Of a stretch of 38,612 bases of DNA, positions 1 to 38,612 are shown one piece after another. This DNA comes from Bacteroidales bacterium (lineage in GTDB: Bacteria; Bacteroidota; Bacteroidia; Bacteroidales; UBA7960). Within the stretch, counting starts at the first letter, position 1. Every line of letters begins with the position of its first letter. The translations under genes were made by a program, and so were the position numbers. Below the pieces are notes generated by a model, which worked only from the letters and a program-made list of their open reading frames with translations, did not search any database and was not told where the DNA came from. The DNA is taken from positions 1 to 38,612 of the forward strand of contig PWRF01000237.1 in the NCBI GenBank assembly GCA_003556325.1. Reading direction: 5' to 3'.

Positions 1-1521
1 GCCGAAGAGCTTGTAACCCCTATTGATATAATTTACCAGATGGGTTTTTACAGTGATGCAAGGAGCTTTGTAAGAAACAGGGAGGCCACTGATCTGTTTA
101 TTGAACCCGACCTGGAAGGATATACAGCTGCCAGTTTTTTCCATACATCCGACATCATAGAGCGAGGGAAAGCTGCCGCCCGGAAGGCTGTTCCGGCACT
201 CATAGCTCTGCCGTCAAGAAAACTTCCTGTTGATGAAAAAGAGCGGATCCCGGAAAGGGAAGATATTAAACTGGTTATTGACTCTCTGGCGCTCATGGGC
301 CTTTACGACGTAAGGCCCTGGTTCGTGCGGAACACAATCAACATATCTCCGGGTGACACAATTACCGCTGCTACCTTAACAAGTGCCATTAACAGGCTGT
401 ATGCAACAAATTATTTTGACAGGGTGCACTATCAGCTGAAAAGATCTGAAGACACAGGCTACCTCATCCTGGAGCTTGATATGGCTGAACGCCCTGTAGC
501 TAACCTGTCGGCTGCCATTCATTTCAATTCCTTTACGGGAGCCGGGATAACCGGGCGTTTAGGTACCAACCGGTTTTTTCTGTATAATGCACATGCTTCA
601 GCCACCGTGTTGCTTGGCGAGCAACCGGCGATCAGGAGCAATGCCGTATATTTCACCAACGACAGGAGAAATATTTGGCTGCAGTGGAAAAACAAAGCAC
701 GCCGGCTGAACTTTCCGTTGTATGAAAACTTTGAAACCGTATCTGAATACAGGCAAGGCATCATCAGGAGTGAATTATCGTTTAACTGGCTTACCGGTCA
801 AAACTCTTTTGCCTCGGCCGGGATGGCCTATTTTTATCAGAGCCTTTCTCCCACCATGCGATCTCCCATACATCTTGAAGGTCATAACACAGCCCTTGAG
901 AGCAATTTACAATGGAAATATCATACACTTAACAGCAACTCCTTTCCCCACAGGGGCCAACGTATCCAGCTCAGAGGCAGCTTTATCTTTAACCAAAGCC
1001 CTTCTTTCAAAGAAATCACCATGAATGGCGAGGAAACCACTCCTGAAGAAATGGGTTTGTATTTACAGAACTTCATACAGGCGCAGCTTTTGTATGAAAA
1101 CTATATAACCATAAGAGACCGTGTTACGCAGATCTCACGTGTGCAGTTCGGCTACAACTTCCTGAGAGAACAAGGTTTTGTAAATAGTTTTAATGTGGGA
1201 GGAACGAATCTGTTTCTCGATAAACAGGTGACTTTTGCCGGGCTGAATGAATATGAGCTGCTGACAGAGTCGGTTATCGCTGGCGGCATAGGATACCGCT
1301 ACCACATCGGCAGGAATTTGTATGCAACTCTTTTTGGAAATGCAGCCCTGTTTGACTTTAAGCTGGATATGCCGGAAGAAATATCAAGAGAGAACTTTAT
1401 GTTTGGCGGAGCTGCCTCAATAGGCTATGACGGGTTGCTGGGTCCTGTGGAACTCAGCTTTTCCTACAGCCCGGAAACCGACAGGGTGATTGGCTATATT
1501 AATGTTGGCTGGGCTTTTTGA
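1..1521 (+). CDS. Patatin-like phospholipase with C-terminal Omp85-type barrel, 3' part only
   Basis: The reading frame is open from base 1, so the 5' part lies outside the window. The first visible residues (phrases such as DLFIEPDLEGYTAASFF and IIERGKAAARKA) resemble the end of the patatin phospholipase domain of Bacteroidota surface proteins. They are followed by one POTRA-like stretch (INISPGDTITAATL to about residue 160) and a long run of alternating beta strands ending in an aromatic residue (NVGWAF), typical of an Omp85/BamA-family barrel. The inferred place is the outer membrane. The catalytic Ser/Asp part is outside the window, so activity cannot be judged. A terminator-like hairpin follows the stop. 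Confidence is good for the family and low for the substrate. Confidence 0.85.
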   Translation, partial: AEELVTPIDIIYQMGFYSDARSFVRNREATDLFIEPDLEGYTAASFFHTSDIIERGKAAARKAVPALIALPSRKLPVDEKERIPEREDIKLVIDSLALMGLYDVRPWFVRNTINISPGDTITAATLTSAINRLYATNYFDRVHYQLKRSEDTGYLILELDMAERPVANLSAAIHFNSFTGAGITGRLGTNRFFLYNAHASATVLLGEQPAIRSNAVYFTNDRRNIWLQWKNKARRLNFPLYENFETVSEYRQGIIRSELSFNWLTGQNSFASAGMAYFYQSLSPTMRSPIHLEGHNTALESNLQWKYHTLNSNSFPHRGQRIQLRGSFIFNQSPSFKEITMNGEETTPEEMGLYLQNFIQAQLLYENYITIRDRVTQISRVQFGYNFLREQGFVNSFNVGGTNLFLDKQVTFAGLNEYELLTESVIAGGIGYRYHIGRNLYATLFGNAALFDFKLDMPEEISRENFMFGGAASIGYDGLLGPVELSFSYSPETDRVIGYINVGWAF

Positions 1522-1530
1522 CATTGGCGA

Positions 1531-1564
1531 AAGGCTTTGGAAACTACATTTCAAAGCCTCTTTT
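1531..1564 (+). terminator. Rho-independent terminator after the patatin-Omp85 gene
   Basis: A perfect 8-bp stem (AGGCTTTG at 1532-1539 with CAAAGCCT at 1552-1559) closes a 12-nt loop and is followed by CTTTT. It starts ten bases past the stop codon and lies just before the promoter-like box at 1577. Confidence 0.65.
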
Positions 1565-1576
1565 AAGCAGAAAATA

Positions 1577-1584
1577 TATCTTTG
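1577..1584 (+). promoter_or_regulatory. Bacteroidota -7 box (TATCTTTG) for the ccm operon
   Basis: An exact match to TAnnTTTG, placed about 45-60 nt before the ccmB start and just after the upstream terminator. No clear TTTG -33 element is seen 19-21 nt upstream. Confidence 0.5.
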
Positions 1585-1629
1585 CCGCCAGGTACCTGTG
1601 TAGGAGCATACATAAAGCCAGCACGGTGA

Positions 1630-2301
1630 ATGAAGAGGTTTATGCATAAAAGCAATCTGATAACTCTCATTTATAAGGACTTTCGCCTGGAATGGCGAAA
1701 TAAGTTTGCCCTGGGCGGGGTGATCCTTTATTTGATATCCACGGTTTTTGTTACGTATCTTGCTTTCGACGGCGTTATCGAAATGCGGACCTGGAATGCC
1801 CTATTCTGGTTGATACTGTTATTTGCTGCGACAAATGCCATTCTGAAAAGCTTTATACAGGAAGGAGAAAACCGGCAGTTGTTTTATTATCCATTGACAA
1901 ATGCACGGGAAGTGATTGGTGCCAAGATCATTTATAACAGTGCCCTGATGATTGTACTTAGCCTGGCAGGCTTGCTCGTTTTTATTGCCTTCATGGGAAA
2001 TCCCTTGCAAAATACTCCGGTGTTCCTGGCCAATATGTTGCTGGGCACAGTTGGCCTCGCCTCGGTGCTCACCCTTGTATCTGCGATTGCAGCACGGGCA
2101 AAAAACAATTTTACCCTGATGGCAATACTGGGCTTCCCTCTTGTGCTGCCCCTGCTCCTTATGACCATCAGGGTGTCTGAGCTTGGCTTATCAGGGGGAT
2201 CCTTCGCTGCAGCAGCGGGCGACGTTCTTATCATACTCCTGATAATTTCAATTGCGGTTGTCTTATCGGTACTTTTATTTCCTTATATTTGGAGAGAATA
2301 G
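1630..2301 (+). CDS. ccmB: Haem exporter membrane subunit CcmB
   Basis: A 223-aa protein with about six hydrophobic segments, the usual CcmB length. The N-terminus (LIYKDFRLEWRNKFALGG) and the segment FIQEGENRQLFYYPLTNAREVIGAKIIYN match the CcmB family, the permease partner of the CcmA ATPase in System I cytochrome c maturation. It acts in the inner membrane with CcmC to load haem on CcmE. It is first in a tight operon with ccmC, a ccmD-like gene and ccmE. No ccmA is adjacent; the orphan ABC ATPase at 5202-5813 is a candidate partner. An in-frame ATG at 1642 could be the true start, since it follows an AAGAGG run and trims only four residues. Confidence 0.9.
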   Translation: MKRFMHKSNLITLIYKDFRLEWRNKFALGGVILYLISTVFVTYLAFDGVIEMRTWNALFWLILLFAATNAILKSFIQEGENRQLFYYPLTNAREVIGAKIIYNSALMIVLSLAGLLVFIAFMGNPLQNTPVFLANMLLGTVGLASVLTLVSAIAARAKNNFTLMAILGFPLVLPLLLMTIRVSELGLSGGSFAAAAGDVLIILLIISIAVVLSVLLFPYIWRE

Positions 2302-2322
2302 CAACGCTGACATTTCTTGTCT

Positions 2323-3021
2323 ATGGACCAGGTGAAAAAAAATTGGTGGAAGCTAACCGGAATCGTTTTGCTGCTTTATGTTATCGTGGGCGGTTTGCTT
2401 TTTGATGTGCCCCAGCTGGATAACCTCCTGCAGAGTATCCGCAGTATCTACTTTCATGTGGGAATGTGGTTTGGTATGATATTTATCCTGGGTGTCGGGC
2501 TGGTGTTCAGCATAAGATACCTGTCAACTTCCGACCCAAAGGACGATCTTCGCGCGTTGTCGGCTGTAAAGACGGGCCTCCTGTTCGGGTTTCTGGGCCT
2601 GCTGACCGGCATGATCTGGGCAAAGTTTACCTGGGGTGCTTTCTGGCTTAATGATCCCAAGCTGAATGGTGCTGTCGTGGGTGTTTTCATCTATCTTGCC
2701 TACATGGTGCTGAGGTCGTCTGTGGATGACAGGGAGAAGAGGGCAAAACTCGCGGCGGTTTACAGCATATTTGCTTTTGTCCTGTTCATTGTATTTATCA
2801 TGATATTGCCCCGGACAGCAACATTTTCCATCCATCCGGGTATCGAGAGCAACCCGGCACTTGTTCCGGGAGATCTCGCTGCAGAGATGCGCCCGGTCTT
2901 CTATCCGGCTATGATAGGGTGGTTTATTATGTCATACTGGCTGTACAGGATAATGTTCAGGGTATCGGTTCTTGCAGAAATGACCAAAGAATTATCGGAA
3001 AACAAAAAAACAGAAGGATAA
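2323..3021 (+). CDS. ccmC: Haem-handling cytochrome c biogenesis protein CcmC
   Basis: A 232-aa membrane protein of the CcmC/CcsA haem-handling family with about six membrane segments. The tryptophan-rich motif appears as WGAFWLNDPKLNG, keeping the WGxxW core and the Asp but lacking the usual third Trp. His residues in YFHVGMWFG and SIHPGIES are likely axial haem ligands. CcmC delivers haem to CcmE at the periplasmic face. The ATG at 2323 is preferred to an in-frame TTG two codons upstream. It lies 21 nt after ccmB, and its TAA overlaps the ATG of the next gene (TAATG), which implies translational coupling. Confidence 0.9.
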   Translation: MDQVKKNWWKLTGIVLLLYVIVGGLLFDVPQLDNLLQSIRSIYFHVGMWFGMIFILGVGLVFSIRYLSTSDPKDDLRALSAVKTGLLFGFLGLLTGMIWAKFTWGAFWLNDPKLNGAVVGVFIYLAYMVLRSSVDDREKRAKLAAVYSIFAFVLFIVFIMILPRTATFSIHPGIESNPALVPGDLAAEMRPVFYPAMIGWFIMSYWLYRIMFRVSVLAEMTKELSENKKTEG

Positions 3022-3179
3022 TGGGAGAAACAAAAATGCTGGTGGTGGTACTGCTGTTATTGATCATTTTTATGGGAATAGCGGCATTCCTGTTCTACCT
3101 GGAAAAGCGGCTGGCTCATGCCGAAAAGGAACTCAAGTCATTAAAAGACGCGGAGGAGAAAAAAGCAGCAGAGAAATGA
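3021..3179 (+). CDS. Small CcmD-like membrane protein
   Basis: A 52-residue protein with one strong transmembrane helix (residues about 6-26, VVVLLLLIIFMGIAAFLFYL) and then a charged, coiled-coil-prone tail rich in Lys, Glu and Ala. Size, topology and position between ccmC and ccmE fit CcmD, which in other bacteria helps release haem-bound CcmE from the CcmABC complex. Sequence similarity in CcmD is too weak to prove it. Both ends overlap neighbours (TAATG with ccmC, ATGA with ccmE), so it is a real translated gene of the operon. CcoS-like proteins look similar, but the context argues against that. Confidence 0.75.
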   Translation: MGETKMLVVVLLLLIIFMGIAAFLFYLEKRLAHAEKELKSLKDAEEKKAAEK

Positions 3180-3577
3180 AAAGAAATCAGATCGTGGGCC
3201 TGGTGTTCATTGCAGTAGCACTTGGCGCAATAGTAAGTACTGTTTATCAGTCAGATACATATGCAAGCTTTGCTGATGCCCGCGATAATCCGGAACGTGA
3301 GTTTCATATCATAGGGGAGCTTGTACCCGGTCAGCCCATCGAGGAGGAGGTGGTTGACAATACATTAACGCTTCGTTTTCATCTAAGCGATGGGCACGGA
3401 GGCACAGCCGAAGTACTTTATTTTGGGGGCAAGCCTGTCGACTTCGAACGCTCCGACCAGGTCGTTCTCATTGGCAGCTATGAGGATGAGGTATTTCTGG
3501 CCAGCAGTATTCTGTTAAAATGCCCGTCAAAATACAAACCCCCCGAGGCAGATACCTCAGAGTACCTTTACGAGTGA
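3176..3577 (+). CDS. ccmE: Haem chaperone CcmE with a Cys-type (CxxxY) haem site
   Basis: A 133-aa protein with an N-terminal membrane anchor (residues 6-24) and an OB-fold periplasmic domain. It has the family landmarks EFHIIGELVPG, LTLRFHLSDG and VVLIGSYEDEVFLASSILLKCPSKY. The haem-attachment position of the family (HxxxY in E. coli) reads C116-P-S-K-Y120, so the covalent-haem His is replaced by Cys, a variant known from Desulfovibrio-like 'System I*'. CcmE carries haem from CcmBCD to the apocytochrome lyase. The start overlaps the previous stop (ATGA). No ccmF or ccmH follows; the next gene is convergent and begins 28 nt away. Confidence 0.9.
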   Translation: MKRNQIVGLVFIAVALGAIVSTVYQSDTYASFADARDNPEREFHIIGELVPGQPIEEEVVDNTLTLRFHLSDGHGGTAEVLYFGGKPVDFERSDQVVLIGSYEDEVFLASSILLKCPSKYKPPEADTSEYLYE

Positions 3578-3605
3578 GATTCAATAAAAGTGATATTTGT
3601 GCCGG

Positions 3606-4538
3606 TCAGGAGGATAGTTTTTCTACGATTGCCGGGAGGCGTTTCATCAGGGCCAGCTCTTTCATTTTTTCTTTTGCTTCCAGCACCGGTGAGCCAAAAT
3701 AGGTCTTATCCCCTTCAAGTGACTTGGCGATCCCGGACTGCCCCAGAACCACCGCTCCTTTGCCGATAGTAAGATCTTTCTGCACGCCGACCTGCCCCCA
3801 AAGGATCACATCGTCTTCAATATTGACGCATCCTGCCACTCCAACCTGGGCTGCAAACAGGCAGTTTTTACCGATTATTGTATCATGTCCTATCTGGATT
3901 AGGTTGTCAAGCTTGGTGCCTTCGCCAATGGTGGTGATGCCGGATACGCCACGGTCAATGGTTGTGTTGGCGCCTATTTCGGCATGGTCTCCAATCTCAA
4001 CATGGCCGCAGGATTCCAGTTTGTCATAATGCGATGGCCTGCGTTTGAAATAAAATGCATCCGCACCAATAACCGCACCTGAGTGGATGATCACATTGTT
4101 GCCAATAACGCAATGGTCATTTATGGTTACATTGGCATGGATGACACAATTGTCGCCAATAAGCACGTTATTCCCGATAAATACACCCGGCTGAACGACG
4201 GTGTTTTGTCCAATTTTGGCAGTGGGGCTGATCATGGCTTCGGAGGGCCGGAACGGACTGAATTTTTGTATCAGCAAAACAAAATCACGAAAGGGGTCGT
4301 CGGAAAAAATAAGGGCCTTCCCATTCGGAGAGGCCATTTTTTTGTTGATGATAATTGTAGATGCTGCAGACTGAAGGGCTTTTCTGTAGTATTTGGGATG
4401 GTCCACAAAGGTGATATCCCCCTTTTCCACCCTGTGTATCTCATTGATGCCGGTTATTTTGAAATCCGGGTTGCCGTCGTATTCGGCATTCATATATCCG
4501 GCAATTTCCCTGAGCGTTTTGTGTGGCGTAAGTTCCAT
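3606..4538 (-). CDS. LpxD-like acyltransferase paralogue (left-handed beta-helix)
   Basis: A 310-aa protein with an N-terminal LpxD-type uridine-binding-like domain (residues 1-100) and then about ten hexapeptide repeats (for example IGENVVIG-type triplets). It keeps the LpxD landmark KLDNLIQIGHDTIIG with its His, the catalytic base in LpxD. The loop normally reading GADGFGFA is changed to GADAFYFKRRPSHYDK, which may alter the acyl or sugar specificity. It is the second LpxD-like gene of this cluster; the standard one is at 8033-9067. It follows efp by nine bases and converges on ccmE. It could N-acylate a different UDP-amino sugar. The fold is confident, the substrate is not. Confidence 0.8.
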   Translation of the reverse strand: MELTPHKTLREIAGYMNAEYDGNPDFKITGINEIHRVEKGDITFVDHPKYYRKALQSAASTIIINKKMASPNGKALIFSDDPFRDFVLLIQKFSPFRPSEAMISPTAKIGQNTVVQPGVFIGNNVLIGDNCVIHANVTINDHCVIGNNVIIHSGAVIGADAFYFKRRPSHYDKLESCGHVEIGDHAEIGANTTIDRGVSGITTIGEGTKLDNLIQIGHDTIIGKNCLFAAQVGVAGCVNIEDDVILWGQVGVQKDLTIGKGAVVLGQSGIAKSLEGDKTYFGSPVLEAKEKMKELALMKRLPAIVEKLSS

Positions 4539-4547
4539 GTGGCTGGC

Positions 4548-5111
4548 TTATTTTACGCGTTCAGCGTAAGATTTAGTGCGGGTGTCAATTTTTATCTTTT
4601 CTCCGGAGTTGATAAACAGGGGAACGTTAACGGTTGCGCCCGTTTCAACCGTAGCAGGCTTAAGGGTATTGGTGGCTGTGTCTCCCTTGACACCGGGTTC
4701 GGTATATGTGATCTCCATTTCCACAAACGGGGGCAGCTCGCAATTCAGGGGAGTATCTGTATCCGCATGATAAACCACCTCCACATCCTGCCCTTCTTTC
4801 AGCAGTTCCGGGGCATTGATAAGGTGTTCTTCTATGCTGATCTGTTCAAAAGTGGTGGCATGCATAAAATGATAGCCAACATCGTCTTTATAAAGAAACT
4901 GATAAGGTCTTCTTTCCACTCTTGCCAGGTTTATCTTATGGCCGGCATTAAAGGTGTGCTGAAGCACTTTGCCGGTTTTCAGGTTTTTTAGTTTTGTGCG
5001 CACAAAAGCACCTCCTTTGCCTGGCTTTACATGCTGGAATTCGACGATCGTGTAAAGCTCGTTATTCAATTCCAGGCACAGGCCGTTGCGAAAATCTGCT
5101 GTGGTTGCCAT
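4548..5111 (-). CDS. efp: Translation elongation factor P
   Basis: A 187-aa, three-domain beta-barrel factor of normal length that stimulates peptide bond formation at polyproline stalls on the ribosome. The modification loop reads KPGKGGAF, with Lys32 as the residue that is modified in Lys-type EF-P. The EF-P C-terminal segment is present ([27 protein letters not shown]). It has its own promoter-like box 37-44 nt upstream and is followed after nine bases by the LpxD-like paralogue, so these two may form a transcript separate from lpxD-lpxC-lpxA. The association of efp with lpx genes is common in Bacteroidota. Confidence 0.97.
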
Positions 5112-5147
5112 ATTAAAGTATTAATCAATAGTTTGGTAAAATTTGCA

Positions 5148-5155
5148 CAAAAGTA
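5148..5155 (-). promoter_or_regulatory. -7 box (TACTTTTG) of efp
   Basis: An exact TAnnTTTG match on the minus strand in the 90-nt gap before efp, with an A/T-rich leader of about 35 nt. It suggests efp and the second lpxD-like gene have their own promoter. Confidence 0.5.
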
Positions 5156-5201
5156 ATAAAAAAATGATATTTCCCGGCGACAAGCAGTCTTTAATGATCG
5201 C

Positions 5202-5813
5202 TTACAGGGTTAAAAGGGTGTAGTTTTCCGGGTATTCTTCAGGAAAATGGTTTGATGCAACAATAACCGTTTTGTTCCGGCCAAATTTTTCAAGCATCTC
5301 GCGATACCAGCTTCTGGCGTCTGCATCCAGGTTGGTGCAGGGCTCGTCAAGCAACAGCAGGCCGGCTTCGGGAATGATGGTGGAAGCCAGTTTTGCCTTC
5401 TGCTTCATCCCTGAGGAAAAGGTCTTTACAGGCTTTTTTGCAGAATTTTCCAGTCCGCTTAACCCAAGTATTTCTTCGGCGGAAAGGTCACCGGGAAAAG
5501 GTTTGAAACGCCTGACAAAGGCTATCAGCTCGGGAAAAGTAAATTCTTCAGGCAGTTCGACGTAAGGGCCGGTAAGGGAGGTGTGCAGGTACACTTTTTC
5601 CAGGTCGAGATCTTCATGATCTTTTTGCCAGGATATCCTTCCTTTGCTGGGTGTGAGATAAGAGGAGAGCAATTTGAGCAGAGTGGTTTTTCCGCTGCCG
5701 TTTTTGCCTGCTATAACATATTTTCCGCCTGCATGGAATCTATGGTTAAATCCCTGGAGTATCCATTTGTACTGATACTGTTTTCCAACATCAGTGCAGC
5801 TTACCGTAATCAT
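5202..5813 (-). CDS. Orphan ABC transporter ATPase (possible CcmA role)
   Basis: A 203-aa ABC nucleotide-binding domain with Walker A GKNGSGKTT, signature FSSGMKQKAKLA, Walker B LLLLDEPCTNLD and a switch His (VIVASNHF). It has no membrane domain and no permease gene beside it. It follows lpxA by eight bases, so it is probably cotranscribed with the lpx genes. The length matches CcmA, the ATPase of the haem exporter, and ccmB lies about 3 kb away without a ccmA of its own. That pairing is inference. A role with a lipid or lipoprotein exporter is equally open. Confidence 0.85.
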   Translation of the reverse strand: MITVSCTDVGKQYQYKWILQGFNHRFHAGGKYVIAGKNGSGKTTLLKLLSSYLTPSKGRISWQKDHEDLDLEKVYLHTSLTGPYVELPEEFTFPELIAFVRRFKPFPGDLSAEEILGLSGLENSAKKPVKTFSSGMKQKAKLASTIIPEAGLLLLDEPCTNLDADARSWYREMLEKFGRNKTVIVASNHFPEEYPENYTLLTL

Positions 5814-5821
5814 CGGGGCGG

Positions 5822-6610
5822 TTATTTTTCATGGTAGGAATAGCCTTTCATAATCCCCCTGCTTGATTTGGATATAAAACTGATGACCTCGTCGCGCTCG
5901 GGCGACGACGGCAATTCCGTTTCAATGTATGTCAATGCCTGGCTTACATTAAAGTTTTTCAGGTAGATGATGCGGTATATGTCCTGTATTTGGTTGATCT
6001 TTTCGCTGGTAAAGCCCCTGCGCCGCAATCCGATGGAGTTGATCCCCACGAAAGACAGGGGGTCCCGTGCGGCTTTGGTAAAGGGGGGCACGTCTTTTCT
6101 TACGAGGGATCCCCCGGAGATCATCACGTGTGCCCCTATGTTTACGAACTGGTGAACAGCTGACAGTCCTCCCAGGATGGCATAATCGTCTATGTTGATA
6201 TGTCCGGCCAGGTTGGCAGCATTCGCCAGGATGCAGTTGTTCCCGATAAAGCAGTCGTGGGCTACATGCACGTAGGCCATCAGCAGGCAATTGTTGCCAA
6301 TAACTGTTTTGTTGCTTTCCCTGGTGCCCCGGTTGATAGTTACAAATTCACGGATCGTGGTGTTGTCGCCAATTTCAACCGTTGTTTCTTCGCCGGCAAA
6401 CTTCAGGTCCTGGGGTATGGCACTGATCACTGCCCCCGGGAAGATACGGCAATTTTTGCCAATTTTGGCACCCTCCATGATCGTTACATTGGAACCTATC
6501 CAGGTACCTTCTCCTACTTCAACATTTTTATGAATGGTGACAAAGGGTTCTACGACCACATTCCTTGCAATTTTTGCCTGTGGGTGAACGTAAGCTAAAG
6601 GTTGATTCAT
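5822..6610 (-). CDS. lpxA: UDP-N-acetylglucosamine acyltransferase LpxA
   Basis: A 262-aa cytosolic left-handed beta-helix enzyme that transfers a 3-hydroxyacyl chain from ACP to the 3-OH of UDP-GlcNAc, the first step of lipid A synthesis. Hexapeptide repeats fill the first two thirds. The catalytic His lies in [14 protein letters not shown], as in E. coli LpxA, and [11 protein letters not shown] is typical of the family. The C-terminal helical domain (from about residue 190, [20 protein letters not shown]) is complete. Gaps of 12 and 8 nt to lpxC-fabZ and the ABC gene indicate an operon. Confidence 0.97.
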
Positions 6611-6622
6611 CTGCTTTTCGTT

Positions 6623-8017
6623 TTATTTGTTTTTCCCGATCTGGGCCATCATCTCTGCTTCCATTACAACTTTGCCTCCAACGTAGGCGATTCCCCGCAT
6701 GTGGCAGATGCCTCTTCGCACAGGGCTTATCAGGCTCATTTTAAAGATGAGGGTATCTCCGGGGACTACTTTTTGCTTAAAACGTACGTTGTCGATTTTC
6801 AGGAAGTATGTCGAATAATTCTCGGGGTCTTCAACGGTTGACAATACAAGTATTCCCCCGGCCTGGGCCATGGCTTCCACCTGGAGCACTCCCGGCATAA
6901 TGGGTTCGTCGGGGAAGTGGCCTACGAAGAAGGGCTCGTTCATGGTGACATTCTTCACTGCCACGACGGAGGAGTCGGTGACCTCAATGATCTTGTCGAC
7001 CAGCAAAAACGGTGGCCGGTGTGGAAGCATCCGGCGTATGTCGTTAATGTCGTGTGCAGGCTTTTCCTTTGGATCGTATACCGGTATCTGTTCCAGTTCT
7101 ATCCTTTTTTTGATATGTTTCTGCAGTTCTTTGGCAAACAAGACATTCGATGCATGTCCTGGTTTTTTGGCAATGATATGCCCTTTAATTGGTTTTCCGG
7201 TAAGGGTAAGGTCGCCAACAATGTCGAGCAGCTTATGCCTGGCGGGTTCATTGCGAAAGGCAAGTTCCAGGTTGTTCAGGATGCCTTCCTTACGGACATC
7301 AACCCGGGGCTTGTTAAACACGTTGGCAAGCCTGTCCAGCTCTTCCTGCTTTACGGGTCTGTCGACAAACACAATGGCGTTGCTCAGATCTCCTCCTTTA
7401 ATGAGATTTTGGTTGAGCAGATACTCGAGCTCATGCAGGAAAACAAAGGTGCGGCATCCTGCCACCCCGTCTTTAAACTCATCAATGCTGTTTATGCTTG
7501 CATATTGATGACCGAGGACTTTTGACTGATAATCTATCAGGCAGGTAATGCGATAGTTGGCAGCCGGCAACGCGATGATTTCGCAGTCTTTTTCTTCGTG
7601 GTAAAAGCGGATCGGCTCCCGGATATCAAAATATTCACGGAAGGCGTCTTGTTCAACCACGCCTGCTTTTTCTATCGCTTCGGTATAATACCTGCTGCTG
7701 CCGTCGAGTATGGGGGTTTCAGGACAGTCTACTTCTATTACTGCGTTGTCGATGCCCATCCCGGTGAGGGCTGCCAGCGCATGTTCAACCGTGGCAATGC
7801 GCATTCCGTTCTTTTCGAGCGATGTTCCCCGTGCTGTGTCAGCAACCAGTCTCGCATCAGCCTCGATGAATGCATCTTCGCCAATGTCTTTACGTAAAAA
7901 ACGAATGCCCGAATTCACGGGCGCAGGTTTAATGGTAAGCGTTACTTTATGACCGGTGTGCAGGCCATGTCCCTCTACCGTGGCAGCCTGCCGGATGGTC
8001 TTTTGTTTTTCATTCAT
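6623..8017 (-). CDS. lpxC-fabZ: Bifunctional LpxC deacetylase / FabZ dehydratase fusion
   Basis: A 464-aa fusion. Residues 1 to about 310 are LpxC, the Zn-dependent deacetylase that commits UDP-3-O-acyl-GlcNAc to lipid A. The metal site is visible as VEHALAALTGMGIDN and RHKLLDIVGDL, with a further His in AKKPGH. Residues about 320-464 are FabZ, the 3-hydroxyacyl-ACP dehydratase, with RRMLPHRPPFLLVDKI and GHFPDEPIMPGVLQVEAMAQ giving the His and Glu of the active site. The fusion is standard in Bacteroidota and links lipid A and fatty acid synthesis, which draw on the same hydroxyacyl-ACP. It lies between lpxD (15 nt) and lpxA (12 nt). Confidence 0.97.
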   Translation of the reverse strand: MNEKQKTIRQAATVEGHGLHTGHKVTLTIKPAPVNSGIRFLRKDIGEDAFIEADARLVADTARGTSLEKNGMRIATVEHALAALTGMGIDNAVIEVDCPETPILDGSSRYYTEAIEKAGVVEQDAFREYFDIREPIRFYHEEKDCEIIALPAANYRITCLIDYQSKVLGHQYASINSIDEFKDGVAGCRTFVFLHELEYLLNQNLIKGGDLSNAIVFVDRPVKQEELDRLANVFNKPRVDVRKEGILNNLELAFRNEPARHKLLDIVGDLTLTGKPIKGHIIAKKPGHASNVLFAKELQKHIKKRIELEQIPVYDPKEKPAHDINDIRRMLPHRPPFLLVDKIIEVTDSSVVAVKNVTMNEPFFVGHFPDEPIMPGVLQVEAMAQAGGILVLSTVEDPENYSTYFLKIDNVRFKQKVVPGDTLIFKMSLISPVRRGICHMRGIAYVGGKVVMEAEMMAQIGKNK

Positions 8018-8032
8018 GGTCAGAGAATTGAA

Positions 8033-9067
8033 TTACCTGGAGCGAAGGTCCTTAATGGTTTTCTCCAGTTCATCTATGCGTTTTACCAGTTTTTCAAAGT
8101 TCCGGAAATAAATAAATGCCTTTCTGTATTGCGAAGCCTCCATCGCCGGAGATCCCATAACGATCTGTCCGTCTTTGATGTTGGAGGGGACTCCTGTTTG
8201 TGCGGCCATCTTTACATCGTTTCCGATGGTAAGATGCCCGCTGATACCCGCCTGACCGCCTATCATGCAGTTTTTGCCAATCTTGCTTGAACCGGCTACA
8301 CCGCATTGCGCTGCCATCACTGTGTTTTCGTCTATCACTACGTTGTGTCCGATCTGTATCAGGTTATCCAGCTTAACACCCCTTTTGATCACAGTGGAGC
8401 CCAGCGTGGCCCTGTCGATGGTAGTTCCGGCGCCGATCTCAACCCTGTCTTCAATGACGACATTGCCGATCTGAGCTACCTTCCTGTAGTTGTTATCGGT
8501 TTGCGGTGCAAACCCGAAGCCGTCGGCCCCGATCACTGCATTGGCATGTATGGTGCATTCATCGCCAATGCGCGAACTTTCATAAATACGCACACCGCTG
8601 TATAGGATCGTATTGTCTCCTACAACGACATTATCGCCGATCGTCACGTGCGGATATATTTTGACATTCTTGCCCAAAACAGCATGTTCGCCAATTGAGG
8701 CAAATTCCCCGATGTAAGCGTCAGCACCAACCGTTGCACTTTCTGCAATACAGGCCAGGTCAGAGACACCTTGTTTTTGCGGAAGGCTGTTCTTATACAA
8801 TTCCAGCAGCCGGGCAAGTGCCCCGTAAGGGTCCTTTACGCGTATTAGAGTGCTGTTTATGGGTTTTTCCGGTTTGAAATCTTCGCGGACGAGAACGATG
8901 GAAGCTTTGGTGGTGTAAATGTGGGGGGTATAAGCCGGATTGGCCAAAAAAGTCATGGTACCCTCCGTCGCTTCTTCAATTTTAGCAAGTTGCGACACCT
9001 TCGCATCCGCGTCTCCCTCTAGCTTTCCCTGAAGGAAGTCGGCAATTTGTCTGGCTGAATACTCAAT
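8033..9067 (-). CDS. lpxD: UDP-3-O-acylglucosamine N-acyltransferase LpxD, apparent ATT start
   Basis: LpxD adds the second 3-hydroxyacyl chain to UDP-3-O-acyl-glucosamine. The protein has the N-terminal domain, hexapeptide helix, GADGFGFAP motif and catalytic-type His in KLDNLIQIGHNVVIDEN, and a C-terminal coiled coil. The first usual start codon in frame is GTG at 8998, but that would remove a well-matched N-terminus: upstream in frame reads EYSARQIADFLQGKLEGDADAK, as in family members that begin M-E-F/Y-S-A. The codon where Met is expected is ATT (9065-9067), and a TGA precedes it directly. With ATT the protein is 344 aa, the normal length. It is first gene of the lpx operon. Confidence 0.88.
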   Translation of the reverse strand: MEYSARQIADFLQGKLEGDADAKVSQLAKIEEATEGTMTFLANPAYTPHIYTTKASIVLVREDFKPEKPINSTLIRVKDPYGALARLLELYKNSLPQKQGVSDLACIAESATVGADAYIGEFASIGEHAVLGKNVKIYPHVTIGDNVVVGDNTILYSGVRIYESSRIGDECTIHANAVIGADGFGFAPQTDNNYRKVAQIGNVVIEDRVEIGAGTTIDRATLGSTVIKRGVKLDNLIQIGHNVVIDENTVMAAQCGVAGSSKIGKNCMIGGQAGISGHLTIGNDVKMAAQTGVPSNIKDGQIVMGSPAMEASQYRKAFIYFRNFEKLVKRIDELEKTIKDLRSR

Positions 9068-9095
9068 TCACTTATTGCTTGGGTTAAATGCGCCC

Positions 9096-9103
9096 GCAAG
9101 TTA
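9096..9103 (-). promoter_or_regulatory. Near-consensus -7 box (TAACTTGC) for the lpx operon
   Basis: A TAnnTTTG-like box with mismatches, on the minus strand. It would place transcription start about 20 nt before the ATT codon at 9067, which agrees with the long form of LpxD. Weak on its own. Confidence 0.3.
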
Positions 9104-9210
9104 CCAATATTTGCCTATATGACCAAAAAGATTTTTCTAAGTAAATTTTGCCCCGGTGCGTATTTCAGATTTTTTGGCAACCAACAAAATAAACTTCCTT
9201 CCTTTTTGGT

Positions 9211-9218
9211 TACTTTTG
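9211..9218 (+). promoter_or_regulatory. -7 box (TACTTTTG) of porX
   Basis: An exact TAnnTTTG match ending 23 nt before the porX ATG at 9242. It excludes the longer in-frame start at 9119, which lies upstream of the box. Confidence 0.55.
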
Positions 9219-9241
9219 TTGTAAAACGGAAAAACAACGAT

Positions 9242-10795
9242 ATGACAAACACAAAAATTCTTTGGGCAGATGATGAAATAGATCTTTTAAAACCCCACAT
9301 ACTTTTCCTCAGGGAAAAAGGATACGATGTAACTACAACAAACAGCGGTTCAGAGGCCCTCGACCTCATCGAAGACAACCACTTCGATATTATATTTCTT
9401 GACGAAAACATGCCCGGTCTTACCGGCGTAGAAACCCTGGAGAGAATCAAAGGAAAATATCCCGGGCTGCCTGTCGTCATGATCACCAAGAGCGAGGAGG
9501 AGGCCATCATGAACGAGGCAATAGGCAGCAACATATCCGACTATCTTATTAAGCCGGTTAACCCTAACCAGATCCTCCTCGCCCTGAAAAAGAACCTGGA
9601 AAACCGCAAGCTGGTCAGCGAGAAGACCTCTATGACCTATCAGCAGCAGTTCCGCCAGATCGGGATGAGCTTGTCGCCTTCGCTTGATTTTGATGAATGG
9701 GAGGATATATACAAGAAGCTGATATATTGGGAATTGCAGCTCGGAAAGTCTCAAGACGAGAGCCTCCGTGAAATATTCCTGCAGCAAAAAGCAGAAGCGA
9801 ACACGGTTTTTTGCCGTTTTATCCGTGAAAACTACAGAGATTGGCTTAAGGGTGTCTCAGAGAGCAAGCCTGTACTGTCGCACACAGCTTTTCGCGAAAA
9901 ATGCCTCCCCAGGATCAAAGAAGAAAAGAGCGTCTTCCTGATCCTGATCGACAACCTCCGCTACGACCAGTGGAAAATGATTCAACCCAAGCTGGAAGAA
10001 TACTACAGGGTCATAACCGAAGATGTGTACTGCAGCATCCTGCCAACAGCCACTCAATATGCACGCAACTCGTTCTTTGCCGGACTCTTGCCAGGAGAGA
10101 TCCAGAAGCGCTATCCCGGCTACTGGACCCGTGAGTCGGATGAAGGCACCAGGAATCAATATGAAGCAGAGTTGCTGGAAGAACAGATAAAAAGATTCGG
10201 AGGAGGAATCCCGTTTCATTATCACAAGATCCTGAATCTCACTGCAGGCAAAAAGCTTTCAGCAACCCTCAGTGACTATCTGAACAAGAAGCTTAATGTG
10301 CTGGTCTATAACTTTGTAGATATGTTGTCGCATTCGCGCACCGAGATGGAAGTCATTAAAGAGCTGGCAGAAACAGAAGCAGCCTACCGGTCGCTGACCC
10401 AAAGCTGGTTTGATCACTCACCGCTTCTTGAGATCATCCGCCAGCTTGCCGAAAAACAGATCCCCGTCATATTGACCACTGACCACGGATCGATCCGGGT
10501 AAATCATCCCACGAAAGTGGTGGGAGACAAAAACACAAACACCAACCTGCGTTACAAAACAGGCAAAAACCTGCAATACGACCCGGACGAAGTGTTTGAA
10601 GTGAAGAATCCGGCTGATGCCTTTCTGCCAAAGGACAATGTGAGTGCAAACTTTATCTTTGCACAGGAAAACAACTTTTTTGCGTATCCCAACAATTATA
10701 ATTATTACGTGAATTACTACAGGAACACATTTCAGCATGGCGGGGTATCCCTTGAAGAGATGATGATCCCCATGATATACCTTCAACCAAGATAA
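9242..10795 (+). CDS. porX: PorX: response regulator with PglZ phosphatase-like domain
   Basis: A 517-aa protein, the length of Porphyromonas PorX. Residues 1-120 form a receiver domain (acidic D10/D11, phospho-acceptor D54 in FLDENMPG, MITKS, and Lys in YLIKPV). A helical linker is followed by a PglZ domain of the alkaline phosphatase superfamily, with VFLILIDNLRYDQW, the candidate nucleophile region LPTATQYARNS, and the metal site TTDHGSIRV. PorX acts with the sensor kinase PorY and sigma factor SigP to control type IX secretion genes, and has been reported to cleave oligonucleotide substrates. No porY or sigP is in the window. The start at 9242 was chosen from the -7 box and from family length. 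Confidence 0.95.
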   Translation: MTNTKILWADDEIDLLKPHILFLREKGYDVTTTNSGSEALDLIEDNHFDIIFLDENMPGLTGVETLERIKGKYPGLPVVMITKSEEEAIMNEAIGSNISDYLIKPVNPNQILLALKKNLENRKLVSEKTSMTYQQQFRQIGMSLSPSLDFDEWEDIYKKLIYWELQLGKSQDESLREIFLQQKAEANTVFCRFIRENYRDWLKGVSESKPVLSHTAFREKCLPRIKEEKSVFLILIDNLRYDQWKMIQPKLEEYYRVITEDVYCSILPTATQYARNSFFAGLLPGEIQKRYPGYWTRESDEGTRNQYEAELLEEQIKRFGGGIPFHYHKILNLTAGKKLSATLSDYLNKKLNVLVYNFVDMLSHSRTEMEVIKELAETEAAYRSLTQSWFDHSPLLEIIRQLAEKQIPVILTTDHGSIRVNHPTKVVGDKNTNTNLRYKTGKNLQYDPDEVFEVKNPADAFLPKDNVSANFIFAQENNFFAYPNNYNYYVNYYRNTFQHGGVSLEEMMIPMIYLQPR

Positions 10796-10866
10796 CAACG
10801 GGTAGGGTCATGTGAAAACACCACCCCGCGGATCCGTTCCCATCCGTTACCATTGTGTTATCAAAC

Positions 10867-10961
10867 AAAGCCAATTGCTAAAAGCCAACAGCTAAAAGCA
10901 GCTCTGGAGACAAAACACAAACATCATATAACCACGAATTTTCAAAATTTTATAACACATG
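10867..10961 (+). repeat. Orphan copy of the shared leader block, first of a direct pair
   Basis: This stretch resembles 11095-11185 over about 95 nt: AAAGCCAAT, GCTAAAAGCCAACAGC, GCAG(C/T)TCTG, AAAACA(C/T)AAACA and a terminal ATG occur in the same order. The second copy ends at the tsaE start codon. This copy ends at an ATG (10959) that opens a 33-codon frame with no recognisable product. It looks like a duplicated leader whose gene is absent or was never present. Confidence 0.75.
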
Positions 10962-10968
10962 AACCGGT

Positions 10969-11037
10969 CACCTGCGAGCCCGGCGAAGCCAAACGTCCAT
11001 GACAGGATTTTTGACACACTGGAGGATGGTTATTGTC
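10969..11037 (+). repeat. GC-rich module of the shared leader (tsaE copy)
   Basis: It contains GAGCCCGGCGAAGCCAAAC, a CAGGATTTTTGACACAC segment and GGAGGATGGTTATTG. The same order is found upstream of the ENPP gene (22801-22869, minus strand) and the lipoprotein gene (34374-34445, minus strand), always pointing toward the downstream gene. Confidence 0.85.
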
Positions 11038-11060
11038 AGGGGGGTGTTCAGACTAAGTAG

Positions 11061-11126
11061 GCTTTTGGCTATTAGCTATTGGCTATTGGCAAGAAAGCCA
11101 ATAGCTAAAAGCCAACAGCCAAAAGC
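11061..11126 (+). repeat. Long inverted repeat built from heptamers, upstream of tsaE
   Basis: Two 30-nt arms (11061-11090 and 11097-11126) match as inverted repeats at 26 of 30 positions around a 6-nt loop (AAGAAA). Each arm is made of about four TATTGGC-like heptamers. As RNA it would form a long hairpin in the tsaE leader. No T-run follows, so it is not a standard terminator. Confidence 0.85.
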
Positions 11127-11182
11127 AGTTCTGCTGAAAACATAAACACCAGACAACCAATTGGGTGAAAAATTATTAACAG
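11127..11182 (+). promoter_or_regulatory. Start-proximal shared leader block of tsaE
   Basis: AAAACATAAACACC, ACAACCAATT, GTGAAAAA and TTAACAG then ATG correspond position by position with the 46-50 nt before rnfD and the ENPP gene. It is A-rich, as expected for Bacteroidota ribosome loading, but the similarity goes beyond composition. Confidence 0.7.
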
Positions 11183-11602
11183 ATGAAAGATAATCAGGTA
11201 TACACGATCCGGCAGGCTGATGAACTGGATCAGCTTGCCGGTATATTATTAAAGGCATACCCCGACACCCGTATTTTTGCTTTTTACGGTCCTATGGGTG
11301 TGGGAAAGACAACTTTTATCAAACACCTCTGTCGTTCCCTGGGGGTTTCCGACCTGGTAAGCAGTCCCAGCTTTCCCATAGTAAACCATTACGTTGCTGA
11401 CGAAGGAGATGACATATATCATTTTGATTTTTACAGGATCGAAAACCACGAAGAGGTCTATGACCTGGGTTATGAGGATTATTTTTATTCAGGTAATTAT
11501 TGTTTTATTGAATGGCCGGAAAAGATAGAACATGTAATGCCTGACAATGCCGTCCCGGTGTATATGAATATGAAAAATGAACACCGGATCATACGTTTTT
11601 AA
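11183..11602 (+). CDS. tsaE: tRNA threonylcarbamoyladenosine biosynthesis ATPase TsaE
   Basis: A 139-aa cytosolic P-loop ATPase needed with TsaB, TsaC and TsaD for t6A37 on ANN-decoding tRNAs. Walker A is GPMGVGKTT (residues 36-44). The family segments SSPSFPIVNHY, HFDFYRIE and FIEWPEKIE are all present and the length is typical. It lies 387 nt after porX, a common pairing in Bacteroidota, but here the gap holds a repeat-rich leader that probably gives tsaE its own expression signals. Confidence 0.96.
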   Translation: MKDNQVYTIRQADELDQLAGILLKAYPDTRIFAFYGPMGVGKTTFIKHLCRSLGVSDLVSSPSFPIVNHYVADEGDDIYHFDFYRIENHEEVYDLGYEDYFYSGNYCFIEWPEKIEHVMPDNAVPVYMNMKNEHRIIRF

Positions 11603-11712
11603 CCTGTATTATCAGGCCATTGGACCTTACAGAAATGTGCACGGCAACAATGAGGTCATACCTGCAGGGAATATATTGCATGCAAAAGGTAGCATATGTT
11701 CGATTTAATCAC

Positions 11713-11720
11713 TAACTTTG
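11713..11720 (+). promoter_or_regulatory. -7 box (TAACTTTG) for the alanine dehydrogenase gene
   Basis: An exact TAnnTTTG match about 130 nt before the ald ATG, implying a leader of roughly 125 nt. The rest of the 11603-11853 gap shows no repeat and no clear terminator. Confidence 0.4.
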
Positions 11721-11853
11721 ATATGATTGCAGGTATGCCTGAAGTGTTGCCACCATAAAAAAGCCTCACCCTGCCTGCATCCCCTGACAAGGGCCGGCCA
11801 CTGCGATAGCCGGAAAGCTTACGCGCATTGCGTTATATTAATGTATCAACAAT

Positions 11854-13074
11854 ATGGAAGGAACCGGCAGAGATTACATAAGCTTCTCAAAAGAGTGGCA
11901 TTTTCGCCCCCAGGAGGAAATGCTCGAGGTTCAGAAAAAGAAAAACAGCCTTGTAATAGGTATTCCTAAAGAGAACACCCCCGACGAAAACAGAATTGCG
12001 CTTTGCCCGGAGGCTGCCTCTCTGCTGACACGTAATGGACATACCATCCTTTTTGAGTCAAAAGCAGGTGAGAGTGCGTTCTTTTTTGACAATGAATACA
12101 GTGAAGCCGGATGCCAGATCGTATACGATGCCAAAGAGGTTTACCAGGCCGATATTATTCTGAAAGTATCTCCAGTCAGCGACAAAGAGCTAGAGTATCT
12201 GCGCCAGGGACACGTCCTGTTTTCCACCCTGGCGCTTCCCATGCAAAAGGAAAACTATTTCAGAAAGCTGATGAGCAAAAAGGTCACTGCCGTCGCTTTT
12301 GAATTTATTAAGGATAAAGCCAATACGTTTCCTTTGGTGCGCAGCATGAGCGAGATCGCTGGCAATACGGCCATTCTGATAGCCTCCGAATACCTGAGTC
12401 ATAAGGCCTATGGCATGGGGCGAATGTTTGGTGGCTTGTCGGGCATCACCCCAACCGAGGTGGTGATCATCGGGGCCGGTACCGTGGGTGAATACGCCGT
12501 TAAGGCAGCAAGCGGTCTTGGTGCTTTTGTAAAAGTGTTTGACCCATCGGTCTACAAGCTGCGGCGTATGCAAAACAATCTGAACGCCCGGGTATTTACT
12601 TCCATCATTCAGCCAAAAGTGCTGTCCAAGGCCTTGAAAACTGCCGATGTGGCTATAGGCGCCGTTCATTCTTCCTGGGGCCGGACACCGGTCGTTGTCA
12701 ATGAAGAAATGGTAAGCCGGATGAAAAAAGGAAGCGTCATCGTAGATGTGAGTATCGACCAGGGAGGATGCTTTGAAACCAGCACCATAACCACTCACTC
12801 CGACCCCGTTTATAAGAAGTACGGAGTAACTCACTATTGTGTTCCCAATATTGCCTCCCGTGTCCCCAATACAGCTTCTTACGCATTCAGCAACTTTTTT
12901 GCTCCCGTCCTTTTAACCATTGGTGAAGAAGGAGGTGCAGAAAATATGCTTAAACGCGATCCCGGTGTCCGGCAAGGCGTATATCTTTTTAACGGAACTG
13001 TTACCAATCAATATATTGGTGAGTTTTTCCGGCTCCCTCACCAGGATATTGACCTGCTGATGGCGGCTTTTTAA
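11854..13074 (+). CDS. ald: Alanine dehydrogenase (AlaDH/PNT family)
   Basis: A 406-aa enzyme of the alanine dehydrogenase/transhydrogenase family that interconverts L-alanine and pyruvate with NAD. The N-terminal substrate domain carries IGIPKENTPDENRIALCPEA, with the conserved Arg and a following Lys-containing segment, and the NAD-binding fold is visible as VVIIGAGTVGEYAVKAA. The conserved C-terminal segments IVDVSIDQGGCFETS and VPNIASRVPNTASYA are complete. The 30-residue N-terminal extension (SFSKEWHFRPQEEMLEV) is typical of the Bacteroidota form, which supports the start at 11854. The in vivo direction cannot be judged from sequence. Confidence 0.92.
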   Translation: MEGTGRDYISFSKEWHFRPQEEMLEVQKKKNSLVIGIPKENTPDENRIALCPEAASLLTRNGHTILFESKAGESAFFFDNEYSEAGCQIVYDAKEVYQADIILKVSPVSDKELEYLRQGHVLFSTLALPMQKENYFRKLMSKKVTAVAFEFIKDKANTFPLVRSMSEIAGNTAILIASEYLSHKAYGMGRMFGGLSGITPTEVVIIGAGTVGEYAVKAASGLGAFVKVFDPSVYKLRRMQNNLNARVFTSIIQPKVLSKALKTADVAIGAVHSSWGRTPVVVNEEMVSRMKKGSVIVDVSIDQGGCFETSTITTHSDPVYKKYGVTHYCVPNIASRVPNTASYAFSNFFAPVLLTIGEEGGAENMLKRDPGVRQGVYLFNGTVTNQYIGEFFRLPHQDIDLLMAAF

Positions 13075-13278
13075 CCGCATCTGCCCGCTTTTACAGGCCT
13101 TATAGCGACCAGCCTGTTTTATGATCCGGGAAGGACCCGTGACTCAGTCGGTCCCAAAGCATTTCAAAAGAAGGTGCATGCCGGCAACGAAACAACCAGG
13201 GCATCATGATTTGAAATTATCAGAAGCACAATACGATCAGAATCAGGAAACGTAAAGGATATTAAAACGGATAGGTGT

Positions 13279-13314
13279 AAAAAAAGCCCGCCATCATCAG
13301 GAAGCGGGCTTTTT
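13279..13314 (-). terminator. Terminator after tRNA-Lys, bidirectional in form
   Basis: The stem AAAAAGCCCGC/GCGGGCTTTTT encloses a 12-nt loop, with A-run and T-run on both sides. It lies immediately downstream of the minus-strand tRNA and can also end plus-strand transcription from ald. Confidence 0.9.
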
Positions 13315-13316
13315 CG

Positions 13317-13389
13317 TGACTTGGCTGGGGCTCGAACCCAGGACCCCATCCTTAAAAGGGACGTGCTCTACCAGCTGAGCTACCAAGTC
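13317..13389 (-). tRNA. tRNA-Lys, anticodon TTT
   Basis: A 73-nt cloverleaf on the minus strand. The acceptor arms GACTTGG/CCAAGTC pair perfectly, the D-arm reads GCTCAGCTGGTAGAGC, the anticodon stem is CGTCC/GGATG around loop CTTTTAA, and the T-arm is CTGGG-TTCGAGC-CCCAG. The 3' CCA is not encoded. A terminator follows directly. Confidence 0.98.
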
Positions 13390-13444
13390 ATCCTTTGATC
13401 AGAATTAGCAAAAACAACGGTTACCCATTGTTTTTTTGCGGTTG

Positions 13445-13475
13445 CAAAGATACAGCCAAAAATTGAATTAGCAAA
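13445..13475 (-). promoter_or_regulatory. Complete Bacteroidota promoter (-33 TTTG, N19, -7 TATCTTTG) of tRNA-Lys
   Basis: On the minus strand TTTG (13472-13475) is followed by exactly 19 nt and TATCTTTG (13445-13452), the best promoter in the window. Transcription would start near 13438, about 50 nt before the tRNA. Confidence 0.75.
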
Positions 13476-13522
13476 TTAATGCCGGATTTTTTTGAAAAAA
13501 CAAATATTGGTGTGCTTATCAA

Positions 13523-14689
13523 TCAATCCAGGACGGGATGCCTCTCAAAGGCAGCCCCGGGGTCAAACAGATACCGGTATGTGACCAGGGTGAACGCCTT
13601 TTGTGCGCCAATATGTTCCACTATGCGTATCATCTTGGGGTTAAAATCGCCCAGCCAGGTTATATACATGTTTGTATAGTGAGGCTTTTCTGCTACTTTA
13701 CGCTGTAATGACATAATAAGAGCGCTTTCCAGCCCCCGGTTCTGATATTCGGGAACGATCCCAAACACAAGGCCATATATCGTAGTGAATTTGCGCCTCC
13801 AGCGATGATACAAAAACAGGAGCTTCCCCCGCATATTCAGTCTGCCATTTACATAGCGGAATAATTCGTTTAATTCGGGTATGCTGATGAAGAATGCAAC
13901 CGGCTGGCCATGGTGGTACCCAAAGACAATCAGGTCTTCGTCGATGATGCTTTTCATCGAGGCAAAGGATTTCAGTGCCTGATCTTTGGTCATCGGCTTG
14001 AAACTCTTATGTGCCTGGCCCCATGCCTTGTTGTAAATGGACATAAAGTCTTCTGCATATTTTTCAATATGCTTCTTCTGCATCGTTTCAAAATGATAAC
14101 CTTGTGTTTCTGTCAGTCGCTGAAATTTTTTTTTGAGAATGGCGGGAAGTTCCGTGTTGGGATCTATCTGGTAAACATATTGTTCATAGTAGTTCCGGAA
14201 TCCATAATTCTCGAAAAGATCTTTGTAATAGGCTGGGTTGTAGTTTAAAAGGTACGGCGGCCGCTTTTCAAAGCCATCCACCAGGAGACCCCAGAACCTC
14301 TCCTTTTCGCCAAAGTTAATGGGTCCATCCATGGCCTCCATACCTCTTTGCCGGAGCCAGTTTTTGCAGGTGTCAAAAAGCAGGCCGGCTGCTTTCTGAT
14401 CGTCGATGCACTCGAAAAAACCCATGCCGCCGGTAGGTTGCTTAAAGGTCCAGGCCAGGTTGCGGTTAATAAATGCCGCCACACGACCTACCGGGTTGCC
14501 GCCTTCATCCAGCAACAACCACCTGCATGCTTCTCCTGCTTCAAAATACTTATTGACTGCCGGATCAAATACTGCTTCTATGTCTTTGTCGAGATGGGGG
14601 ATCCAGTTTGGATCCCCTTCGTATATTTTCCCCGTCAGATTCAAAAATGCAGCGGCTGTCTTTTTGTCGTTTACTTCAATGATTTTCAT
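13523..14689 (-). CDS. GNAT-fold N-acetyltransferase-like protein
   Basis: A 388-aa cytosolic protein of a family common in Bacteroidota. The N-terminal half (ALAFINRNLAWTF-like strand, then PINFGEKERFWGLLVDGF) and the C-terminal half each resemble a GNAT-type fold. The acyl-CoA loop is suggested by FGIVPEYQNRGLESALI near residue 320. The substrate is unknown and no neighbour helps, since the gene is monocistronic between tRNA-Lys and a divergent SDR. A TAnnTTTG box sits 44-51 nt upstream. The fold is moderately certain and the function is not assigned. Confidence 0.75.
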   Translation of the reverse strand: MKIIEVNDKKTAAAFLNLTGKIYEGDPNWIPHLDKDIEAVFDPAVNKYFEAGEACRWLLLDEGGNPVGRVAAFINRNLAWTFKQPTGGMGFFECIDDQKAAGLLFDTCKNWLRQRGMEAMDGPINFGEKERFWGLLVDGFEKRPPYLLNYNPAYYKDLFENYGFRNYYEQYVYQIDPNTELPAILKKKFQRLTETQGYHFETMQKKHIEKYAEDFMSIYNKAWGQAHKSFKPMTKDQALKSFASMKSIIDEDLIVFGYHHGQPVAFFISIPELNELFRYVNGRLNMRGKLLFLYHRWRRKFTTIYGLVFGIVPEYQNRGLESALIMSLQRKVAEKPHYTNMYITWLGDFNPKMIRIVEHIGAQKAFTLVTYRYLFDPGAAFERHPVLD

Positions 14690-14732
14690 GAATGTGAAAC
14701 ATATTGCCCGGTAATGAGCATTTGTGTCAAAA

Positions 14733-14740
14733 CAAAAATA
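14733..14740 (-). promoter_or_regulatory. -7 box (TATTTTTG) of the GNAT gene
   Basis: An exact TAnnTTTG match on the minus strand, giving a leader of about 37 nt. Confidence 0.5.
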
Positions 14741-14803
14741 TACATTTTACTTATCTTTACTACCAATTAAAGGAAGCGAATGTGATCCTCTTTCCTGAAC
14801 AGG

Positions 14804-14849
14804 CTAAGGTTAAGGTTAAGATTAAGGTTAAGGTTTAGGTTAAGGTTTA
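14804..14849 (+). repeat. Hexamer tandem array (TTAAGG with variants)
   Basis: About 7.5 degenerate TTAAGG units, including GATTAA and TTTAGG variants. A short second run lies at 14897-14917. The same hexamer occurs in the opposite orientation at 23562-23609. It sits in the gap between the divergent GNAT and SDR genes, upstream of both. Confidence 0.9.
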
Positions 14850-14956
14850 AAGAGTGAGGTTCCGGGCTGCAGGTCCCGGGAGCGAAGCGATTCGGGAATA
14901 AGATTAAGGTTAAGTTTTGGATTGCCCGGGTCATTTTTGCAATAAATGGTGATAAT

Positions 14957-15763
14957 ATGCGATTGAAGGACAAGGTAGTTGTTATTACGGGGGCTTCTTC
15001 AGGGATAGGCAGGGCCCTTGCAGTTAAAGCGTTTGACCAGGGCTGCCGTGTTGTACTGGCTGCAAGGAATCAGGAAGCTATGGAGGAGGTTGTAAAAGGC
15101 TGGCCGCCCGGGAGGTGCCTTGTTGTTCGCACCGATGTGTCAAACCCTGAGGATTGTGAACATTTAATTGACAAAACGGTGGAGTCGTTCGGTGGCGTTG
15201 ATGTGCTGATAAACAATGCAGGCATTTCCATGCGGGCACTTTTTGCCGATGTCAGGCTTGAGGTAATTGAAGACCTTATGCGTATTAACTTTTGGGGGTC
15301 GGTATATTGCAGTAAATATGCGCTTCCATGGCTGCTTAAATCCGGGGGAAGCCTCGTGGGTGTTTCATCGATTGCCGGATACAAAGGTTTACCGGCGCGC
15401 ACCGGATATAGTGCATCCAAGTTCGCACTTCAGGGCTTCCTGGAAAGCGTTCGTGTGGAGAACCTTAGGAAAGGTTTGCATGTTTTGATCGCCTGTCCGG
15501 GTTTTACGGCTTCCAACATACGTAAGACCGCCCTTTCAAAAGATGGCTCCACACAGGGTGAGTCGCCCAGGAAAGAAGAAAAGATGATGTCTGCCGAAAG
15601 GGTTGCACACCACATCATCAAAGCGATAACTAAAAGAAAAAGGACACTTGTGCTCACCCGGCAGGGAAAACTCACCGTGTTTCTTAATAAGCTTTTCCCC
15701 GGTTTAACCGACAAACTGGTGTATTCGCATATGGCCAAAGAGCCGGATTCGCCTTTTACCTGA
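14957..15763 (+). CDS. Short-chain dehydrogenase/reductase
   Basis: A 268-aa classical SDR. The cofactor loop TGASSGIG is at residues 11-18, the NNAG motif reads LINNAGISM, and the catalytic Ser with Tyr-x3-Lys appears as VGVSSIAG and GYSASKFALQG. Arg at the end of beta-2 (LAARN) favours NADPH. The tail FLNKLFPGLTDKLVY resembles the DltE/YqjQ-like SDRs that often act on lipids or ketones. The substrate is not determined by sequence. It stands alone, preceded by a hexamer repeat region without a good promoter box. Confidence 0.88.
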   Translation: MRLKDKVVVITGASSGIGRALAVKAFDQGCRVVLAARNQEAMEEVVKGWPPGRCLVVRTDVSNPEDCEHLIDKTVESFGGVDVLINNAGISMRALFADVRLEVIEDLMRINFWGSVYCSKYALPWLLKSGGSLVGVSSIAGYKGLPARTGYSASKFALQGFLESVRVENLRKGLHVLIACPGFTASNIRKTALSKDGSTQGESPRKEEKMMSAERVAHHIIKAITKRKRTLVLTRQGKLTVFLNKLFPGLTDKLVYSHMAKEPDSPFT

Positions 15764-15823
15764 CTCTCCCGGCAACAAACAATCCGGGCCATGTATGAAA
15801 TAATTTCCCGGGTTATCATATTG

Positions 15824-15907
15824 ATGAGTCACAAACAGATAACAACCGCTGAACAGGATAGCTCAAATAATTAAATATCTTTGTGTTGTGCGAAATGAGT
15901 CACAAAC
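15824..15907 (+). repeat. Pair of 13-bp direct repeats around a promoter-like box
   Basis: ATGAGTCACAAAC occurs at 15824-15836 and again at 15895-15907. Between them lies TATCTTTG (15876-15883), an exact -7 box for the 153-aa gene. The repeats contain the near-palindrome TGAGTCA and could be operator half-sites, but nothing proves it. Confidence 0.45.
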
Positions 15908-15996
15908 CAGGAAGGGGTTATTGCGGACCGGTAAAACAGCTTAAACACAGGCAACTCAATACATTGATCATAATCTGCTAACGAAAACACAAACAC

Positions 15997-16458
15997 ATGA
16001 AGAAAGTTACGGAAATTAAACCTTTGCAGGGGTTTGGGCCCCTGAAGTTTGGTTCGGGTCAGAAAGAAGTTGAAAAAGTTCTTGGACCTCCCCAGGAGAC
16101 TGAAACCATTGATGTGGAAGGTGAGATCCACGAGGTTGAAGTATGGAGCTACTGGGAACAAGGGCATGCGGTTTATTTTGAGAAAGAACTGGATAACGTG
16201 TGCACAAACTTTGAAACGGACAATCTTGAGGCAACCATTTTTGGCAAGCGGGTCTTCGAATTGAACCAGGATCTGATCATTGAGCTGATGAGAAAGAATG
16301 GCTATGAGCAATTTGAAATTGAAGATGACGAAGATCTTGAAGAGCGGATCCTTTTTTTTAACGATGCGCATTTACAGGTTGTCTTTGAGAAAGAAAAGCC
16401 TGTGCTGGTTAGTTGGGCTGTTGCGATGGATGATGAAGAAAATATTCAGTGGCCATAA
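15997..16458 (+). CDS. Uncharacterised acidic 153-aa protein
   Basis: I do not recognise a named family. The protein is soluble, acidic, without a signal peptide or membrane segment, and begins with GFGPLKFGSGQKEVEKVLGPP, a pattern seen in several small alpha/beta proteins where a Gly-rich strand is followed by a helix. The middle has alternating strands (EVEVWSYWEQGHAVYFEK) and the C-terminus another strand pair with DDEDLEERILFF. It lies 15 nt before manA and is probably cotranscribed, so a link to sugar phosphate metabolism is possible. The promoter box at 15876 precedes it. Confidence 0.75.
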   Translation: MKKVTEIKPLQGFGPLKFGSGQKEVEKVLGPPQETETIDVEGEIHEVEVWSYWEQGHAVYFEKELDNVCTNFETDNLEATIFGKRVFELNQDLIIELMRKNGYEQFEIEDDEDLEERILFFNDAHLQVVFEKEKPVLVSWAVAMDDEENIQWP

Positions 16459-16473
16459 TATTCCCATGGAAGT

Positions 16474-17454
16474 ATGCATACACTCTATCCGATGAAGTTT
16501 TATCCCATCTTTAAAGAGAAAGTTTGGGGAGGCGTTGCGTTAAAGAGCTTGCTGGGAAAGGATTTCAAACCATTACCAAACTGCGGGGAGTCCTGGGAGC
16601 TATCGGGGCTCTCCGGAAATGTTTCGGTGGTAAGGAATGGTTTTCTTGAGGGAAATCAGCTTGATGAGCTCATTGAAATATATATGGAAGAGCTTGTCGG
16701 GGATAACGTATTCACAACATATGGTAAGTCTTTCCCACTGCTGTTTAAATTTATAGATACCTCAGACGACCTGTCCATCCAGGTGCATCCGGACGATCAG
16801 ATGGCTTTTGAGAAGCATCAGAGCCTGGGGAAGCCGGAGATGTGGTATGTTCTTGATGCAGATCCTGGAGCCAGGCTGATACTGGGATTCAAAAAAGATG
16901 TAACCCCGGAGATTTTTCGAAAACACCTGGAAAATAAGTCGTTGAAGGAGATCCTGAAAAGCTATAAAGTTAAAAAGGGGGATTTCTTTTATATCCCGCC
17001 GGGACAAATTCATGCTATCGGCAAAGGGATAAGGCTCTGTGAGGTACAACAGGCTTCCGACATTACTTACAGGGTGTATGACTGGGACCGGCCTGATACC
17101 GACGGCAATCCCCGGAAACTTCATATAGAAGAAGGATTAAAGGCAATTGATTATGCTGCCAGAGACAATAAAGTGAAGTATGAAATCCGGAGAAATGAGC
17201 CTGTTTTGCTGAAAAAATCACCGAAATTCACGGTTCGTGCCCTTTCGTTTGACCGCGAGCTGAGTCTTGATTATGTATTTGTTGACTCCTTTGTAGTGTA
17301 TATGTGCCTTGAAGGGGCTTTTACAATACAGCATCAAAACGGTTCGGAGAATGTAATTGCAGGCGAAACGGTTCTGATACCGGCTGACAGGAACAACATC
17401 AGACTGATCCCAGAAAAAAACAGCTTCCTCCTCGAAACATACATCAGCCATTAA
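16474..17454 (+). CDS. manA: Mannose-6-phosphate isomerase, class I
   Basis: A 326-aa cupin-fold Zn enzyme interconverting mannose 6-phosphate and fructose 6-phosphate, feeding GDP-mannose and glycan synthesis. Metal ligands appear in LSIQVHPDD (Gln, His), GKPEMWYV (Glu) and GQIHAIGKG (His). The Arg-containing segment ITYRVYDWDRPD is typical of the short bacterial form. An in-frame ATG at 16492 (MKFYPIFKEKVWGG) fits the family N-terminus as well as the first one. It is convergent with a glycosyltransferase gene 68 nt away; no terminator hairpin is clear in that gap. Confidence 0.95.
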   Translation: MHTLYPMKFYPIFKEKVWGGVALKSLLGKDFKPLPNCGESWELSGLSGNVSVVRNGFLEGNQLDELIEIYMEELVGDNVFTTYGKSFPLLFKFIDTSDDLSIQVHPDDQMAFEKHQSLGKPEMWYVLDADPGARLILGFKKDVTPEIFRKHLENKSLKEILKSYKVKKGDFFYIPPGQIHAIGKGIRLCEVQQASDITYRVYDWDRPDTDGNPRKLHIEEGLKAIDYAARDNKVKYEIRRNEPVLLKKSPKFTVRALSFDRELSLDYVFVDSFVVYMCLEGAFTIQHQNGSENVIAGETVLIPADRNNIRLIPEKNSFLLETYISH

Positions 17455-17522
17455 GCAAATGAAGTAATTGGCTGTTGTTGAGCTGGCTGAGAAAAATATC
17501 CGGTTTGGATTGAACCTGGTGA

Positions 17523-18419
17523 TCATTTCGTTTCATACCAGTGCAGGTGGCATAGTTTGTAAACGTCGAAAATCCACATTTTCGGATTTTCTCCTTTCAG
17601 GTTTCTTTCGGTAATCATCCGTACTCTTGGGGCTGCATATTTCAGTGGCCAGAAAAGCTTGTATTTCTTATAACGGATATAATTTTCCAGGATGGTTATC
17701 ATGCGGGCATATTCCGGGTCATAACCGGTCATTTCCCACGATTTCATCAGGTTAATTATGCTTTCCCTGCTTTTAAAAAGGAAGCTGTCGGCGTCTTCCA
17801 GGCCTTCGTGCAACAAAGGGTTGTCGATGTGTTTTACAGGGATCCGGTTTTTTTTCAGCTCATAGCCAAACATTGTATCCTCATGGCCATATCCTTTCAG
17901 GTCTTCACGAAAACGGATCTCTTTCATGATGCTCTTGTCTATCATAAAGTTACCTGTCATAAAGGAATGATAAGGCCTTTTTTGCCTGGTGGCAGCATTT
18001 TTCACCTCCCTGCTGGTGCCAACTTTCCAATGCAGGAGGTATTTGGCGTCTTCAGGCTTTTCTCCATAAACGTGACCACCGCATACAACGGTTTGGGTCT
18101 TCATCTCCGGTATGTAATATTCCAGGAAGTGTTCTGTTTTGATCTGTGTGTCGCAGTCCATGAAAAGAACATGTGAGCCTTTTGCCTTATCGGCCAGGAC
18201 ATTCCTTATCTTGCTTCGGCCCACATTGCTGCTTAATTCTTCGTACCGGATGCTGTCATTTTTGAGGAGCTCTCTGTTTTTTTGCCTGATCGCCGGTTCA
18301 GAGGCATCGTCGAGCAGCAGGATCTCGACTTCCTGGGTTAGCTTTCCGGCTTGCCGGGAAAGAGTTTTTCCCAGTGCCCGAACATCATGGTTGTATATTG
18401 GGATGCAGACGCTAAGCAT
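17523..18419 (-). CDS. Family 2 glycosyltransferase
   Basis: A 298-aa GT-A fold protein starting directly with the nucleotide-sugar strand (LSVCIPIYNHD). It has LLLDDAS, NVGRSKIRN and the metal-binding D-x-D in FMDCD (residues 88-90), then a GYGHEDTMFGYEL segment holding the acidic catalytic region of GT2 enzymes. There are no transmembrane helices, so it is cytosolic or peripheral. It starts 25 nt downstream of trkA and may be cotranscribed with it, though no functional link is evident. Donor and acceptor are unknown. Confidence 0.9.
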   Translation of the reverse strand: MLSVCIPIYNHDVRALGKTLSRQAGKLTQEVEILLLDDASEPAIRQKNRELLKNDSIRYEELSSNVGRSKIRNVLADKAKGSHVLFMDCDTQIKTEHFLEYYIPEMKTQTVVCGGHVYGEKPEDAKYLLHWKVGTSREVKNAATRQKRPYHSFMTGNFMIDKSIMKEIRFREDLKGYGHEDTMFGYELKKNRIPVKHIDNPLLHEGLEDADSFLFKSRESIINLMKSWEMTGYDPEYARMITILENYIRYKKYKLFWPLKYAAPRVRMITERNLKGENPKMWIFDVYKLCHLHWYETK

Positions 18420-18444
18420 GTTGGACTACCGTTGGGGCATTGGG

Positions 18445-19803
18445 TCAGGATTTGTTTTTTTTGCTTTTAAATAATTTGTCAACACCGTCGAAGGCGTCAG
18501 GTAGCGCAAATACTACCACTTTATCGTCTGGTTGTATCTGCATATCGCCCTGGGCAATTAATCCTTCGTTCTGCCGGATCACTCCCCCGATAATTGCTTC
18601 CCTGGGAAAATTTAGTTTCCGGATTGGTTTCTTTGTAACTGGTGAACCTTCTTTTGCCAGGAACTCGAAGACTTCTGCATCTACGCTGGTAAGGCATTTG
18701 GTAGATACTACATCGGCTGTCATGGTAAACCTGATAATATAACTTGCAGTAGCTAGTTTTTTGTTGATAAGTGTATCGATACCAATACTCTGGGATATTT
18801 CAATAAAATCGATGTTTTCGACGAGGGCTATTGTTTTCTTAACGCCATAACGCTTCGCCAGCAGGCATACCAGGATGTTTGTTTCAGAGTTGTTGGTGGC
18901 AGCGATTATAGCGTCCATGGAAGATATGCTTTCGCTTTCAAGCAGGTTGATGTCGCGTGCATCCCCGTTGATCACCAATGTTGAGCGTAACTTGTCCGAT
19001 AGTTCATTGGCACGCTCCGGGTCTTTGTCAAAAAGCTTTATGCTGAAATCTTTTTCAAGGGCTGCTGCTGCCTGGCTGCCCACAGCACCTCCCCCTACTA
19101 TCATTACATTGTTGATGTCGAAGCGTTTCTTCCCGCTTAGTTCAAGGAGGTGATCAATGCCTTTCGGTTTGGTCACCACATATGCGAGGTCATTTTCCTG
19201 AAATACGTCCTCGCCTCTCGGAATGATTGTTCTCGCTCGACGGTGTATCGAGACAGCCCTGAAGTTGAGCTGTTCATATTCTTTTGCCACTTCGCGCAAT
19301 GTCTTTCCGATGACGGGGGCTCCTTTTTCGAGCTTGACCAGCATAAGAGACAGCTTGTGGTCAGAAAAATCGAAGATCTCTGCCGCTGCTGTGTTGGTAA
19401 GAAGGTTGGCCACCTCCTTGGCTGCAATCAGCTCAGGAGAAACCAGGTAATCTATGCCCAGATCGTTATAATGGCGCTTGCACTCTTTGGTAAGGGCCTC
19501 AGGCTCACTGACCTTTGCAATACACTTTTTTGCACCCAGTCGTTTTGCCAGCAAAGCTGTGAGAAGATTAAGCCTGCCGTCGTTATGGGCACTAATGACC
19601 AGGTCTGTACGCCGAATGTCGGCCTGCTTTAGTACCGGGATAGAAGTGGAATCACCCACAATGGTCAGCAAATCGGAATGTGACTCAATGAACTTTAGAA
19701 ACTCCTTGCTTGGTGCCACCAGGGTGACGTCGTGGTTCTCGCCCGACAGCAATTCGGCCAGATGAAGGGCTACCTGACTGTCTCCTGCAATAAGAATATT
19801 CAT
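18445..19803 (-). CDS. trkA: Trk potassium uptake regulatory protein TrkA
   Basis: A 452-aa cytosolic protein with two RCK units, each a Rossmann-like RCK_N followed by an RCK_C. It binds NAD(H) and ATP and gates the TrkH potassium channel. The second nucleotide loop is intact (VGGGAVGSQAAAAL, about residue 235), but the first reads IAGDSQVALHLAELL and lacks the GxGxxG pattern and the acidic residue after beta-2. The N-terminal site may therefore have lost NAD binding. No trkH gene adjoins it; downstream is a glycosyltransferase. A TAnnTTTG box lies 59-66 nt upstream of the start. Confidence 0.93.
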   Translation of the reverse strand: MNILIAGDSQVALHLAELLSGENHDVTLVAPSKEFLKFIESHSDLLTIVGDSTSIPVLKQADIRRTDLVISAHNDGRLNLLTALLAKRLGAKKCIAKVSEPEALTKECKRHYNDLGIDYLVSPELIAAKEVANLLTNTAAAEIFDFSDHKLSLMLVKLEKGAPVIGKTLREVAKEYEQLNFRAVSIHRRARTIIPRGEDVFQENDLAYVVTKPKGIDHLLELSGKKRFDINNVMIVGGGAVGSQAAAALEKDFSIKLFDKDPERANELSDKLRSTLVINGDARDINLLESESISSMDAIIAATNNSETNILVCLLAKRYGVKKTIALVENIDFIEISQSIGIDTLINKKLATASYIIRFTMTADVVSTKCLTSVDAEVFEFLAKEGSPVTKKPIRKLNFPREAIIGGVIRQNEGLIAQGDMQIQPDDKVVVFALPDAFDGVDKLFKSKKNKS

Positions 19804-19861
19804 TTGATTATGATTGTGTTAGATGTAACCCTGAACTCCTGTACCCAGGCTGATGAATTAG

Positions 19862-19869
19862 CAAATATA
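19862..19869 (-). promoter_or_regulatory. -7 box (TATATTTG) of trkA
   Basis: An exact TAnnTTTG match on the minus strand in the 153-nt gap after ispG, implying a leader of about 50 nt. Confidence 0.5.
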
Positions 19870-19956
19870 CGACCTTTCGCATTACAATGAGCCTCACCTG
19901 TATTATAGAATACAAAATAACAACCTGCTTTTACTCCGGAAAGAGGCTCTTGTGGC

Positions 19957-21354
19957 TTATCTGCTCTTTTCTGAAAGCGATAGCTTGATCAGGTCCACAG
20001 CCTCCTCTGCTGTGGCGTTGTTTCTGATGGACCTGCCGGACTTAAAAACATTTACCTTTCCTTTTGAAGATGCAATTACCCCGTAGTCAGCAACAGCCAT
20101 CTCGCCGGGCCCGTTAACCATGCATCCCATGATCGCAATCGTAATGCCGGGAAAACCAGCCAGTTCCTTCCTGAATACCCGGCACAACTCCTCCATGTCG
20201 GTGGAAGTCCGTGCACATGCCGGGCAGCTGATGAAACGCGTTCCGGCACTACTGATGCCTGTGTGCTCCATGAGGAGCAGGGCCACCTCCTCCGCAACCC
20301 GCTGATCGGTAATGTTCGGAGCCTCTATGGTGATGTGGTGTATGTTTGGTTTGCCGGCCATTGCCAGGAAGGTGCTGACTGCCTCCGAAACCAAAGCATC
20401 CGTATCGCGAGCCTGGGTGGACATTTCCAATATGTTATTGCAGACCTCTGATTTACAGGTTTTTAGAAATCTTGTGCCGGCACTTTGTAACAGATGTTTT
20501 GCAAACGCAATTTCATGAACAGGCTTTTCCGTGAGGCTTACCCGGATGGTATCGGCGATGCCGTCCTGAAGCAGGGGCAGTATGCCCAGGGCTGAACTTA
20601 TGCGGCCGCTGAGACCCATTCCTGATTCCGTGACCCCAATATGCAGCGGATAATTTTTTTCGCTTTGCTGCAGCGTGCGATACATTAATCTGCTTGCTTC
20701 AACTGTTTCGGCAGGGTGGCTTGCCTTGATGGAGATCACAATGTCACGGAAGTCCAGCTCTTCCATGATATCAATGTATTTGGACATCTTATTGATCAAA
20801 TGTATGGATCCCCTTTGGGAATGGCCTTCGCGCTGGTCAGTCCTGAGCGAGCCTGTATTGCCCCCCAGTCGAATTGCTGTTCCGTGTTTTTTGCAGGCCC
20901 GCGTAACAGCAGCGAGGTTATCCATAAGCTGTTCATTAGCCCTTCCTGATGCATATTGGGAGGATAAGTTTTGTTTTGAATAGTGTGCGTGTCTTACGGG
21001 AGACGATCCGAAATTGGCCGGATTGATCCTGATCTTTTCTGCGACGCCTGCAGCTTTTTCGGCGAGATCACTGCTGTAATGAATATCTGCTATCAATGGC
21101 TGGGGGTAACCGGAAACTACGAGTTTGTTTTTTATTTTCTCAAGCGCTTTAAGCGAATGGGTATCCGGTATGCTGATTCGCATATAATGAGCACCTGTAT
21201 CGAAAGCCTGCTGGCATTGTTGAACTGTGGCCGGCACATCACGTGTGTCTGTTTTTGCCATTGATTGTATACGAATGGGATGCGCTCCGCCCAGCGGAGT
21301 GTTTCCCACAACCACTTCCCGGCTGTTGCGTTCTCTGTTTAATGAAAGGGTCAT
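19957..21354 (-). CDS. ispG: 4-hydroxy-3-methylbut-2-enyl diphosphate synthase, mid-length form
   Basis: IspG converts MEcPP to HMBPP in the MEP isoprenoid pathway. The TIM-barrel part is clear (GNTPLGGAHPIRIQSMAKTDT, LIADIHYSSDLA, IVISIKASHP, LHIGVTESG). The [4Fe-4S] ligands are C377 and C380 (CPACART) and C411 with E418 (GCMVNGPGE). At 465 aa it is longer than the E. coli type (about 370) and shorter than the Bacteroidota type with a full extra domain (about 600 or more). The extra residues lie mainly at about 130-150 and 305-365. One barrel motif, usually RIGVN, reads RLGGN. Confidence 0.93.
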   Translation of the reverse strand: MTLSLNRERNSREVVVGNTPLGGAHPIRIQSMAKTDTRDVPATVQQCQQAFDTGAHYMRISIPDTHSLKALEKIKNKLVVSGYPQPLIADIHYSSDLAEKAAGVAEKIRINPANFGSSPVRHAHYSKQNLSSQYASGRANEQLMDNLAAVTRACKKHGTAIRLGGNTGSLRTDQREGHSQRGSIHLINKMSKYIDIMEELDFRDIVISIKASHPAETVEASRLMYRTLQQSEKNYPLHIGVTESGMGLSGRISSALGILPLLQDGIADTIRVSLTEKPVHEIAFAKHLLQSAGTRFLKTCKSEVCNNILEMSTQARDTDALVSEAVSTFLAMAGKPNIHHITIEAPNITDQRVAEEVALLLMEHTGISSAGTRFISCPACARTSTDMEELCRVFRKELAGFPGITIAIMGCMVNGPGEMAVADYGVIASSKGKVNVFKSGRSIRNNATAEEAVDLIKLSLSEKSR

Positions 21355-21464
21355 ATTTTCCCGGTTTGGATGGTGCCAGGGGGGCAGGTTGCATGCCTGG
21401 CAGAGCTCTACGCTTGCGGGCAGATCTGTGGTGTTGGAATGTGACTGTGTTTTGTGATGATATA

Positions 21465-22697
21465 CTACTTGAGCATGCCTTGCACCCGTTCCAGTTTGCC
21501 GTCAACGGGAGCAGGATCCAGGCCTAGGATCTCTGCGATCAGCGGATACAGGTCAACCAGTTCAAAAGGATCGTGCACATGTCCTTTCCTGAAAGCAGGC
21601 CCCATGGCATAAAAAATGGTGTGCATGTCTTTCTTCGCGTTGTCCCAGCCATGTCCCCCACCGGTATAAAAGCGTTCTTCGGGCTCTCCCCATCCGATAT
21701 TGTATGTGGAGTCTGCCAGCACAACCAGATCCAGCGCGCGTGGATTTTCTCCAAAATTCAGACGCTCCGGGAGTTCCCCTGATCGCCATATATATAGGTT
21801 CTCAACGTCTTTCATGATGTTGTAGATACTGTCTTTCATTCCCTCAGCCGGACGCCAGAACATAACGGGGTTATGTCCGAATGAGATATCCAGCCAATCA
21901 CGGTCAACATACTGCCCGACATCCACATAGCGCTCCTGGCTTCTTTCGGTCATACCGTGGTCAGAGGTAACGATCAGGTTCACGCGATCGGCGACAGGCA
22001 GTTCCCTGATGCGCTCTATAAGAACTCCCACGAGGCTGTCTAATTCGGTAACCAGCTCATCGATTTCTGTACTTTCCGGCCCTGTTCGGTGGCCCTGGGA
22101 ATCAGGCTCATGGAAGTAGAAGGTGATCAGCTGAGGCCGCTTTTCGATGGGCAATTGCAGCCAGTAAGCCACGGTGTCGATCCGGTCAGCAAAAGGATGT
22201 CCCGTGTCGTATGTCTTCCAGTATGTGGGTTGCACACCTTTTACCGGGGCTTCTGATCCCACCCAGAAATAAGATGCGGAAGTCATGCCCTGTTTTTCTG
22301 CGGTCACCCATATGGGCTCACCTCCGTAAAACCTTCCGTCTTCCACGGCATCCCGGTCACGCATTCTGTAGGTCATGTCCAGTTCAGGACAGTAAAAATT
22401 GTTGTTTACGATGCCATGGTTGTCCGGATACAGCCCCGTAGCCATGGTATAGTGGTTGGGAAAGGTGTTGCTGGGGAATGCCGGTATAACGTATTCGGTG
22501 CTCACACCATTGGTGGCAATATAATCCAGGTTTGGGGTATGTGTGCGTTCTGCATAGTCCCAGCGGAATCCATCCATCGAAAGCATGATCAGGTATTGCC
22601 TCTCGTCCTGCTGGCTGCCTTGCAGGCTGCAACCGCTCATAGCCAGGATCAGCAACACGGACATCCACATCGTTGTTTTAAAAATCTTTTTTTTCAT
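21465..22697 (-). CDS. ENPP-type phosphodiesterase/nucleotide pyrophosphatase lipoprotein
   Basis: A 410-aa member of the alkaline phosphatase superfamily close to ectonucleotide pyrophosphatase/phosphodiesterases. The signal peptide ends in AMSGC, making C23 a likely lipidation site, so the enzyme is exported. Two-metal site residues are visible: D42 in LSMDGFRWDY, nucleophile T78 in FPSNTFPNHYTMATG, the Asp and His of HEPDSQGH, TSDHGM, and the His of GGGHGWDN. It should cleave phosphodiester or pyrophosphate bonds. Its leader is the best preserved example of the shared modular repeat, starting right before the ATG. Confidence 0.9.
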   Translation of the reverse strand: MKKKIFKTTMWMSVLLILAMSGCSLQGSQQDERQYLIMLSMDGFRWDYAERTHTPNLDYIATNGVSTEYVIPAFPSNTFPNHYTMATGLYPDNHGIVNNNFYCPELDMTYRMRDRDAVEDGRFYGGEPIWVTAEKQGMTSASYFWVGSEAPVKGVQPTYWKTYDTGHPFADRIDTVAYWLQLPIEKRPQLITFYFHEPDSQGHRTGPESTEIDELVTELDSLVGVLIERIRELPVADRVNLIVTSDHGMTERSQERYVDVGQYVDRDWLDISFGHNPVMFWRPAEGMKDSIYNIMKDVENLYIWRSGELPERLNFGENPRALDLVVLADSTYNIGWGEPEERFYTGGGHGWDNAKKDMHTIFYAMGPAFRKGHVHDPFELVDLYPLIAEILGLDPAPVDGKLERVQGMLK

Positions 22698-22869
22698 GGG
22701 TTTATATTTTTTCAGCTAATTGTTATTGAGGTGTTTATGTTCTTGTCAAAAGTTCAGGAGTTGTGTTGCAACTGTCGAAATGTCGAAATGTCGAAACGTC
22801 CCAATAATTATCCTCCTGTGTGTCAAAAATCCTGAAATGGGGGTTTGGCTTCGCCGGGCCCGCAAGTGC
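22698..22869 (-). repeat. Composite shared leader of the ENPP gene
   Basis: Read toward the gene it contains the GC-rich module (GCGGGCCCGGCGAAGCC), TTTTTGACACAC, ATTATTGGGAC, three GACATTTC-type octamers (22774-22800), GTTGCAAC (22765-22772), then CTTTTGACAAGAACATAAA and the A-rich block up to the ATG. From GTTGCAAC onward 62 nt differ from the rnfD leader at only three positions. Confidence 0.92.
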
Positions 22870-22873
22870 TCGG

Positions 22874-22921
22874 ATAGCCAATAGCCAATAGCCAATAGCC
22901 AATAGCCAATAGCCAATAGCC
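22874..22921 (+). repeat. Heptamer tandem array ATAGCCA, 6.9 copies
   Basis: Seven almost perfect units of ATAGCCA (TGGCTAT toward the ENPP gene), at the outer end of the ENPP leader and about 140 nt before rseC. Perfect copies suggest recent expansion and probable length variation between strains. Confidence 0.95.
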
Positions 22922-23048
22922 TTCTTGTGGTTACCTCTCAGTATTCACAATAGATTATACAAATGTAGGTATTTTCATATTATATACCCACACATTCACA
23001 CAGAATCTTGCCATTCTAATCCTCTGCGAGGCTGCACCCAACTTTTTG

Positions 23049-23056
23049 TATCTTTG
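23049..23056 (+). promoter_or_regulatory. -7 box (TATCTTTG) very close to the rseC start
   Basis: An exact TAnnTTTG match ending only 4 nt before the rseC ATG at 23061. If used, transcription would start at or next to the start codon, giving a leaderless mRNA. Confidence 0.45.
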
Positions 23057-23060
23057 TCGT

Positions 23061-23513
23061 ATGGAAAGAAGACACGCGCAGCAGATATGTCATCCCGGTG
23101 TGGTTGAGCGGATAGAGGGCAGTGAATTGCTCGTAAAGATTGAGTCACAGGCAGCCTGTGGAAAATGTCAGGCGAAGAGTTATTGCGGCATGGGTGAATC
23201 CGCAGAAAAGGCTATCGGTGTTGATCTTCGTGATAATTCTTCCGGTTGGCGCCCTCAGGATTTTTATCCCGGTCAGCCTGTCGAGGTAATTCTCTCGCGT
23301 GCCCTCGGTTACAGGGCCCTTTTCATGGGTTACCTGCTTCCATTCCTGATTCTTGTGGCAAGCCTTATCCTTATGTTTTATACAACCGGCAATGAGGGGC
23401 TGTCTGCCTTGGTGGCCGTATTGTTGATGGCGCCTTATTATGGCCTGCTTTATCGTTACCGGCACAAACTCCGGCAAACCTTCCGTTTTTCTGTCAGGCC
23501 CATACGGGAATGA
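23061..23513 (+). CDS. rseC: RseC/SoxR-reducing-system family membrane protein
   Basis: A 150-aa protein with an N-terminal Cys-containing domain and two transmembrane helices (about residues 86-106 and 110-130). The Cys pattern CGKCQAKSYCGMG and the opening PGVVERIEGSELLVKIESQAAC are the hallmarks of the RseC family, which accompanies Rnf genes and assists maturation or SoxR reduction in gammaproteobacteria. It is the first gene before rnfB, but 477 nt of repeats and a separate promoter box intervene. The ATG at 23061 is chosen because family members start a few residues before the GVV motif. Confidence 0.9.
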   Translation: MERRHAQQICHPGVVERIEGSELLVKIESQAACGKCQAKSYCGMGESAEKAIGVDLRDNSSGWRPQDFYPGQPVEVILSRALGYRALFMGYLLPFLILVASLILMFYTTGNEGLSALVAVLLMAPYYGLLYRYRHKLRQTFRFSVRPIRE

Positions 23514-23515
23514 CG

Positions 23516-23550
23516 AAAGGACAAAAGGACAAAAGGACAAAAGGACAAAA
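23516..23550 (+). repeat. Octamer tandem array (AAAAGGAC), about 4.4 copies
   Basis: Nearly perfect AAAAGGAC units start just after the rseC stop and run into AATGTCGAAG, a piece like the octamer array of the shared leaders. Confidence 0.92.
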
Positions 23551-23561
23551 TGTCGAAGTAT

Positions 23562-23609
23562 CCTTAACCTTAATCTTAATCTTAACCTTAGCCTTAACCT
23601 TAGCCTTTA
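23562..23609 (+). repeat. Hexamer tandem array (CTTAAC/CTTAAT/CTTAGC), about 8 copies
   Basis: Reverse-orientation relative of the TTAAGG array at 14804-14849. It directly follows the octamer array; the joint ATCCTTAACCT also occurs at the outer end of the rnfD leader. Confidence 0.92.
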
Positions 23610-23748
23610 CCCCGCAGCCTTAAAACCTCCTGACTGCATTCTTCCTGCCAAATCCTGCACACTTCTTATTTCCTGCTGGCATCGTCCGGTGTCTCCTGCA
23701 TTGCTCCCGTGTGCTGGTTGTTGCTGCATCATTATTATAGAAAAGAAA

Positions 23749-23765
23749 TTTAGAGCAATTCTAAA
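23749..23765 (+). promoter_or_regulatory. Palindrome TTTAGA-N5-TCTAAA upstream of rnfB
   Basis: A perfect 6+6 inverted repeat with flanking AGAAA and TTTCT, about 140 nt before the rnfB promoter box. Its size suits a dimeric repressor. The regulator is unknown. The remainder of the gap between 23610 and 23900 shows nothing else. Confidence 0.4.
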
Positions 23766-23900
23766 CAAGTTTCTATATGTCTGATTATCAGTATGCGTTT
23801 TCGTCATGCATCGTCTTGGATTTTGTAAGATGCAGGTAATCAGTGTACTTGAATGGTGTAAAAATGGCTTTTCAGACACCTTGGTTTTCATTTAGTTTTC

Positions 23901-23908
23901 TATTTTTG
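23901..23908 (+). promoter_or_regulatory. -7 box (TATTTTTG) of rnfB
   Basis: An exact TAnnTTTG match giving a leader of about 75 nt to the preferred GTG start at 23991. A partial TTG element lies about 17 nt upstream. Confidence 0.5.
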
Positions 23909-23990
23909 CCCATTGTTGGGTGATATTCACTTAACAACACTCAGAAATGAGGATGAGAAAAATATTCATTCACTAACAAAATATATAGCA

Positions 23991-24860
23991 GTGAACGAAC
24001 TATTCAATGAGATCACAGTCCTTTCCGTCGTTTCGCTAGGTGCTATTGGTGGTGTGGCAGCCATTGTCCTATTCCTGGTGGCACAGAAGTTTAAAGTTAT
24101 TGAAGATCCCCGTATTGATGAAGTGGAAGATCTGCTCCCCGGAGCCAACTGCGGGGGATGCGGATTGGCAGGTTGCCGTGCTCTTGCTGAGGCTATTGTT
24201 AGAGCAGAAAGCCTTGAAGGGTTCAATTGCCCGCCGGGCGGCAGTGAGGTGATGCAGGATATCGCAGAGGCCATGGGCTGGGAGGCAAGTGAGTCAACCC
24301 CTATGATTGCGGTCCTTCGGTGCAACGGCACCCGGGAGTTTGCGCCGCCCAAAGTAAAATATGAAGGAGCGATGACCTGTGCCTTTGCACATAACCTGTT
24401 TGCAGGTGAAGGAGGCTGCCCGTTCGGGTGCCTGGGTTGCGGCGACTGTGTGGAAGCATGTGACTTTGATGCCATGTACATGGATAAGGATACCAACCTT
24501 CCTGTAATACTTGATGATAAGTGTGTAGCCTGCGAAGCCTGTGTGAAGGAATGCCCGAGAGACATAATCGAAATGCGGAAAAAAGGGAAAAAGAACCGGC
24601 GCATATTCGTATCCTGCATCAATAAGGAAAAGGGTGGGGTAGCCCGTAAAAACTGTAAAGTGGCATGCATCGGCTGCGGGAAATGCGTAAAAGAGTGCAA
24701 ATTTGACGCCATCACCCTGGAAAATAACCTGGCATATATCGACTTTGAAAAATGTACCCTATGTCGCAAATGCCCGCCTGTATGCCCAACGAATGCTATC
24801 CATGAACTGAATTTCCCGGAGAGGAAAAAGAAAGTGGAAAAAGAAGCAAAAACCGAATAA
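23991..24860 (+). CDS. rnfB: Rnf complex iron-sulfur subunit RnfB
   Basis: A 289-aa subunit of the ion-translocating ferredoxin:NAD oxidoreductase. An N-terminal membrane helix ([22 protein letters not shown]) is followed by the Fe-S cluster domain with [12 protein letters not shown], then four ferredoxin-like Cys sets ([44 protein letters not shown]). It passes electrons from ferredoxin into the complex. No ATG lies in frame near the N-terminus: the frame extends to a TTG at 23913, but GTG at 23991 fits the family length of about 290 and places the helix at the start. Confidence 0.93.
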
Positions 24861-24887
24861 TTTGTAAACCTGAAGATCCGATATTCG

Positions 24888-26225
24888 ATGCGAGCATTGA
24901 AAACTTTTACCATGGGGGGTGTTCACCCTCCGGAGAACAAATTAGCGGAAAAACAGGCCATTGAGCGGCTTGAACCGCCCAAAAGCGTTGCCATACCTTT
25001 GGCGCAGCACCTGGGTGTGCCTGCAGAGCCCGTCGTATCCAGGGGAGACCAGGTGAAAACCGGTCAGCTGATAGCTAAAGGGGAAGCCTTTATCTCTGCC
25101 CATATCCATTCATCTGTTTCCGGAAAGGTTAAAAAGATCGATGCGGTGACTGATGCCTCCGGGTATCGTAAAAAGGCCATCATTATCGATGTGGAGGGAG
25201 ATGAGTGGGAAGAGGGTATTGACAGGGATGAAGGCTTGCAGAAGCAATGCGACCTGGATGCCAAAGAAATACTTGAGAAGATCCATAATGCCGGGATTGT
25301 TGGCCTGGGTGGCGCCACCTTCCCTTCCCACGTAAAACTCAATGTGCCCAGAGGGAAAAAGGCCGAATACCTGATCATAAACGGTGTTGAGTGCGAGCCT
25401 TGTCTTACGGCCGACCACCGCCTGATGCTCGAGAAAGGCGAAGAGATCCTGGTAGGCGTACAACTGCAGATGAAAGCGCTGGGTGTGAAAAAAGCCATTG
25501 TCGGAATTGAGCAAAACAAGCCGGATGCCATACAACATTTCACCAAACTTGCAAAGGATTACGAGGGAATCAGTGTGCAGGCCCTTGAGGTAAAATACCC
25601 GCAGGGTGCAGAAAAACAGCTGATCAAGGCATTGATCAACAGGGAAGTGCCCTCCGGAAAGCTGCCCATAGAGGTGGGTTGTGTGGTGCACAATGTCGGA
25701 ACTGCATTTGCTGTCTACGAAGCTGTACAGAAAAATAAGCCACTCATTGACCGCGTGGTAACGGTGTCGGGCAGCTCAGTAAAAAAGCCGTCCAATTTTA
25801 TGGTACGCATCGGCACACCTGTTTCTGCACTGATAGAAGCTGCGGGAGGCTTGCCGGAAGACACCGGTAAGGTGATCAACGGGGGGCCGATGATGGGCAA
25901 AGCCTTAAATGACCTGGAAGTACCTGTTACAAAAGGGACTTCCGGTATCCTGATCTTTACCGAAAATGAAGCTTCCAGGCCTGTGGAACAAAACTGCATC
26001 CGGTGTGCCAGGTGTGTGACCATCTGCCCGATGGGGCTGGAACCTTATTTGCTTGCCCCGCTTGCCGAAAAGCAACGCCTGGAAGAGTGCGAGGATGAAC
26101 GTATCATGGATTGCATGGAATGCGGTTCATGCCTGTATATTTGTCCGTCGGCCAAGCCGCTGCTGGATCATATACGGGTTGGGAAAACACGTGTTGGCAA
26201 GATGATACGGGAACGAAGCGCCTAA
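24888..26225 (+). CDS. rnfC: Rnf complex NADH/FMN-binding subunit RnfC
   Basis: A 445-aa peripheral subunit related to NuoF, the site of NAD reduction. It begins with the RnfC signature FTMGGVHPPENK, has a barrel-sandwich domain (ISAHIHSSVSGKVKKI), a Gly-rich NADH/FMN region (GIVGLGGATFPSHVK, IINGVECEPCLTADHRLM), and two [4Fe-4S] motifs (CIRCARCVTICP and CMECGSCLYICP). It is 27 nt after rnfB. The following gap of 135 nt to rnfD is the only long one in the rnfBCDGEA set and holds a copy of the shared leader repeat. Confidence 0.97.
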   Translation: MRALKTFTMGGVHPPENKLAEKQAIERLEPPKSVAIPLAQHLGVPAEPVVSRGDQVKTGQLIAKGEAFISAHIHSSVSGKVKKIDAVTDASGYRKKAIIIDVEGDEWEEGIDRDEGLQKQCDLDAKEILEKIHNAGIVGLGGATFPSHVKLNVPRGKKAEYLIINGVECEPCLTADHRLMLEKGEEILVGVQLQMKALGVKKAIVGIEQNKPDAIQHFTKLAKDYEGISVQALEVKYPQGAEKQLIKALINREVPSGKLPIEVGCVVHNVGTAFAVYEAVQKNKPLIDRVVTVSGSSVKKPSNFMVRIGTPVSALIEAAGGLPEDTGKVINGGPMMGKALNDLEVPVTKGTSGILIFTENEASRPVEQNCIRCARCVTICPMGLEPYLLAPLAEKQRLEECEDERIMDCMECGSCLYICPSAKPLLDHIRVGKTRVGKMIRERSA

Positions 26226-26250
26226 ACGGTAAGAGGTTTTGAGGTTAAGG

Positions 26251-26360
26251 ATATTATGACATTTCGACATTTCGACATTTTGACAGTTGCAACACAACCC
26301 CTGAACTTTTGACAAGAACATAAATACCTCAATAACAATTAGTTGAACAAAGATAAACAG
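26251..26360 (+). repeat. Shared leader inserted between rnfC and rnfD
   Basis: It contains three GACATTTC-type octamers (26258-26281), CAGTTGCAACACAACCCC, TTTTGACAAGAACATAAA and the A-rich block that ends at the rnfD ATG at 26361. The GC-rich module and heptamers are missing; the outer end joins a short GGTTAAGGATAT piece related to the hexamer arrays. Confidence 0.92.
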
Positions 26361-27359
26361 ATGAAAGTATTAACCGTATCGGGATCACCCCATTACCATG
26401 CAAAGGAATCGGTAAGCAGTCTGATGTATGGCGTGATTTTCTCGCTGATACCCGCCATGCTGGTGTCGTTTTACTTTTTTGGACTTCCGGCCATACTGAT
26501 TACGCTGACAGCGGTTGTTTCCTGCATGTTCTTTGAATTTATCATTCAGAAGTACCTGATTAAAGGGCCCATTACCATATTTGACGGCTCTGCCATCATC
26601 ACCGGTGTGCTGCTGGCTTTTAATGTGCCGGCCAATTTGCCACTGGGTTTGATGGTGATTGGCTCAGCTGTTGCGATCGGAATGGGCAAGATGACATTTG
26701 GAGGACTGGGCAAAAACCCTTTTAATCCGGCTTTGGTTGGAAGGGTGTTTCTTATGATCTCTTTCCCGGTGCAGATGACAATGTATCCCGAGCCCTCTGC
26801 TTTTACAACACAACTCACAGATGTTCTTACCGGACCCACCCCCCTTACTGCGCTAAAAGACGGAGTTACACAGGGCGTGCCGGTATCCGAGATAATGGCT
26901 CAACTGCCTGACTACGGCCGGCTGCTTCTGGGCAATATGGGGGGATCAGTCGGTGAGGTTTCTGCTATCGCCATCCTTTTAGGAGGAATATACATGTTGA
27001 TAAAAAAGATCATCAGCTGGCATATCCCTGTGGCTTTCATCGGGTCTGCAGCTCTTTTCGCTGCGCTTTTCTGGCTGATCAATCCGGAAGTATATCCGGA
27101 TCCTGTATTCCAGATACTTACCGGTGGCCTGATGCTGGGTGCCATCTATATGGCAACGGATTATACCACCAGCCCAATGGCGCCCTGGGGTATGATCATC
27201 TTTGGTGTGGGGTGCGGACTGCTGACTATGATCATACGGTTCTTCGGAGCTTACCCGGAAGGGGTGGCATTTTCCATTTTGATTATGAACGCATTCGTAC
27301 CACTTATTAATCGTGGGCTCAAACCCAAAAGATTCGGGGAGGAGGTAAACAATGGCTAA
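26361..27359 (+). CDS. rnfD: Rnf complex membrane subunit RnfD
   Basis: A 332-aa integral membrane protein with about nine helices. The opening KVLTVSGSPHYHAKES and the segments GKNPFNPALVGRVFL and ATDYTTSPMAPWG are RnfD/NqrB landmarks. The covalent FMN site of the family (usually S/T-GATPL) reads TGPTPL, with the acceptor Thr kept. An in-frame TTG at 26343 would lengthen the protein, but the shared leader aligns so that ATG 26361 sits exactly where the other genes start. The 3' end overlaps rnfG by 8 nt. Confidence 0.95.
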   Translation: MKVLTVSGSPHYHAKESVSSLMYGVIFSLIPAMLVSFYFFGLPAILITLTAVVSCMFFEFIIQKYLIKGPITIFDGSAIITGVLLAFNVPANLPLGLMVIGSAVAIGMGKMTFGGLGKNPFNPALVGRVFLMISFPVQMTMYPEPSAFTTQLTDVLTGPTPLTALKDGVTQGVPVSEIMAQLPDYGRLLLGNMGGSVGEVSAIAILLGGIYMLIKKIISWHIPVAFIGSAALFAALFWLINPEVYPDPVFQILTGGLMLGAIYMATDYTTSPMAPWGMIIFGVGCGLLTMIIRFFGAYPEGVAFSILIMNAFVPLINRGLKPKRFGEEVNNG

Positions 27360-27948
27360 AAAAGAATCTACATTCGCCAATATGGTGCTGACCCTGATCA
27401 TCGTAGCTGCGGCAGCATCCTTTACACTTGCAACCGTTTATAACCTTACTAAAGAGCCTATTGAAAGGGCCCGGGAAGCAGCACGGCAGGCTGCCATCAG
27501 CCGGGTATTGCCCGAATTTGACGAATTGGTCGAAAAAAAATTCATGCCTCCCACGGGAAGGGACTCCCTGCAATTTAATATTGGCTACAAAGACGGTGAA
27601 CTGGTTGGTGTTGCCGTTGCCACATATACAGGAATGGGCTATAGCGGTGTGATCCGGGCAATGGTCGGATTTGAACCCGACGGAACGATTATCGATGTCG
27701 TTCATCTTGAGCATGCTGAGACGCCCGGCCTGGGCGACAAAATCGAAAAAGACAAATCCGACTGGAGTGACCAGTTCCAGGGTTTTGACCCACGGGAAAA
27801 AACCCTTAAAGTAGATGTCGATAATGGAGATGTTGACAACATTACAGCTGCCACCATCACGGCACGTGCATACTGCGATGCCATCGACAGGGCTTACCAG
27901 ACCTTTAAGGAAAACCACTCCGCCATCATAAACACGGAAAAGGAATAA
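27352..27948 (+). CDS. rnfG: Rnf complex FMN-binding subunit RnfG
   Basis: A 198-aa protein with one N-terminal helix (MVLTLIIVAAAASFTLATVY) and a periplasmic FMN-binding domain (GYSGVIRAMVGF, HAETPGLGDKIE). The flavinylation motif, usually D..(S/T)GAT, reads DNITAAT, with T168 as the probable acceptor and Ala in place of Gly. It has one of the few strong Shine-Dalgarno sequences here (GGGGAGGAGG, 5 nt before ATG), which is inside the rnfD coding region, so the two genes overlap and are probably coupled. FMN attachment would need an ApbE, not present in the window. Confidence 0.95.
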   Translation: MAKKESTFANMVLTLIIVAAAASFTLATVYNLTKEPIERAREAARQAAISRVLPEFDELVEKKFMPPTGRDSLQFNIGYKDGELVGVAVATYTGMGYSGVIRAMVGFEPDGTIIDVVHLEHAETPGLGDKIEKDKSDWSDQFQGFDPREKTLKVDVDNGDVDNITAATITARAYCDAIDRAYQTFKENHSAIINTEKE

Positions 27949-27951
27949 AGT

Positions 27952-28539
27952 ATGGGACAATTACAGAATTTTACCAAAGGCTTTGTAAAGGACAACCCGG
28001 TATTCGTGCTACTACTGGGCTTGTGTCCCGCCCTCGGTGTTACCACATCTGCTTTTAACGGCCTTGGAATGGGCCTTGCCACCACTTTTGTGCTGGTGTC
28101 CTCCAACATTGTGGTATCCCTGATCAAAAATTTTATCCCCTCTAAGGTGCGTATCCCCTCGTATATTGTGGTGATAGCATCATTTGTTACCATCACCGAA
28201 CTGGTAATGGAAGCCTTTATACCGGCACTGTTCGAATCGCTGGGACTGTTTATTCCGCTTATTGTTGTAAACTGTCTCGTGATGGGCCGTGCCGAAGCTT
28301 TTGCCAGCAAAAACAATACCTTCAGCTCCATTATTGATGGCCTTGGCATGGGGCTGGGCTTTGCCTTTGCGCTGACAATGCTCGGCGGACTGAGAGAGGT
28401 TCTCGGCACCGGTGAGATCTTCGGGCTCTCACTATATGCAGGCGATGGGATGCTGGTATTCGTGCTCGCACCCGGTGCCTTCATCGGATTAGGCTACCTG
28501 GTGGCCCTCAATAATATTGTGAAAAAGAAACTCTATTAA
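27952..28539 (+). CDS. rnfE: Rnf complex membrane subunit RnfE
   Basis: A 195-aa protein with six predicted helices. [20 protein letters not shown] and [19 protein letters not shown] are characteristic of RnfE/NqrD, one of the paired antiparallel subunits that form the ion path and hold an Fe-S centre through conserved Cys (here in LGLCPALG and VNCLVMG). It begins 3 nt after rnfG and is 11 nt before rnfA. Confidence 0.97.
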
Positions 28540-28550
28540 AGCTTCACACC

Positions 28551-29129
28551 ATGGAATATATCATCATTATCATAGGAGCCGTTTTTGTAAACAACATCGT
28601 GCTTGCCCAGTTCCTTGGGATATGCCCCTACCTTGGGGTCTCTGCCAGGGTGTCTACGTCCATTGGTATGTCGGGAGCCGTTATGTTTGTGATGACCCTC
28701 GCCACATTGGTTACCTTCCTTATCTATAACTATATCCTCACCCCGTTCGAGATCACCTATCTGCAAACCATTTCTTACATTCTGGTAGTGGCCTCGCTGG
28801 TGCAGATGGTAGAGATCATCCTGAAAAAAGTCAGCCCGGCACTCTATCAGGCTCTCGGTATCTTTTTGCCGCTTATCGTTACCAACTGTGCCATCCTTGG
28901 TGTGACGATCCTGGCCGTGAGAGAAGACTATGGTTTTCACCTGCTTGAAGCTGTGGTGTTTTCCATTGGTCACGCCCTGGGCTTCGCCCTTACCATCATC
29001 CTCTTTGCAGGTATTCGTGAGCACCTCGACCTTGTCGACGTACCCAAAGGCATGCGCGGAGCACCGGCAGCACTCGTAGTAGCAGGTATACTCGCCCTGG
29101 CATTCATGGGATTTGCCAACCTGGTTTAA
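28551..29129 (+). CDS. rnfA: Rnf complex membrane subunit RnfA
   Basis: A 192-aa protein with six helices, homologous in inverted topology to RnfE. VNNIVLAQFLGICPYLGVS and LIVTNCAILGVTILAVRED carry the conserved Cys residues of the shared Fe-S centre. It is the last gene of the operon; no clear terminator hairpin follows. Confidence 0.97.
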   Translation: MEYIIIIIGAVFVNNIVLAQFLGICPYLGVSARVSTSIGMSGAVMFVMTLATLVTFLIYNYILTPFEITYLQTISYILVVASLVQMVEIILKKVSPALYQALGIFLPLIVTNCAILGVTILAVREDYGFHLLEAVVFSIGHALGFALTIILFAGIREHLDLVDVPKGMRGAPAALVVAGILALAFMGFANLV

Positions 29130-29467
29130 GGGGTTAATTTTGTTGACATTCGTCATTCCAAATCCATTCGCTTTGCTCACACGTTTTGCTCAGAACTGGC
29201 TCCGCGAGGAATCTGTTGTCTGCACCAAATATAACTGGTAAGCGTGTTAAGGAGATATGGGGATAAAGATGTTTAAAGTTTAATGTTTGAAGCTGAGCGG
29301 CAGCGAATTCCCGGGAATTTTTGATTCGGGATTTGATGTTGCCCGAGGTGCTTCTGAAGGGCTGTGTGTGTTGAGGTGTTGCTGGGTTAATGGGTTAAAC
29401 TGCCTGCTACCTGCTTTTTACTTTATGGGTTCTTTGATTAAGCCTACCGGGTTCCACCATGCCGGCA
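29130..29467. other. Intergenic region without recognisable content
   Basis: The 338 nt between the converging rnfA and hydantoinase genes show no good hairpin terminator, no repeat of the kinds seen elsewhere and no convincing coding frame. An 87-codon frame opening at 29287 overlaps the hydantoinase gene on the other strand and has no family likeness. Confidence 0.6.
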
Positions 29468-30841
29468 TCATGGGCAGGAACGCCGCAATAGCTCACCTGG
29501 CGGGATATCGTGAAAGTGCCCATCCCGGAAGGCAATCCGCCCGCCCTTGATCACGATCTCTGCTTTTCCGGTGGTTTTCATGCCCTCATAGATGTTAAAA
29601 TCACTGTGCTGAAAATGCGTCCTGGCAGAGATCACGCCTGTTTTGCGGGGATCCCAGATCACCAGGTCGGCATCGCTGCCTTCAGCAACAACCCCCTTGC
29701 GTGGATACAGGCCAAATATTCTGGCCGCATTGGTTGCGCTCAGATTCACAAAATCACTGCCACTCAGGTGGCCTTTTTGCACGCCAAACGTGTATAACAG
29801 GGCCATCCTGTGCTCAACGCCACCTGCGCCATTGGCGATCTTGCGGAAATCTTCCAGCCCCTGTTTCTTTTGTGACATAAAAAACGGGCAATGGTCGGTG
29901 GCAACGACCTGCAAGGTTCCATCCTCAAGTCCCCCCATCAGCGCCTCACGGTCCTTTTCCTTACGCAACGGAGGGCTTAGCACATAGGGTGCAGCCTCTG
30001 AAAACGGTGCCTCATAAACACTGTCCTCTAAAAGGAGATGATGTATACAGGCTTCGCCAAAAACTTCCTGGCCATCCTGTTGTGCCTCGCGAATATGTTT
30101 CACCGAGCTGGCAGCAGACACATGCACGACATATAATTTGCATCCGGTTTTTTTTGCTGTCTCAATGGCTGTTTTTACCGCATCGCTTTCGGTGTGGGGT
30201 GGCCTGCTTTTCGGATGCGCCGCCGGGCTTGTTTGTCCGCTTTCTGCCAATTGCCGGCGCAAGCGATCTACCTCTTCGCCGGTTTCGGCATGCACGGTAA
30301 CCAAAGCATTTCTTTTGGCTGCGTTTTGCATGACCCGCTCCATGACAGGGACATCAATTCCGATCGCATCTTTGTATGCCATATATATCTTAAATGAGGT
30401 CATCCCCTCTTTGATAACGGCATGCATCTCTTCGGCAGTGGTATCGCGCCATTCCACAGGGCTCACGTGGAAGCTGTAATCCGTACGGCACGAAGCTGCT
30501 TCTTTTTGTCTCGACTTCAGGGCGCCGGTCAGCGACTCTCCTCTTTTGGGTGTCACAAAATCGATCAGGGTGGTCGTGCCCCCGGCCAGGGCAGCTTTGC
30601 TGCCGCTGAAGAAATCGTCGGAGGAGTATCCTGCTCCGGTGGGCAAATGCATGTGCACGTGGGGGTCGATGCCGCCTGGTATGACTAACCGCTGACTGGC
30701 GTCAATCACCCGATCCGGCTTGATACGCTCCGCGTTGATCTCTTTTGCGATCTGCTGAATCAATCCGTCGCCAATGAGTATATCCCCTTGCATTTCGCCG
30801 GAGGCATTCACTATGGTGCCGTTTTTAATGAGTATCTTCAT
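29468..30841 (-). CDS. Dihydropyrimidinase/D-hydantoinase
   Basis: A 457-aa cyclic amidohydrolase of the dihydropyrimidinase family, hydrolysing dihydropyrimidines or hydantoins. The binuclear metal site is visible: HVHMHLPTG, the carboxylated Lys in TSFKIYMAY, His in VTVHAETG and VVHVSAASS, and Asp in VATDHCPFF. The C-terminal beta domain SDADLVIWDPRKT is complete and the length is normal. Without other pyrimidine genes nearby the natural substrate is uncertain. Its leader carries the shared A-rich block and a heptamer array. Confidence 0.92.
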   Translation of the reverse strand: MKILIKNGTIVNASGEMQGDILIGDGLIQQIAKEINAERIKPDRVIDASQRLVIPGGIDPHVHMHLPTGAGYSSDDFFSGSKAALAGGTTTLIDFVTPKRGESLTGALKSRQKEAASCRTDYSFHVSPVEWRDTTAEEMHAVIKEGMTSFKIYMAYKDAIGIDVPVMERVMQNAAKRNALVTVHAETGEEVDRLRRQLAESGQTSPAAHPKSRPPHTESDAVKTAIETAKKTGCKLYVVHVSAASSVKHIREAQQDGQEVFGEACIHHLLLEDSVYEAPFSEAAPYVLSPPLRKEKDREALMGGLEDGTLQVVATDHCPFFMSQKKQGLEDFRKIANGAGGVEHRMALLYTFGVQKGHLSGSDFVNLSATNAARIFGLYPRKGVVAEGSDADLVIWDPRKTGVISARTHFQHSDFNIYEGMKTTGKAEIVIKGGRIAFRDGHFHDIPPGELLRRSCP

Positions 30842-30928
30842 GTTTTGTTTGTTGGTAACTAGTTGTTTTTGAAGCGCTTATGTTTTTGGAAAATGCCAAC
30901 AGCCAACAGCCAACAGCCAACAGCTATT
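30842..30928 (-). repeat. Shared leader with heptamer array, hydantoinase copy
   Basis: Toward the gene: four TGTTGGC heptamers (30894-30921 on the plus strand as GCCAACA), CCAAAAACATAAGCG and an A-rich block ending at the ATG. The octamer and GC-rich modules are missing. The similarity to the lipoprotein leader (GGTAACT, TTATGTTTTTG on the plus strand) is clear. A near-consensus TATCTTTA box lies at 30930-30937. Confidence 0.8.
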
Positions 30929-31006
30929 GTAAAGATAATATTTCCCGAAATAATTCCCGGACGGCACAACAGGTCTTTATGAGGAATGCCGGAGAAGCTG
31001 TCTTAC

Positions 31007-33475
31007 TTAGCCATGGCGCAATCTCTGGTTCAGGTTTTGAATCGACTGAAAATCCAGGTAATACAGAACTTTGATGGAAAGGCTGTTGATTTGCGGGTGG
31101 TCCAGCATGTCCCGGAAATTATCTATGTAGCCCGGAGGCAGTGCAGAGTCCCGGTGGTCGATGACATTTTTCCATGCAAGGGTCATCTGGCTGCCCGGGG
31201 CAAAATGCCATGTAAAAAGCATGTCAATCGTGAAAGCATTGTAGTTTATATTGGCAACCTGCAGATCATCGTCTATCGGCGTCAGGCGGCCATCATGTTC
31301 CAGGTGGTAATATTGCCCGTCGTATTCAACCCTTGACCAGTAGTGTCGAAGGTCAAAATTCAGGGACAGGTTATTGGTGAAGATCAATGTGGATCTCAGG
31401 GTATTTGTGACAGTTGGCGACTGGCGGCGTCCGAAGAATACGGAGTCCGGGTCCGGGTGCATAACATAACCCAGGTCATTGGCCAGTTCATTGTATTGGA
31501 AGCCGTACGACATATTCAGGCGGTCGCTGACCCGGAAGGTCGGTCTGAGCATAAACCCGAATTCATCAGTCTGTTCAGCCGCATTCACCTGGCTATAGTT
31601 AAAACTGCCGTCAAAGAAGAGCCTTCTCCTGTAATCGGACGAGTAGCTCATATGCATACTCAGCGATTCATCCGTTCTATAGTATCTGCCGGGTACGCGT
31701 GGCTCGTAATAATCACGCTCGCCCCTGGGCTGGTATGTGGTGTTCAGGCTGATATGGAAGCGGGTGTCGAACAGCATCATGATATGGTGGCTGAACTCCA
31801 TCCCGGTAAAATTTCCTGGCTCATAGAGCCTGGAGTGGCTGAAAGAAAAGGTATTGGTAAACATCCAGAAACGCCAGAACGGCTCAAAAACATGGTGGCT
31901 GACGGTAAAGCCGTCCCTTACCTGGTTGTTGCGCCGCAAAAAGCCCATGTCATTCTGGTCGTACTTATCGCTAAGCACGTTCCGTTCGTAATAGGCACGC
32001 CAGGTGCCGCCGGTTTTACCAATGCGCAAATCGTATTTATATCCGAATTGATTGTCTTCGCCGGAGTAATATTGCTGGCTCAGGGCTCCTGATCCACTTA
32101 CCTGGTACATATTGCTATTGTCCAGCAAACGGAATTCTGTTCCTGTTACATTTGCGGTATATCCCTCTGCCGAACCTGCCACATTGGTGTTGATGAGGCT
32201 TACATAAGAATTGTTTCGCAGGCTCTGGTCTACCACCACCAGGTTATAGTTGGTGAAGGGTTGGGTTGTGATATCACGGGTTTTCCCTGTGATTGTATCT
32301 TCCAGGGTAGCTACACTGGCGCTAGTCATGGCATTGAAAAAACCCAGTCCCAGCCCACCTGATGTTCTGCCAGATATCTTTGTGGCATTGATCATCGGGG
32401 TCTCAAGCGGGTTGTCTATAACCCTTTCATCATCTTTAAGGTCTTTTGCTGCGAGGTGATATCCCCTGGGCCTGTCGCCAACGCGCCGGGAATAAAACAG
32501 GTCGGCTTTCTGAAACAGTTCAGTCCCTTCGGTAAAAAACTGTCTGTTTTCATCATAGCGTATCTCAAAGGGGGTAAGATTGAGCACTTTCGCATCCGAT
32601 TGTACCTGTCCGAAATCGGGGATCAGGGTCATGTCCATCGTAAAGCTTGGGCTGATTCCGTACTTTACATCCATTCCGCCATTAAAGGAGTTGGCCCAGC
32701 CTCTGTCGAATCCATTCTTTTCGGCATAATTGGATATATAGGGATAGAAAGCCAGTCGCAGTGGCGGTGTGACCCCGTTGATGCCTTCCAGCCGGCCCAT
32801 ATGGGTCAGTTCATCTCCCACCCTGCGATCTACAAAATTCCAGCTGGAGAGTTCCCGTGTTCTCCTGATTTCCCTCCAGAAATTGATGCCCCACTCTTGC
32901 ATGTCGTTCCTGGGAAAGCGCAGGGCAGAATAAGGTATTTTCATTTCGACGATCCAGCCGTTGTCGGTGATAGTAGTTTCGCTGATCCATACGGCGTCCC
33001 AGTTTAAGTCCCCGTGCCTGCCTCCGCTGGAAAGATTGGCATCGGTCTGCACGCCTGATGCTGACACCTGAAAACGGAAGCCGTTGATCCCGTCGTCAAA
33101 AGGGTTGATCTCCACATAAAACCGATCTGCATTAAGGTCATGTCCGGAGTTACGCAGACCCAATTCCCGCAGTATCTTTTCCGGGTCAGGGTCGAACATC
33201 CGTGCTCCGATGTAGACGGCATTGTCGTCATAAAGAACGCGCACTTCTGTTTCGAGGCTGGCCGGGCGGTCATTATGCGGCTCATACTGATGAAAATCCG
33301 TGGCTGCCGGCGCGTTTTCCCAGGCAGGATCCTGCATGGTGCCATCTATTATCGGAGGCTCCTGGGTGCGAATCGCCCTGAGAGTTTTACGCCCCTCCGT
33401 TGCCAGCGTTAAAAAAGGGGTTAATAGAAAAAACAGAAATATAAATCGGGATAGAAAAATTTGTGTTATATACAT
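31007..33475 (-). CDS. DUF5916 protein: CBM9-like domain plus predicted outer-membrane barrel
   Basis: An 822-aa exported protein. A signal peptide (residues 1-26) is followed by a carbohydrate-binding-module-9-like domain (IDGTMQDPAWENAPAATDF to about residue 220, with WIVEMKIPYSALRFP). Then comes the DUF5916 region (FTMDMTLIPDFGQVQSDAKVLNLTPFEIRYDENRQFFTEG) and a long C-terminal part of alternating aromatic strands like an outer-membrane barrel. This family is frequent in Bacteroidota and its function is unknown. The start at 33475 is preferred to one 17 codons upstream because a -7 box lies at 33516-33523 and the signal peptide then begins at the terminus. No T9SS sorting domain is seen. 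Confidence 0.88.
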   Translation of the reverse strand: MYITQIFLSRFIFLFFLLTPFLTLATEGRKTLRAIRTQEPPIIDGTMQDPAWENAPAATDFHQYEPHNDRPASLETEVRVLYDDNAVYIGARMFDPDPEKILRELGLRNSGHDLNADRFYVEINPFDDGINGFRFQVSASGVQTDANLSSGGRHGDLNWDAVWISETTITDNGWIVEMKIPYSALRFPRNDMQEWGINFWREIRRTRELSSWNFVDRRVGDELTHMGRLEGINGVTPPLRLAFYPYISNYAEKNGFDRGWANSFNGGMDVKYGISPSFTMDMTLIPDFGQVQSDAKVLNLTPFEIRYDENRQFFTEGTELFQKADLFYSRRVGDRPRGYHLAAKDLKDDERVIDNPLETPMINATKISGRTSGGLGLGFFNAMTSASVATLEDTITGKTRDITTQPFTNYNLVVVDQSLRNNSYVSLINTNVAGSAEGYTANVTGTEFRLLDNSNMYQVSGSGALSQQYYSGEDNQFGYKYDLRIGKTGGTWRAYYERNVLSDKYDQNDMGFLRRNNQVRDGFTVSHHVFEPFWRFWMFTNTFSFSHSRLYEPGNFTGMEFSHHIMMLFDTRFHISLNTTYQPRGERDYYEPRVPGRYYRTDESLSMHMSYSSDYRRRLFFDGSFNYSQVNAAEQTDEFGFMLRPTFRVSDRLNMSYGFQYNELANDLGYVMHPDPDSVFFGRRQSPTVTNTLRSTLIFTNNLSLNFDLRHYWSRVEYDGQYYHLEHDGRLTPIDDDLQVANINYNAFTIDMLFTWHFAPGSQMTLAWKNVIDHRDSALPPGYIDNFRDMLDHPQINSLSIKVLYYLDFQSIQNLNQRLRHG

Positions 33476-33515
33476 AGGGCAGTTAAAGACAAAACAGTGG
33501 AACCAAAAATCGCTG

Positions 33516-33523
33516 CAAAGGTA
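33516..33523 (-). promoter_or_regulatory. -7 box (TACCTTTG) of the DUF5916 gene
   Basis: An exact TAnnTTTG match on the minus strand, with a near -33 element (TTTC, 33544-33547) 20 nt upstream. Transcription would start near 33509, about 34 nt before the ATG at 33475. Confidence 0.6.
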
Positions 33524-33559
33524 CAAAATATAAGGGATTCAGCGAAATGAGGTTGCGGT

Positions 33560-33581
33560 AAACCGGCAAAAAAACCGGTTT
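33560..33581. terminator. Hairpin in the gap after the lipoprotein gene
   Basis: A 7-bp perfect stem AAACCGG/CCGGTTT around an A-rich loop, between the lipoprotein stop and the DUF5916 promoter. There is no strong T-run on either strand, so termination is uncertain. Confidence 0.3.
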
Positions 33582-33614
33582 CTCAAGGCCTTTTACAGGG
33601 GTGTTTACATTTGA

Positions 33615-34262
33615 TCAGAGGGGGATATCAAGCTTGTCAATGGGTTTTTTGTCGTCATGCCAGAAATCCACTTCGGAGAGTCTGATATCGGAAATGTAAC
33701 GAATCTTTTCTGCAGTATGGACGAGGTCTTTTTCCCTGTGGTATTCATGCTGTTCAATATAGGCTTTTTCTGGAGACATCACCCACAATACCGGCTTGTA
33801 ACCTCTTTCGTTCTCCACATGTCCGGCCACCACAATATTGCCGTCCGGATCAAAGTCAGCCTCTTCAAAAATGCAGGGCGTGCCACAAAATAACATGCGT
33901 GATCGTTTCCCTTCTTCAAACCGTATCAGGCCCACTTCCATGTCGGGCTCCCGTCCTGCAGAGTAAAGAGTGCCGTCATCCTGTATTTCGATGGCCAGAT
34001 GATAACTGTCAAGGTCAATGGCTTTTACAGAGTCCGCTGCATAAACATAAAAATCCGAAAAAACATCATCTTCCTTCCCCTCGTAGTCATAGGTTACGTG
34101 ATACTGCCTTTCAAAACGATGGGTTTTTTCAAACCCGCCGTATTCCAGGCCATAATATTCAAGCCACATGCCAATCCGCTCGCCGGGCCAGTCGTTTCTG
34201 TCGGCCGCCGGCTTGCAGGAGTGCAGCATGAATAAAAGAAGGGATGCAAGAATGATTTTCAT
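33615..34262 (-). CDS. Uncharacterised lipoprotein
   Basis: A 215-aa protein with a short signal peptide and lipobox LHSC (Cys16), so it should be exported and lipidated. The mature part is rich in charged residues and short beta segments (YHVTYDYEGKEDDVFSDFY, DLDSYHLAIEIQDDGTLYSAG). I do not recognise a family or catalytic motif. Two Cys lie close together at FCGTPC. It is downstream of a serine hydrolase gene in the same direction, but the 247-nt gap holds a full copy of the shared leader, so it is probably expressed separately. Confidence 0.8.
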   Translation of the reverse strand: MKIILASLLLFMLHSCKPAADRNDWPGERIGMWLEYYGLEYGGFEKTHRFERQYHVTYDYEGKEDDVFSDFYVYAADSVKAIDLDSYHLAIEIQDDGTLYSAGREPDMEVGLIRFEEGKRSRMLFCGTPCIFEEADFDPDGNIVVAGHVENERGYKPVLWVMSPEKAYIEQHEYHREKDLVHTAEKIRYISDIRLSEVDFWHDDKKPIDKLDIPL

Positions 34263-34445
34263 GTGTTTATTTGCTGGTAACTGTTTGTTGTTGACTTATT
34301 TATGTTTTTGACAAAAGTTTAAGGGGTTGTGTTGCAACTGTCAAAACGTCGAAATGTCGAAATGTCGAAGCGTCCCAATAATCATACTCCTGTGTGTCAA
34401 AAAGCCCTGTTCATGGGCGTTGGCTTCGCCGGGCCCGCAAGTGCC
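34263..34445 (-). repeat. Composite shared leader of the lipoprotein gene
   Basis: Toward the gene: the GC-rich module with CGGGCCCGGCGAAGCC, TTTTTGACACAC, ATTATTGGGAC, four octamers (34340-34374; the ENPP and rnfD copies have three), GTTGCAACACAACCCC, CTTTTGTCAAAAACATAAA and an A-rich block ending at the ATG. The heptamer array is absent. Nothing else is apparent between 34446 and 34509. Confidence 0.9.
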
Positions 34446-34509
34446 AGGTTCACCTGTTTGAGGGCAATCTTAACCCTCAATTAATGTGCCGGACTTGCTG
34501 GTTTCAGAA

Positions 34510-36450
34510 TCAATACTGCCATCCCAGCATGTTAAAAAACTGCAATTGCCAAATGGCCAGTATATATACCAGGGTGGTCAGGTTATAGAAAATTCTGCTG
34601 AGATTTTTTACCTGGGGTTGTTTCCATACGTAAACGCTGTTGAAGATCATCAGCAGGATAAACGGCAATGCAGCGAGTGGAAAAAACAGGCCTATTTTGA
34701 TTCCTGTGGGGATGCCGAAAATGATCTCTTCGCCCCCGGCTGCTGAAAACACCAACACGTAGAAGAGTGTCAGAAAGAGCGTGGCGATCCATGCTGCGGT
34801 TCTTGAAAAAAGCGGCAGGGGCTTGCGGGTCCTTGGCTTTTTGTCGTAAAGCCGGCGGGCAAAATAGAGCCACGGCCATACTATGAGGATGTAGAGGATG
34901 CAGATCAGCGTCATCAATACAATAAAAATATGTAGCCCCTGGTTGTATGTCCACCCGGGACGTTCTCCCGCCATTATGGGGAAGTCGCTCAGATATAAAC
35001 GCTGTGCCTTTTCTCCGGGTTCACGGTCAAATCCCACAAATGTATTGGTTTCTGCAATCCAGAAAGTAGTACTGTCAATGGCTGGCATCAGATAACCCTC
35101 GCCTGTAAAATCTTTGTAGAGCAGCTTGTTGTCCTTAACGCTGATATCCATTCGGCTCATCAGCCCGATGATTTTTAAAATATCAGAATGTGGCCTTCGG
35201 TTCACCAGGTAGGTCCCGGCAAAGCCCTCAAGGTAATCCCGGTCAAGATCGATCAGCGGCGGTGGCGGGTCCTCTGCAGGATAATATCTTTTGATGAAAT
35301 GTTTCATGACTTTACTGTATGCAAGTCCGGCATCATTGCCGCTGAACGAAACGAAAAGACCCGTGTTGTGGTCCGGGAGCAGAGCCAGCTGAGAGTGGAA
35401 AAGAAAGGTGTTCCCGCCATGACCGATCACCTTCACATGTCCCGGACTGGTGTCCATGAAGCCATGAAGTGCCGGGTTCATCCCCGGGGCGTGTGTGAGA
35501 ACGGGGGTTTTCATCTTTGCGACTGAGAGAGAATCCATTATCCGGATAGTATCCCGTTGGCCGTAATTCAGCAGCATGTCCATGAACCTGACCATATCGG
35601 CGGCTGTGGTGCTGGCTCCTCCTGCACCTGTCATAGGTACGATTTCAAATCCCTCTTCACGGAATGCTCCGTCGCTAAAGGAGTAGCCTGTGGCCATCCG
35701 GTTTGCCAGGGGCCCTGGCAAAGGCTGGCTGAAAGATGTAGACTCCATTCCAAGGGGTTCAAGAATATGCTGGTCTGCATAAGTCTCAAAAGGCTGGCCG
35801 GTGACTTTTTCAACCAGGTACTGTGCGAGGCCGCTTCCATAATTGCTATACGCAGCTATTTCAAGCGGGGGTGTCACACGCCTGGGCATATACCTTTTCA
35901 GATACTCTTCCAGCGATGGGATATCATCGTCTTCCCGCATGATTAGCTTCAGCAAGACATCCTCAAAGCCCGGTGTGTGCGAAAGCAGACTGCGCAAGGT
36001 AACAGGTTTTTCAAACCTATCAGGGATCTTAAAAGACTCAAGATACTCGTTTACATCCCTGTCGAGGTCCAGCCGGCCAGCTTCAACCTGCTGAAGAACA
36101 GCAATCCATGTGAATAGTTTGGAAACAGAGCCGATGCGAAAGAGGGTCTGTTGCGGATCTGCCTCCACACTGTCAGCAATATTTGCATATCCGTATCCGC
36201 GCTGAAACAAAAGCGACCCGTCCTGTATGATACTGATCACCGCACCTGCAGCGCGATGTTCATCCATTATGGTATGCATTATGCCGTCCATGTATGCCGC
36301 CAACTCAAAAGTATCCTGCAGCTGCGGGATACCCTTTTCCTGCCTGGTGTAATCATACCCTGCAGCATAAACGCCGGAATATTTCAATATCAGCATTATC
36401 AACAGAACACATATAGCCGGATTCAATAAGTGTTTATAAATAACTCTCAT
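34510..36450 (-). CDS. Serine hydrolase (class C beta-lactamase fold) with C-terminal membrane helices
   Basis: A 646-aa protein. After an N-terminal hydrophobic signal (residues 10-30) comes a beta-lactamase/DD-peptidase-like domain with the S-x-x-K motif S108-V-S-K111 (FRIGSVSKLF), a Y-x-N type motif in AAYSNYGSGLAQYL, and a third motif HGG (VIGHGGNTFLF). Residues about 400-500 form a smaller beta domain. The last 150 residues contain four transmembrane helices. Members of this family cleave cell wall or D-amino peptide substrates or small esters; the substrate is not clear here. The active domain would face the periplasm. Confidence 0.88.
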   Translation of the reverse strand: MRVIYKHLLNPAICVLLIMLILKYSGVYAAGYDYTRQEKGIPQLQDTFELAAYMDGIMHTIMDEHRAAGAVISIIQDGSLLFQRGYGYANIADSVEADPQQTLFRIGSVSKLFTWIAVLQQVEAGRLDLDRDVNEYLESFKIPDRFEKPVTLRSLLSHTPGFEDVLLKLIMREDDDIPSLEEYLKRYMPRRVTPPLEIAAYSNYGSGLAQYLVEKVTGQPFETYADQHILEPLGMESTSFSQPLPGPLANRMATGYSFSDGAFREEGFEIVPMTGAGGASTTAADMVRFMDMLLNYGQRDTIRIMDSLSVAKMKTPVLTHAPGMNPALHGFMDTSPGHVKVIGHGGNTFLFHSQLALLPDHNTGLFVSFSGNDAGLAYSKVMKHFIKRYYPAEDPPPPLIDLDRDYLEGFAGTYLVNRRPHSDILKIIGLMSRMDISVKDNKLLYKDFTGEGYLMPAIDSTTFWIAETNTFVGFDREPGEKAQRLYLSDFPIMAGERPGWTYNQGLHIFIVLMTLICILYILIVWPWLYFARRLYDKKPRTRKPLPLFSRTAAWIATLFLTLFYVLVFSAAGGEEIIFGIPTGIKIGLFFPLAALPFILLMIFNSVYVWKQPQVKNLSRIFYNLTTLVYILAIWQLQFFNMLGWQY

Positions 36451-36535
36451 GGAACTAATGGGTTTGGTTTGTGGATGTATTATGCAAAGTGATAGCAGGC
36501 CTTATTTTTGAGCTGGACCTGAATAGCCTGGGCCT

Positions 36536-36730
36536 CTAAAGCGAAACCCTGCCGTTGATCTTTTCAAGGATAAGGTAGATCTCATCTACGCATCCGCCGC
36601 AAACAGTCCCGGCAGTTGTTTCGTCACCTACCTCTTCGATGGTTTTGAGACCCTTTTCGCGAATGGCCTCTTCTATTTCCTGTCGCGATATCTCGTTGCA
36701 GGTGCAAATGATTTCATCTGTGATTCCCAT
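36536..36730 (-). CDS. Bfd-like [2Fe-2S] ferredoxin domain protein
   Basis: A 64-aa protein with Cys at residues 9, 11, 44 and 47 (ICTCN and VCGGC), the pattern of bacterioferritin-associated ferredoxin and of the BFD domain in other Fe-S proteins. In other bacteria Bfd donates electrons for iron release from bacterioferritin. It is divergent from the ferritin gene, with 179 nt between start codons, which suits that role, although Bfd partners with haem-containing bacterioferritin rather than ferritin. An in-frame TTG would add eight residues; the ATG at 36730 is preferred. Confidence 0.85.
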   Translation of the reverse strand: MGITDEIICTCNEISRQEIEEAIREKGLKTIEEVGDETTAGTVCGGCVDEIYLILEKINGRVSL

Positions 36731-36827
36731 AACGGTTGAATGTTTTTTGCACAAATAATAAGATAAAGGTATTGATTTTTATTGAGGTAATTAAAATTTC
36801 TGCTGTCTGTTTAAGTATTCATTATTT

Positions 36828-36835
36828 TAGTTTTG
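36828..36835 (+). promoter_or_regulatory. -7 box (TAGTTTTG) of the ferritin gene
   Basis: An exact TAnnTTTG match about 75 nt before the ferritin ATG. No clear iron-regulator palindrome was found in the 36755-36909 gap. Confidence 0.5.
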
Positions 36836-36909
36836 TTAAAGATTGAACAAGTCGACATTTTTTTTGTTTCAGTTCATGGAAAACTATTAACTTTTTAAAA
36901 CCTAATACT

Positions 36910-37401
36910 ATGTTATCAACACAAATGGTAAAGATCCTTAATGAGCAGGTTGCAAAAGAGGTGTATGCATCTCATTTATACATGGCAATGGCTTCATGGG
37001 CTGAGAATGAAGGGCTTGCAGGAATCGCCGAATGGTTTTATGCCCAGTCGGAAGAGGAGCGTGAGCATATGATGAAGTTTATCCGTTACATCAATGAAAG
37101 AGGTGCCCATGCAGAGGTGCCTGTGGTCGAAAAGCCCCCGAAAGATTTCCCCGGTGTAAAGGAGGCATTCGATGCAGCCCTGGATCATGAAAAAATGGTT
37201 TCAGGAGCAATTAATGATATTGCTGCACTTGCTTTTGAGGAAAAAGATTTTGCCACACACAACTGGATTCAGTGGTTTATAGAAGAACAGCGTGAAGAGG
37301 AAGACTCCGTTCAGGCTATCATCGACAAGCTTGAATTACTGGGAGGACATGGTTTGTACGTATTTGACCGGGACATCATGGCGATGCGTGGTGACCACTG
37401 A
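36910..37401 (+). CDS. ftn: Non-haem ferritin
   Basis: A 163-aa four-helix bundle iron-storage protein of bacterial FtnA type. Ferroxidase ligands are present in EVYASHLYMAM (Glu17), SEEEREHMMKF (Glu and His) and NWIQWFIEEQREEE (Glu/Gln). The haem Met of bacterioferritin is not evident. It oxidises Fe(II) and stores Fe(III) in a 24-mer, protecting an anaerobe from iron and oxygen stress. The gene is monocistronic with a terminator 125 nt downstream; the leader is A/T-rich. Confidence 0.97.
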   Translation: MLSTQMVKILNEQVAKEVYASHLYMAMASWAENEGLAGIAEWFYAQSEEEREHMMKFIRYINERGAHAEVPVVEKPPKDFPGVKEAFDAALDHEKMVSGAINDIAALAFEEKDFATHNWIQWFIEEQREEEDSVQAIIDKLELLGGHGLYVFDRDIMAMRGDH

Positions 37402-37525
37402 TGATCTGTGGTATTGAGCCAGATAATATACTACCATGTCAGGGCGTTATCGTACTACCGATTTATCCAAAAATCACCAGATCTGTATTATGAATCATGC
37501 AGGCTGATGTGGATTCAACAAAAAT

Positions 37526-37555
37526 AAGCCGGGGTTGTTGCTCCGGCTTTTTTTT
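37526..37555 (+). terminator. Rho-independent terminator after ferritin
   Basis: Stem AAGCCGG/CCGGCTT, closed by a GGTTGTTGCT-type loop, followed by a run of T residues. It lies between ferritin and the next promoter. Confidence 0.88.
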
Positions 37556-37591
37556 GTATCTTGGGTTTCATAATAATAGCTTTTGCAAGAA

Positions 37592-38612
37592 ATGAGTATG
37601 TTGCAGGTAGGAGGTATGATGAAATTTGTCCGTGGCCTGATCAAATGGGTGTTGCGCAGCCTGTTAATCTTATTTCTTCTGATCATTGCCGTTCTGATCG
37701 CCTTGCAGTTCCCTGCCGTACAAACAAGGCTGGCCGGGATGGTGACGTCTCACCTGGCGGAACGAACCGGAACCGAAATATCCATAGACCGGGTCGGCAT
37801 CCGTCTGCCCAAGGCTGTGAGCCTCAAAGGAGTGTATGTGGAAGATATGCAGGCAGACACCTTGTTGTATGCAGGTGAGATCAATATTGATGTGCATTTG
37901 CCCGGTCTGCTCAGGCAGCACGTGGAGGTAAAGCAGCTTATTCTGAGAGATGCTACCGTTAACATGTTACGTTTTGATCCCGACACCTTGTTTAATTATG
38001 AAATGGTGATCAGGGCGATCGGCAGCAACTCTGATGCGGGCTCACTGCCTTCAGCCGGGAAGGATCAAATACATGCTGCCGCTACCAATGGTTCTGCTAA
38101 TACCTTCAACCTCTCACCAGGTAATGGCCAGGGTGAAACAGAAACAGCTGACGGTACAGGCCCTCAGCCCTGGACGTTTGACGTGGGAGGCGTGCATCTT
38201 GACAACATCCGTTTCAGATATGCAGACTGGTTTTCCGGTGTGGACCTGCATTTCGACTTGCAGACCATCCATACCTCGGTGGAAACACTTGATTTGCTTG
38301 ATGACAGATACGCTTTGGGTGAAACACTGATAGCCGGGGGAGAGGTGTTTTATCACGCAACCGAAAGAGGCCGTCCTCCCGTCCCGAGGGACGAGCCGCC
38401 CAGCCCACCGGAAGTGGGCCTTGCACTCCTGGAGTTCAAGGATGCAGGCTTTTTGTATACCGATGCCGGAGAAACAGTCTTTGCCATTGAAATAGACCAG
38501 CTTGCACTTGTACCCGGTGAACTCGATCTGGAAGCATCGCGGTTTGCCATAAAAAATATAAGTGCTGATATTCCAGTTACCCAAATAGCCGATATGGTTT
38601 TTCAGCATGCGC
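37592..38612 (+). CDS. TamB/AsmA-like translocation and assembly protein, 5' part only
   Basis: The frame stays open to the window end (340 codons seen). An N-terminal signal anchor (LLILFLLIIAVLIALQFPA) is followed by AVQTRLAGMVTSHLAERTGTEISIDRVGIRLPKAVSLKGVYVED, typical of the start of AsmA/TamB-family proteins that bridge the periplasm for lipid or outer-membrane protein transport. Bacteroidota forms run to about 1500 residues, so most is missing. Residues 145-180 are a low-complexity linker. Starts at 37592, 37598, 37616 and 37619 are all possible; AGGAGG at 37609-37614 sits close to the last two. Confidence 0.8.
   Translation, partial: MSMLQVGGMMKFVRGLIKWVLRSLLILFLLIIAVLIALQFPAVQTRLAGMVTSHLAERTGTEISIDRVGIRLPKAVSLKGVYVEDMQADTLLYAGEINIDVHLPGLLRQHVEVKQLILRDATVNMLRFDPDTLFNYEMVIRAIGSNSDAGSLPSAGKDQIHAAATNGSANTFNLSPGNGQGETETADGTGPQPWTFDVGGVHLDNIRFRYADWFSGVDLHFDLQTIHTSVETLDLLDDRYALGETLIAGGEVFYHATERGRPPVPRDEPPSPPEVGLALLEFKDAGFLYTDAGETVFAIEIDQLALVPGELDLEASRFAIKNISADIPVTQIADMVFQHA

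Follow-up and report, generated by a model that had tools for sequence, protein, structure and literature searches.

A start-codon-anchored leader repeat of the rnfC-rnfD gap belongs to a genome-wide family of 5' cassettes in a Bacteroidales bacterium

Correia elements of Neisseria are miniature repeats of roughly 100-150 nt that lie near genes and carry terminal inverted repeats and a TA target; unlike the leader family described here, they are not known to be tied to start codons. The BrickBuilt MITE of Porphyromonas gingivalis resembles this family in its Bacteroidales host, its multi-copy intergenic distribution and its combination of a leader part with an internal tandem repeat, and the available text of its description (PMC4596501) describes 19 copies with small terminal inverted repeats and a 23-nt repeat, lying 49-591 nt away from the nearest coding sequences. 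The arrays of the leader family are instead built of 7-8-mers and not of a 23-nt tandem unit with leader and tail, and the end of the family member that we call leader A abuts the start codon. TAACTGA direct repeats, described in marine Beggiatoaceae and also in five Bacteroidetes (PMC4679880), are similar in forming 7-mer arrays that lie mostly within several nucleotides 5' of the start codons of functionally mixed genes, but they are a bare heptamer, described in the available text without a leader, a hairpin module, nesting or an anchor at ATGAA. REP/RAYT systems share with the family a short hairpin beside a fixed oligonucleotide and a multiplicity of copies; judged from the available text (PMC3733652), the leader family differs from them in having ATGAA and not a GTAG/CGTC tag, a longer unit and an orientation set by gene starts, and a RAYT was not found. 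The closest published elements differ from the leader family in these features, and a literature search, covering mostly papers outside subscription, returned no description of it.

The window, i.e. the whole stretch of DNA analysed (38,612 nt), contains an rnfB-C-D-G-E-A operon whose subunit identities are supported by Pfam. According to the list of open reading frames (ORFs), a gap of 135 nt separates the end of rnfC at 26225 from the rnfD start codon, an ATG at 26361, and the remaining junctions consist of 27 nt (rnfB-C), an 8-nt overlap (rnfD-G), 3 nt (rnfG-E) and 11 nt (rnfE-A). These coordinates agree with the first-pass annotation, which had set the 135-nt gap against junctions of 27 nt or less, or overlapping, in the rest of the operon. 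A shared leader directly 5' of the rnfD start occupies about 105-109 nt of the gap, and the upper value (~109 of 135 nt) bears out the description of the gap as mostly leader. A repeat arm of 115 nt starting at 26252 is 90% complementary to positions 22692-22806, and the gap repeat recurs on the opposite strand both there and at 34314-34366. The features of the window are collected in Table 1.

Table 1. Coordinates of the rnfC-rnfD gap and of the leader family copies in the window.
Feature	Position	Strand	Basis or remark
rnfC	24888..26225	+	Pfam RnfC_N, Complex1_51K, SLBB
rnfD	26361..27359	+	Pfam NQR2_RnfD_RnfE
rnfC-rnfD gap, non-repeat remainder	26226..26251	+	first bases resemble relative G007
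Leader A left part: degenerate 8-mer array, GACATTTC kind	26252..26281	+	
Leader A core with its A-rich right end (ATAAACAG), directly adjoining the start codon of rnfD	26282..26360	+	
ATGAA: rnfD start and cassette anchor	26361..26365	+	
Second copy of leader A, with a hairpin module on its left (left end without ATGAA), 5' of phosphodiesterase gene 21465-22697	22698..22873	-	repeat search, Pfam
Third copy of leader A, with a hairpin module on its left (left end GTGAA), 5' of ORF 33615-34262	34263..34453	-	
Nested units of the leader family, leader B type right end, 5' of tsaE (11183-11602)	10864..11182	+	repeat search, Pfam
Hybrid cassette: 7-mer array and leader-A-like right end, 5' of amidohydrolase gene 29468-30841	30842..30910	-	Pfam for gene

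Other short repeats were also noted in the window. TTAAGG-type hexamer arrays lie at 14801-14845 and 23562-23606 in mutually inverse orientation, a (GGACAAAA)n array at 23513-23552 follows the 3' end of the ORF preceding rnfB, and ACAAACACATGAA at 15989-16001 is a near-match to a cassette end, located at the start of ORF 15997-16458.

The assembly to which the window belongs, hereafter the own genome, comprises 2.81 Mb in 347 contigs and is 86% complete. Comparison of the gap DNA with this assembly returned at least 47 matches among those listed (40 of 174 candidates were scored). When up to 3 mismatches were allowed, a core pattern of 19 nt was found in 82 places versus 1 for the reversed-pattern control, and the repetition of the leader in the own genome is beyond chance. 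The 78 places with no more than 2 mismatches were collected with their flanks as the copy set, and the 4 with 3 mismatches were dropped. Pairwise identity among these copies over about 92 nt showed a median of 0.82, and the right-end motif divided them into subfamilies of 50 and 19 copies plus 9 belonging to neither, with the rnfD copy reading as a member of the larger one. A simple array, recognised by a loose motif, borders the core in 77/78 copies. No match to the leader was returned by plasmid, phage and viral collections, and the exact 21-nt core gave 0 stretches in a species-level genome collection, a search that misses variants such as the copy of the relative G005 and from which the own record was perhaps excluded.

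The occurrence of one sequence common to 78 copies might point to a cis-regulatory RNA, such as a riboswitch or the target of a regulator, defining a regulon. This is very unlikely, as the leaders fold weakly, Rfam covariance models applied to the window at gathering scores matched only a tRNA (13317-13389) and no leader, and the genes 3' of the copies, judged by eye from their first residues, look functionally mixed, with no common function. The presence of the same cassette 5' of dozens of other genes likewise argues against a role specific to rnf, where the first-pass annotation had suggested that the leader could separate the soluble NADH and Fe-S subunits from the membrane subunits, with a change in subunit stoichiometry. 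The insert between rnfC and rnfD looks like a genome-wide repeat that landed there and not like a switch specific for the enzyme.

The relation of the copies to gene starts was then evaluated using uncurated, ORF-based gene calls starting at the first ATG, in stretches of the own genome lying mostly around leader copies plus 20 small contigs. For 57 of the 78 copies the end directly abuts the ATG of an ORF of at least 60 aa (at least 100 aa in 55 of the 57), and for the other 21 it does not. ATGAA forms the start in 54 of those 57 ORFs, versus about 25% of other genes. At the copy boundary as such, ATGAA was present in 68/78 copies, i.e. at 54 ORF starts, at 8 places leading into another unit and at 6 others, and was missing in 10/78. 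Counted by gene, ATGAA starts occurred in 43/47 leader-bearing genes versus 51/207 genes without a leader (p 7e-18, a value that overstates independence as the copies are related). The gene upstream of the 57 lies on the same strand in 39 cases, is divergent in 12 and is absent from the contig in 6. In stretches of G005, a member of the same genus, 118 of the 439 ATGAA sites located at ORF starts or outside ORFs are starts; since the 54/60 of the own genome far exceeds this rate (p about 2e-24, independence being again overstated by the kinship of the copies), the copies do not simply sit at any tolerated ATGAA.

Arrays alone were rejected as marks of ATGAA genes, being non-significant both in the own genome outside leader A (octamers 2/6; a heptamer array 1/1) and in the sample of G042, which belongs to a different genus (octamers 0/2). 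The G005 stretches gave ATGAA in 15/28 cases versus 88/369 for octamer arrays (p 0.0013), 8/19 versus 95/378 for heptamer arrays (p 0.11) and 14/17 versus 89/380 for ATAAACAS ends (p 1e-6), frequencies that do not describe a random sample, as several G005 contigs were chosen for array or end-motif hits.

A complete unit of the family consists of a hairpin module starting with ATGAACCGRGC, a conserved block, a 7-8-mer array of variable make-up and an A-rich end, ATAAACAC or ATAAACAG, in this order. The module found 5' of many leaders begins with ATGAACCGRGCACTTGCGAGC and continues with a short hairpin, the block TTTTTGACACACAGGAGGATGATTATT and an 8-mer array. As the right end of the unit abuts the ATGAA of the gene, this pentanucleotide usually stands at both ends, where it may be either a target-site duplication or the element's own sequence. 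The ends of the leader A unit (ATGAACCGRGC; ATAAACAC/G) are not inverted copies of each other by eye, the computed repeat search having seen only repeats of at least 20 nt. In 455 kb of the own genome 31 left modules were counted, 23 of which begin with ATGAA, many after an A-rich leader end, and 8 of which do not. Units are stacked in the order older right end, ATGAACC of the next unit, new right end, gene. Two further arrangements were recognised: leader B, present in the own genome and in G005, combines a 7-mer array with the same kind of right end, and the short type C, in which 8-mers pass directly into the A-rich end, was found in several G005 upstream regions and three times within 154 kb of G042.

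Two candidate features of the unit were set aside. A conserved structure of the left hairpin lacks support from covariation, its paired columns mixing matched and mismatched forms across copies so that pairing is not cleanly maintained, and a conserved peptide appears unlikely in view of an optional segment that changes the frame.

In other Bacteroidales assemblies, 21 stretches match the left module exactly and 17 of them have an ATGAA left end (9 in B1Sed10_143R1, 6 in CSSed162cmA_327 and 2 in CSSed162cmB_594); CA[C/G]ATGAA occurs in 14 of the 17, and 6 of the 17 show an inverted arrangement. In stretches L199, L200, L202, L207, L210 and L213 an inverted A-rich end is joined to a ATGAACCGAGC module, mostly with TTCAT..ATGAA inverted ends, which looks like a further cassette type. 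The other 4 of the 21 carry a related hairpin with no ATGAA at the left end; in stretches L193, L204, L209 and L212, from other Bacteroidota assemblies, a hairpin of this kind reads CCGAGCTTGCGAGCTCGGCGAAGCC or similar.

A fixed pentanucleotide at most ends, a hairpin near one of them and tandem units are properties that would also be expected of a miniature element of the REP/RAYT or IS200/IS605 type using 5'-TTCAT, which is complementary to ATGAA, as its site of movement. However, Pfam searches of the own assembly (86% complete) gave 0 matches to PF01797 (Y1), PF04986 (Y2), PF02371 (IS110) and PF00078 (reverse transcriptase), and IS200/IS605, IS91, IS110 and reverse transcriptase were rejected as movers on this absence of genes. 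The six Y1 loci of the genus relatives, one in each of six genomes, have none of five element motifs around them, and the tag of the published REP superfamilies (PMC3733652, available text) is missing, leaving a mover of this type unlikely.

Forty relatives were compared with the gap DNA, and at least 9 showed some match, nearly always of 22-43 nt within the array (up to 21 candidates were scored per genome); among the matches listed, only that of G005 was longer than 80 nt, and G007 matched over 62 nt to the right end. The cassette end with its anchor, ATAAACA[C/G]ATGAA, was found in 49 places of the own genome, 39 of G005, 29 of G010, 28 of G007, 27 of G006 and 0 to 15 of each of the remaining 16 members of the genus. 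Elsewhere in the taxonomic family, in genomes of other genera, it occurred in 52 places of G042, 25 of G046, 16 of G023 and 0 to 10 of the remaining 11 genomes, and in order-level outgroups in 0 to 8, the reversed control giving at most 1 per strand in any genome.

The search of 20 genus relatives with RnfD returned 12 readable rnfC-rnfD junctions, 1 junction at a contig edge and 7 genomes with no junction. Leader A was present in 0/12 of the readable junctions, whose gaps measure 193, 70, 49, 92, 122, 35, 95, 120, 38, 123, 57 and 40 nt, and gaps of 18-122 nt, likewise without leader A, were measured at 20 loci of the family outside this genus. The claim that the leader interrupts the operon therefore stands insofar as leader A is lineage-specific at this site, but an open junction is not peculiar to it, the relatives having gaps of 18-193 nt without leader A. 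The gap of G007 shares its first bases with that of the own genome and finishes in a right end of type C. That of G005 combines other repeats with an end resembling type C, and G004 contains a different unit, from ATGAACCGAG to ATAAACAGATGAAT. Lineages thus differ in the cassette that they have at the rnfD start, and some have none there. TTAAGG-like hexamer arrays fill part of the G005 gap.

Orthologous starts in the compared G005 stretches were available for 16 of the 57 leader-bearing genes. Leader A was seen by eye within 170 nt of the start in 0/16, and 14/16 of these starts are ATGAA versus 48/179 G005 genes (p 2e-6); the ortholog start was taken as the ATG nearest the alignment and the background as the first ATG, and conserved MK/MN N-termini could contribute to the difference. 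At one locus the left flank and the left module are common to both genomes and the right halves differ, G005 having leader B where the own genome has leader A. Beside a putative recA gene, two units are stacked in the own genome, compared with a short plain leader in G005. Since the G005 orthologs mostly start with ATGAA in the absence of leader A, and since the loci show this turnover, the comparison suggests that ATGAA was mostly present beforehand and that cassettes would come, stack and exchange. The sole leader A copy seen in the G005 stretches lies in L154 at 9626-9804; the own ortholog of the gene concerned (window 34510-36450) has no leader A and the next own gene has one.

The strongest rival to insertion is exchange without transposition, in which homologous recombination between A-rich start regions and arrays would account for everything. 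It would explain the common left module with a swapped right half as well as the hybrid cassette at 30842-30910, the array beside the core in nearly all copies could serve it, and the four mover families without a match in the own assembly are in its favour. It explains less well the two stacked units versus the short plain leader near the presumed recA, and unrelated genes share a short A-rich end, ATGAA and little else, which would be short for RecA-type exchange. On balance we regard recombination alone as doubtful. Against insertion, on the other side, stands that no base-exact empty site was obtained.

The usual -7 element of Bacteroidetes promoters is TAnnTTTG. This motif was present in 0/78 leaders versus 1.8 expected, a deficit that is not significant alone in copies that are related, and in 36/216 other upstream regions versus 6.8 expected, an enrichment of about 5-fold; these expectations come from shuffles keeping letters only. 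In the 250-nt regions left of the units it occurred in 14/52 cases versus 4.9 expected, and the full -33/-7 pair in 3/52, the shuffles in this case, as in the folding analysis, keeping dinucleotides. Of these 14 matches, that in the left region of rnfD falls within rnfC and is probably coincidental. With TAnnTTTG absent in the leaders and enriched on their left, it is simplest to suppose that promoters remain to the left and that the cassette would form a 5' UTR.

These counts also bear on the possibility that a leader A promoter fires inside the rnf operon, uncoupling rnfDGEA from rnfBC, which appears quite unlikely. TTTTG and AACTTTTG in the leader, at roughly the right spacing, do resemble a weakened -33/-7 pair, and BrickBuilt in P. 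gingivalis is reported, in the available text, with promoter elements (PMC4596501); nevertheless, the -7 motif is enriched left of the units and before other genes and is not found in any leader. The internal promoter that the first-pass annotation had named as one possibility is thus not borne out as far as the usual Bacteroidetes type is concerned.

The mean minimum free energy was -4.8 kcal/mol for the leaders versus -14.4 kcal/mol for the regions before other genes. Mean folding z values of +0.5 and 0.0 respectively attribute the low energy mostly to base composition, and 59/78 leaders and 121/216 other genes fold more weakly than their own shuffles. In F. johnsoniae, low structure and an A at -3 favour initiation, according to the part of the source available; leader A shares the open structure, but its base at -3 is C and not the A favoured in that species. 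Because the leader abuts the start codon and folds weakly, the cassette could affect the translation of rnfD, which retains that part of the earlier proposal, and an enhancing effect is possible at most.

The cassettes are anchored at start codons, nested, devoid of the usual -7 motif and subject to turnover between lineages. The leader is probably a non-autonomous, start-codon-anchored 5'-UTR repeat that has spread by insertion at ATGAA starts, by exchange of cassettes or by both. Units would enter at start sites reading CA[C/G]ATGAA, and loci that already have them would swap right halves by recombination through shared flanks, which are the arrays on the left and, on the right, the A-rich end together with ATGAA. 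In the own lineage, leader A probably took the place of a shorter family member at rnfD, one resembling the cassettes of G005 and G007. The cassette would be tolerated because it provides a translatable, weakly folding 5' UTR.

A more specific version, which we advance tentatively, is integration at the translation start itself. Elements would enter at CA[C/G]ATGAA leaving the coding sequence intact, supply their own 5' UTR and initiation region, stack by nesting and be exchanged between genes, rewiring dozens of leaders without touching promoters or proteins. If this version is true, the recombinase would be one as yet unknown.

The genome-wide, start-codon-anchored leader family is the main finding, and a repeat placed at the start codon in 57 places, differing between sister species and preferring existing ATGAA starts, would be an unusual genomic repeat. 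For studies of Rnf, it is a warning that an unusual operon gap can reflect repeat traffic and not regulation. If insertion is true, the family would offer a natural experiment on the role of the 5' UTR in a phylum whose translation initiation does not use Shine-Dalgarno sequences, and would point to some enzyme or process capable of recognising gene starts.
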